DNA of 64,000 bases. Source: Obelidium mucronatum (Eukaryota > Chytridiomycota > Chytridiomycetes > Chytridiales > Chytriomycetaceae). The DNA lies in assembly GCA_025765595.1 (NCBI GenBank), contig JAIVFH010000057.1, positions 124,001 to 188,000 on the forward strand, written 5' to 3'. The notes beneath the pieces are model-generated. The model was not told where the DNA came from. It saw nothing but the letters and a program-made list of their open reading frames with translations, and did not search any database. A program made the position numbers and the translations under genes. Positions 1 through 64,000 of this stretch are shown piece after piece (position 1 is the stretch's first letter; the number at the start of each line of letters is the position of its first letter).

Positions 1-1
1 T

Positions 2-544
2 GGAGTCAAACCAAACGAAATCCCTTTTGAAGTATTGCTTCCAGACAAGGTCTTTCTCAATGGCCAGTACCCACTCGAAATCCACGTCCACTGTACCCAT
101 TTCTCTGTCCCCGAAATACCCGGCTTCACCCCCGACTCAATCAACTCGCTCGAAGAAGACCGCAAAAAGCCTTTTGACGAATGGCTTCGCAACGTGTGGA
201 CCGCCAAAGACGCCCGTCTTTCTCGCTTCTACAATACAGGCTCCCTGCTTTCAAAAGAAGAAGTCGACTCGAAAACATTTGTCACTACGCATGTCCCACT
301 GATTCCAAGAAGCAGTGACTTTTTCTACCTGTTTGGTCTCCTCTTTGCTGGGTACTCGATTCTGCCCTTGTACTGGACCGTCATTTATTATTCCTTGTAT
401 CTCATTTTTTCAGCAGTTTATTATCTGGGGTGGACATTGATTCAAGTTGTTGGGTTCAGTAGGCTTATTCTCTGGACAGCATTGATTTTGTTTTTGGATG
501 GGTTGGTGCGGAAACGTAGATTGGATCAGGATGTTTTTGGATAA
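2..544 (+). CDS. Lysophosphatidate/lysocardiolipin-type acyltransferase, C-terminal exon (5' partial)
   Basis: The reading frame is open from base 2 and ends at a stop at 542-544, so the gene begins before the window. The visible 180 residues lack the catalytic HX4D and glycerol-binding blocks, which must lie upstream. The segment around residues 35-85 (FDEWLRNVWTAKDARLSRFY) resembles the C-terminal domain that follows the catalytic part of plant and animal LPA acyltransferases (AGPAT3/LCLAT1 group): an acidic linker, then W-x-KD-x-LL-x-FY-type spacing. Two hydrophobic segments near the end (about residues 110-165) fit the paired C-terminal membrane helices of that family. The expected role is acylation of lysophosphatidic acid or a related lysophospholipid in the ER. 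The tail ends in a basic KRRLDQD stretch. The last ~300 bp are repeated downstream as two broken copies. The family call rests only on the C-terminal domain. Confidence 0.55.
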   Translation, partial: GVKPNEIPFEVLLPDKVFLNGQYPLEIHVHCTHFSVPEIPGFTPDSINSLEEDRKKPFDEWLRNVWTAKDARLSRFYNTGSLLSKEEVDSKTFVTTHVPLIPRSSDFFYLFGLLFAGYSILPLYWTVIYYSLYLIFSAVYYLGWTLIQVVGFSRLILWTALILFLDGLVRKRRLDQDVFG

Positions 545-667
545 CTCATTGATTGATTGATTGATTGATTGAATTTGTTTTTTTGTTTTGTTTGTTGTTT
601 GTTTGTTATAAGTAAACTTTTGTGAATTATGTGTCCTTTTGTTGAATTTTTATACGACATATTCTTC

Positions 668-979
668 ATTGCTTTCAAAAAAAGAACTCGACTCGAAAAA
701 CATTTGTCACAACACATGTCCCACTGAATTCCAAGAGAGCAGTGACTTTTTTCTACCTGTTTGGTCTCCTCTTTGCTGGGGTACTCGATCCTGCCATTGT
801 ACTGGACCGTCATTTATTAATTCCTTGTATCTCCATTTTTTTTCAGCAGTTTATTATCTGGGGTGGACATTGATTCAAGTTGTTGGGTTCAGTAGGCTTA
901 TTCTCTGGACGGCATTGATTTTGTTTTTGGATGGGTTGGTACGGAAACGTAGATTGGATCAGGATGTTTTTGGATAACT
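668..979 (+). pseudogene. Second copy of acyltransferase tail, frame broken
   Basis: It is nearly identical to the intact tail at 247-544 but carries several one-base insertions in its first half, so the reading frame only matches the parent again from about 845 onward (the SRLILWTALILFLDG part). It has no catalytic part and no evident start, so it is taken as a non-functional duplicate or an extended 3' UTR. Confidence 0.75.
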
Positions 980-1094
980 TGATTGATTGATTGATTGATT
1001 GAATTTGTTTTTTTTGTTTTGTTTGTTTGTTTGTTATAAGTAAACTTTTGTGAATTATGTGTCTTTTTGTTGAATCTCTATATGACATTCTTCA

Positions 1095-1404
1095 TTGCTT
1101 TCAAAAAAAGAACTCGACTCGAAAAACATTTGTCACAACACAATGTCCCCACTGATTCCAAGAGAGCAGTGACTTTTTTCTACCTGTTTGGTCTCCTCTT
1201 TGCTGGGGTACTCGATCCTGCCCTTGTACTGGACCGTCATTTATTAATTCCTTGTATCTCCATTTTTTTTCAGCAGTTTATTATCTGGGGTGGACATTGA
1301 TTCAAGTTGTTGGGTTCAGTAGGCTTATTCTCTGGATAGCATTGATTTTGTTTTTGGATGGGTTGGTGCGGAAACGTAGATTGGATCAGGATGTTTTTGG
1401 ATAA
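1095..1404 (+). pseudogene. Third copy of acyltransferase tail, frame broken
   Basis: It has the same content as the second copy, with shared insertions and a few private changes. The frame is disrupted before the hydrophobic tail. The longest (TTGA)n tract of the array and then the T-run follow it. No independent promoter or start is visible. Confidence 0.75.
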
Positions 1405-1407
1405 CTC

Positions 1408-1450
<43 letters not shown>

Positions 1451-1665
1451 TTGTTTTTTTGTTTTGTTGGTTGGTTGTTTGGTATAAGTAAAATTTTGTG
1501 GATAAGTCTTTTTTTTTTTTTTTTTTTTTTTTTTTACTGCCGCTCGGCAATGTATTCCCTTTTTATTCCGGTCTCTTATCGTCAAAGTCAGTGTAAGTGT
1601 ATTCTATTGGGAATAAAGAATCAGGCAGATTGTAAATCCAACACAAAGAGGGGAATCAACAAAAG

Positions 1666-2098
1666 ATGGTTTACTATTCCCTCCGTCTGCTGATTACCTG
1701 GACTTGTCTTCAGACACTTTATGCCGACGCTGCTGCCGTCGTTCCGATTCCTGGGCTTGTTATCAACACAGCTGATCAAGTGGGTTTTGAGCTTGTGTGA
1801 TTTCCCCTTTTTTTTCTCAACCAAATGTAATCAGATCTATCGGTTAAGCGCAACGGACCAACCGGGAACGCCTATCGGAATAAAACTCCCCGACAAGTTG
1901 GACCCACAGTATGCAAATTACACTGAAGCGTGGGTACTGCTATGGTTTGGATCTGTCGAGAGCCACGACTTTACACCAGGAGAAGAGTTTGTGCCCGCCG
2001 ATTCATTGGTTGCAACCAATAATGGAATCGTTTGTGATAACGTTGCTTTGAACGTAAGTTTCTTTCTTTTTTTTTTTTTTTTAAGCATCCTGACATGC

Positions 2099-2159
<61 letters not shown>

Positions 2160-4481
2160 CATAGTTCAAACGCTCTGAAAAAACCTTCAAACAAACAAAC
2201 TGCTACGGAATCGGTATGCAAGGATCCAAAGGCGGTGAAATCTACACCTCCATCCCAACCCTCATCCTCCTCTGCAACACCGCCGAAAACACAGCCCACC
2301 AAATCATTACAAAGATCCCCGTCGTGTACACTATCGCAGGTACCAGTGGCTCAGTGTCTACCGGGGATCCCCATTTCTACACGCCCGATGGGAATTATTT
2401 CGATTATCAGGATTTGGGTTGGATGTGGCTGTTTCGGTCCAAGTATTATGGCGTTTTCGTGCAGACGAGGCAGTATAGTTGTAGTAATTATGTTACGTGT
2501 ATGGATACGGTTGTGGTGCAGTATGAGGATACGGTGGTGGTTGTTGCGCCGTGGAATGCTGTCAAGAATCCGAATGGGCCTGGGTATACAATGGTAAAAA
2601 CCAAAAAAAAAAAAAAAAAACAGTTCCCGTTCTCCTTCTTGCTGCTCCATTTTTTTCATTTTATTTTGTGTTGCGTGTGGTTTGACGACTCCTCCTCCCT
2701 TCACTCAACACCTAGCCGTTTGGAAAAGACAAGGGCCAAGTCGCAGTATACACCTACGCGCTACCAAACCAACACGGTTTCAACGTGAACCTTCGCTTCG
2801 ACAACGGATTCGCTATTACAATCACAAACTATTTTTGGTTCGGGAAAAGCTGGTACATGGTTGTGAATAATGTATTTCCACCAAACTTTCGCAAAAAGAA
2901 GGATGGGAGTGCTTTGACGGGTGGGCTTGTTGGGCAGATTGATGGGAATCCGGGGAATGATTTTATTGCGGATCCGACAGAGGTTTGTTGTTTATCTTTT
3001 ACAAAAAAAAAAAAATAACCCTTCTGAAATTAAATCGCATTTTCGTTTTTTTTTTTTAACTTCTTTTTTTTTCTTCTTCAAAGTATGGATTAGAACAATA
3101 TGCCAAGCCAGTTATCACTGCGTAAGCGGAATTTTGCTTTCTTTTGTAAATTTTTAACGTTTTTTTAATTCCATCTTGTCTTTTTTTTTTTACAAGGCCC
3201 ACGAATCCGGCAAAAGGTAAGCCCCTGCTCTATCTCTCTCTCTCTTTTCTATATATCATAATATTCTAAAATTGGTTTGCTCGTTTGTTTGTCCCTAAAG
3301 GATTATACTCATTTTCTCAGCAAGCGATTCTGTTTGGAGAAAGTCAACGTGTTGGTGCAGGAGATATTCTCTTTGAAAGATGCTTGAACGCCTCCGATGG
3401 AGCTCCTGTATCTTCTTCAAAGTGTCTGTTTCAAACGAGAAAGTATGTCTATCCTTTTTTTTTCAAACTTCTTTTTCGATTGCTAAACTTTCATTTCGCC
3501 GATGATACTGTTACAGAGCGGGATCAGACGTTGGAACCAGAGCAAAAACCCATGCTGTAAGCTTAAACAATATATATATCTTCCTTGATTTTGTTTTTAA
3601 AAATGCGTCTTTTTATTTTTGCCAAAAAGCCACCAGCAGGCTGGACGACCATCCCCCTCGAAAAAATCCCCACCACCGGCATCCCACCCTCCCAAATCCC
3701 CTTACTAGACGCCTGCACATTCAAAACCCCCGCCTACACCCGATTCACAAACTCTTCCTGCCCCCACCAAAAATACAACACCCGCGACACACCCCCACCG
3801 CCCTCCGACCAATTCAAAAAAGACGCTCGAGACGCATGCGTGAATGCAATCGACCCCACAACGTGTCCATACGTGGATGCAGCCGCTTTCATTGAAGGAT
3901 GCACAAACGATGCGATTTTGACGTTTAGTTTGGATATCGTTGAATCGCATCGTCTTAGTTTTGCGCAGACTTGTCAATTGGCGACTGCGAATCATGAAGT
4001 GAATACGGGTGTGGCGGCTGCTGAACAGGAAGCTGCTATTCTCGCGAGACGCGGCAACAACAACAACAAGAACAACAAGAATAAGAAGAAGGGGACGAAA
4101 AAGTCACACCCCGTTACGGATCTCCGGTCTCAAAGCAAATACGTTCCCAAAAAAGCGAAAGGCAAGATTCATGGGAAAGATGGAACTGAAGTGGATTTGG
4201 AGGATGTTAAAAAGAGGGCTGAGAAAATCAAAAAGGAGAATGGGTATGGACATAATACTTGTCCTCGCGATTGTAATGGTCGTGGGACGTGTACTCCAAT
4301 GGGGTGCGCTTGTCAACCGCCTTATACGGGGCCATCTTGTAATCGTGATTTGAATCAGATTTCGAAAAAGCATGGAAGAGGCGATGTGAAGGGTGGGAAG
4401 CATGTGGCGCCTCGTGATGATGAGTCTCTCGAAAGAGATGAAGGAAAGAGACAACGCAGATCTTTTGACGGCGAATTATGA
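1666..4481 (+). CDS. Secreted vWF type-D domain protein with C-terminal EGF-like motif
   Basis: A nine-exon model gives about 706 residues: 1666-1779, 1835-2053, 2165-2593, 2716-2982, 3084-3121, 3197-3216, 3301-3442, 3517-3556 and 3630-4481. Every junction is GT-AG and the phases agree. The start ATG begins a signal peptide (about 20 residues, ending near LYADAAAV). The vWF-D signature GDPHFYTPDGNYFDY lies in exon 3 and the matching GQIDGNPGNDF in exon 4, so the D domain spans three exons. Exon 9 adds a Cys-containing region, an Asn/Lys-rich low-complexity run, a predicted helix, and an EGF-like element (CPRDCNGRGTCTPMGCAC) near 4260-4340, then a basic tail. It is probably an extracellular adhesive or matrix protein; the ligand is unknown. 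Odd points are a 20-bp exon and a 55-base C-run in intron 2. I saw no frame break. Confidence 0.8.
2100..2154 (+). repeat. 55-base uninterrupted poly-C tract in an intron
   Basis: Fifty-five consecutive C residues lie inside intron 2 (2054-2164) of the vWF-D gene, 10 bases before the splice acceptor CATAG. Both strands read through it as long poly-Pro or poly-Gly frames, but these are artefacts of the tract. Confidence 0.95.
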
Positions 4482-4529
4482 ACCACAATCATTAAAACGA
4501 TACGTTGTTTTTTTCTTTCAATGAAACTC

Positions 4530-7885
<3,356 letters not shown>

Positions 7886-8126
7886 GAGTCGCGAGTGCGA
7901 GAGAGATGCTGAAATCCAAGAGAGAATCAGAAGAGAGAGGGCCCAATTTTTTGACGATCTGGCAATCTCCACCAGAATCAATCAAGTTGAAAAATCTGTT
8001 AATTAAATTAGTTTAATAAATATTAGGATCAATTGAGATTTATTGTAGTTGTGAAACTGTTGTGTACGCTGTCTCTACTATAAATGGGAAACTTGGAGTG
8101 AAATAAGTTTTTTCAACGAAACACAA

Positions 8127-10870
8127 CTACTTTCTAATCGAATTCCTTTTGGATATGGCACCATCTTGAATGTCCGCTGACTGTCTTTTTGTGGCAATAG
8201 AAGTTCGGCCATTTGTCATTGATCCAGTTTGTGAATTAGTACCTCTTCCAGAATCAGATGCTTGCTTTTTCGCCATAATCGATCTGGATCTCAAGCCTCT
8301 GAACTCCTCCATCAAATCTTTGCGAGGAAACTCTACCAGGAATACAGTTTTGTTTGCGCCTACAGTCAGCTCAATGCATTCTTCCTGTGATTTTTTAGCC
8401 GCCATCGTTGTTTTCTCCAACACGCGAATACTACATTCGGATAATGTGAATGTTCCGCTATATTGTCCACCAAGAATAATTAACATGTCAAGCTCTGGGA
8501 TTCCGAGCATGGATGCGCTTTTCCAGAGAGAAGTTGATCTGTTTGGACGAAGGCCAATTTGAAACATGAATGCCTGGACCTCGCCGTTAAGAGTAGAATC
8601 GACACTTTCATTCATTGAGTCTGAATGGTTGGTTGTGGAGATTCTGGATCCTTCACCAGCCGCAGTGTTACGAAGCGCAGGAACAATCAAGATGACAGGA
8701 GATATGACGGCGATAATCCATGTAGCAATCGATCCAGTGATTCTGTGTAAGCTGAAAATATTGATGGTTGCTGCTTCGAGGCCAAAGCAGATTCCCTTTT
8801 TCGTTTAAATTAATATATATTTAACTTGCTCGATAGCTTACCAGCCCTAAAAGAACTGCAGCGAGGCTAACATACACCATCGCCCCCACAGATTTCGACT
8901 CGCTAAATTTTGCCGCAGCTTGTCTTGTCATTTGCCCAATCAACACACACAAGAGCATGATTAATCCATTGAAACCAAGGAGAACACCCATCAACGCGGT
9001 TGCTGTCGCTTCACTTCCAGTGCGAGGCCGGCAAGTCCAAACATGCGTGTTGACATCCGTAAAGTCCTTGATACTTGGCTCAATGTTTCCGCGATTCACA
9101 TACACAAACGCAAGAATTCCATCCACAAAAGCCAAAATGAGAGAAATTCCAATCAGGAAATCGTCCCTGAGCATGCGTGAGCGCGCAATTCTAGGGTACT
9201 CAAAGATGAGGAAAATGCGCAAGGCCTTCAAAAAAATCATCCTATCATTGAATGGGGGTTTAGACAGTATACTAAAAAAAATGTACCAACCCAAACACGA
9301 TTCCAAATGCCACTGCAGGAAGAATAGTTTTCCCATAACACACTGACTGCGTCTCAGTAGCGGCTTGGTAAAGAAGAGTAAAGACCCCCAAAATACATCC
9401 AACCAATATGTTAACGCTACACATCGGAGACATGGCCTTAATACTGGGCTGGGCTCTATTCTTGATCACAAGCACAAGCAAAATAATCAGCAAAGTCACT
9501 CCAACTCCGAAACAATGCGCATTGGATTGTTGTTAGTGTTCCAGGCATGAAGAATGGCGCAGGCTCCGAACAGTCGTCTTCATTGATGTTTTGGTACCCA
9601 AAATCACAAACGCATTGAACGCTGGCCTCTTGAAACGGATACGGATTATCGCACGATCCATGAACACAAGGCTTTCTATATGTCCCATCAGGCAACGGAT
9701 CACAAACAGACAGCCCATAAATCTGTTGATTCCCAAAAGTAACATTGTACAAATTGGATAGAATTTCAGTAGATATGGATGTACCCGCGATCGGGATAAA
9801 ACCAGCATTTGTCGCGTGTTTGGGAGTTGAGACTAGGAACCACAAGAAACGGAGCGTCCAGATGGTTGTCATAAGGTCGCTTGAAATATTTTTTGGAGAG
9901 ATTACAATGTTCGATACAATTGTCCATGGATAGGCTCCCTTGACGGGCATGTCAATCATGCTCAATGCCGACTTGCTGCCGTCAAGAGTGCGTACAGTTT
10001 CAGGCGTCGATAGAGCTCACTGCAATCTGACCTCCACTTGTAGACCAGCTCATAAAATCTCCGTTTGGATGCTGGATCAGTGCTGTCGTTGTCAGTGTGG
10101 GGGAGGCCAATTCAAGGTCTCTCGCTTCCATCTGGTTTAGATAGGTCATTGTATAAGAAACAGATCCAACAATAATAGCAGCCGAAGCAGTTGTAGCAGC
10201 TGCAAAAGAGTTCTTCATTGTAAGCTTGAACCCCTTCGCCAAAAAGGGGGAGTTTGCATATCCAGTAGAAGCATCCATCAACGCCAGACCGCGGAACATG
10301 TTCTGACTTGTACCCGAACTTGCACTTCTTGTGACCACCATTAAAGTTTGACTAATATTGGCCAGGAATGGGTTATCCTTGACAAGGGCTGGATCATTCC
10401 ATTTTGTGATTGTCCCATCAAAAATTCTTGGGAGAACCGTTCGTGACAACTTGACATTTTGGCTGACCCCCGGCAAGTTGTATGAGATCCCGATTCCACC
10501 AGCGATGGCGGGTAACGCGACGAGAGTGGTTCCATTGGGTTGGGCAATGTTGATGGCGACATCACTACCTCCAAAATTGAATAATCCAGAATACGCGTTT
10601 TTCTGCCCAGTTGTAGAATCAGAAACTGCATAAGCAAAAGATGCAATGTCGGCATTATAGAGATTGTTGAACTCTGCGACAGCAGCAAGGTAAGCAGGTG
10701 CTGGGAAAGATGCACCACCAGAAGTGATTGTCACTGTCAGATTTGACGGGGATTTAAAAAACGCTGCAATGGAGCCGAAACTGTTGCAATTAAAGCGCCG
10801 AGTAAACGCAGTTACCTTTCTCTGCTTCAATCAAGGCGCCAAGAGCGATCAAACACGCTGCTGCTATCAT
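8127..10870 (-). CDS. Class C-type seven-transmembrane receptor with PstS-like phosphate-binding ectodomain (copy 1)
   Basis: Four exons (10870-10816, 10763-9291, 9241-8842, 8795-8127) encode about 864 residues. A signal peptide precedes a domain with features of periplasmic phosphate-binding proteins (PstS): GGASFPAPAYLAAVAEFN at the start, GSDVAI, then FDGTITKWNDPAL and TRSASSGTSQNMF. A short Cys cluster follows (CVHGSCDNPYPF...CVCDFGY), and then seven hydrophobic segments arranged as in class C receptors, with NRAQPSIKAMSP after TM1. The cytosolic tail contains a PH-like-looking stretch (IELTVGANKTVFLVEFPRKD). It is likely a plasma-membrane sensor of phosphate or another anion signalling through G proteins. 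Two one-base insertions relative to the paralogue at 55020-64000 break the frame: TGA at 10000-10002 and CGG at 9507-9509. The first could instead be a 49-nt intron. Domain calls are from motif memory. Confidence 0.75.
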
Positions 10871-11076
10871 ACTTCGACGATTTTTTCAATTGCAGATCTC
10901 TGTCATTTGGCAATCCACAGATGGTATGGCAGCTCCTTTTCCTTCCACAGCTTTTATATATTTAATTCTTTTAATCTGTCTTCTCTTTCGATTCTGTCTC
11001 CTTTTTGACCCAAAACATCCACCACTGCCTCTTCCTGCCTTTCGCATCAATTCCTTGCAATTTCTTACAAATCAAG

Positions 11077-12891
11077 TTAAACTACTGTCCCAAAATAAAG
11101 CGCCACAATAGTACAGGACATGGTGATCACATTATAAGGCATACTAAAATCTGGCGTTGGAAGGGCAATCAAGAGAATCTCACTGTAAATTCGAGACGTG
11201 GAGGAATCATTATCGTCGTGGTGAAGCGTCAAAAGATGCGGGACCAATATCAAATCCACGGTTCGCGTCAGGCGGGTGTTCGGTATACTTGATGAACGCA
11301 CGGTCAAATTCATAGTGAAATGTTGTGACGCTGTTCGAGGGGAGAACGGTACTGATTTCAATGATGGAAGGGCGGAGACGCGGAATGCTTGGTTGGTATC
11401 GCTGAGTTATATTCAGAGTAAAGGGAGCTGCTTCCAGATCCCCGATAGGTGCCGTTGTGGTCTTGAGAGTGTGGAGGTAGAGATGAAGGTACCACGGGAT
11501 CACTTCAAGAAGAGTGACTTTTTGTGGCTTATTTTGGTTGTTGTTGATGCGAATATTGATTCCACCTCGCTCCCGTCCGTATCCTGTCAAGTGGCGATGG
11601 ATTTGGACAGGCGGTGTTGGTTTCGATAATCGATTTGGAGCTGAATTTGAATGTACAACCCCAAATCCAAGTTTTTTCCCTGAAATGAGAAGATGCCGCA
11701 TTAGCAAACAGAGTGATACCAACAAAGGAGGAAATAGGTCCTTAGGCGAAGGAAAAGTAAAAGCCTCACCCAATTCCAGAGAAATCTTATACAGGCCTTC
11801 ACGAACTTTGAGGGGACTCACGTCGCCAGTGAATGTGAATCCAGAGCTGCTTGCAGGTAATTCCAAAACAATATCTGTCCCATCTAAATCCAGAGGACAC
11901 AATCCTGAAATCTCGCGATCAAATAAGAACTTGAGAGACCAATTGATATTTCTTTCATGACCTTTGCGTACAGGATCCAGCACTACAATAAGCTCTTGTA
12001 CAATCTTGATGTCACAAGTCGACGGGGTTGGGCATGTTCTTTGCAGTTTAACACGCATTGAGTGGTAATCTGCATCATATAGACTATACGCATTGAAGAG
12101 CGTGGCGATACCAGCCTGTTGGATATCAATGAGTAAATATGCTGCAACACTCGTTGGATTTTGACTGGGGCATACCTTCGTAGAGCATGGTAATAGCTTT
12201 GCCCAAGGAGTCAAGTTCTCTGTGCACGTTATTTCTCGCGGAAGAGTAGCATATCGCAGCCAATTCGAATCTATTTTTTGTTTTTAGCAGCTGTCTCAGT
12301 TTTTCAGTGTGGTACACCTACCAGGATCAACACCGTTAACGCGTAGTGATTCCTTAGGTTCGGCCGATACTTTTGGTGTAATAAAGTTCATTGATGCGCA
12401 GAAAGTGCCAGCCAGAGCATTAGTGAGCCCGGTCCATCGCAAATCGGGGTCTGACGAGTTGAGGGATGAAAGCCGGATCAATCTCGTTGCTAGCGACAAC
12501 TGCTCAGCAAAACAAGCAAATGTAACTACAAAGCGGCTTACGTAAGCCACGCCCACAGCACGAGACCAGGCGGAAGACATTCGCTGGCGAGGCCAAGACC
12601 CACACAGGCGCCTGCTTTTCCCTGCGAAAAGCCAAAGTCGATGTGCGCAACTCCGAATTCATTCGCAATTGCAGCCAGCGGGTGATACAAGGACGACGAC
12701 GGGGACTGCAGCGGCCTGTGTGGGAAGAGTTGGCGTTGTGACATTGAAAACAAACAAGTCCAACAAACCGCTTGCTGAAATGAAAACACTGCGGCTACTT
12801 TTCCATCGAGACTCTGCTTCAGCGCGAGTTGCTCGTGGTAAGTGCTCTGCGCTGCAACAGCAACGGCACTCAAGAGTGCAGCGGTTAGCAT
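11077..12891 (-). CDS. GPI transamidase component PIG-T/Gpi16
   Basis: The exon model is 12891-12542, 12482-12322 (acceptor uncertain), 12270-12176, 12115-11770 and 11679-11077. PIG-T family hallmarks occur in order: HIDFGFSQG, VLWAWL, TGLTNALAGTFCASMNFI, ATLPREITCTENLTPWAKLL, and near the C-terminus ALPTPDFSMPYNVI followed by one hydrophobic segment. PIG-T is an ER subunit of the complex that attaches preassembled GPI anchors to proteins; the single C-terminal helix anchors it. The start ATG at 12891 opens a signal peptide (MLTAALLSAVAVAAQ). The frame shifts once near 11216 (CGA CGA TAA) between the luminal part and the membrane helix, and the junction after exon 1 needs either an unusual acceptor or further shifts. 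As a normally essential single-copy gene it is unlikely to be dead. Confidence 0.85.
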
Positions 12892-13059
12892 TAAGTTCAA
12901 ATAAAATAATCAGTTGTTATTAATGGCAAAGTTGGACGCTCTCGGCTCGTCCAGGACCACAGTGATGAAATAAATAGGATGAAATGAGCGTTCGAGGACG
13001 CTTGCTCTTTTGAAAGAATGGTCCAGATGTTCAGAAAGCGTGTAGTATAAGTATTCAGG

Positions 13060-14940
13060 TCACAAAGCCAACATAACGGCTCTTTCATCCATGAAAAACT
13101 CCCAGCTATATGGGTTTCCTTCTCTCCCCAGCCCACTTGCTTTGCTTCCTCCAAACGGAAGATTCAAATCCCGCACCATCCACTGGTTTACCCACACAGT
13201 TCCCACATCCAACTCTCCGCTCACTCGGATCGCACGTTTCAAATCCTGGGTCCACACACATGCACTGAGCCCGTAAATTGTGCTGTTTGCATATTCAAGA
13301 ACTTGTTCTTCAGTGTCGAATGGAATAACAACCACCACGGGCCCAAAGATTTCTTCTTGGGCGCAACGGGAAAGATGAGTGAGTCCCGTGATGATTGTTG
13401 GGCGCATGTAGTATCCATTGGCACCCTATTTTGTTAGAAAATAGTAAGATTGATCTTAATCTGGAAAACTAGGCTAAAGACTCACTTCGACAACATTGGT
13501 TACAAGAGAGCCTCCTGTCTCAATCACGCCTCCTTCTTGTTGCGCCAGAGAAACATATCCCATCACTTTCTCCAAATGAGCCTTGGAAACCAAAGCCCCA
13601 ACTTGTGTTGCAGGATCGCGAGGATGTCCGACAACCAGCGCCTCAGTTCTCTTTTTGAACTCCTCCAAGAACTTTGGGTACAAGGACCGCTCCACAAAGA
13701 TTCGAGACCCACACAAACAAATCTCCCCCTGGTTTCGGAAACTGCTGTTCATTGTCGTTGAAATGCACTTTTCAAAGTCTGCATCAGCGAAAACAATGTT
13801 TGCGTTCTTGCCGCCAAGTTCAAGTGAAATTTTCTTAAATTGTGGGGCACAGGCTTTGTAAATAATTTCTCCGGTTGCAGTTCCACCAGTGAAGGAAATG
13901 AGGCGGACATCCTTGTGAGAGACAAGTGGGGATCCTGCATTCACACCGGTTCCAAAAACCATGTTGACGACACCAGGAGGTAAACCAGCTTGATTAAAGA
14001 TTTCTCCGAGCATATAGCATGTGACACTTGTGAATTCGCTTGGTTTCAAGACGGAAGTGCAACCAGCTATTTTTGTACGTGTTTGTAACGTTAAGGTTGA
14101 GAACAAAAATAGGAACACACTTACATGCGATGGCTGGGGCAAGCTTCCAAGTGGCAAGATATAACGGCAAGTTCCATGGTGAAATAAGGCCAGCCACACC
14201 CGCAGGATACTTTTGAACGTAATTCAAGCTGATTCCATCCAATTCTGTCTTCTTGTCTTCCATATGCAAAATCGCAGTGGCAAAGAATCGAAAATTATGA
14301 CAAGCTCTAAAAAAATGCTTGTGGTGTCAGTTGAATTAGGTGACGTGCAATAGCTGTGTCTAAAGTCGTATTCGGAAGATATCGGATGTCGCCCAAACTC
14401 AAACTTGTCAAACATAAGCACTTTCTATGCCATTCCCTGAATGTATAAACACTCTCTCAAACAGATTTGCCATCGCAGGCCCATAAGGAATCTCACCTTG
14501 GAATATCAACCATTTTGGCAAGAGAGACGGGCTTTCCCTGGTCTCTAGATTCCGCCTCGGCAAATTCGTCCAAGCGTTCTTCAATCAAAGAGGCGATTTT
14601 AAGCAGGATCTTTGAGCGCTCTTCCCGTGTTGTTTTTGACCAAGTCTTGAAGGCTCTTTTGGCCGCAGCCACAGCAAGATCAACATCGGCAGCGGTCGAG
14701 TCTTGGTTTTTGCAATCGCAGTCAGTTCATTGCATCGACTAGATACAAGCGAAAGTAAAGGGGATAATACCTGGCACGAGGGCGTTTACGGTTCCGTCTG
14801 AAGGATTGGGGGATTCAAAGTATTCCTTGTTTGCGGGGGCGTGGAAGGAGCCGTCTGTTTGCAATTGCATAAGTTGCGTATCCGAAGAACATATTTGAAT
14901 GCTAACCAATGAAGTTGGCCAGAGTGACTGGTTGGGTCAT
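13060..14940 (-). CDS. Aldehyde dehydrogenase, ALDH8A1/2-aminomuconate-semialdehyde dehydrogenase type
   Basis: Six exons (14940-14907, 14854-14771, 14701-14497, 14306-14125, 14066-13486, 13425-13060) give 483 residues with no frame break, the usual ALDH length. The ALDH landmarks are present: GLISPWNLPLYLATWKLAPA, KPSEFTS, SFTGGTATG (NAD loop), the general-base region LELGGKNANIVF, and the catalytic-cysteine segment NQGEICLCGSRIFVE. The last motif and VGALVSKAHLEKV match the ALDH8 family closely. ALDH8A1 oxidises 2-aminomuconate semialdehyde to 2-aminomuconate in the kynurenine branch of tryptophan breakdown. A RidA-type protein resembling 2-aminomuconate deaminase, the next enzyme, lies 7 kb away at 22152. 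There is no organelle signal at the N-terminus, so it is probably cytosolic. Confidence 0.88.
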
Positions 14941-15037
14941 TTAATATTATTTTGAGGTGATTATTTTGACCAATCGATAAAAGTGGTTTTGATTTTATTG
15001 TAGTCTCTATCACCGAATCAGAATATCGATGGAAAAG

Positions 15038-16003
15038 TTATGGTAGTTTTATCTTTGCCCATACAATACAAGGGTATCCATAAAATCCCCCATTTGTCCA
15101 GTACTCCCTCCATCCAATTTTCAATAATTGTTCTCTTTGCCTCACACCGTACAATCCTTTCCCGTCAGGGTCAGAATCTTCAAATGATACAAAAGCAATG
15201 CTCTCCAGCCGCGGCAGAATATCAACAAGTCCCTCAAAGTATATGTCATCCATCATTCTGTCCAACCCCAAAAACTCAATCTTAACCAAGGCTGGGAAGT
15301 CAAGTAAACACTTGAATGAAAATGACGTGAGGGAAAGAATTCTCCAACACAGAGTTTTGCCTGCTTCAACAGTCTGCAGCAATTTCGTAGTATTAACCGG
15401 ATTCTCAAACTCATCAGCAGGTATATCCATCGATCGAATGTAGAATCCACGTGCTCGCAACAACTTGATACACTTTTCAAATGTATCTTCTCCGGAATAA
15501 TACCCAAAATATCCTTCTGCATCGGGTTGTAGGTACACATCAATTGTTTTTGGAAGCAGTGGCAGAACACTCTCCAAATATTGAACACTGTGACATTGAA
15601 CTTTTGCTGCACCACCATATCGAGATAGCAAATGAGTCAGGCGAGATACTGGCACCAAATGCTTGCCACTTATTGGAATTGGATTTCCCACACGACGAAC
15701 ACCATTCACATAATGTGAATCTTCTTTCCATACGACAGGAAACCAAAAAGATGGCCAAATTTGATTTGGTCTCATTTTAAATGCTATTCCTACATCGTAA
15801 ATTGCTGCGGATATGTGTTTTAGGGCTGGTATAGTGTGGCAGAGGAAGATCACACACTTGGAGGAGGAAACAAATTCAACGATTCGATTCAGAACTTCAA
15901 GCGGAAGTAATTGTATACTTGAGCGATGTTGGGCATTTCTGTTGACAATGTCTCTATTTGCGTTGGATGGGCTGGTTGGCTGGATGCTGGTGACAGGAGG
16001 CAT
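15038..16003 (-). CDS. F-box-like protein
   Basis: One long frame of about 321 residues. Residues ~30-75 (SIQLLPLEVLNRIVEFV, then an ALKHIS stretch) have the LP-x-E-x-L-x-x-I-x-x-[FY] pattern of F-box domains, which bind Skp1 in SCF ubiquitin ligases. The remainder has leucine-rich, weakly repetitive stretches (LPALVKIEFLGLD, ILPRLESIAFVSFED) that could be degenerate LRRs. The frame stays open upstream of the ATG at 16003 to about 16150 and encodes a coiled-coil-like segment (YEIQIDALNDQLKFATEEVN), so the true start may be further upstream, possibly in another exon. I cannot name a target protein. Confidence 0.6.
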   Translation of the reverse strand: MPPVTSIQPTSPSNANRDIVNRNAQHRSSIQLLPLEVLNRIVEFVSSSKCVIFLCHTIPALKHISAAIYDVGIAFKMRPNQIWPSFWFPVVWKEDSHYVNGVRRVGNPIPISGKHLVPVSRLTHLLSRYGGAAKVQCHSVQYLESVLPLLPKTIDVYLQPDAEGYFGYYSGEDTFEKCIKLLRARGFYIRSMDIPADEFENPVNTTKLLQTVEAGKTLCWRILSLTSFSFKCLLDFPALVKIEFLGLDRMMDDIYFEGLVDILPRLESIAFVSFEDSDPDGKGLYGVRQREQLLKIGWREYWTNGGFYGYPCIVWAKIKLP

Positions 16004-16437
16004 GTCCAATAATCGTCGGAATAAGTTGACTTCTTCGGTAGCAAACTTCAGCTGATCATTTAGCGCATCGATTTGTATTTCATATTGTGAGTGGACGGCT
16101 TTGATTCGTAGTTCCGATTGAAGACAACATTTACATTCGGACCAAATTAGCAGGACACTCTCTCATCTATTGAATATTAAATATCGTTAATGTGAAGATT
16201 TAAAGTTAAAATCTGTTCCGTTTGGAATTTAGGAGCAGAGGACGAACATGTTCAGAATCAGAAAAGGCACATACGACCTCAAGATTGAAATTGAAATTGC
16301 GAGACTGTGAAAAGGAATCAATGGTGATGAAATGGCTCTAGGGGAATGGTGCTGCAGTTATGCAAAAAAAAAAACAAAAAAACAAGAAATAAAGACGAGA
16401 AAAATATGTGAATTGACTTTATCAAAAAAGACTTAAA
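16004..16437. other. Gap between F-box gene and armadillo/SPRY gene
   Basis: The part up to about 16150 is open in the F-box frame and reads as a coiled coil, so it may be coding. From 16150 to 16437 I see only AT-rich sequence with an A-run near 16360-16385. Confidence 0.4.
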
Positions 16438-19400
16438 TTAAACTCTTTCTAGCTCTGCAATACTTCCTTGTGGGTACCACAAGAATGGAGAATTGCCAAA
16501 GTTCGTCTTTAGCTTTGCTATGTTTCTTGCATATGGAAGATAATAACGAATTTGCGTCTCCTTTGGTGAGAACATCTAAAATAACAAAATAGTTGAAAAA
16601 GCATTTCAAAGTTGGGAATGGACCTACTAATCGCTTGCCCATTAAGAGTGAAGCAAATACTCTCATCTGTTGAGTTGAAACCGCATCCAAGAACAATTCC
16701 ATCTTTGTAGGAAAACAAGTTCAAAATTGCCAAAAGCTTAATTTCATCGCTGAATCCATCATTTTCGAGAGCCCCTTCAACCAAAAGGTGTAAAGCATCA
16801 AGTAAAACACTGTCAGTTGGACTTTCCACCTTCAGCGATACAATGCATGCTCTCTTGTTCTGAACCGGTACCAGAACAGTCAGTGTGCCTTGATCATCAA
16901 CAATTCCAAACTGGAAAGGGCTTCAAGAGTATTTCAATTCAGATTCGGTATGAGGTAAAAATAACAACGAAAGACACACCATAAGTTTCCAGGATCTTTA
17001 AATATTGACAGCTGAGCCTCAAAATAAAATGAAGGGAATGTCCATTCAAATTCTGGGTCAACTATCCACGCCAATTCGTGATCGGAAACTTCCCCCAAAG
17101 TAGAGACTTCAAGTAGTTCCTCCGACGTTAATTCAGACTGGAGCGCTTGAGAGATTGTTTGATAACCATTTGGCAAATATCTAGTTGCCGCAACGTTAAA
17201 AGGGCGAACGAATATAAATTCACCACCTCAATTCATTTTGCGCCCCTCCAAAACTGAAACTGCACCCTTGACCTCCAGCAAGCGATGCAGCTGGGTACCA
17301 GTTCAGAGAAGAATCCACGTTTTCAAACGCAACTCCCAAATCATTTCCATTCCTGGAGTATGATATAGTTTTTCTATCAAGGTCGATGCAAATGGTGATG
17401 ACATCTCCCGAAGCCCATTCCTGACCATAAGAATTCTAAATCCCTCGCTTCATGAGTAAAACGTTTTGATTCTTCAAATAATACCACCACGCACATTTGT
17501 TGTGAAGTAGCTATGCCATTTTTTGACTCGATTGCCGTCGTATGCATAGGAAAATTCATTGTCTGGAAATGACTGTCAGCGTAAAATGTGCAATCGGAGT
17601 GAAGAAACGAACCTCCAACGCCCTCCCCACCCTCAGGATCGAAATTACAGTTTTCAGTAGCCCAGCCAACTGCATTTGATTTAAGACAGCTTTTTCAGTA
17701 TATTTTGAGATGTTATTTTGAGTGAGTACCTTGAATAATCCCATCTGTATTCAGCGTCACTTCAAAAGCATACTTCCCATGCCCTGATACTGAAACATTG
17801 CAACGAGCGCTTTCAAATGTCCAAGAATCGTTTCTCAGCTAGAACGTTATTTAAGCCCATTAATGTTTGTAGTAATATATAACAGCAATGTCTCACCTCC
17901 AACTTATTCTTGGAAAGATACAAAAATGGCGTCATAGAATCCAAATTGATTTCAGCAACCGCCTCATCCGACATTCTGAACATATCTTTTGAAGTGCAGT
18001 CACACAAGTAGTCGAATATGATATTTCCGTAGAATTTTGTCGCAGATGACTCTTCAACGAGAATATGGGCCAAAAGAGTATCAGTTAGGTTTGGAATTGC
18101 TGACAGGTGGTCTCGAGAAAGGCCTTAAAAATAAAAATTGTAAGAATAATGGACGAAATCAATCGATTCTCGTTACCTTGCTGCAGACACATGGCCAATG
18201 TTGCTATCGCTTGATTGCAAAGGACTTTGCTATTCAAGCGAATAAGAGAAACGAGAATCACAGAAATAGAGTTTGCTTGGAAGAATCTGCGAACTTTTTC
18301 TGATAAATAGTTTTCTATTCAGAATCAACCCATCTTCAAGAAAAATGTGAGCAAACCAACCGTTTTGGAACAGTGGAACCAAAAGACCCAGTGACTTGAA
18401 AGCGAAAAAGAACCGAGTGTTTTGATCCATAAGCTCGCCGCCATCCTCTTCATGGAACAATTGGTGATCTTGCACATCCCTTAATCGTTGTGCTGTTTCT
18501 TCGATTCTATAGAACAAGACTTCATTCACATCAGCTTTCAAAGCGGCATATTCATTTTCGGCAACACCATCAAACTCTTCTTCCACATTCAAAGAGTCAG
18601 TTGATAATTGGAAACAAAAGCATATCGACGATTTTTTGGCAGAAAGGCTCCAGCGACTGGTCCCAATCAAGGTTTTGAAAGATAAACGTTTCGTTGCGAT
18701 GCGGGTACCCAGGAATATGCGACGGCTTGAGAAAATCGGGCTGGATGAAGATTTGGAAGCATTCCATAAAAGTATGTAAATTGTTTGAATTTGCCGAGGT
18801 ATACTTGAGACTGGTTTAAACATTACTAAGTTAGCAACAACTGCATTTCGATTCCTCGATTGAAAAAGAAAGAAACCTGTTGACTTGATGTTACCAGCGG
18901 CTGCACAGTTTGCTCGAATATAGCGTCGTGGACTTCATACTCTTTCCTCGCCATAGTTCCCTAATGCTTTCGCTGCAACAACTTGCAAAGTCTTGTCTGT
19001 CATTGTTCAGAACCAGATTTGAAAGAATTTCGATGCCGTCATTGTCGGAAATCTTCAACGCACTGTCCACTGAAAACGTAGCAATGTTCAGAAGCAGCAA
19101 AGCTCCGCCATATTGCAGATCCGGTTCAGAGGCCTTGCAAAAGATAAAAACCGCCGATAAAATGTCGGATTGCAAGATGTATTGTCGATTTTGGCCTTGA
19201 ACAGTGGGTGTAGTCAGTGACGATTGTGAACATTTCAAAACCAGTCAAGACTCACCAACTCCACACAGGAAAATTAATAAATCGCTGACGTACAAGCATA
19301 CATCGTTGGAAGCCGTATTAGAAATCTTAATGAGCACCTCTAATCCTCGCAACACCATAAACTGTTGATGCGATTCATCTGAATAATGTATCAATGTCTG

Positions 19401-21028
19401 CACTGAGGTCGAAAGGATGCGAATCGCTTACTATTGTTCCCAAGAATATCATGTAAAAGAGAAACGGCCCAAAATTGCGCCTCGCTATCCGGGCTATCAA
19501 GAAACTGGGATTGCCTTTTTCAAAATGCCAGCCTTGATTAAATCGCTTTGAAACAAGTCATTTTTGATGCTCAAACACTTGAGGGTTCGCAAAGTGACTC
19601 TTGGCATAAAGCTATCGACGCCAGACGAAGGGTGACTGATACTGTCCACGAGAATTTTTGCGATGCCGCGAACATTTGCAAATTCAGTGCGCGCTACATC
19701 GCGAGTGACAAACTCTTGAATCAGGAAAATTGCCCAGGAAACCAGCTCGCCGTCTTCGTTTTTCAGGCATGCCCCCACAAGGCTAACCAGATTCATGTCA
19801 ATGAGAATCTTGAGTTTCTCAGGCGCATCTATATAGGCACTGTGAATTAAATCCTATCCATTTACAGCATAAGAAGGTAGAAATACCTGATGACTTCAAG
19901 CTGGAAATCAATCGCACCAGTGAGTGAAGGCAATACTTTTGCATATTTGAGTTTCCAAATGTTGATCTGGTCATTTTTCCGAGGATAGGAATCAGATCTT
20001 TGAAAATCAAGATTGCATGAAGTGGTTCTGCAAATAAGCAAAAGTGAGTCATTCGAACTGCTAGAACTCAGGAGGCATCGAACCACACAATGTGAACTGG
20101 TGAATCACAAGGAGCGACCAATATTTGAGGTCATTACTGTACTTTTCATCGTTAAGAAACTCGATAATTCGATCCAAGATTCCGACTTTCACAAGAAAAA
20201 TCTTGCGCGTTGCTGAGCGATAATTCAGTGTCAAAAACTACGAGAAGAAAAACCAAGAACTTACACTGATTTAAAATCAATCTATACAAGGCGACCATTG
20301 CATTTCGTGACGTTTTGTCCGAGTTTTTGCTGCAGACCACATGGGCCAGCATTTTCAAGGCTCCAGCTTTTATTAATCGCGGTCTATTGGATTCTAATCA
20401 TCGTGACATATTTAAGTATCAGTAGAGTTTGCACTGCTTGTTGGTTTGATAAGTACCAAGTCTAGAGAGCTGCTGAACGACACAAACTGCTTTGTCTCTC
20501 ATTACATCATCATTTTGATCCCAGCAAAGAAGCATGATTTCGCCAAAGTAGTCATCTTACAAGTAGAAGTGAAGGATTTCAGAAAACTTTGAGAATCATT
20601 TAAATCTATCCAGTACCAGACATTGCCCGACTTAGAAGAATTTGCAACGAGCTTGATTCGAATATTGAAGTAAGAATGAGATCAGATATTTTCGAGGTTT
20701 AAAGACGGAAGCAGAACCTGTCACGAATGGCCATATTGTTGGATTTAGCCAGCCGCCCCAATGTCTTGAGGGACAGTCCTGATGAAGCGGATCAGTAAAA
20801 CAAAGAATTAAATAGATTGCGGTTCAACCCACCATGGCGCTGTTTCTTCTTTGTGACTTTGGCTGGCACAATGTCAACTCTGTCAACTGCTTTCACCTCC
20901 TCCTTTGCTTCCTCTTCACTCTCTTGCGCCAACTCTGGCTCATCATTCTGTTGCTCGAAAGAGCTTCGATTGCCAATGAGAACAGTCGCGATCAAAGACA
21001 CGAATATGATGCTCTCCAAATGCAGCAT
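16438..21028 (-). CDS. Large armadillo-repeat protein with two SPRY-like domains
   Basis: This gene has many exons. The first ten, assigned by splice phase, are 21028-20833, 20778-20718, 20651-20617, 20555-20457, 20393-20265, 20212-20084, 20027-19887, 19828-19432, 19378-19256 and from 19195 downward; I estimate about twenty in all. The N-terminus is a signal or anchor helix (MLHLESIIFVSLIATVLIG) with an acidic linker. Exons 2-10 read as armadillo-type helical repeats (e.g. MLAHVVCSKNSDKTSRNAMV). A SPRY-like domain lies around 17850-17250; its GWATENCNFDPEGGEGVGD resembles the RSPRY1-type SPRY core. A second SPRY-like half occurs near 16900-16440 (LGCGFNSTDESICFTLNGQA, then KTNFGNSPFLWYP). No RING finger was seen. 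Function is unknown; both modules bind proteins. At least four one-base shifts are needed (TGA 19497, TGT 18978, AGA 18941, TGA 18597). Confidence 0.6.
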
Positions 21029-21064
21029 TGTTTGACTTCATAAAAATATTTTATTTCGCGCCTT

Positions 21065-21995
21065 CTATACACTATGAGCTTCCTCGGCCGTAGAGAGTTC
21101 CGTGAAAGTCACGTCCCAGTCCCAGTGCTTGTCTTCTTCATACACCATTTCAGGTGGACATAACGCAAAAGTGGTCAAGAGAGAAAAGTCAATTCCTTCA
21201 AGTCCATTCTATCCTTGTAATAAGAACACGGAACAACTTTTGATGAGATGCTACAAACCTCATTCAGCATCCCTGTTGAAATGGCGAGTTCATTGTCTAA
21301 TTCACGAATGGTTTTGACCTTATTTACTTTCAGGGATGGAGGAGCCGCGACGGTAGTTATCATTTCGTCTTCTTCCACATCGTTCAAATCAGGAATTATC
21401 ATGATAACTAGTAATAATGTGTCGGTTTGTATCAATGCATGAAGACAAGCCTTGAGAACACCCACCTTCATCTGACGAGGATCGAATATTCTTATTCTTT
21501 TCCTTATTGTTGTTTCTCTTCCGTCTTGCTTGCTCTTCTTCTTCCTCGTCATCATCACTAGTTGCCTCCAACTCCTTTTCTTCTTGTTCCTGAAGATTTC
21601 GCGAACCTTTACTTCGCCGTCCGAACCTTTTGTTGTTTTCTTTGCTTTCTTCTCCCCATCCGCTTTTGGCGCCTAACTGTTGCTGTGCGCGAACTGCCGC
21701 TTGCTTTGCTGCGCGTTGCTTTGTCGAAGTGGCAACTCCGGGAGGGGCACCATTCTCATCAGGTTCATTTTCATCGTCGAAATCCGCGTCATCGGATTTC
21801 TTTGTTTTTCGTTTTAGTTATCAGAACCTCGTCTTTCGCCTGAAACAAAAAATATAGTACCTTAACTGCTTTAGATTCAGCATCGTCGCCGCCACTGCGG
21901 AAAGGAGTTCTATTTCTACGCCCCTTTGGTGCTGTTGGAGGCGGAGCTGGCTGTGAAAGTCGAGGCGCGTTCAGGCCAGAGGATTCTTCTTCCAT
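21065..21995 (-). CDS. IFT43: Intraflagellar transport protein 43 homologue (IFT-A complex)
   Basis: Four exons (21995-21861, 21799-21466, 21407-21259, 21208-21065) give 253 residues with consistent phases. The C-terminal third carries the IFT43 signature: IIPDLNDVEEDEM, VAAPPSLKVNKVKTIRELDN, then GIDFSLLTTF and EEDKHWDWDVTFTEL. The N-terminal two thirds are disordered, basic/acidic low complexity, as is usual in the family. IFT43 is a small subunit of the IFT-A complex that drives retrograde transport in cilia. Only 37 bp separate its stop from the start of the downstream armadillo gene on the same strand. The gene implies a flagellated cell stage. Confidence 0.85.
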
Positions 21996-22151
21996 TGGGA
22001 TGATTTTCGAATTGTCTAATTATCTATTATTATAAATTATAACCTATTTGCCGCATCAATGCTTGCCAATTTAACGCAGAATCCCGGAAGAGTGTATATT
22101 TGCCATGATGAGTTTGATGAGTTTGTATTCAATTATTCACCAATCCTTTAT

Positions 22152-22843
22152 TTAAGGGCTAAGAGCTGTTGCCTTGATTTCAATCAATAGACGAGGGTTT
22201 GGAAGTTGCTTTACGGCGACAGTGGTGCGAGAGGGACCTGCCATTATTTGCATTGAATTTGAGTGTCAGGTCTTTCCGACTATTCCCGAAAATTGAAGAG
22301 GGCACCACACAAGACGGCAATGAAAGGGCGGGTGCAGAACAACTCGATGTCGAGACTCACCTTTTTCAGGCACTGGGAAGAAAGTGTTGTACACCTCATT
22401 GAACTCTTTGTAGTCCTTCATATCAACTAAAAAAACAGTCAAATCGACCAAGTTCTCGAGAGAAGCGCCAGCGGCTTTAAGAATGACTTCAATGCTGATT
22501 AGAGTATTTGTGTTTGCATTAATGACCCATGGAGCAATGGTGCAATATCAAAACAAGTTGGATGGGAATCATACTTTTGAATGACAGGCACGGGTCTGTT
22601 CCTTGATATCCAAAGTCCAAGTGCCATCGGCATGCTCGATAACCTAGAAACAAAATGATTATTCCTCAATGCGCAATTCTCCAGAAGCCAGTTGTTTACC
22701 CCTTCCCAAGTGTTGTCCGCCCGTCTCGATGAGATTCCAGACACAAAGATCAGGCCACCAGCTTTTCTCGCGTGTGGGTAGTTTGCAAGACCGCCAGCGC
22801 GATCCTTCAGCAAGAATGGTTCTCCATTGGGACTGTTACTCAT
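22152..22843 (-). CDS. RidA/YjgF-family protein resembling 2-aminomuconate deaminase
   Basis: Four exons (22843-22700, 22643-22575, 22494-22361, 22237-22152) give about 144 residues. It starts LLKDRAGGLANYPHARKAGG, has FVSGISSRRADNTWEG, LVDLTVFLVDMKDYKEFNEV and ends GPSRTTVAVKQLPNPRLLIE. The SGxSSRRxDNT block, the NEVY motif and the final R-x-TVAV segment fit 2-aminomuconate deaminases (AmnD/NbaF) better than generic RidA. The predicted reaction is hydrolytic deamination of 2-aminomuconate to 4-oxalocrotonate. The ALDH8A1-type enzyme at 13060-14940 would supply its substrate. One extra base (TGT, 22584-22586) breaks exon 2. It is divergent from the adenylyltransferase gene, with 41 bp between starts. 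Confidence 0.75.
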
Positions 22844-22884
22844 TTTTAAACAAAATAAATCAAAATAGTAGAAATTAAATTCCA
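22844..22884. promoter_or_regulatory. 41-bp divergent intergenic region between two start codons
   Basis: Only 41 bp (AT-rich, no TATA-like box recognised) separate the opposite-strand ATGs of the RidA-type gene (22843) and the adenylyltransferase gene (22885). Both 5' UTRs and any shared promoter must lie here or overlap the neighbouring coding regions. Confidence 0.5.
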
Positions 22885-23859
22885 ATGACTCACCTCTTCC
22901 TCTTTTGGCCAAACGAAGATGGCTTCGATTTAGTGACTGCTGCTGCGGGTGAAAAATGTGCAAAAGCACTAACAGTTGTGGTGAAGCAACATGGACAAGG
23001 CGGTTGGGAGACCCTCGATGTTGCAGGTGTTCATGAGTCTATTGGGTCAATATACAGTGTGGCTGCCAGGGCGGCCTATCAGGCAAAGAACCCGCTGCTT
23101 CGAGTGAGAGTGCTTTTAGACGGTTTGAGTGATACCAAGGCAGGGCTGAGGGAGGCCTTGCAAGTTGGCTTTCAAGAGTCGTCTTTGGCTAGCTATCGGA
23201 AACTCCCTAGATCACCAGCTACAGCTGCCAATTCATTAAAACATCAGCATTCGCTTAAACATATTCCACTTGACCGTGAAACGCGCGTGGTACCAAATAC
23301 TGTAGTGCTTGGCGGAACGTTTGATCACTTGCACCAAGGCCACCTGATTCTCTTGTCGATGGCGGCATTCTTGGCTTCAAAGAAACTAATCTGTGGCGTC
23401 TATGGTATCATAGAATATTTGAATCGATTTTGAGTACCCTTTCTTGAACAGCTCCTCCTTACCACAGATTTTGCAAATACCCCACAACGGTTGCTCAAGA
23501 AAGCATACCATGAGCTCATGGAGCCATTATTTACGCGAACCGAAGCTGTCCGTGAGTTTTTGACCATCTTCAAACCAACTTTAGAATACCAAGTCGTAGG
23601 AATTCTTGATGATTTTGGGCCGACGCGAACAGATCCAGATATGGATGTTATTGTTGCTAGTGGGGAAACAGAGGCTGGCTGTTTTGCTGTGAATACACTG
23701 CGGAAAGAGAATGGACTCCGTGAACTGGATATTTACTTGATTGGTGTTGTGGGTAATCCAGTCTTGTCTTCTGACAAGGACGAGTCAGTAGACTTTTCAA
23801 GCAAAATCAGTTCATCTTATTTGAGGCAGTTTTTGAGTGAAGCTGGGAATAAAAGTTGA
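22885..23859 (+). CDS. Pantetheine-phosphate adenylyltransferase (Cab4-like)
   Basis: Two exons: the first ends near 23404, the second starts near 23452. The nucleotidyltransferase signature VVLGGTFDHLHQGHLILLSMA contains the HxGH motif (HQGH) that contacts ATP phosphates. Downstream, PTRTDPDMDVIVASGETEAG and SSYLRQFLSEAG fit the eukaryotic PPAT domain. The enzyme converts 4'-phosphopantetheine to dephospho-CoA, the penultimate step of CoA synthesis. The ~130-residue N-terminal extension is typical of eukaryotic enzymes of this group. No dephospho-CoA kinase domain follows, so it is the monofunctional fungal type, not animal CoA synthase. The junction is one base out of phase unless a base is skipped near 23466 (AGA). 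Confidence 0.8.
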
Positions 23860-23871
23860 ATCAAATCAATC

Positions 23872-25778
23872 ATGAAGTTGGAGTTCTTTTTTGGTGAGTC
23901 CTAAGCTGTGTGAGTTCCTAAACTTTGCACAACCCGCTTGATACAAGCTTGATTTCAAATCGAATGTCGGGCTATTGAAGCCTCTTCGAAATGGGGCTGG
24001 TGCCTCTGTAGCGATAGTCAACAAATGATAGATGCACACCCACGATTAACCATTCGAAGCAGACATTGTATGCCCTTACGCGTACATTGCATCCGTCCGT
24101 CTTGAGAAGCTTCGAGCCCCTGTCAATAGCTCCGAGATTCAATACACACCAGTCTTGTTGGGAGGAATCTATGATCTCACAAACGCTCCCCAAGGTTACA
24201 ACAACAAAAAAAAACCACTGCGCCTATATACACCCCAAATTAAAATATTTTTCGTTTTTTATTTTGTGCAGGCAAGTCAGGATCTGCAACAGATACAATG
24301 AATCCTCGGAAAGTCAAAATCCTCTCACGAGATTTAGAGAGGACGATTCAAAGGTTTCAGATACCCTTTCAATGGAACAAGAAACATCCTGTAAATTCGC
24401 TTGACGCATTACGGCTGTTGCATTCCGTTCCAAATGAGCAACGAAAAATGTGGGTTCATTCTTTATTTCTTAAACACGAAACAAAAAGAAACCCAACGCC
24501 GCTTCCTTGATTTTAGATTAACGAAAGCGTTATTCAAAGCGTATTGGACAGATAATGTGGATATATCTGACAGGAAAATTCTGATGGATGTAGTCAAAAA
24601 AACTCAGACTAGTGATAAATTCTTCAGTCTTTGGAAACAAGGTATATTCAGAAAACTTGCGGGAAGCCACAAAACGCGTCGTTGAGCTCGGTGCGCCAGG
24701 AGTGCCGTTCTTTTATTTACCCAAGGTGCTTTTACTTCCACCAAAAACTCGTTTGCAAAATTTTGACTTGTAATTATAGACGATATCAGGCCAACCAGAA
24801 ACATATTGGGGAGGCGATCGTTTACACTTTGTTGAAACTCAGCTCAACTGGCTTCACCACGTCCAATCATCAGTCCTCCAAAACTCTGACGATATGGATA
24901 CATCCAAACTCCCGCCTCCATTTTCTCAAATATGCTTTTTCCCATCTGAAAGTTTACCACTAAAGTATCCTCGGACTCTCTTGTTTTTCTGGGACTTTTC
25001 GAGTCCCTGGTCTTACTTGGCGTGGAAAGTCGTCACAGAGAGGCTTCAACCATTGTGTGGGACAAAACTTACAGTTATCAACATACCAATAATTGTTGGT
25101 GGAATTTTCAAGCAGTTGAGTGTGTTATTGTTTTCTCTCTATATTTCTCACTGACAATATGCTGTGTGAAAAAAAAGGCTCGGATCAGGAAATATCTTGG
25201 ACATGTCACCAGTGAAACAAAGATACGGATTCAAAGATATGCAGGACTGGATCCAGCACTGGAACACGTTGCCACTTTCCGAAGTCAAAAAACATCGACC
25301 CCCAATCTCTCTCACTTGGCCTGATATATTTCCCATCCGCTCGATCCTCCCATCGCGTCTCGCAATTCTGCACCCGGAAACTACTTCTTGTCTTTTTGAT
25401 GCTGCCTGGAGTTACAATCAAGACGTTTCCAAACAGGAATCGATTGAAGAAATATTAGTGGACGAAGGGGTGATGCCTGAAGAGGAAGCAATCAGGATTA
25501 TTACTGAGTCGAAAGGTTCCGAAAAGGCGAAAAAAGTGTTGTGGGAGAATGGGCGATGGGCCGCTGACAGGGTTGGGATTTTTGGGGTTCCGAGTTTTGT
25601 TGTATGCGAGTGTGGAGCGTTTGATGGAGATTCTGCTGCCACCAATGATGTTGGCGTTGGTAGTTTGGGGAGAACGTGCATTTGCACGGATGTTATTTGG
25701 GGACATGATAGGATTATGGATGTTTTGTTGGAGCAATTGGTTTCGGGGAAGAAGTTTTCTGCGAAAAGTCGCATCTAA
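23872..25778 (+). CDS. Tandem double-domain DsbA-like/HCCA-isomerase (GST-kappa fold) protein
   Basis: The exons begin 23872-23893, 24063-24194, 24272-24449 and 24517 onward. Domain 1 starts LEFFFDIVCPYAYIASVRLE and continues to GAPGVPFFYLP and TYWGGDRLHFVE. Domain 2 starts LFFWDFSSPWSYLAWKVV and ends GIFGVPSFVV with VIWGHDRIMDVLLEQL. Each has the N-terminal strand with SP/CP-[WY]-x-Y, the cis-proline GVP motif and the terminal WG-x-DR motif of 2-hydroxychromene-2-carboxylate isomerase and kappa-class GST folds. The gene thus encodes two complete copies of one fold in one chain. The reaction is unknown; glutathione-dependent isomerisation or conjugation is likely. Domain 1 has a Cys where domain 2 has a Ser. 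An AGA at 24650 marks a one-base shift. Only 12 bp separate its ATG from the upstream stop codon. Confidence 0.75.
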
Positions 25779-25941
25779 TAACTCAAAAATATAGGAGAGT
25801 TCTTGTGACTTTGTTTGCACTCAACAGTTATTTAATCCTCATGGCGTTAAAGAAGGCATCACTTAATTCTTTTATACCTGCAAAAATTGTCACACAGCCG
25901 CTTCAGCCTCCGCTGGGACCCAGATCTATACGCGTATAAAT

Positions 25942-27092
25942 ATGGCATCTGAAATCAACTTTGAAAAGCCCGCTGATATAAAGGTAACTACATCGCGACT
26001 TCTGATTCAAAGCAAACAACAGATCAACGAAACCAAAAACACTGAACCGAACCAACTAACCAACCACAAACCCCTCCCAGGTCATATTACTCGGAGACAG
26101 TGCAGTCGGAAAATCGAAGCTAATTGAGCGATTCCTTCTGAATGACTTTGTGCCACACAACCTATCAACATATGCCTTGACACTATACCGCCACACATGC
26201 CCGCATCCAACCAAAAAAGGCAGCAAAATAACTGTTGAATTCTGGGTTGGTTTTTTATCATTATGTTTATTAAGACTGATAGTAATACTAACTGACTATT
26301 TAAAACCCTTTCAAACTCACTTCACACACCCAGGACACGGCCGGGCAAGAAAGATTCCACTCCATGCACCCATCTTACTACATTAGCGCGCACGCATGCA
26401 TCTCTTGTTTTGACATGACGAGGAAAATCACGTATAAAAACCTAGACACGTGGTACACACAGTTGACAGCCTACCGTGGAATTACTGTCCCAATCATTGT
26501 GGTTGCAAACAAAGTTGATATGGATCCAAGTCGTGCGAGAAAGAGTTTTGGGTTTATTGAGAGACGGAGGGAGGAAAGGCGCGCTGCTCGTCAGGAGAGT
26601 CATCAGGGGGTGGGAGAAGACGATGATGAAGAGGATATGCCGTTGTTTCTATGTAGTGCGAGTGACGGGACTAATGTTGTTTCTGCGTTTAAAGACGCGA
26701 TTCGGAGGGCTGTGCAGTTCAAGGAAGGTGGTGAAGTCGGAGGGACGTTTGTTGATGAAATCCTCAACTTTATTCGAGAGGAAGAGAAGTCGAGTAGTGG
26801 GTTGTTTTCAAAAGAGAAGAAGAAGGGCGGTGGTGGTGGTGAGCGTGGAAATGTGACAGATGATTCTGTGGATAGTTTGGAGAGAAAGTTTGGCAGCGAA
26901 TTTAGTGTGGGTGATGATCAAAGTACTTTGAGAGGAAGTAGTGGCAGTGTATACGCCCATAGCTCGACCAATAGTAGAAGGGATAACAGATCTCACACGC
27001 TAGATTCGGATGAAGAAGATGAACTTTTGGTGGCAAAGAACTTGGCTCGAGTGAAGGACATGAGAAAGGCTAATTTGGTGACCCAGCAATAA
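25942..27092 (+). CDS. RABL2: RABL2-like small GTPase
   Basis: Three exons (25942-25983, 26081-26245, 26334-27092) encode 321 residues without frame breaks. The nucleotide-binding motifs are complete: LLGDSAVGKSKLIERFLLND (P-loop), FWDTAGQERFHSMHPSYY (G3), VVANKVDMD (G4) and CSASDGTNVV (G5). STYALTLYRHT and YKNLDTWYTQL are characteristic of RABL2 over other Rab-like GTPases. RABL2 binds IFT-B and triggers entry of IFT trains into cilia. The protein is longer than the animal ones for two reasons: a charged insertion between G4 and G5 (about 26545-26640, with VGEDDDEEDMP) and a disordered Ser/acidic tail. There is no C-terminal prenylation cysteine, as in other RABL2 proteins. Confidence 0.87.
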
Positions 27093-27143
27093 TAGATAAA
27101 GGAACAAGAATAGTATAAGAAAATAGCTGTTTATTGTGACCTT

Positions 27144-28674
27144 TTAGTCGACCCGCTTCTTTCCAGCCAACGCAGGTGGAAGTTGGATTCCAGTTGCCGC
27201 CAAAGCAGAGGCAGTAGCTTTTCTCGAATTTTGTTGCAATAGCGCGCTAATTGTTGATAACTACGTTTAGACTACAACTTAATCAGAGTACGACTCGAAA
27301 CTCAACTCCATAATAGTCAATGTAGCCATAGACTCGACAATAGGAGCAGCTCGTGGAAGAACGCATGGATCGTGTCTTCCTTTGGCCGCCAAGACACCGC
27401 TCGTTCCATCGTACTGAGCGGTTGGTTGGGCTTGAGAGATGGTAGCAACAGACTTGAAACCGACTTTGAAGTAGACATCTTCCCCGTTGGAAATTCCACC
27501 TTGAATACCACCACTGAAGTTAGTGGCAGTTCTCAACTTTCCGTTTTCGCCGGAAACAAAGAGATCATTGTGGATGTGTCCTGGAATGGTTGTACCAGCC
27601 AATCCACTACCAATCTCGAAAGACTTTGTAGCTGGAATGGAAAGCATAGCGTGCGCGAGCTTGGCTTCAAGTTTGTCAAAACAATGGTTCACCAAGTCCA
27701 GTTGGAAGGTTTCTGATCACACAGACAACAGTTCCACCAATGGAGTCGTTCGCCTCCTTGGCTTGAACGATTCTCTAATAAATAAATCTTGTTATAAGTG
27801 AAAGTTGTAGATTGAACTAAAGCTCGCATACCTCACGCATTTCCTGTGCCTTTTTGGCATCAGGACAACGAACTTCGTTGGAATCAACGTCAGCTCTAGT
27901 AACTGTGTTCAGGAGCTTCCACCATCCTTCCCAAGATTCGCGCCAGGCCTTTTCTTGGGCTGGGTCGGTTGGGAATGCACCACTGGGATCACCAAATGGC
28001 ATCACAGACACGGATCCGACTGAGCACACGAAGGCAACGATTTCAATTCCGTGAACCAGCTTCAAGTACTTTTCAGCCACGGCAGATGCAGCAACACGGC
28101 CTTTCCAACATTCCAATTTAGATTTCCCCACACAAAACACAGAGATACAGTACCGATAGTTTCTCTGGCGCTGCTTCTGCCGCCGCCCGACCCCGCCTTG
28201 ATGCCGTACTTCTCCAAGTAAGTGTAGTCCGCGTGGGATGGCCGCGGGTAAAAGTCCATTTCGCCGTAGTCGTGCGGCCGGTGGTCTTCAGTTGGGCACC
28301 GTGAGGGCAATTGGCGTGCCGAGCGTGAAGCCCTGCTCGGTGCCGGACAGGATTGTGACTCGGTCCTTTTCGTCTCGCTGGAAACAAGTCGCAGAGTCAG
28401 CAAAAACTTAAGTCAACCACAACACAAACACTGGATGCCTACCGGTGTCGTCAAGTCACTTTGGCCTGGTCTTCGTCTCGACAGCTGCGGCTGCACATCG
28501 GCTTCGGTCAGCGGAAGCCCGGGCGGACAGCCGTCAATGATCACCCCAACGGCCTTGCAGTGGGATTCACCAAAGGTGGTGACGCGGTAGAGGCTGCATT
28601 AGAGAATACACATGCAGTCAGTCAGACGGAGGGGCAGGGCAATGCGGGGGAGTTTACCTGCCAAAAGTACTCAT
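27144..28674 (-). CDS. Chorismate synthase
   Basis: Six exons (28674-28658, 28593-28443, 28377-28154, 28100-27832, 27774-27307, 27246-27144). The family motifs are present: [65 protein letters not shown], and [20 protein letters not shown] across the last junction. The enzyme makes chorismate from EPSP using reduced FMN, the last step of the shikimate pathway, absent from animals. I saw no fused flavin reductase, so this is the core only. Two single T insertions create in-frame TGA codons at 28288-28290 (before EDHRPHDYG) and 27676-27678 (before DKLEAKL), both inside strongly conserved sequence. The exons at 28160-28650 are much richer in G+C than their surroundings. Confidence 0.92.
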
Positions 28675-28874
28675 TTCTAATCTGTGTTTTGATAAGATTT
28701 CCAGTGATATGTTTTTGGGCCCTTTGTCATGTCATTGTCCAATCAGAAACAATGGCTCATTCCAACAATTCCGTGTTCTTTTCTGCTCATTAAGAATTAA
28801 CTTGTACGCGCTGCAGTGGAGTAACTGCTAAAGTTCATGTTGCTTGTTATTGACCCCTTCCCATAGAAACACAA

Positions 28875-30723
28875 ATGGCTGATTCTGCTGGTGCAAAATA
28901 CAAGAGTCGCTCATGTACGATTCCAGTTCTTTTGGTTGTGTTTCTCCAGACCCTCACTGTGGTTTGTATTTGCGGTTATTGTTCAGTCGAAACCTAACGA
29001 CACTTGAGTAGTGCATCACCCTTGTTGCCATTCCGCTCAGTTTTGTATTTTACAACCTAAAGTACTCAAATCAGTTGAGTACTAGCTCTGGACTAGCTGC
29101 TGCAAATGCTTTGGCTACCAAGATACAAAATAATGAAGGGGAAATAGCTCTGTCAAATCTTGGTGAGAAATTTAAAACTCTTTCAGTTATATGATATTCA
29201 TCGTTATTTTGGACCAGAGTCCCGCATTTCGACAATACAAAATATCGTCATGGACATGCAATTGCTCATGAGTAATTATGTTGACCAGACGAATCCCCAA
29301 ATGATTTTGAATAATTTGGCTTATGTGGTATGTGACATCTGCGCGTTCAGTCAGGGCTAACCATCATCGCAGCAAAAATATCAAAACTATTTCGGTAATA
29401 TTTACTACGGAAATCCCCAAGACGCCTTCATTGGGCTTACCTCAACAGTCGCCCCCAACCAAATCAATGTTAATCTTCCTCTGAATGTCAACAATCCAAG
29501 CTGCGCTGTTTGCGAGTTCTGGAAGACGCTTTCGCCATCCGACTTGTCTCTTGCGAGCAAATCAAGTAATTTGTCCTGGGCGTCTTGGGACATTCAAACA
29601 CAAACTGTGACAAGTGCGTATAAATCAATGAACACTCCTTTTGCTCCCACCAAGCGATCTTGGTATCTTCAAGCCGCTTCTTCGAAAACTGTAACTCCAA
29701 CTGTTCAGTGGACGAATCCTTACGTTTTCGTGAGAAACATTCCTGGTGCCACAGCGGTAACGTTTCAAGGCAAACATCTCTAATCAATTCAATTAAAATA
29801 TTTTTAAAATATTTTCCAGAACGTGCCATTGTATGATGTCTCTGGAAAAATGGTTGGAGTAGCTGCCGCAGATATTCCATTTGGCCCAATTCAAAACTCA
29901 CTCTCCTCCTACTTGCAAACAACAAACGCATTCATGTTTATTTTTTCGCCTGACGGCACCCTTGTTGCAAACTCCAAGAACGAGAATCTGGTTACTCCAG
30001 ATGGAAAACTCAAGACGATTTTGAACTTATCAGATCCTACCATGTTGGACTGCGCCACGTATCTGTCTGGGTTGATTGGAAAAACCCAAGACTTTAAATC
30101 CCTTGGACCACTTTCCACTTATAATTACAATGGAATGTACTTGCAAGTGCGTGTGATGGAGTCGGCTCCTTACTGGGCGATTGTCAACGGAGCTCCCATC
30201 ACGGATTATACTAGTGGAATCAACGATATTTTCTCTGCACTTCAAACTACATTGGAAACCAACGTTGGTACAATCATTCAATTGACGACAGCGATTTTCC
30301 TAGTGGTAGTGGTTGTTTCCTGCTTTTTGATGTACTTTTCCATGGCTAGACCCTTGCGCGTACTTACAGATATCATGAGACAAGTAATTAATTATTGCTT
30401 TTAGATTTATCGCCATATATTCCAGTACTAAATAATTGTTTGTTTTTTTGTTTTTTTTTTTGGACTGAAACCAGGCCACAGATTTTGATTTTACGGCCTT
30501 TGAAAACTTCAAACAGCGTGGAAATTTCATTGAAGAGCTCAATGTGATGGAAAGCACTTTTTCCTTGATGTTGGAAAAGTTTGCTGGTGCCATTCAGAGT
30601 AACAAGGCGATTACTGGTGCGAGAGGCCCTACCAAGCCATCCTCAGTGGACAGCTCAAAGCCACCTTCAAGTAGCAATACAGCAGCGTCGGAATCAACCA
30701 TGCCCGCTGAGAAGGTTGCTTAA
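28875..30723 (+). CDS. Two-TM receptor with extracellular Cache-like sensor, no output domain (copy 1)
   Basis: Six exons (28875-28961, 29012-29162, 29218-29327, 29373-29756, 29820-30383, 30475-30723). A short cytosolic start is followed by TM1 (ITLVAIPLSFVFYN), a ~370-residue extracellular part, TM2 (AIFLVVVVVSCFLMYF) and a ~95-residue cytosolic tail. The extracellular part resembles dCache sensors: a long helix after TM1, KRSWYLQAA and VQWTNPYVF, VGVAAADIP, then an FSPDGTLVANS stretch. After TM2 come RPLRVLTDIMRQ and a helix with MESTFSLMLEKFAG, like the HAMP/linker that precedes cyclase or kinase domains in other microbes, but the protein then ends in a Ser/Pro-rich tail. It is likely a chemosensor that works with a partner. 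It is paralogous to 33318-35213 with similar exon structure and has no frame break. Confidence 0.65.
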
Positions 30724-31573
30724 TTTATTATTTGTTTTTCCCACCTTTCTTTTATTATCATTATTTTACTCCATGCGTCGTATACCCCATTTCAATAAAT
30801 TTACTACTTAAATGTCACACACCTTCAGTGACTTACCGGGAAGCTTAATAATCAACTCATTCGGTTTGGCAAATGTTTCGGCGAATATGGCGGTGGTTGG
30901 AAATGACAAAACACGACACGCCACGCCCTCTGCCTCGCGCCTTCTTCGGAATTGACAGTCGCTGAATCCTGAAGCAAAGTTAATTAGGCTGTAGGGCACA
31001 TTTCCTTCAGAGTATTGGTAACGGCCCGACAGTTATTGTGGCAGTTATCTAAACTAATGACAGGATCGTACTTGCATGGTGCCGACAGTAATGCAAGACT
31101 GTAAGGCATGCATCAATTATTCCAAAAAACACAATTAACTCTATACCTTTGGGTCAAGACACCATTCGTTCTCGACGCTGTGATTTAAATGTTCCATTCG
31201 GGGCTTTCGCCAAGAATGAAGTTAAGTTCATTTGAATGCTCTGTTCAACACTCGTTGTCAGTGTACTTTTTTTGTATCCTTGTATTCGCATGGGGTGGCT
31301 CCAGAAAGTTGGGCTTGCGCTGCAACTGAGGTTACAACCGAGATTCATCCGAACTTCAACAGCCTCAAAAAATGAAATAACCTCCCCATTTAGGAAGGAT
31401 GCAACATAGGCTTATGTTCATTTCAATGCTATGTTCAGTTTCCCTTTTGAAATATTCCTTCTTTCGAATTTGTGACACCTCCACGAGTGTCTTCGCCGGC
31501 TTGCACTGCAACTCCAGTTGCGTTAGGGCAGTACAAAACGAGTCCAGGCATCTGTTCTTAAAATTATTTGAAA
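30724..31573. other. Intergenic stretch without a convincing gene
   Basis: A minus-strand frame at 30808-30999 (about 60 residues, Arg-rich, ending at a possible donor) is open but has no recognisable homology or clear start. Two short similar stretches, GTTCATTTGAATGCTCTGTT near 31221 and a variant near 31417, hint at a weak repeat. Nothing else was identified. Confidence 0.4.
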
Positions 31574-32261
31574 ATGGTTTCTGCGACAAACTCGAAAGAA
31601 TCAAAGATTCAAAGTACCGTCTTGCCTGACACGAATGCCCAAGAGACTGGTGATACAGTGGGGTATCCCGCTGCCGGTGATGGAATCGCTGGTTGCCAAA
31701 GCGATGTTTCCCAGAACGCCAACACCAATCTTGAGGCCTTATACAAAAGGATGTTCCAGTTGCTTGAGCATGTCTATAAGATGGACGGAAACCATGTGGA
31801 GCTTTGCTGCTTAACATCCGAGGAGCGTTTGGTGGAGCTCTTGAAGGTGTGTGATAAGGCGTTGGATGAAGACTCGGACGTGGTACGCGAATTGGCTAGA
31901 AAACTGGCCGGTTACCAACACACGGAATATGCCGATACAAAGGCTGCCGCTATCTTTGCCATAGCTTCAATGCTGCATTACGTTCAATTAGGGATCGCAA
32001 GACGTCACGGATCAAGAAGTTTGGGAAACTTTGCTATTGCGTGAAAGTGAAGGAATGACCTTGCTTGGTTTCTTTGCGGCTCACATCAATTTAAGTGCTG
32101 AGAGAATCGCTGCGGGTATCGCGGATGATGCCGTTTTGGACTGTTTCACGCTTTTTGCTATCATGGGAGCTGCTCAACGTCCTTTGACTATCTTTGCAGG
32201 CGAACCAGTCACTCTATCGTTCGCGGACACCAACAGCGCCCGTCCAGACGATCTTCGCTGA
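31574..32261 (+). CDS. Hypothetical intronless protein, one-base shift near the middle
   Basis: The ATG at 31574 opens a frame of 142 codons (first part: disordered, then helical, with SEERLVELLKVCDKALDEDS). The coding pattern continues one base out of phase from 32003 (DVTDQEVWETLLLRESEG onward) to a stop at 32259-32261. Skipping the A of AGA at 32000-32002 joins the two parts into about 228 residues without other stops. No family was recognised. The second half is Ala-rich and amphipathic (INLSAERIAAGIADDAV). It lies between the two Cache-receptor paralogues. It could be an effector or a lineage-specific protein; no function is claimed. Confidence 0.45.
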
Positions 32262-32548
32262 GCTATGTGTGGTAAATTTTGCCTCCTTACTCGCTTTGTT
32301 GTTGTTGTTGTAGCATCCGTCTCTCTTCACCGTACTCTCCTCTTTTCTCTCCTTCTTTGCTTTGTTGTTTCGATTGGGTCGTTTGTATCAAAATAAACGA
32401 TTGGAATTCAGTTGCAATATTCCACATGCAAGGTATCTTCGGTTCAAAAGTCCAGCATTGGAGCACCCACTATTCATGTTAAAATAGGACACCATTCGAA
32501 GAGTATTCTCACAAAGTTTCAAAAACGAATTTTAACTCAGTCCTGTCA

Positions 32549-32873
32549 ATGACATCAGAGCTTCTCGCCGGCAGCGAAATCCATCCTAAATATTTCAAAA
32601 AGCCGAAGCGCAAGTTTGGTGATGCTTTCGATGCAACCAAAGTGAATGCTCGCCCTCCTTTGTCCAAGTCTGCCACTTCGCAACGTAAGAGCCTCCAACT
32701 TGTATTCTACGCGTTTTAACAAAGCTCGTTCAAACCTGTCCCCACCCATGATTTCTTTAAGAGTCAATAGCCGTCGCGACCAAGCCAAGGCCCAACACTC
32801 AGTAGCTCGCTTTGATGGGCAATATTCCGAGGCGCTGCGGTTGGTCGCGTTTGAACTCCAGAGTGGCGTTTAA
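32549..32873 (+). CDS. Small hypothetical protein, possible one-base shift
   Basis: The ATG at 32549 gives 55 codons (MTSELLAGSEIHPKYFKKPK start) before a TAA. One base out of phase from CGT (32684-32686), the frame stays open to 32873 (e.g. RRDQAKAQHSVARFDGQY), which would give about 107 residues, basic and Ser/Arg-rich. No homology was recognised. It may be a spurious frame. Confidence 0.25.
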
Positions 32874-33317
32874 TTTATTAATACATTTATTGGTTTGTGG
32901 CTGGTTTACTTCAACCGGTGCCAACGTCAGTGGCAACAGTTTTAACTGACTTTGCTGCTCCTCGTTTCAACAGGAGTATCAACAACTCCAGAAAATAGAG
33001 CCTCTTCGACGGCACACTCTGCAACAACTGGGGTCTCGTCGGCAGCCTCCAAGATTGCAATCAAACTGGTTCAATTTTGACTGATAACTTGCAGTCGAGC
33101 TCATTGTCTTTGTTTTGCAACATTGTTATCGAAAAGTTCTGATTGGCTCATCTTGCCATTCATGCGTGATTTTGACAAAAGAACAATCATTCACCCAAAA
33201 AGAAACAAAGACTCAATAGATTCCGGGAAACTAACGACAAAACTACTTGTAAGGTTTTCATTCGTTCAAGCCCCCGTGTTGCACGAATCTGACCTTTCGA
33301 CCATAATATCAGAAATC
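32874..33317. other. Upstream region of the second Cache receptor
   Basis: No open frame with coding character and no RNA gene was recognised. It presumably holds the promoter of the gene starting at 33318. Confidence 0.4.
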
Positions 33318-35213
33318 ATGGCTACTCCAGATGAACCAAAAAGAAAAAGGATTTGCACGATTCCTATTCTGGGGGTTGTATTCGCACAAACATTTGTTGT
33401 GGTGAGTAATAGACTTTTCTTATTCTCTCTTGAAATGCCTAAAGAAAAAACCATCCAGGCCGTCCTAGTAATAGCAATACCTCTTTCTATTTGTCTCAAC
33501 AGTTGGAGACAATCCAATGCCGTTAGTTCGACTTCGGGAGCGGCATTCCTATCCACTCTTGCAAACAAGATTCAGACAAATGAAGGTTCAATTGCGCTTG
33601 TTCAGCTCCGTGAGTCATTTTGAGGAATATTTTTAAGACAAAACTTGACATTAATTTCCCCACAGAATCTGTACTGACTCAAGTTGAAGGAGCTCTTAAT
33701 GATATGCAATTATCCTTTTCCAATTACGTGGATATGAGCAACCCTCAACAAATATTTGATAATCTGGCGCAAATTGTGAGAGAGAATTACCATTGTATTC
33801 CTGTTGACTTAAAACATCGTTTTGGTAGCAAAAATACAAGGGCTACTCAAACAACATCTTTTACGGAAACGCCAAAAACGACTTTGTTGGAATCATAAAC
33901 TATAACACACTATATGCCCAACTTCCCCTATCAAACACTTCCCCCAACTGTGTCTTGTGTCAGTACCCAACGCAGTTTACTCCCGCCCAAACAACATGGG
34001 CAACAACTCGAGGATCGTTTTCAAAGGCAAATTGGAATCCAAAGACGCTTTCGTATGGGAACTTTACCTTCTTGAATACAACGTATACCCCGACAAAAAG
34101 AGTTTGGTATACCCAAGCACAGAATCAAACAATGAGCAAGAGCAGTATTCAGTGGACGAATCCTTACATGTTTCAAGATGGAAATACAGGTAAAAATATC
34201 ATTTTAAACAGGCATTTTTCAAGTCTTACTGAATGTTATATTGAAGGAATTACGGCGGTAACCATCCAATGCACAGCAGATTCGCGCGAGAATACTAAAA
34301 AAAATTGATTATGTTTAGGCATTCCCTGTCTTCAACAAAACCGACGGCTCCGTCATTGGCGTCGGCGGCACGGACATCCAATTCGCAAGCCTCCAACGCG
34401 CCCTCAAATCCATCCAAACAAACAACACATTCATTTACATCATGACGTCAACCGGCACAATTATTGGAACCTCCAGCAACGAACCACTCATGAAACCCGA
34501 TGGAACACTCAAAACTGTATACGACCTCACTGATCCTTACATTTCCCGCACTGCCATGCTCATGCGCCAGCTCTTGCTTCCGGGTCAAGACTTTAGCATG
34601 ATGGGACCACTTTTATCGCTCTTTTATTATGGCGTATTTTTCCAAGTTCGAGTCATGGAAAAGGCACCCCACTTTGTTGTTGTCAATGGAGCACCCCGAA
34701 GCGACTTTATGGGCTCATTGGATGAAATTACGGCTCAATTGGACGCATCTTTTAATTCAAAGTATCCGATTGCGATTGGGATTGCTGTCGGTGTGTTTGT
34801 TGTAATGGTGGCTTTGGGGTGTGTTTTGACATATTATGCAATCACACGGCCTTTGAGATTTATCATTGAGATTATCCTTCAAGTAGGTGTTTTTTTGTTG
34901 TTAACAACATGACTATGAGCAATAATTTCAAGGAACACTTTTTGTTTTGGGGGAAAACTAACAGGGAACCACATTTGATTTTTCGGCATTCAAAGAAATG
35001 TCTCAAAAAGACGGGAATCTGATGACAGAGTTTTCTTTTATGGAGTCGACTTTCTTCAAAATGATTGAAAAGTTTGCGGATGGCCTCAAGTCGAATAAGG
35101 CTGCTGCTAGCAATTCAAACAAAAAAGCTGCGTCCAATAATACATTTGCAAAATCAGGAGCAAGCGCTGTGAGTGCTGCGAGTATGGCAAGCGGAGTACC
35201 CAAGAACGACTAG
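33318..35213 (+). CDS. Two-TM receptor with extracellular Cache-like sensor, no output domain (copy 2)
   Basis: Paralogue of the gene at 28875-30723 with a similar exon plan (first exon 33318-33401, last ending 35213). It has TM1 (VLVIAIPLSICLN), then a long helix with MQLSFSNYVDMSNPQQIFDN, KRVWYTQAQ, IQWTNPYMF, VIGVGGTDIQF, and a ligand-loop region (MTSTGTIIGTSSNEP). TM2 is IGIAVGVFVVMVALGCVLTY, followed by RPLRFIIEII and a tail helix FSFMESTFFKMIEKFADGL. As in copy 1, no catalytic or histidine-kinase domain follows. The two sensors differ most in the extracellular part, as expected if they read different ligands. No frame break was found. Confidence 0.65.
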
Positions 35214-35518
35214 TATACTTTTCCTCGTTCTTTCTTTTTCACTTTTTTTTTTTTTCAATATATACCGGTGAGAGGATATTTTGCTCAGCATAAGATCAAA
35301 ATATATTCATATCATGTCCACTGACCAAAAAAAAAGTTATAAAAACAAATCACTTCCCCAGAATCCAACCCGTGATTCGACCAGTGATTTCCACCACACA
35401 CTCACACACGCACACGGAGACACTCACACACACATACACACAACACTCGCCAATCACAGCAACGAAAAACACAAATTACTTTCTTTTTCCCCCTCGCTAT
35501 CAAAAAAAGTAACGTTTC
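35214..35518. other. Intergenic, contains a CA-rich microsatellite
   Basis: An imperfect (CA)n/(ACAC)n tract lies at about 35395-35450. The region is between two convergent genes, so it holds the 3' ends of both; no other feature was seen. Confidence 0.5.
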
Positions 35519-38500
35519 TTAAGAATCCTGAACTTCCTCATCGCCTTCAACATTTGCGTCATCCTCTCCAACTTCAACCTCTTCTCCCCCTTCTCCCTGC
35601 AGAGATCCATCATCCCCCATTTCGTGTGGATGTTGCTGTTGTTGCTGCTGCTGGTGATGTTGCATGTGCATCGGAATTTGACCTTGTGCCATCATGTGCT
35701 GTTGCATTTCAGCTGGCCACAAATAATACGACGTTAGATGATAAACGAGAAATAGATCAACATACCCATCTGCATCGGATCTCCCGTCCAAACCATTGGC
35801 ATCATCATTCCTGGATGTCCTGGATAATATCCGTGAGGTGGGTATCCCATCATGGCTGCTTGATAAGGGTCGTGTGGTGGCGCTCCTGGCTGCGGAACCA
35901 TATACGGAGGCCTGTTTTGTGGGGAGCTGTATCCTTCACCACCATGAGGCGGCGGTCGGTACATGATTTGTGCGTTCGCAGCGGCGTTAGGGGAAGGAGC
36001 TTGACCGCCTTGAATCTGAGAGGGAGCAGAAGTCGGTGTCGGTGGACCATTCTTACTGGTGGTTTGCGCAGGTTGTTGTTGCTGCTGTTGAGGCGGGGGA
36101 GGACCGCCTGGACCGCCTGGACCGCCTGGGCGGACGTACATGGGAACTCCAGCCATTGGTGGTGCGCCCATCATTTGTGGAACCATGGCACCGGGAGGAA
36201 CGGGATATGGCATCATGTACGGAACACCGCCTGGTCCCATCATTGGCTGTGGCATTCCAGCAGGAACAAAGCCGGGACGCATTGGTCGGAAGTGACCAGG
36301 ATATGGTGCACCAGGAACAGGATAGTAGAATTGCTGAGAGGGATCCATTGGTGGCGGATAGCTTCCATCTTCATACGGTTGCCCATATGGTGGGCGGAAG
36401 TTTTGCTGCTGATAGTTATATCCTGGCAAAATAATTAGATCCCAAGAACACGGCAGAGTAAGACAAACCTTTTTGGTACCCTTTATTGTACCCGCCTGAG
36501 TTGTTCCGAGCAGGGTGTTTGGGGGCTCCTCCAGCAATAGATCCAGAACGTTGCTTTTTGAGATAAAGTCAATTAGAAACAATATAGGATTTTCCTCGGA
36601 ACGCACCTTTTCATGAGATGGTAAACCTTGGCTTTGCGAGTTGGGTGAAGCCCCTCCAGATCCAAAGGAAGGTGTGAATTCAACAGCCGCCAAATTGAAC
36701 TTGAACTTTGATTTATCCTTCTCCTTTTCGCCAGCAGCTGCGTTGTCAGGAGCGGCCGTGTTTGAAGAAGATGGAGATGGGGCGGCTATTTCAGAAACGG
36801 ATCGATCGGTGGCATATGAAGCAGGACGAGGTTTTTGGGTAACACTGGCGGGTCCCTCAACTGCCACCTCATCCAAACCCTTTTTGATAACGTCTTTCAA
36901 ATCTGGAGGACATGGCATTGGCAATTTGAAGGAGGCACTGAAAGCACGCAATTCGTTGAACATTTCGGGCTTCGGTTTCGTCATTGCATGGAGAACTTTC
37001 TTTGGTTGCCCCAGCCCTCTCTTTTCTTTTTCAGAAAACTTTTGGAACTGTTGCAGAGTATCACCAACTGGGTCACAGGTATTGAGGTCCATTGCTGAAG
37101 TCCTGTCAAAAGCTGTCAAAATTGACTCCACTAAAGAAAAGAAAAACGAGCGACATACAGAAGGTACACGCAGTTTGTTGAACAAGTCACCCCTGCGATC
37201 TGTGCTAGATTTTGCAGCAGCGCTGGGAGCAGACTTCTGTTCAGTCTGTCCAGAAGCGGATGTTCCAAGTTTTCCAGCACCTGGAGAAACACGTCCAGAA
37301 GAAGATCTTGATCCACTCGCACCAGCCGGTGCTCGGTTAGGAGATGGAGACTTTGCTCGTTGCGAGGTTGGGGACTTTGATCGTTGCGAAACAGGTTCAG
37401 GAATAGCCATTGGCTTTGTGGACGCAGGGGCCGTTTGCAAAGCCTGGTATTTTTCAGTGTCCTTTTTGACGGTACTCGTTGCAACAGCAATCTCGGGCTT
37501 TTTGGTTGCTGATGAGGATGTAGCCGCACCTGTTGTTCGAGCTCGCGCACCAGGCGGAACATACGCATTTTCAGGCTTATCCGACTTTCGAAGAACAGAT
37601 GAGTATTTGTCTTCCTCGTTGACGTCTTCATTTCCAGTACTGATGTTCCGTTCTTCCAGCAAATGGGCATTGTCAGTCTGAAGGAGCAAAACATAAGGAA
37701 CAGGTTTGTAAAAAATAGTAGCAACTCTACAAACATTGCCGAATCCAGCTTCAATTTCCCGCGCAAGACGTGCTGCCTCTGCTTCCTTGCGTTTGAAATT
37801 CGGATCACTTTTATCAATAACCGTTGTGTACATTTCTTCCTTGAAATCCGTCTGAACGCCAAACAAAGACTCATTGGTTGCAAACTGGTCCCACTTTTCG
37901 CCTGTCAATCCATTCTCCAAATTCATGGTATCATCCACGTTATCCGTTGTCCACTGTACCAGTTCACGTTCACGACCAAATTCGCCAACACGTGCGCCGA
38001 TAGCAGAATCGGTTTGAAACCCACCTGAGAAGATCGTTCTTAAGTAAAAACTGCGGAGAACTTCACAGTCTTTTTTTAAAATGTGGATTTACCTTTGTTG
38101 CCAGATTCTGGCTTGACTTCGGCAATTTCGAGACCAGAAACTGACAAGGAAACCAAATCTTTTGGAAGAATAATCAAGGAAGTAATGACATGAGGCGCAG
38201 GCTTTCCATCAATTATTTGACGAGCGAGTCCGAGGGCAATCCCTAAATCGGGAGAGGCGGTTGCTGTATGCAAAATGCCCTCGTATTGGAGATTGCCCTT
38301 TATAACGGCAGTGACTTTGGTACCCTATAGAAATTTTGATCCAGAATCAAACCGCGTCTTTGGCAAAAACACAGTCCGTACCACCATATGCATGAGTAGA
38401 AAATAAATTCGATCCAATTGCTCGTTTTGTGGAGAAGACTGAGCAGGAGCTGGTCCATTTTGACTTAAAGCTGAAGAGGGTCTGGAATCCGTACTTTTCA

Positions 38501-38804
38501 AAGACGCGGGTGGTCCATTGCCCCATTTTCCCTTACTATATACCATGAATAATATCCGTTAGAGGTTTGAAGGATGTTGCTTCTTGGAGAAGGAATACCT
38601 GGCGACATCATTTGTGACAGGTGCTGAAGAACCAGCATAGCCTCCTCGACCACCACCGCCGTAATTTCCGCCACCGTTATTATTATTTCCCCCGCGATAT
38701 CCTCCTCGCCCGCCTCCTCTCCCTCCACGGTAGGGTTGTTGCTGTTGGGGTTGGCCAGAACCGTTTCTGTTTCCGCCTCCGCTTCCGGTACCGCTACTCA
38801 TCAT
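35519..38804 (-). CDS. Ataxin-2/Pbp1 family RNA-binding protein
   Basis: Multi-exon gene; the last two exons are 36422-35766 and 35712-35519. The N-terminus is Gly/Arg/Asn-rich (PYRGGRGGGRGGYRGGNNNN). An Lsm-like domain follows (TKVTAVIKGNLQYEGILHTA) and then the LsmAD domain with EKWDQFATNESLFGVQTDF and FKRKEAEAARLAREIE, which is diagnostic of ataxin-2. Further on are NAYVPPGARA and a likely PAM2 motif (FNLAAVEFTPSF) for binding the MLLE domain of poly(A)-binding protein. The C-terminal third is Pro/Gln/Met-rich, with a (Q)n near 35640 and an acidic end. The role is in poly(A)-tail control, stress granules and mRNA stability. Introns have ordinary GT-AG ends. The long plus-strand frame across this region is its antisense. 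Confidence 0.87.
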
Positions 38805-38989
38805 GAAGCAATCAAACCAAAAAAGTTTACTAAAGAACTGCAAGAACAAGGCAAATGAGTGAACACCACTTGAAATCAACAAACACCAAAAACCTTTCAC
38901 AAATTAAGACGAAACCAACGACAAAGTTTCTTGGGAAATAAAAGCGCTGCGAGTGATAAAGAATCGCAGATCTAATTGTTTTGTTGTTG

Positions 38990-39380
38990 TTATTTTAATA
39001 GTTGCTTCTGTGAGCGTGGGTTTTGCTTGAAGGGTTGGCTGATATCTGCACCAAAGCCAAGCCAGTCCAGCTCCAGTGGCCACATCTCCAATCTCTCATT
39101 AAATACGAGTGCCTCTTGGATTAGATTCAGTCCTCAGTGCGCCTGGCTGAGTCCATCTTCAACATCATTGAAATGCCTCCAACGAGCTTCAGCACTTCTT
39201 CTGGCGTTCTTCCATTGTCTTCAACTCCATTGACCCATAGCATCGGATTCAGCCGGTTCTTTGAAATATGCGCACCTGCCAGTGACACTCAAGTTGATGG
39301 TCTTTGCGAAAAATTTCTTGCCAATGCTGTTATAATAAAATCAATGAACTTTGCTTTTATTGATACTGTCAAACCAGCTT
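38990..39380 (-). CDS. Doubtful coding segment between ataxin-2 and P4-ATPase
   Basis: Two minus-strand open stretches have coding-like composition: WVNGVEDNGRTPEEVLKLVG (around 39210) and LEMWPLELDWLGFGADISQP (around 39070), the latter running to a stop at 38990-38992. They are in different phases, with an in-frame TGA just upstream of the first and another between the two. There is no clear start and no recognised family. It could be the end of a decayed gene. Confidence 0.25.
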
Positions 39381-42300
39381 TCAATCCATAATTTTAGTGT
39401 ATGATGGAGGATTCAACCTTCGGTTCACTAACTTCATGACATACAGTGGTAAACTGCTCACCGCTGTTATCACCAGAACTTTCCAACAAAAGTTCCAAGT
39501 CAAGATGAACGTCATATCTTAATTTAAATTTAAAATCATTTTTTTTTAGTCTTCAATATTATGAGGAGGCAGAGGAGAGAAGGGAGATTACCAAAATCAG
39601 TCGTCAGCACCCACATGCTTGCAATATATACAACAACAGTCAGCAGCTCACTATACACCATCCATCGATGCCAAGTGTGGATTTCAAAAGCCACCATCAA
39701 AAGCTCATTGAAAATTAAAGAAGTGAAGGATATGGACACAATGTTCACAAATTCGTTTTCAAAGAGCATCAGACTGAGCAGCATAATCGCCCCGCCTTGA
39801 TAAACACTGATAGTTAACCACGTGAAAAAAGTGCGATAGGAAAGCGATCGACCCTATTTAACTTTTTTTAAGCCACGATAAATCACCATTAATGACATCC
39901 ACACCTTCCGCAGGTCTTTATAAAGTTCAGGATACAACAGCGCCATGTCTTCCGACAAGTCTCGATCAAGTACCAGAGAAAATACGGGAGCCATTGTAAA
40001 TGCGGTGGCATATCCCACCAACAATAAACCCTGGATGATGGATTTAAATGCCATTTTTTGAAAGCAATCAGCCGAACCTGATATAGCGGGATGGGCGCAT
40101 AGTAAAAGATTGCAGAAAAAACTGCTTGCATCACTGATATGATAAGGCCTCTATGGAAAACAAACTGGCTCAACTTTGCAGATCGCTTGTCTAAACCGAA
40201 AAGTCAGAACACATGGTATGCTTGAAAAAATAAATCTCACAGCTATTCCTTCCATGCCATAATAGCAATTTAGTTAAATAACTAAACTGTGTCACAGAAA
40301 AGTCTGCCGCCAAAGATGCCTGCTTTCCTTCTTTTCCAACAATTCCAACACCAACATCTGCGGCCTGGATCATACTGACATCATTTCCACCATCACCAAT
40401 TGCACAAACTCGCCCTTTTGTGGTTGAGGCACGAATTAAGTTTGTCATCTCAGCCTTTTGAGTTGGAGAACAGCGACAGCAAATGACCACAGACAATAGT
40501 AAGGCAGTTGATATAAATGCGGCTCGATGATGTGTAGTGAACGTATGCAGAGACTCTCCATCAATAATCAGCGCCAAATCAGTTCGATTCCTCAAAAGAT
40601 CCAATTCGTCCAAGGCTTGAATTGGGTCCGTCACTTATGGGTTGATAACAATGTCAGCTTAAAGATCACTTCCAGTGAGACCACCTTTCTAGTTACCTTT
40701 GGAAATAATATGAATTCCTTGATTCCTTGCAACAAGCTTACTGCTTACAGCAATACATTGAGCAGTTTCAATCTTATCACCAGTCAACATCCAAATCTTC
40801 AATCCAGCATTCCTCAAGAGCTCCAGAGTAATCTTGACATCATCCTGTAACTTATCTTCAACACCCGTCAATCCAAGTAACTCTAAATCCCGTTCGATTA
40901 ACTTCATGGCCCCTTTCACCTTGTCAACGCGGTTACTGGATACATCCACCATGGCAGCCATATACATCTTTGCAAAATGTGAGTATTCATCTTCAGTCAA
41001 CCTTCTTCGCGCGACAACCAGTGTACGGAGTCCTTCGCGAGCCATAGTTCCCGCATTCTTCGTCCAGCCAGTCGTTGTATCTGACAAGCGAAGACATGAC
41101 CCCGTCAGCGCCCTTCACAAGAAACCAAATCTCGTTTGTAACTTCGTCACGGACGATAATTCCCCATTCGCTTCGATTCACTTGTGAATGGAAAAGTTTG
41201 AAGGATTTTGAAGGATAGAGTCCGTGCTCGTGGGTGCGAATCTGATTGTTGAAATGGGTTCGCTGAATAGGAGGTTGGTGATACAAGTTGCTGGTGCAAC
41301 TGGGAGTGTTGGTTCCATTCATTCGTTACTGTTGGTAGATTGAATTGAGTCGAGTTCGAGTCGGATATGTGTCAATGAACGCTGCCGAAGTTGGAGACCA
41401 ACTTGAGCTGTCCATTTGACAATCGCCACTTCGTCCGGTGATGAAGCTTGGTACTCAACTTCTTTTCCATCGTCTGAAAAAACCGGAGTAACCTAATTTT
41501 CATGTTAAGTTTCTTTTTTAAAGCCAAAAAAAAACCTCCATCACTGAGCGAGAAACTTACATTGTGACATAATCCAAGCGCAAAAACAATATCCCTTACA
41601 CGAGTACCGATATCTCTACTTCGTGCACCAGCACCAGCAGCTGAGCTGTTACCCCCACTGGGAAGTGTATTGCCTGCAGTCAATCCACCTCGGACGACTC
41701 GTCGCACCTCCTCCATTCCTTCTTCACCGGCAAAGGCCATTGTTCCCATATGAAGCTTCTTCAATTCCATTTCATTTCTCGTCAAAGTTCCAGTTTTGTC
41801 GGTCAATAAATAACCAACTCGACCCAACTCCTCAGGAATTGTACTCGTTCTCACAATAGTTCCTTTGATGTCACTGTCACCCATAATTTGGTGCGAATAG
41901 ACAGTCTTTCCCATATCCAAATTCACGCGCAAAGAAATCGGGATAATTGAGCTGAAAAGGATCAGAAATCGGAACGCTGTGATGTACCACGTTCCCTTTA
42001 GACCATCCAGGAATACCAGCAGGAACGCAAGGAGCAGCGAAACGAATGCAAGAATTTTGGATAGTCGGTTGATTTCGAGGTCGAGTAGACCCACTTTGTT
42101 TGCAGGGAAGGATGTATTCATTACTGCACGGGTTTCACAACCAGTGTAAACGATGAATCCAACGGCGGTCCCAGACGCGAGAACTGTGTTGCTCCAAAGT
42201 GTGTTTTCGATTGTGAGAGGATCCGAATGATTCTACGAGTGGGTTATACTTAAAAATCGTACATTCAAGAAGGCGTTTACTACCCCATTCATATGAGTCG

Positions 42301-43614
42301 TGAAGTTTCCAAGAAAAGTGTGAATATCCTTTGTTGGCCTTTCGGCTTTCAAAAAAAAGGGGATCGTCAGGATACGGTAAAAGAATAAGAAATCTCGAAC
42401 CATAAACAGATGCATTTAAATCGAGGAGCGAATCGTTACTCGGCAGCCGCTGGCATGAGGGTACGGCAATTCTGCATTTCTCGGTAAAAAATAGTATAAA
42501 TAGTCTTGTGTCTGAAATACCTCATTTTCCAATCAGTTTCGCCATCAAGTTGATCTGTTCGAATAAAACACGCTCCACCATCTTCGGTGGTTCTCAAGAG
42601 AATGCAATCGGCAGGTACCTCAAAAAATACATAGAATGTCAATACGTTGCGAAATAATGAAGTCCCTCACCCTCTGATCTTTATGGATAATGACGAAGTC
42701 ACCAACACTCAAGTCTGCACTTCTGACCCATTCTGCATCACTTTCGCCGAGATTTTCATCACGGTTTAGGCATGAGAGCCGCTGATACATTGCCGAATTC
42801 GCTTCCGCATCACGCTTCATTCGTTCGTAATCATCAGCAGCCTCTTTCCCCAGGGTGACCAACAGAACAAAAACTAATGGCGCAACATAGGAAAACAAGA
42901 GACCGATTTTCAAGGCGGGTATGAACTGAGACAGTGCGATCAAGAGAAAGTACAGATTGAAAAAGAACTTGAACTTGAAACACATGCGAGAATGAGAATC
43001 AAGCCCATAACAGCAAAGAAAAAATAGAATAGCTTTTGAGACGATACCTGCTCATATAAAACCACCGGGAAGGAATGATATAATGTTGTACTTCTGATTT
43101 TTGACAATATTTGCTGGGTATTTCCGTTGTGTAATCTAGAACCACGACCAAACGATCAAATTCAGAGCAATATATAACTGAACGGAGAGTAGTAACGGTC
43201 GAGAGGAGATGACAGAATTCCATTTAACATGATACACATTCACTTCCACGTCACCCACTCCAAACCCACAAACAACACCCAAAGATGCATCCAATCAATG
43301 ATGACTGATAGAATTCGTACCCTTGTTGAGAGGAATCGTCCTGCCGCCTGTCGAAACTTTTTCGCGCCAAAGGCGTCTTTGACGGTGCGCCAGACTGAGA
43401 GCAGACTAAGCTTCCGGCGCGCCGGCTTTCGCAGCGTCCGGCGCTGCGCCGAGTCGGTCGAAGCGACGGACGGCGCCGGCGAAACGCAAGCGTCGCCCCT
43501 GTTTGTGGGCGACGTACTCCGGCGCCGAAACTGCGGCGTCGCCGGCTCCGCGGCGTCGGCGCCGTCGCCGTGGGAGAGCGGCGCGTACGGCCGCAGTGGC
43601 GTCAGCGGGATCAT
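39381..43614 (-). CDS. P4-type ATPase (phospholipid flippase), Neo1/ATP9 class
   Basis: Multi-exon gene. The start ATG at 43614 opens a GC-rich, disordered N-terminus. The final exon (39517-39381) encodes a conserved tail with [11 protein letters not shown]. The actuator-domain motif [12 protein letters not shown], the phosphorylation loop [23 protein letters not shown] with [12 protein letters not shown] in the nucleotide domain, and the hinge [19 protein letters not shown] are present. [12 protein letters not shown] replaces the usual glutamate of cation pumps, as in flippases. [20 protein letters not shown] and the overall pattern fit Neo1/ATP9, Golgi/endosomal flippases that act without a CDC50 partner. 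Two frame breaks lie at TGC codons (42466-42468, just before CQRLP, and 41054-41056 before MAREGLRT). Function: moving phosphatidylserine/ethanolamine to the cytosolic leaflet. Confidence 0.87.
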
Positions 43615-44785
43615 TCGCTGAGTCGAAGATTTGGTGTTGCGGTCAACAATATTTATGTGAATCAAACCACTCAAGAAAAGAGAACGCAATTATCAGCGCA
43701 ACTCGCTGGTCAAGTTTTCTTGTATTGTTTTATTATTAAAAAAAAAAGGGATCACGACACCACGAGCAACGCCTCCAAGTGCCAAACCCATCATTAAAAC
43801 TCCAAAAAGACGTAAAAAGAAGCCGACCCAAATAAAAATAATGAAAGACGATAACATAACAGATACTGTTTCTCAACCTGCACAGATGTGTGAAAGTTAA
43901 TAAACTGGAATGCCATGTTCTTAAAAAAAGACTACGAACCAGGAACTTGCTGCTACTAAAATGTCGTTCCTCTTAATATTATCCTGACGCGATCTCAAAG
44001 ACAGATGAATGGATCCTTTGATAGTTGACTTGAGAGAATCTAAAAAAAAATACGTCAATGGAACGATCAAAGGCATCAAGGGAATACTAAACTAATATAT
44101 CGCTCACTTTTTCACTCGATAACGGGCCATCTAATTCGCGGCAATATTTGTTTGGCGATCATTGCATCCCTCGGCTGTTTGGACAGTAAGAATGGATCGT
44201 TAGAAAATGCCCACATTACGGTGATACACCTTCAATAAAATACTTTCACCAGTGGGGATGTGGTATTGAGACTGAGCTACTTCTAAAAGAAAAACATGAG
44301 TAGCAGTATATGACAAGTCATATCCTGGATACTTAGCTGAAAAACTTGTTGAATATCGCTACCTCTTCCTTAAGAACGCCACCTAAATCACGACAACATT
44401 GTTAGCGATCGCTGCCATCCCTTTTAACCGTTACAGTAAGAATGGATCGTTAGTAAATGCCCCTGAACCCACATACAAACACCCCACTCAATATTTTTGG
44501 TATTTTTGTCTTATTTTAATTTTTTTGGTATTTTTTTGAAGTTTTTTGATGGTGATGGCTGGGTTATTGTAGGTGACGTTGGATGAATTCACTTGGCTGC
44601 CAATCGAGCAGATCGTCGCGGTTCCTTCATTGCGGCAATTCGCTTGCTTCGTCGGACTGGAACTTTACAGCGCTTTACCAACTGGCTTGGGGACAGCAGC
44701 AGCAGCAGGAATACTAGCAGCGACATTCACAGTAACTGGGACACAAGCAGCGGCGATGACTGGGCAAATGAGGTTAGCTCTACCG
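43615..44785. other. Upstream region of the P4-ATPase, mostly non-coding
   Basis: AT-rich sequence with the repeat pair described at 44098-44462. A plus-strand frame at 44573-44884 (about 100 residues) overlaps a minus-strand open frame of similar quality; neither has recognisable homology, so no gene is called. Confidence 0.4.
44098..44462. repeat. Two diverged direct copies of a ~115-bp non-coding unit
   Basis: Segments at about 44098-44218 and 44350-44462 share order and sequence: TATCGCTxxxTCTT-type start, CGGCAATATT/CGACAACATT, GCGATC-x-TTGCATCCC/GCTGCCATCCC, and an almost exact ACAGTAAGAATGGATCGTTA followed by AAATGCCC. The period is about 248 bp. There is no coding frame. They may be regulatory repeats or a small RNA family. 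Confidence 0.6.
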
Positions 44786-45800
44786 TTACCTACTTCTTAC
44801 TTTTACAATCACTGCAATTGGAATGACTTTAATAATCTCCAAGGAGGTATCAGCGGGACAGTCAGAACAGTGAAGCATGGATAGACAAGAAGGCACGGTA
44901 ATCAATTTGGCACGACGGAGGTAGTGGGAGTAATGTTGTTGGTATTTTTCGTGATGAGGATGGATAGCGCCCGCAAGGCCACGTAGATGGAGAGCTGAAT
45001 CCACAACCCGTTGAAGAAACTTGTTATGCCGGATCTTACGTTCTGGAATCACAGGAACCATATAAAGGATTGACCTTCCCACCAAAGCCAAACATGGGAG
45101 TGAATTCTTTAATGACGCGTGACGGGACTGGACCTGCTGCGCGGCGTAACCGCAGACTGGCGCGCTTCCGGTGGATGTCACTGGTCCTGAGCTCCTCGAT
45201 CGAGATGGCAGGATACGTGGTCTGGGTTGATGGCGATGGTTCCATCGGGTTGGCATTGGAACCGTGGCACATGCGGGCGGATTGTAGGTGAAATAGTCGG
45301 GATTATAGTCGGGATTGGGTTTCGAAACAACAGGCGGCGGTACAAACGAAGGTTTCATTGCAGAAGCAGCCCACATAGCCAATGAAAGTCTGTTCCTAAT
45401 ACTGGACCACAGGGCCTTGTACTACTGGGACTGGTACGACTACTGGTGCAATTACTACTTTCAGGAATACATTCGGGCACTTTAAGGTTCTGGGAGCGGT
45501 GGCATTGGACGATAGAATCGAAGAGGTCCGAAGATAGAAGCCGCTTGACGACGGGCCACTAAATGGGGAACAAAGACTTCTTCGTCAGTACAGCCAAACA
45601 CTGCTCACCTGAGACAGAGGAGACGGCACAGGACGAAACGTAAGGCAGCGAGGTCCGTTTCGTCGAGGCTTCTTCCAGCCGCTGTTTGATGAAGCCCATC
45701 CACTCGGCTGTTGTGTTTGATGTTGTTGTTGGTTGTTCGTTGGGTTCGTTGGGTTCACTGGGGGCACGGAGGCAATCATGTTCAAGTTTAAGTTGTTCAT
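44786..45800 (-). CDS. Doubtful Asn/Gln/Pro-rich protein
   Basis: An ATG at 45800 starts an Asn/Gln/Thr-rich segment (MNNLNLNMIASVPPVNPTNP) ending with KKPRRNGPRCLTF at a plausible donor (CAG/GTGAGC). Further exons seem to follow, including a Pro-rich part (PSFVPPPVVSKPNPDYNPDY) and a His/Leu-rich part (VVDSALHLRGLAGAIHPHHE). The parts are in different phases and need shifts or unseen introns. No family was recognised. Confidence 0.3.
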
Positions 45801-46379
45801 AATGGGGAGGAGAAAACGGGGGGAATGGGCGGGGTTAAGTACTTTTTTGTTGTTGTTGTCCGAATTGTCAGTTTCTCTTTGTTTTGACTAGGAGGAAAAA
45901 AAAAGCTGAGACCACAACTTCAGCGAATATCGGAGCTACGATATCGAGAGTTTTCTAGAACAGGCCTAACAAAGGAACTGCGGTTCGATCGGAGCTAGTC
46001 TTGGTTTTCCTGGACGTCTGTGGCATGAGATAGCGTTGATTGTGGCCATTTTGTGTCGTCGGAGTTTGAAATCGAATAAACGCAATCCATTGATCTAATA
46101 TCCAAAGCACCCCTGATCACATATTTGGTACTGATGCATTTGTGGATCTGACACTTTTTCTACCCCCCTAAAACAGAGTATTTCGATTCCAGAGCCGACG
46201 CGTTTTCTTGACCATCATATCTCGTATTTTAATACCAGTTTTTAGTTGAGCAGAACAGGTCTCATTATATTTTAATTTACGAATAGATTGCTCTTATCTG
46301 AAGCGATCTTTCACTCTTTGTTGTCGCTTTTATTAATATTAGGATCATAATGTTCAACAAGTTATGAGGTTATCCTGCA
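45801..46379. other. Intergenic, no feature recognised
   Basis: It contains an A-run near 45895-45905 and otherwise unremarkable sequence between the start of the doubtful gene and the end of the MFS gene. No RNA gene or repeat was seen. Confidence 0.4.
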
Positions 46380-48404
46380 TTAGTCACTGACTGATTGTCT
46401 TGGCTTTCTCTGCCAAATGAATGGCACGCAAAAGAGAATCAACACCATAAACCCAAGTTGACTCAACGTCGCAGCCTTAAACCCTTCGTTAAATGCGCCC
46501 GTTAATTCCACTCTCGCAGCCAAAAACTCTTGTTCTCTCGAAGGAAACTTGGAGGCAAGCTTGGCCAACAGTTTCGAGACAGTCATGTATTGCTGATAAT
46601 CAACTTCAATTCCCATCCCAGAAAGGGTTTCAGTCATTTTTTGTAAGACTGGGTTGGTATGCGCTTTGGCTAGCAGAATGTTGTCCAATATCGCACCAGT
46701 CGTCGAAACGGCCATTGTTCTATGAAAAAGCCAATCTCAGCATTCTTTTCCTACAGATGCAAAATAAATATCTTACCCCCCAACATAGACAATACTGGCC
46801 GCCAATCCCGTACTGACGAAAAGTAAATGAGGTTCTACTGTATTTTGAAGTGCAGAAACGCGAAGTTGCATGATCGGTTCCGCAGCCAATTCCGAGGAGA
46901 AGTAACGCAACAATTACGATAGGAAAGAGCCTGAATCCACGGTCAAGAAGGCAGTTAGAAATCATGCCTACACCCCAAAGCACTGGACCGATAATAAAAA
47001 AGGAACCATAATGTCCTGTTGTTGTTTAAGGATTATTTCCGCTGAATTATGGCCTGATATGCAGTGGGTATCATTACCAGTTCTTGAAAACAGGGCTCCA
47101 CTAACAACCGTCAACAAAATGAATCCAATCACCATCGGATACGTTCGGATTCCAGATTCAATAGCTGAATCCCCAAACGTAAATTGGAAGAACAGAGCAT
47201 TATAATAGAGACCGGAGAACAAGGCAGCACCAATACAGAATGAGATAAAAATGAACGCAAGAATACTGCTATCAACAAATACTTGTCTTGGAATCAACGG
47301 GTTCTTGATGACATTCATTTCGAGATGGACAAACGCAATCATTATCGCGATGAATCCCACCATCATAGCAATGCTCTGAATACTGTCCCATCTCCATTGG
47401 TTTCCACCGAGTTGTAAAGGAGTGTCGATTAGCACCATGGCTACAAGGAGCATCGCAGATCCCAAAAAGTCAATTTCTTGGAGGCGGCTAGGCAACCGAT
47501 GCCTCCGATTTCGGTGGATAACGCAGAAATGCAATGCATACAATGATTGCAAAGAATCCAATTGGAATATTAATATAGAAACACCTGGTTTTGGACAATA
47601 TATTTAATATCAATGACATTCGTTAGGTTGATTCATACCATCTCCACGATATATGGTCTGTAAGAACACCGCCAATTCACAGGCCCCAGCAAGAAGGCTA
47701 GTCCGTACGCCATACCAAGGATTCCCAGATATTTTCCTTTGAATAAAACTGTTACAAACAGCGTATATCTCGTCAACAAAAGCACCAACCCACCTCGCTC
47801 CTTCGCAGTGCAAATCTCTGATACAATAATGTTGACCAAAGTTGCCATTCCACCTGCCCCAAATCCGGTTATAACTCTTCCAAGAATCAACATCAACATT
47901 GATTGTGAAATAGCACTCATCAACGACCCGATTTCGAACAAAACCAACGCAAACACGAGAATCCATTTACAGCCAAAGAGATGCGCCAGTTTTCCAAAAA
48001 CCTGGAGTTTATTGTGATTGATATATTGAGTCCATAAATTTAATGTAAAATCACCCAGTTTGTGGCTGGTTGTCCAGCCACAAAAACATAGACACACTTA
48101 CAATTCCAACAGGAGCTGCAGCAAGCGTATAGGCACTGCCGACCCACGGAAGGAGTTCTTGGTGCCCCAAGTCTGTAAAGATCTCTTGCAGCGCTGGACC
48201 GACGATCGAGGTGTCAAGAGGTGCAACAAACATAGCAAGGAAGAGGGAGAAGAAGACAAGAGCGAATTCGATGCGGGACAAGGACACGGCTGGTTTATCA
48301 GCTTCGCCGTCATCTTCAATGTCAGCGAGAGCAGGCGTTGCTGATTTGCTGATGCCAATTGTGGGTTCAAGTTTGGGTTCAATTGGTATGATTTTTGCCA
48401 CCAT
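46380..48404 (-). CDS. MFS transporter, DHA2 (14-TM) drug:H+ antiporter-like, copy A
   Basis: The start ATG at 48404 precedes a ~45-residue acidic N-terminus and the first helix (FALVFFSLFLAMFVAPLDTS). LDTSIV(G)PALQEI and WVGSAYTLAAAPVG are characteristic of the DHA2 group, with GRVITGFGAGGM on the motif-C/A side. Helices continue to VPFIWQRKP at the C-terminus. It is expected to export drugs or metabolites at the plasma or vacuolar membrane using the proton gradient. A lumenal helix-loop (EVDYQQYMTVSKLL...) lies before the last helix. It is a tandem paralogue of the next gene upstream. Two frame breaks: TGG at 47672-47674, where copy B has the intact VVGGILTDHISW, and TGC at 46882-46884 before MQLRVSALQ. 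Confidence 0.82.
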
Positions 48405-48448
48405 TTTAATTATAAACTTATTTATTAATTAAGTCCTTATCGCATTGA

Positions 48449-50346
48449 TTAAGCCTTGTCCGAGCCTCTTTTTTGCCAAATAAATGGCACAAGGAATAGA
48501 ATAAACAACACAAAGGCAAGAAGACTCAATGTTGCCGCCTTAAACCCTTCATTAAAGGCCAGAATCAATTCCCCCTTCGCCGCCAAGAATTCTTCCCTCT
48601 GATCTGGAAACTTGACGGCATATTCACTCAGTATCTCAGAAACCGCCAGGTATTGTTGGAAATCAATATCGACACCCAAAGCCTTCAGCTTTTCTTCCAT
48701 ATTCAACAGCGTAGCGCTTGTACTAGGTCTTGGATCTAATTAAATTATCGAGAATCGCACCGGTGGTCGATACTGCCATGGTCCTTGTGGCAGCATACTT
48801 TAACAACAACATCATGCAAAAATCAAGACTCACCCTCCCATATAGAGAACACTTGCGGTCAATCCGGTTCCTACAGACAACAATTCGGGAGGAACTGTAC
48901 TTTGCAACGCAGACACACGCAGTTGTAAAATACAACCAACACCAATCCCCATCAGCAGCATTGCAAAAATCGACTGAGCGGAGCTGGAATCAGATTTCAA
49001 AAATGCAGTCAAGATAATACCGCCAGCCCAAATGATTGGCCCAACAATGAAAAAGAGTCCATAATGGCCTGTGGTTTGGAGGTTAAAAATCGAAGAGAAT
49101 CACAACAAGGTTGTTTTACCACTTCTTGAAAACAGAGCCCCAGAGACAATTGAAAACATTATGAAGGCCAAGACCATCGGATATGTCCTCACACCAGATT
49201 TAACAGCAGAGTCTCCGAACACAACTTGGAAAAACAAAGCATTGTAATACACACCGCTAAACATTCCTGCCCCAATAGCAAACGAAATCAAGCTAAATGC
49301 CACTATGGTCTTGTTCAGAAACACTTCGCGGGGGACTAATGGATTCTTGATTACATTCATTTCGAGGTAGACAAAAGCGGCAGCTAGCGCCAGAAAGACT
49401 GCAAACAGAGCGATTGTCTGGGGAGAATTCCATTTCCATTGATTTCCACCAAGTTGCAATGGTGTGTCAATGCAAATCATGGCTATAAACAAAATAGTTG
49501 CCCCCAAGAAATCAATCTGCTTCAGTTGGGAGCCAATAGACGGACCAGATTTGGGAGGATAACGAAGAAACGCAACGCAAACAATTATGGCGAAGACGCC
49601 AATGGGAATATTGATGTAGAAACACCATCGCCAGGAAATATGGTCTGTGAGAATGCCGCCGACGACAGGACCAAGCAAGAACGCTAATCCATATGCGACG
49701 CCAAGAATACCAAGGTATTTTCCTTTTTTGGGTATGTTTGTGATCAGATTGTGTGTGTGTTTGCGACAGTAAAATAATGACACACCTCTTTCGTTCACAG
49801 AGCAGATTTCGGTGATAATAATATTAATCGCAGTTCCCATTCCTCCTCCACCTAATCCAGTGATGACCCTTCCTATAATCAGCAAGACCATAGACTCAGA
49901 CACAGCACTGATTAGTGAGCCAACTTCGAAAATAAGCAAGGCAAACACAAGGGTCCATTTGCATCCAAACACTTGAACAAGTTTTCCAAAAACCTGAACG
50001 GAAAATGGATGGGCTGTCAATAACAATAAGGTTTTTAGGCTTGATGTTCCTCACAATGCCAACTGGAGCAGCAGCCAGAGTGTAGGCACTGCCAACCCAA
50101 GGAAGCAGCTCTTGGTGTCCCAAGGTCTGTGAAGATTGCCTCCAAAGCGGGACTGACAATGGATGTGTCCAGAGGAACCACAAGCATAGCGAGAAAGAGA
50201 CCAAAGAAGACGAGAATGAATTCAACGCGGCTCAAAACAATAAGAGGCGCATTGCTGTCCTCGAGTTTATCGGTTTCAGTAATGTCAAAAGCAGCTGCTG
50301 GGTCTGTTGACGCGATCAGAAAACGTGGATCACTTTCGTCAGCCAT
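48449..50346 (-). CDS. MFS transporter, DHA2 (14-TM) drug:H+ antiporter-like, copy B
   Basis: Same orientation and exon plan as copy A, whose ATG lies 44 bp downstream of this stop. The ATG at 50346 opens MADESDPRFLIAST; first helix FILVFFGLFLAMLVVPLDTS; then GRVITGLGGGGMGTAIN, VVGGILTDHISWRWCFYINI, GGNQWKWNSPQ, and a final VPFIWQKRGSDKA. The pair arose by tandem duplication; the extramembrane C-terminal helix region (LGVDIDFQQYLAVSEIL) is conserved between them. One apparent extra G near 50119-50121 breaks the frame between IFTDLG and HQELLPW. The substrate is unknown. Confidence 0.83.
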
Positions 50347-50759
50347 GATTTTTTCACTTACGCCCTTCTCGGCGTCCTCAGCTTCTAATAGTGCAGTGGC
50401 GTAAATTTGAAAAAGGCTTGTGGGATCTATTTGATGCGTTCTGAGTTCAAAATATCGATTGGATTATCGTGCCAAACTTCGTAAGAGCAATCGGGGTTTC
50501 GCAATGATCATTCCACTTGTACCCTCACGAAATGGGCAAATGATACACATTCGATATTCTGAGGAGTGAGGGACAAATCACCTCTAATAAGCTTGGAATA
50601 AACACTTGAAACTTTAATTCAAATCCCTCGTTTTTTTGTTCGAAACTCCAAAGACCAACAACCCACAGGCGAAGTAAGCACTTTCAACTCAGCACCAACT
50701 ACCGCTCTTCTGACCAACTGATTTCTTTGTCTGTAAATGTGATATATAAGCAGAGTAAA
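50347..50759. other. Divergent promoter region between MFS copy B and CRM1
   Basis: About 410 bp between opposite-strand starts. AT-rich, with a T-run at 50630-50640 and GATATATAAG 20 bp upstream of the CRM1 ATG, which could act as a TATA-like element. No gene was seen. Confidence 0.4.
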
Positions 50760-53700
50760 ATGGACGCAATTCTAGACTTTTCCCGTGAATTCGATGTTTC
50801 CCTCTTGGACAGAGTCGTTCAAACTTTCTACTCATCAACGGGTGCTGAGGTACAAATACCCGCTTGTTATTTTTAATTGTTTGCATTCTTTTTCGCTCTA
50901 TTCGAGACTGTGTTTGTGTTAAAGCGAAAAACACCACCTCCCACAGCAAGCAACTGCGGAGAAGGTCCTCTCTCAATTCCAGGCTCATCCGGACTCTTGG
51001 AAGCAAGTCGATGGAATCCTGGAAAAATCATCGCTTCTTCAGACGAAGGTATGTTTTCAATTCTGTGTTTGGCTTCAGCTGATGTCTTTTTCCCTCCCAG
51101 TTCATCGCCCTTACAATTCTCGAAAATCTCATCAAAACAATGTGGAAGGCTCTACCAGACGTCCAACGACAGGGTGCGTCTCGGTTTGGATTTTTTTCTA
51201 GTGGGTGGCGGCTGCTGAACCAACGTGCTTTCTGCAGGAATCAAGAACTTTATTGTCGGAATCATTATCAAAACATCATCGGATGAAGCGTCATTCGATA
51301 GGCAAAAACTGTATTTAAACAAACTCAACATGGTCTTGGTTCAAGTACGTTCCCTTCGGCATACCCACTTGAAGTCAAGAAAATAACGCCCTCCTTTCGT
51401 TTGTTTTTTTAAGATTCTGAAGCAAGAATGGCCGCATAACTGGCCAAACTTCATCCCAGAAATTGTTGAAAGTAGCAAAACAAACCTGTCGCTCTGTGAA
51501 AACAATATGAAGATCTTAAAACTGTTGAGGTTCGTGTAGATAATTCTAAAAATTAAGATGCTTGTTTACTCACCGTATCTGCCTTCTTTTAGTGAGGAAA
51601 TTTTCGACTTCTCAGCAGAGCAAATGACACAGCAAAAGACCAAAAACCTCAAAAACTCCATGTGTGGGCAATTCTCGGATATATTTCAGCTGTGTCTTCA
51701 AGTTTTGGATAAAGCGTCCAAGAAGTCTCTCATAAATGCAACATTGGAGACGCTGCTCCGTTTTCTCAACTGGATTCCATTGGGCTATATTTTCGAAACG
51801 AATCTTGTGGATATTCTTGCACTCGATTTTTGGAGGTTCCCGAGTTCAAGAATGTGACGTTGAAGTGTTTGACGGAAATTAGGAGGGCTGCAAGTCGGGC
51901 CGGAATATAATGAAAAGTTTGCCATGCTTTTTAACATTGTGATGACAAGTATCAACAAGATGGTTCCTGCGTCCTATGGTGAGTATTGATTTTTGTGAAA
52001 TGTCCTTTGTGCTTGCTGAACGATTTGTGATGTTAGATTTGGCGGAATTGTACGAAACTGATGATGACGCTGAGCAATTTATTCAAAACTTAGCCATGTT
52101 CCTGACCAGCTTTCTCGGCGCCCATTTAAAGGTTCCCGCTTTTTTTTTGTTCAGAGTTCGGACGAAATCCACTCACCAACAAATGTTCTAAATTAGGTTG
52201 TTGAAGCTGGTGGAAACCGCGAACTTCTCATCAACGCACACTCGTATCTTATCCGCGTATCACTCGTAAAAGACCGTGAAATCTTCAAAGTGTGTCTTGA
52301 ATACTGGAACAAACTTGTAGTCCGAACTCTATGAAGAAGTCCAACATATCCCAAGCGCCGAAATGCCTCTGTTGAATCTTGGTGGAGCGATGCTTCACGG
52401 TCAACATTTGCAAAACCATCCCGCCCTTCGGAAGCACATTTACTCTCAAATTCTTTCGAATTTGCGCTTGGTCATGATTGAGAGGATGGTGAAGCCTGAA
52501 GAAGTGTTGGTTGTTGAAAATGACGAAGGTGAAATTGTCAGAGAAACTTTGAAGGAGAGTGACACTATTGTCCTTTACAAGAGCATGAGAGAAGTTTTGG
52601 TTTACTTGACTCACTTGGACGTGGATGATACTGAGACTATCATGACGGATAAGCTGTCAAAGCAGGTACTAGTGCCGTGTTGCTTTGAGTATTTTTTTGG
52701 GGGTAATCTGATGTCAGTCTTAAATAAGATGGATGGTTCTGAGTGGTCTTGGGACAATCTCAATAAGCTTGCATGGGCGATTGGTTCCATCTCAGGCGCA
52801 ATGAGTGAAGAAACCTGAGAAGCGATTTCTGGTCAACTTCATCAAGTACCTTCTCAGTTTGTGTGAAATGAAACGTGGAAAGGATAACAAGGCTGTTGTA
52901 GCTTCCAACATCATGTATATTGTTGGACAGTATCCTCGTTTCTTGAAAGCCCATTGGAAGTTTTTGAAGACTGTAGTCAAGAAGTTGTTTGAATTTATGC
53001 ATGAGTTACATGAAGGTAGGATTTGGTTTCAAGATTTTAATTTGATTGTTGACGTCTTGGTTTATTTTGTAGGTGTGCAAGATATGGCGTGTGACACATT
53101 TATGAAGATCTGTCAAAAGTGCAAAAGCCAGTTTGTGAAGCAGCAGCATGGAGAGTTACAACCGTTCATTGATGAAGAGAATTTTAAAGCAAATCGACGT
53201 TATTACAGCCGATTTACAGCCTCACCAGGTATGTGAGGGGGGTGTTTATTCAATTTTCCGTTATTAAAAAGCTTCGTTAGGTCCATTCCTTCTACGAGTC
53301 TGTGGGTTACATGATTTCTGCCCAGCCGAACGCACAACTACGAGAGAGGAATATTCATGGTCTGATGGAACTTCCGAACCAAGCTGTAAGTGGTTGTTTT
53401 TTTGTCCTGGCATTAAAATAAATATATTAATTTTTTCTTAAAGTGGACAAATGTTATTCAAGAAGCTGGGCGTAACCCTAACTGTCTCAACAGCCCAGAT
53501 ACCGTTAAAATTCTTGGAAACATTATCAAAACAAATGTCGCAGCCTGTGTCTCGATTGGTGCGCCGTTTGTTTATCAAATCGGAAAAATCTACTGGGAGC
53601 TCTTGGAACTATATAAAGCCGTGAGCACTTTGATCAGCGACTCTGTCGCTCAACAGGGCCTGATTGCAACTCAAACACCGCGTGTGAGAGGAATGCGAAC

Positions 53701-54872
53701 AATCAAAAAGGAGATTTTAAAGTTGATTGACACGTTTATTGGGAAAGCGGAGGATTTGGTTGATATTAACCAGAATATGATTCCACCGCTTTTGGAAGCT
53801 GTTTTGGGAGATTATGCGAGAAATGTAGAGCAAGCGCGAGAGGCAGAAGTTTTGAACTTGATGGCTAGCGTCATTTCAAGATTTGGGGTTTGTTATTTTT
53901 GTGTTTTTATGCGATTTGCTCACATGTATTTTATTGACTGTTGGGTAGAATCTGATTGTCGATAAGGTTCCACCCATTTTGGAATCCGTCTTTGAGTGCA
54001 CGTTGAACATGATCAACAAAGACTTTGAAAACTTCCCTGAGCACCGCTCTGGCTTCTTTAAGATGATTTACGCAATCAACGTGAACTGCTTCCCAGGTTC
54101 GCCAATACATCGTGGTCTTTTCAAGAATTTGTTGTACTGACATTGAGAATTATTCCAGCTCTGCTGAACCTCCCCCCACCGATGTTCAAGCTTTTCTTGG
54201 ACAGCATTGTTTGGGGATTCAAGCACACAATGCGTGACATCAGTGACTTGGGTCTGACAATCTGTCACGATCTCCTGAACAACTTTGGAAAGTGTGACGC
54301 ATCTATTGCAAATGCCTTCTACCAGACCTACTATTTGAATATTCTTCAAGATATTTTCTTTGTCTTGACCAACACGTTCCACAAGTCTGGTTTCAAACTC
54401 CAAAGCGTGATTTTGGCGCAAATGTTCCAGATGGTGGAATCTGGACAAATCTCGGCGCCCTTGTATAACCCTGCAACGGTCGCGAACCCGAATCTCTCGA
54501 ATCAAGATTTCGTGAGAGAGCACGTTATGTTGCTGTTGCATAACGCGTTCCCCCATTTGCAACCGTGAGTTCTAGATATACCAAATATGCGAGTTAATTT
54601 TTTTAAAATTGATTGTCTTGTTTAGAAACCAAGTACGGGCATTTGTTATGGGGCTCTTTGAACATAACAAGGACCTATTGGCCTTCAAAATGCATTTGAG
54701 AGACTTCTTGATCACATTGAAGGAGTTTAGTGGGGACGACAATAGTGACCTATTCTTGGAAGAGAAGGAAGCGGAGGCTAAGATGAAGTTGGAGTCTGAA
54801 CGAGCGGCCGCCTTAAGAATTCCTGGAATGGTGAAAGTTTACGACAGACCCGACGATGGAATGATGGACTGA
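50760..54872 (+). CDS. CRM1: Exportin-1 (CRM1), nuclear export receptor
   Basis: Many short exons (first 50760-50848, second 50947-51048, last from about 54627). Starts [20 protein letters not shown]. The importin-beta N-terminal domain ([20 protein letters not shown]) and HEAT repeats cover the full family length. The NES-groove region reads [20 protein letters not shown]; its Cys, encoded near 52861, is the residue that leptomycin B modifies in sensitive species. [18 protein letters not shown] and the C-terminal [20 protein letters not shown] are near-invariant. CRM1 carries leucine-rich NES cargoes with RanGTP. At least four one-base frame breaks occur (near 51824, AGG 51881, CGA 52323, TGA 52816, near 53178), yet all domains remain, so the gene is certainly functional in the cell. 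Confidence 0.95.
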
Positions 54873-55019
54873 TTGCGTGATTCTTTAAAGTTGTTGTAGA
54901 TGGAGGAATGTTTTTTTTTGTTTGATGTTGTGTGTTTTGATATTCTAATATTTGTTTTGTTTGCAACTCTTTTATATTCCTTTTTTTCCTTGCGCTGAGA
55001 GAATAAAGGAAAACTGATA

Positions 55020-56258
55020 TTATGAAATAGACTGCTCACCCCTTGATGGGTTTTCGATGGTGGCTGACATTGCAACGACAGACTGGGGTCGAGTGAGTTG
55101 CGTGCGCGGAAGAGCCCCGGCTGACTTGCCAACTGCCGCCGATGGTGTCGCTGAATTAGCACTGGACACTTTGCCAGATTCACTTTCTCTTTTCTTGATC
55201 ATAACGGCCTGAGTGCGTAAAGCTCGAAATTCTTCCATTCTGTCTTTGAGGGGAAACTCAATCAAATACACAGACTTGTTCGCCCCCACAGTTAACTCTA
55301 TAGTCTCTTCAGCCTGTTTCTTTGCTGCAACAGTTGTCTTTTCAATCACTTTAATGTTTGCCTGCGACAAAACATGGGTTCCGCTGTAACTCTCGGCAAG
55401 AATAATCAACATATCGAGTTCTGGCATAACCATCAAAACAGCTGATTTCCATAAAGAAGTAGGTCTGTTGGGCCGGATTCCGGTGTGGAACATGAATGTG
55501 AGAACTTGGCCGTCGTCTCTGTCGATTCGCGAGACGCTTGATCCTGCTCCCTTGCTTGATGTGTGTGTCAATGATTGCCTACTTTCAATTTCTCCACGAA
55601 GGGAGGGTACAAAGAGAATGAAGGGGGATACAATGCAAATCACCCAAATGGCGACGGAAATTGTGATTCTGTGCAGGGTGAATATGCCGCTAGTTTGGGC
55701 TGTGATTCCAAAAGATATTCCCTGTATTTTATGGTTGATCTTTTGCTTGATTTATAAAAAATCCGACTTACCAGAGCCAACAGAACCGCGGCGCAGCTAA
55801 CATAAATAGTCGCACCGACTTGCTTCGACTCATCAAACTTACTGGCAGCTTTGCGTGTCAATTGCCCAATGTAAACGCACAGAATCATGATCAAGGCATT
55901 GAAGCCAAATAGCAATCCCATAAGCGACGTGGCTTGTCGTTCATAACCTGGAGCTGTTCTGCACGTCCATACTTGGTGCTCTGTATCTGTAAATTCAGAG
56001 AGCTGTGGAGTGATTTGGCCTCCTTGTACATATATCAGCGCTAGGACTCCATCGAATAATGCGATAAAGTTTGATGCGGCGATGAGAAAGTCATCCTTTA
56101 TGAATCTAGAGCGAGCAATTCGTGGATATCCAAAGATGAGAAAGATTCGAAACGCTTTCATGAATATCATACTTTTTTTTTTTTTTTTTGGTTGGATTTT
56201 AGTTTTTCTCTTTTTGATAGGTTTTGTGTCACCTGAAAACCATCCCAAAAGTACGGAA
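55020..56258 (-). pseudogene. PstS-GPCR copy 2, 3' part (TM3-TM7 and tail), separated by transposon
   Basis: Exons 56171-55772 and 55721-55020 correspond exactly in length and phase to exon 3 (400 bp) and closely to exon 4 of the receptor at 8127-10870. Sequence matches run through MKAFRIFLIFGYPRIARSRF, SLMGLLFGFNALIMILCVYI and ELTVGANKSVYLIEFPLKDR. The end of the preceding exon survives as a few bases next to the transposon end at 56258, with a possible donor GTACTT. Taken with 63044-64000 it is one gene interrupted by the 6.8-kb element, so it cannot make a normal receptor from this allele unless the element is removed. Apart from the insertion no frame damage is seen, suggesting a recent event. 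Confidence 0.8.
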
Positions 56259-56283
56259 GCTGATTTGTTCACAACCGGACGGG
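56259..56283 (+). repeat. Left terminal inverted repeat
   Basis: Begins GCTGATTTGTTCACAACCGG and continues ACGGG; identical over 25 bp to the reverse complement of 63019-63043. Confidence 0.95.
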
Positions 56284-56357
56284 GAAAAAAATTAGGGTTG
56301 AAACAAAAAATTTCGAGCAACAAACAAACAAACAAACAAACAAAGAAACAAACAGAC

Positions 56358-58366
56358 ATGGCACGTGCCTCTTATTGCACCGAAACAGGGTTGGCGCTAA
56401 GTGTTTGCATCCACTGCGTTGATGTAGACGCACTGTCGGCGCCATGGACAGGGCTTTTCTGTGCATTTCATGGAGGCGAGTTGGCGGGGTCCTGTTGCCA
56501 GTGTCCTCCCTGGCCAACTGCAGTGCCAAGAACATCCAGCTTCTCAGCAACTGACATCTACAACTCCCCCTTCTACTGCTCTTTCACAGGGAAGCGTGTG
56601 GTGGACTGCAACCACTGCCACAGGCATGTTGGTCTTGGTGTCAGGCATGACGACGCAGCGTTTTTCTGTTCGACCACGGCGCAACTTCTACATGAATGCA
56701 ATCACTGCAGGGTATCAGTAATGGCAGGCTTCGAGTGCGCTGATGGCGCCAACTCAGACGACCTGGATTGCGAAGATGTTAGCGACGTCGAAACATGTAA
56801 TCAGAACAATGGCTCCCAAGCGAACACTGCAGTCTCAGCGGAATCGGAATCCAATATGTTTGCGGTGGTTGTAGACCTCCTTGATGAGGGGCTGAAGAAT
56901 GCGGAAGTCGTGAAAGAGTTGATGTCTCGATTTGCTGTGACAAGAAGTGTGAGCTGGCTAGAAAAGTTCAAGAGGAAGCATGGACTGTCAAAGAAGCGAC
57001 CGGAATTAACACTATTGGAGCAGTCTGATGATTGGATTCAGGACGTAAAGGAGTGCGTATACAAGGGGTACAAGGCCGCAGAGCTGCAGTACCACCTCAA
57101 AATCAAGTGGGGAGTGACCATTGGCCGCACACGGTTATGGAAAATACTAAAAGTAAGTGAATTCGTCAAGTGAATTCGTCTTGATTCCTCACCTAGAGTA
57201 ACATTTTGCTTCTGTTGTTTCTTTTTAGACGCACAGAATTTGTCTTACGGATTCGTGGATACCCACCGACGTTATTGATGGACTGGTTGCTACTGAATCA
57301 GCCAACAAACCAGGAATTGGATACCGGGGAATGACCGATATTATCAGGCTGCGATACAATGTTAAGGTTGCTCGCCAAAGAATTCATGCCAGTCTGAAGC
57401 AAGCCAACCCCCAACTTTCAGCAAGCCGGCTTGGAAACGTCATGTTCCGACGGGTTTATGGATCCCGAGGTGTAAACGCTGTGTGGCACTTTGACGGCTA
57501 CGACAAGCTCTCTCGCTTTGGCTTCGGTATCCACTGTTGTACAGATGGACTCTCCAGAAAGTACATGTGGTGGTACATCGGATCAACAAACCGCCTCTCT
57601 GTGCGTGTGGCTGGTCATTATGTAAAAGCTGTCGAACGAGCCGGCTGGAGACCTGATATTACCCGAACCGATTTTGGCTCCGAGAATGTGGTTGTAGCCA
57701 CTATTCAGGGTTACTACAGTGACTTACTTGGCTTGACACATGACGGACACATTTATGGGACCTCAAAACGCAACACTCGCATTGAAGGAGGCTGGAGAAT
57801 CCTTTCGCGTGACAACTTGAAGTACTGGAAGACACTGTTTGAGATGATGGAAATACATCATGCGTATCAGTTCAACACACTGGACTTCTACCACGTCAAA
57901 GTAGCTCAGTTTGTATTTGGGGATTTCATCAAGGAAGAATTGAATGATTGGTGCATTCGATGGAATTCTCACCTTCTTCGGTAATGGTTTTTATTGTTGT
58001 TGTTGTTGTTGCATTGTGTAATTAATTGAGGATTGAAACAGGAAGACAAAACAATCAAGAGCTCCGAGCGGGAGACCGTGTCTTATGTACGACCACCCAG
58101 AGGCGTTCGGTTACAGAAACGTAGGACACACCCCTCCAGCAAATCTACGCCAAGTAGCCGAACAAGCAGCTTGCGACAACATGCCCTTTGAAGGCTACGA
58201 CATGTTTGACGAAACTGATACATTTGACTTGAACCCATTTCGTCTAAGGTTTGCTGATGCGGCTATGTCAGCTGGTTTGTTTCCAGTAACAAAAGCGAAC
58301 ATGTGTGTGCTATTTCAGACACTGACTCAAGATGATGTATTGCGTCAGCAGCTGGGATTTGATTGA
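56358..58366 (+). CDS. Transposase with integrase-core (DDE) domain and N-terminal Cys-rich modules
   Basis: Three exons (56358-57152, 57229-57980, 58042-58366) encode 623 residues without frame breaks. Residues ~5-120 hold two Cys modules (YCTETGLALSVCIHC... and YCSFTGKRVVDCNHC...) of the form C-x2-TG-x5-C-x-H-C with further C-x(n)-C pairs, a probable zinc-binding part. Residues ~165-265 form a helix-turn-helix region (DEGLKNAEVVKELMSRF). The catalytic core has an Asp in WHFDGYDKLSRFGF, a second Asp in DITRTDFGSENVVV and a Glu in SKRNTRIEGGWR, matching the D,D,E spacing of the integrase-core family found in fungal and animal genomes. It should cut and join the element ends. The C-terminal exon (about 108 residues) is unrecognised. 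The gene starts 75 bp inside the left repeat. Confidence 0.8.
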
Positions 58367-58557
58367 TCGTGTTCATGTGTTCATTACTATTTAATTCTGT
58401 GTGCGTCAAAGAAGAATATATGAAAGTTTGACTTCTTTTAATTGTGAATGAGTTTCAAACACTACAAACACAAAAAAACACACACAAAGAGCCAAAGAGC
58501 CAAACAAAAATACAGACAAAGAAGCAATACAAAATTAAAGCACAAAGTTTGAACCAA

Positions 58558-61500
58558 TCAACAGTAAGTATTCCCTGGTGTTGCGTTCTCAGCCGCAGAA
58601 GCTAATACATTCAGCAACATCTCTATGTCTCCCGACTCCACCACATCCTCCGCTACTTCCACCGATTTCCCCGCTTCCTCCAACCCCACCTCCGAATACT
58701 CCACCAGCTTCTTTGTCTTCTTCTTCTTCTTAATTTCCACATCATGGGCAACCACAACAATAATGCCTTCCCTCTTTTTCTTAGACTTTTTCTTCTCCTT
58801 TTCACGGGCCTCCTCATCCGACCCAACAGCCATTCCATTTTTCTTTCTCTTCTTTTCCTTGTTCCTCAACATTGTTCGAATTTCCTCAAAATCTTCCAAA
58901 TCTGGATCATTTTCAACATTTCCATCCAGAGCAGCTGTGGAAGTTGTAGAAGTAGTAGCTTTGGTTTCTTTTGGTATACTCCACCAACTTTTATCGGAAG
59001 CATCCACAAAGTACCAGGCGGATTGAGTGGAGCTCCAGCCAAGTGTCCAGCCATCTGGGCATTCTGGCTGAACATACCAGTCGTTTATGTCATTGCACCA
59101 CTCTACATTCCACCCAATGGGACAATCTGGCCGGACTTCCTTTGAAACTTCAAAACCAGGTGCAGGAACAACTGCCGCCAGTGGAAGGCCAGTTTCAGAC
59201 GTGAAAATTCCGCGCACTGTCCAACCAGGAGGTGCTGTCAACAACATTCTTGCTGTTCTTCGAGTGGCACGTCTGATACTTTCGGGGGTTGAAACGGCAG
59301 CAGAAGAACTTATAGCAGCGGATGCCTTTGATGTGGGAAGTTTCTTTGGAGACTTTGATTTGGGTGACTTTGATGGATTGTTTGATGATTTCGATGGATT
59401 GTTTGAGGGGATACCTAAAAAGACAAAGTCAAAATCAAATGTACAAGTTGAAAAATAAAAGAAAAGAAAATCAATCACCTTCTCCATATGTGTTCCGTCT
59501 TACAAACACAGCCCGAACAAAGTCCAAAGCAACCAACTTGTGACCAGAAGCTTTGGCTGCATTTTCGGCTTCCCGCTGACGAAGCTCATTTAAGTGCATT
59601 CGCACTTCTGGGACAATAACATCGGAAATCCAGCTAATTTTGTTTAAGTCTGATGCAAGACTTCCAGCCTCTGCATTGGAAGGAGGAATAACAAACAGAG
59701 CGGATAATTCCTTCTCAAACAGATCCATTTGAGCCTCCGTCAACATCAATTGGACTCCTTCCGCTAATGTGGTATCACCTTGGTGTGTCTTTCTGGTTCC
59801 CAAAAGGCGCAACTTCTTCAAGTTTCCGGTCAGTTTTGCTTCTCTTAATTCACTTGGCCGTTTTCCATCCAAAATTTCCTGGACCAATGGAACCACTTGC
59901 TTTAACTGCTGCAGAACAATTTCATCAAGAACTGGATTTGTGTCATTGTATCCTTTCAAGTACCGGTGGAAGTAAGGGTGAATTGGACAAGTTAAAAAAT
60001 CGGCGTCAAACGCGAGATGAAAAGACGACTTTGCGACTCTGGGAAAGGGGGGGCCGTCCAGTGGCAGCAACAATTTCGAACGGAAAAGGCTCGTTTGCGT
60101 AATGATTCACAATGAACCCCGGTTCTGCAAAAGAATGTATCATTTAAAAAAGGGCATGTGTAGCGTTCTTTAAACTAAAATAATTAATACCGTAGCAGCC
60201 ATCTCGACACACAAGAGCGTACGCGTTTTTACATAAACCAACACCTTCCCAAGGGTCATCAAGAATGTTTTCAAACAGGTGAGGATCCTCTTTTGGGGGT
60301 TTGGCAGAATCTTATATAAAATTAAAAAAAAACTATTACCCAAACAAAAAAAACTGTTACACAAACCAACAATGGGTGCAGGTGTAATGACAGCCCGGTC
60401 AATGGGAGATAAAACAATGGGCGCCTCCCCAACAGGCAAAACAATGGAAGGATTTGATGGAATGGAAGTCTTTGGTGGAACAGAAGGATTTGGTGGAACA
60501 ATGGGTGCAGCAACATGGAGTGGAATACGTTGAAATACTGTAGTTTCGACTGTCATTGTTGATTTGGGCCGTTCGAGTCTGGCATATGGGCCTTTTGGGC
60601 ACTTTTTACCACATATGCGATGTGTTTTAACAAAAGCCCTGTATCCTTGTTCGCCCGAGTTTCCGTAACCATAGAATCTTTGGAAATCATGGTTGAACTT
60701 TCCCCAAAAACAAATCTATATATAGCGTCATCTCAATATATGAGCCGTTGATCAGTAAAAGCTTCCATACCTGGCAATCAAGAATGTATCGGGGGCCACT
60801 GGTCGTCATCAGGAGCTCTACGTCAAGAATCAACGCTTTTCCTTCTAAAACAGCATACGATTTGTGTATAAATGCTTCCGCCTGGCAGAAAAGTGTTTAA
60901 TCACTCAGTCCCTTACTCAAAACTGAAAAAAGGTTACCTCTTCTATTACAGAATGTGCGAACTCTGGATAATCATCTTGAAGCATATCGTTCACTTCTCC
61001 AACATTGGTGATGACCTTCTCCAACGGCCCGACAACCTGCTCCTCAAACACCCACACCTTGGAAAGTTCCTCCATATTCTTCATTACACTGGAAAGGCAT
61101 CCCGACAGTGTCATAAGAATCATACGAGGCGCAATGAAGTGACTTGACTTGTCGTTCTCAATGTTCCAAGCATCGCACACAGCGCAAACGATTTCCCGAA
61201 TATAGAGTTCCGATCGAAGAAGGGCTGCCCCATCAAGTTGAACTCCATTTGCAGCTTCACTCTTTGGTTTCTGTTTCAAAACAGTTTTGATTAGTAATAA
61301 AGCTTTTAATAATAAATTAAAAAAATTCGTATCCCAACTCAAAGGCCTTGCTAACACTCCGTTTGGAGTTTTAGCGTTGGTTAAGTCATTTTATCCCGTT
61401 TGGGAAAAAAAGACATCCAATACAAATTATAAGAGATAAGAAGGAATTTTAAGTACCTTCAAAACCCAAGTTTTGCCTTCAAAAAGACAGTGTGACACTA

Positions 61501-62958
61501 GAACATTCATCCATACTTCCTTGGTAGAGCCAGACTTGACTGGTTCAGCAAGCTGGAGTGCTGAAATAATGCTTTCGTCAAAGCTCACATGGATGGCTGT
61601 TCCAGATCCAGCTCCCTCCTGGAACATAATGGGAGGCGGTCGGGCGGTTGCGCCAATTTCCATCAGCTGCTTGATTTCGACTTTGTTTTTCTTAACAGGA
61701 TGCTCGCCACCTTCAGCCCGATGCTTCTTTGATGGAGGCTCGACAGCATCGAAAAACACCTCAGTCGTATCTACATAAAAATGCTATTAACGTAACAGCA
61801 AAGAAAGAGGGGGGAAATTAAAAACTTGCCACAATCTATCGAAATGACAGGTGATGGCGCTTTACAGCCCGGTGCTTCAGCTGCAGGTGCTTGAGTGCCA
61901 GATGTTACAGAGTCACCAAATCCAAAATCATCTTCATCCGCAAAGAAGTCTCGAACATTGTAGGGGGCTGTTCCGTTTCTTTGGAGATACTGCAGTGGGA
62001 AGTCGGCTTCAGAAGTAAGCAAGTCCTCTTCCCGCTCCTTGGTCAATAGCGGAAGGATCACTCGGGGCCGCACTCGAGGAAGGGGGGCAGAGGCAGACTC
62101 CAATGCTGTTGCTGTACGTGGGGGGGCTGAAGGAGGAGGAGAGGATGCCGGGCTGCTTTGAACTGAATGGGGGATAAGCCATGTTTCATCTTTGAGGCAC
62201 AGGTGCAAAATCCGACTTTTTTGTGAAATAGATTTTGTTGCTATCATGAACCACGATTTGACTTTCTTAGTTACGTTCAGACGTGATTTATCATGTATTA
62301 GGTCAAATTCATCAGGACATCTGCAAAGCAAATGTACGCTTAGTTTCATGCTCATATGCCCAGACGCTCAAAAATACCTTCCACGAATTCCAGTTTGAGT
62401 AAGTACTGCGTTAATCACATCTTCACCACTCTGACCGTACGTTGCTTCCACATCAACCGCGCCAAACCGTGACGTTTCAACAGAGGCCACCAATGATACT
62501 TCCGGTTGGTACTTTACTTTCCCCAACAACACTTTGAATGTAACCGTCTTGGCATCCTCCGCTTCTAAAGTTCCACCCTTCACCCTTCTTTTCTGTTCTT
62601 GGTTGGCTTTGTTAGCACGCAGTTTTGCTTGTATGGTCAGGGGATCTTCCATCTTTTCGTTGTTAAAGTGGCGGACACGCTCGTCTGCAAACCGCCGCTG
62701 TTGCTCAAGGAGTTCGGCAGCATTCTGCTCATGCGCTGACTTCTGCTGAACTTTCGGTTTCGAACTCTTTGGTGGGGACTTATCGTCGATACGACGAAGT
62801 TTGCATCCTTTGCAAGGACATTCGCTGCACGGATTTCCAGTCTCACCGCAGTAGAGCATTTTCGCTGGATGGTCTGCTATTCCTAATCCGCAGTGGTCGC
62901 ACTTTGCGCGCACCTTCCCGGTGAGTGGACAGTGCAATGACGGCGGGACGTTTGACAT
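58558..62958 (-). CDS. Transposon-borne protein with Cys module, divergent alpha-kinase-like domain and WW-like tail
   Basis: Nine exons: 62958-62378, 62320-61830, 61771-61457, 61270-60937, 60881-60771, 60715-60367, 60310-60191, 60124-59479 and 59414-58558, about 1267 residues. Residues ~9-45 are a Cys module (HCPLTGKVRAKCDHC...) like those of the transposase. An alpha-kinase-like domain spans exons 3-6: a lysine strand (GKTWVLKKPK), helix ELYIREIVCAVCDAWNIE, FAHSVIEE then ALILDVELLMTTSGPRYILD, and the end GYGNSGEQGYRAFVKTHRIC-x3-C, which matches the G-N-x-G-x2-G-x3-F-x3-H-x-C-x3-C zinc-site ending of alpha-kinases. The tail has a WW-like WTLGWSSTQSAWYFV part and a basic/acidic end. Intron 2 has a GC donor (GCAAGT). 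One shift near 60054 (CGG in a C-run). The role in transposition is unknown. Confidence 0.65.
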
Positions 62959-63018
62959 GTTTTTGTTTTTGTTTGTTTGTTTTGATTCAATTTTTTCTTC
63001 GTGCGTCTTTATTTTTAT

Positions 63019-63043
63019 CCCGTCCGGTTGTGAACAAATCAGC
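63019..63043 (-). repeat. Right terminal inverted repeat
   Basis: Perfect reverse complement of 56259-56283. Similarity ends at both borders, where receptor coding sequence resumes on the outer side. Confidence 0.95.
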
Positions 63044-64000
63044 CACCGCAAAAAGCGATCGCAGGTATAATAATTTTCGTATAACAAACACTTATAGTCT
63101 CCGTAGCAGCTTCCGCGATAATGGCGAATATCCCCAACAGACAGCCAGCCAAGATATTAATACAGCAAAGTGGGGACATTGCTTTGATCGCTGGCTGGCC
63201 TCGATTCAAGAATACCATCACAATCAAAGCCACTAACAATACCGTTCCAGTTCCAAAAAGCGCCAACTGAGCTTTTGTGATCGCACCAGGTATAAAAAAG
63301 GGTGATCTTTCAGAACATGTTCGTAACTGGATATTCTCGTATCCAAATTCACAGAGACATTCCACATCCGACTCTTGAAAGGCATACAAGTTTTTGCAGT
63401 ATCCACGAACGCATGGGTTTTTGTAAGTCAGATCAATATCAGGATCGCAAACAGATTTGCCGTATAGCTGTTTACCACGGACTTCAATATTGGCAAGGGA
63501 AATTAGCGCGTGATTTCCAATCGATGTATTGAAAATTGGAATGAAGCCGTTTGCTGTCGAATGCTCTGGATGGGAAATCAGGAACCATAACAAGCGAAGT
63601 GTCCACAAGGACACAGTATCATCCGTAGATATATTGCTTGGATTAATAACAATATTTGAAATGATAGTCCATGGATATGCTCCAACTGCTGAAGTATCGA
63701 TCACTGATAAAGCACTGGTTGCTTCATCCAAGTTGTAGACAGCAGATACATTTATATTTGCAATTGCATGAAGTCCTGAGTAAGAAGACCAAGAGATATA
63801 TTCGCCGTTAATGTGCTGGATTAAAGCCGTTGTCTGAGCGCTTAGGGAGTTTAACTCGAGATCCTTTGCTTCAAGTTGATTCAAATATGTGAACGTGTAT
63901 GCCACAGATCCAACGATAATAGAAGCTGATGCAGTTGTGGCGGCAGTAATGGCGTTTTTCAAGGAGAGCTTAAACCCCTTCACTAAGTACGGTGATTTTT
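63044..64000 (-). pseudogene. PstS-GPCR copy 2, 5' part (ectodomain end to TM3), separated by transposon; runs off window
   Basis: Continuous frame from the window edge to 63044. It begins at the C-terminal part of the PstS-like domain (LSLKNAITAATTASASIIVG), passes the Cys cluster (CVRGYCKNLYAFQESDVECL), TM1 (GTVLLVALIVMVFLNRGQ) and TM2, and stops within TM3 (IIIPAIAF) at the transposon end. It aligns residue for residue with copy 1, and provides the reference frame that exposes two insertions in copy 1. The start lies beyond 64000. Confidence 0.8.

Follow-up and report, generated by a model that had tools for sequence, protein, structure and literature searches.

The chytrid Obelidium mucronatum carries, within the 64,000-nucleotide stretch of DNA analyzed here (the window), what is almost certainly a DNA transposon with a kinase gene inside it. 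The reading that we favor, to which we assign a probability of about 0.62, is that of a low-copy, cut-and-paste transposon of the IS3EU kind in which the gene for an alpha-kinase domain is a constituent and not a passenger, and acts at the element ends. Selection of the kinase as part of the element is very probable, and an action on the transposition complex is plausible, at somewhat less than even odds. A preliminary description of this DNA had proposed a transposon coding for a DDE transposase and an alpha-kinase-like protein, and the corresponding domains, PF24764 and PF02816, both score above their Pfam cut-offs.

Ends and Insertion Site of the Element

The perfect 25-bp inverted repeat initially reported (56259–56283 and 63019–63043) was recovered, and its length is far above chance. 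The real ends of the element lie 7 bp outside it, at TACGGAAGCTGATTT.../TGCGGTGGCTGATTT..., giving terminal inverted repeats of 32 bp with three mismatches, longer than 30 bp as in the TET-bearing IS3EU families. All three copies that keep both ends are flanked by 5-bp duplications, namely AAAAG in the window copy (C57), TCCTT in C262 and TTATA in C131. The corresponding features of the window are as follows.

56252–63050: whole IS3EU-like DNA transposon, 6,799 bp, with ends and 5-bp duplications in common with C262 and C131
56252–56283, plus strand: left terminal inverted repeat (TACGG...), 32 bp, three mismatches against the right one
63019–63050, minus strand: right terminal inverted repeat (minus strand TGCGG...)
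56247–56251: target-site duplication AAAAG, left
63051–63055: target-site duplication AAAAG, right

The element was also said to lie inside another gene, and that gene can now be named: it is a GPCR gene whose 7tm_3 domain is split by the insertion, the two flanking halves matching positions 12–84 and 88–225 of the profile. When the flanks are rejoined, the upstream frame continues for about five codons beyond the junction, up to a possible intron start (intron placed by eye).

The Transposase and Kinase Genes

Two convergent, intact genes had been announced. The convergence and the open transposase frame stand, whereas the kinase gene of the window is not intact. The preliminary description suggested that the repeats might double as promoters; the predicted ATGs of the two genes are only 106 and 92 bp away from the element ends. 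The predicted exons are as follows.

56358–57152, plus strand: transposase exon 1, in which two Cys/His fingers are seen by eye and an HTH profile matches weakly
57229–57980, plus strand: transposase exon 2, PF24764 rva_4 integrase core
58042–58366, plus strand: transposase exon 3, with the stop
62378–62958, minus strand: kinase exon 1, N-terminal Cys/His finger like the transposase fingers
61830–62320, minus strand: kinase exon 2; the next intron is GC-AG
61457–61770, minus strand: kinase exon 3, where the alpha-kinase domain begins
60938–61270, minus strand: kinase exon 4
60771–60881, minus strand: kinase exon 5, with DVE and LDCQI, the Asp motifs of the catalytic site
60367–60715, minus strand: kinase exon 6, end of the alpha-kinase domain (glycine and His/Cys motifs), proline-rich thereafter
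60191–60310, minus strand: kinase exon 7
59479–60124, minus strand: kinase exon 8, with a frame change inside (3′ end placed by eye)
58558–59414, minus strand: last kinase exon, WW-like with a Lys-rich tail, stop at 58558 (preceding intron placed by eye)

The left gene codes for a PF24764 transposase (E = 1.1e-26; 94.2 bits against a cut-off of 26) of 623 amino acids, open throughout its three predicted exons. Residues D89, D148, and E186 of exon 2, unchanged in 4/4 alignment rows, likely form the DDE triad, a catalytic role assigned from sequence. The HTH_33 match in exon 1 (E = 1.2e-4) falls under the Pfam cut-off, and an AlphaFold model of the core, computed from a 4-row alignment, has a mean pLDDT of 44. 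A protein search with the transposase found four PF24764 proteins among the 8,000 candidates that had most words in common with the query.

The product of the right gene matches the alpha-kinase profile PF02816 (E = 6.5e-11; 43.1 bits against a cut-off of 21.3). The catalytic site of alpha-kinases comprises a D-x-Q motif, a second Asp, and His/Cys zinc ligands. Both catalytic-site Asp and the His/Cys residues are retained in the window kinase, with an altered His-Cys spacing, and D-x-E replaces the usual D-x-Q in the C57 and C262 kinases, so that their activity may differ. The frame of the window gene changes at a run of C near 60047–60054, behind the kinase domain, at a place where C262 stays open; the C262 copy codes for a 1,210-aa protein, P0005, with a PF02816 match of 40.3 bits. 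P0005 was the sole relative found by a protein search with the kinase, which covered the 8,000 candidates of highest word overlap, and a PDB search with the window kinase domain as query gave no match up to E = 1. Relatives of the exon 8 region, about 30% identical, occur at C2 and C172, and the WW match in the last exon (E = 0.4) is under the Pfam cut-off. The intron-3 stretch had no Rfam match above the gathering score, and a scan of viral contigs with P0001 found no relative.

Copies in the Genome and Purifying Selection

C262 is a second full copy, diverged from that of the window, with both genes and its own duplication. Copies with one gene only, which the preliminary description had named as a finding that would refute it, do exist, but solely as damaged copies: C2 and C50 contain the transposase and break off within the 3′ end of the kinase gene, C131 has the ends of the window element and an internal deletion, and C18 is a relic of kinase sequence. 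C21 has transposase sequence without a full kinase.

Between the diverged copies C57 and C262, both genes of the element are under purifying selection. The dN/dS ratio is 0.121 for the transposase (623 codons), 0.096 for the kinase domain exons (291 codons; dS of 1.36, near saturation) and 0.207 for the kinase gene minus its near-identical end (1,073 codons). These ratios are evidence of selection on the kinase and say nothing of its target.

Recurrence of the Gene Pair

The PF02816 profile matched 14 loci, five of which lie less than 10 kb from a PF24764 match, while the share of the genome lying that near any of the 21 PF24764 loci is at most about 0.9%. Together with C57 and C262, both genes are thus present at seven loci, and are convergent in 7/7. 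The PF24764 match is under the 26-bit cut-off at three of the seven (C15, 24.0; C81, 22.2; C240, 17.9 with E = 0.055), and that of C240 is identical at 31/42 positions to C22, itself above the cut-off. The transposase tree comprises 12 short rows, has its root placed on C101 by choice and a very long C255 branch, and is used for its starred lineages alone. In it, the pair loci spread over three deep lineages and the pair-bearing rows do not form one clade. As far as sequence comparison can tell, the dN/dS ratios of both genes and this recurrence favor the earlier suggestion that the kinase takes part in the cycle of the element.

One of these pairs belongs to a separate element, C71 (3,348 bp), in which PF24764 and PF02816 genes, with stops in their frames, converge between terminal repeats. 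Eight of the 14 alpha-kinase loci accompany a PF24764 transposase (five) or are near-copies of such sequence (three). The genome also has alpha-kinase genes that resemble, by eye, ordinary cellular ones.

Proposed Role of the Kinase and Alternative Explanations

In the favored reading, each gene would be transcribed inward from its own end of the element. A related N-terminal finger would direct the kinase to where the transposase sits, at the element ends, and there the kinase would phosphorylate either the transposase or some host factor, thereby licensing or limiting transposition. The finger is apparently common to the two proteins: with an HMM built from hand-picked segments, the score of the window kinase finger was reached by 0/20,000 composition shuffles and by 23/20,000 with C and H fixed. 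P0005, whose first 70 residues are identical to those of the window kinase, has a finger score of 9.3, lower than three of the shuffles, and no finger was seen by eye in the C71 kinase.

The kinase may instead counter host silencing or tune the cell cycle, with chromatin or repair proteins as its substrates in place of the transposase, a reading that we consider a real, if tentative, possibility. It would parallel the TET/JBP genes of such transposons, which probably counter methylation. In the relevant passages of PMC12730594, these genes lie between transposase and alpha-kinase and are read as anti-silencing. It also agrees with an exon-wise scan in which four PF24764 groups (C101/C182/C124, C313/C45/C15:376k, C255/C1, and C22/C367) had no nearby alpha-kinase match, which suggests that such transposases may have no general need of a kinase for their chemistry; the same scan overlooked the known kinases of C57 and C262, so that absence of a kinase elsewhere is not proven. 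The apparent common finger, on the contrary, points to the element ends.

Assignment to a superfamily separate from IS3EU is unlikely. The duplications of 5 and not 6 bp in 3/3 copies, the right end CCGCA instead of CCRTA, and the long branches to other PF24764 lineages speak for it, whereas the TACGG left end, repeats of more than 30 bp, the gene layout, and the C71 relative with its 6-bp duplications speak for IS3EU.

Transposons can carry cargo, and the kinase could be such a cargo, beneficial to the host or merely carried, as the transposase sequences without a full kinase at C2, C50, and C21 might suggest. The transposase-only copies of the window family are damaged, however, C2 and C50 ending inside the 3′ end of the kinase, and purifying selection between copies together with recurrence in deep lineages is a poor fit to recent or idle cargo, which makes this explanation distinctly improbable. 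That an old kinase gene was caught by chance between unrelated repeats, in a genome that does have other, ordinary-looking cellular alpha-kinase genes (by eye), is scarcely credible: the second full copy, C262, which has the same gene pair and its own duplication, rules it out, and the seven convergent pairs also speak against it.

Significance

If a transposon does keep a kinase under selection, that would be an unusual and testable route by which an element controls its own movement or its host. More broadly, the alpha-kinase could be the ancestral second gene of a wide group of fungal transposons, led by a transposase-type finger to the element ends and controlling transposition by phosphorylation, with the family expanded in rusts consisting largely of transposon genes and not of host ones; we regard this generalization as somewhat doubtful. 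In one source, rusts are said to have a highly expanded alpha-kinase family, which Microbotryomycetes lack (PMC4469406); in another, alpha-kinase is listed among the enriched domains of wheat rusts (PMC5295586). A transposon origin offers an explanation for that expansion and, if true, host kinase counts in fungi need correcting.

Comparison with Known Systems

The pairing of the two genes, thought at first to be undescribed, has a precedent. The TET-bearing IS3EU transposons of fungi (rusts, Tuber indicum) combine a transposase and an alpha-kinase in opposite orientations in all of the TET+ families covered by the pertinent sections of PMC12730594, the only article to bring alpha-kinase and IS3EU together within the open-licence literature searched. 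These families have 6-bp duplications, termini TAYGG..CCRTA and inverted repeats longer than 30 bp, according to the same sections (PMC12730594). The window element is alike in its opposite gene orientations, its repeats of more than 30 bp, and a TACGG end that fits TAYGG; it differs in its chytrid host, its 5-bp duplications, a right end, CCGCA, one base off CCRTA, and the lack of a TET/JBP gene, for which the gap of about 190 bp between its two genes leaves no room.

Within the same genome, the C71 element likewise has convergent PF24764 and PF02816 genes, but its repeats are perfect over 25 bp and of another sequence (TACAGC...), its duplication is the 6-bp GTTATC, and its kinase, in which no finger was seen by eye, has the usual motifs DLQG and LTDPQI.

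With myosin heavy chain kinase A, TRPM7, and eEF2K, the window kinase shares the order of motifs, the two catalytic-site Asp, the glycine motif, and the His/Cys residues. It departs from the PF02816 kinases of solved structure by D-x-E instead of D-x-Q, by H-x2-C instead of H-x-C, and by the setting of its domain within a protein of roughly 1,200 amino acids with an N-terminal finger. What is new here is a TET-less case from a chytrid, the 5-bp duplications, a second, diverged copy with evidence of selection, the recurrence of the pair at seven loci, and an apparent finger common to transposase and kinase.

Boundaries and Copies of the Element

The preliminary description had placed perfect 25-bp inverted repeats around an element at 56259-63043. 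The repeats are real, but the extent given for them was too small: copies share a common outer end (left TACGGAAG, right TGCGGTGG), so that the terminal inverted repeat extends to 32 bp with 3 mismatches and the slightly larger element spans 56252-63050. All three copies with both ends are flanked by 5-bp direct duplications, namely AAAAG in the window, TCCTT on contig C262, and TTATA on contig C131. Elsewhere, a solitary end resembling the repeat, with 3 mismatches, lies at C101:25521-25541 and is perhaps a relic or part of another family. The interrupted gene codes for a class C GPCR and is cut within its 7tm_3 domain:

55640-56246, minus strand, part of the split class C GPCR gene (7tm_3 profile)
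63056-63998, minus strand, part of the split class C GPCR gene (7tm_3 profile)

One half matches profile positions 12-84 with 22.8 bits and falls short of the 33.5-bit cut-off, which the other half clears (positions 88-225, 54.8 bits). When the flanks are joined without the element, the upstream GPCR frame continues about five codons beyond the junction, into what may be an intron.

Six family loci were located in the genome, on contigs C57 (the window), C262, C131, C2, C50, and C18. Both genes are present in C57 and C262. The C131 copy (2,542 bp) has both ends, and kinase exon 1 and a portion of exon 2 have survived its internal deletion; C2 and C50 are left ends with the transposase, broken off within the 3′ end of the kinase gene, C50 additionally holding a 4.85-kb insertion; and C18 is a relic of kinase sequence. 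An undamaged one-gene form was found at none of the six loci.

The Transposase and Kinase Genes

The left gene has three inferred exons with GT-AG introns and reads through to a 623-aa protein that matches the DDE transposase family PF24764 (94.2 bits; cut-off 26), along with a sub-threshold winged-helix match. Residues D89, D148, and E186 of its exon 2 are invariant in all four aligned rows (the window, two Rhizoclosmatium proteins, and protein P0004).

For the right gene, nine exons are inferred, one intron then being GC-AG and the last intron having been read by eye; residues 448-649 match the alpha-kinase family PF02816 (43.1 bits; cut-off 21.3). Its product has a homologue, 72% identical, in the NCBI protein P0005 (1,210 aa, Obelidium mucronatum), which also matches PF02816 and is encoded by C262, where its pieces align at 99-100% wherever uninterrupted by introns. 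Behind the kinase domain, the window's gene changes frame at a C-run near 60047-60054, a region in which C262 stays open; this change might stem from misassembly. Across the six rows of the kinase alignment, the invariant residues are two Asp, one His, an Ile, two Gly, and a Phe, with functional roles that we take to be those generally known for alpha-kinases. In place of the D-x-Q found in the other four rows, and in myosin heavy chain kinase A in a PDB alignment, the window's kinase lineage has D-x-E; it also has H-x2-C-x3-C instead of the usual H-x-C-x3-C. The kinase is likely, although not certain, to be enzymatically active.

Both proteins may also share a Cys/His finger. A profile built from five transposase fingers picked by hand (from the window protein, P0002, and P0003) scored 14.0 bits against the window kinase N-terminus, a value reached by 0 of 20,000 composition shuffles and by 23 of 20,000 that left Cys and His in place. 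P0005 begins with the same 70 residues as the window kinase; scored over its full length it reached 9.3, lower than 3 of the shuffles, and the likeness therefore counts as a single line of evidence of moderate weight. It suggests that transposase and kinase are directed to the same DNA or partner.

Two further sequence features touch the kinase gene. Open frames of 541 codons at C172 (26901-28900) and C2:595700-596158 are about 30% identical to its C-terminal region; the C172 frame had no match in Pfam. These frames adjoin repeats related to a conserved segment, roughly 76 nt long, in kinase intron 3 (61340-61415, minus strand), which has two predicted hairpins with AAAC loops and has relatives in stretches L079, L080, L081, and L082. 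Its folding surpasses that of shuffled sequences, with z -4.95 for the window and -2.45 for C262, and in seven aligned copies 8 of 23 pairs are changed on both sides, a count that 0 of 500 shuffles equalled, the structure being derived from that alignment. Pairs in tandem, at a spacing of 96-99 bp, occur at C172, C2:595k, C124, and C38, and a single copy at C101; a pattern search allowing up to 3 mismatches gave 25 hits, most of them likely chance (control, 7). An Rfam search returned no family above its cut-off.

Selection and Probable Exchange of Interiors

C57 and C262 are far apart at silent sites (Nei-Gojobori dS of 0.78 in the transposase and 0.95 in the kinase gene minus its near-identical end) but have changed little in amino-acid sequence. 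The transposase has a dN/dS of 0.121 over 623 codons; the kinase gene minus that end has 0.207 over 1,073 codons, its kinase domain exons 0.096 over 291 codons (with a dS of 1.36, close to saturation), and its last exon 0.359 over 250 codons. Single insertions of transposons usually decay neutrally; given such decay, low dN/dS at high dS points to both genes having been under selection over the history of the element.

The interiors form two groups, C57/C2/C50 and C262/C131. C57 and C262 are nevertheless almost letter-identical over about 140 bp of the left end and 490 bp of the right end (96-100% per 70-column bin; L024):

56252-56391, left end near-identical to C262
62560-63050, right end near-identical to C262

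Against their interior sisters, left ends diverge (C57-C2, 94 and 87%; C262-C131, 90 and 82%); the right end can be compared only for C262-C131 (87-97%), C2 and C50 being without one. It looks as though interiors were swapped between elements through recombination or gap repair while the ends were retained.

Recurrence of the Transposase-Kinase Pair

Genome scans gave 20 PF02816 matches at 14 loci and 29 PF24764 matches (E up to 0.1) at 21 loci. Of the 14 kinase loci, five (C96, C71, C81, C15, C240) have a PF24764 match no more than 10 kb away, and at most about 0.9% of the genome is that close to a PF24764 locus. The PF02816 scan missed the exon-split kinases of C57 and C262; with these added, seven loci hold both genes, convergent in every case. 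Three transposase matches are below Pfam's cut-off (C15, 24.0 bits; C81, 22.2; C240, 17.9); C240 agrees at 31 of 42 positions with C22, a locus that clears this threshold at 26.2 bits. C71 is a complete element of 3,348 bp with perfect 25-bp repeats, a 6-bp duplication (GTTATC), and stops in its frames. Of the nine remaining kinase loci, C165 and C441 lie near contig ends and duplicate sequence of C96 and C15 at 99% identity, and C126 repeats the kinase half of C71 at 94%. By eye, C49/C35 and C13/C38 look like cellular genes with VWA and alpha-kinase domains, and C17/C630 like another cellular gene. In the scan that also missed the C57 and C262 kinases, no alpha-kinase match lay close to four groups of PF24764 loci. 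A P0005 search found kinase-gene relatives only in the six-locus family, barring the C2:595k and C172 frames and two weak tail matches.

One kinase-bearing group (C81, C15:52-63k, C441, C21; L038, L039, L040, L073-L075) has elements of at least 8.4 kb (C81) and at least 10.8 kb (C15), their ends not being reached; C21 has the transposase side and no kinase match. Since its members are mutually 97-99% identical, the group was probably active recently. The contig pairs C13/C38, C17/C630, and C35/C49 are about 95% identical over the 1.9-3.9 kb compared and are perhaps two haplotypes within the assembly, so that alleles may be among the copies counted.

In a tree built from 12 short transposase cores and rooted by choice on C101, pair-bearing rows fall into three lineages. 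One joins C57 to the Rhizoclosmatium proteins, another is C71/C96, and the third, C240/C15, also contains C22, where no kinase was seen. The C255 branch is too long for placement. Judged by these cores, the pair exists in deeply separate lineages. Its bearers do not group as a single clade (3 changes, a number as low in 124 of 500 shuffles), and the tree neither shows nor excludes a single origin.

Proposed Mechanism and Comparison with Known Elements

The co-packaging of transposase and kinase, their selection, recurrence, and layout are established. Transcription would run inward from both ends, and the two proteins would be jointly present at the element ends, where the kinase may phosphorylate the transposase (probability roughly 0.4). 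Alternatively, and with only slightly lower probability, its substrates could be host chromatin or repair proteins.

The closest known system is that of the TET-bearing (TET+) IS3EU transposons of fungi (PMC12730594, December 2025), apart from which nothing joining alpha-kinase and IS3EU was found in the open-licence literature. According to that paper, TET/JBP sits between the transposase and alpha-kinase genes in all TET+ families, and these two genes are oppositely oriented; the main text mentions neither Obelidium nor Rhizoclosmatium. The window element works in the manner of these transposons and has most features in common with them. The rust families, as described there, have TAYGG..CCRTA ends, repeats over 30 bp, and 6-bp duplications, whereas the window element has 5-bp duplications and a different right end. 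Because of these two differences, it is classed as IS3EU-like and not filed as an IS3EU member.
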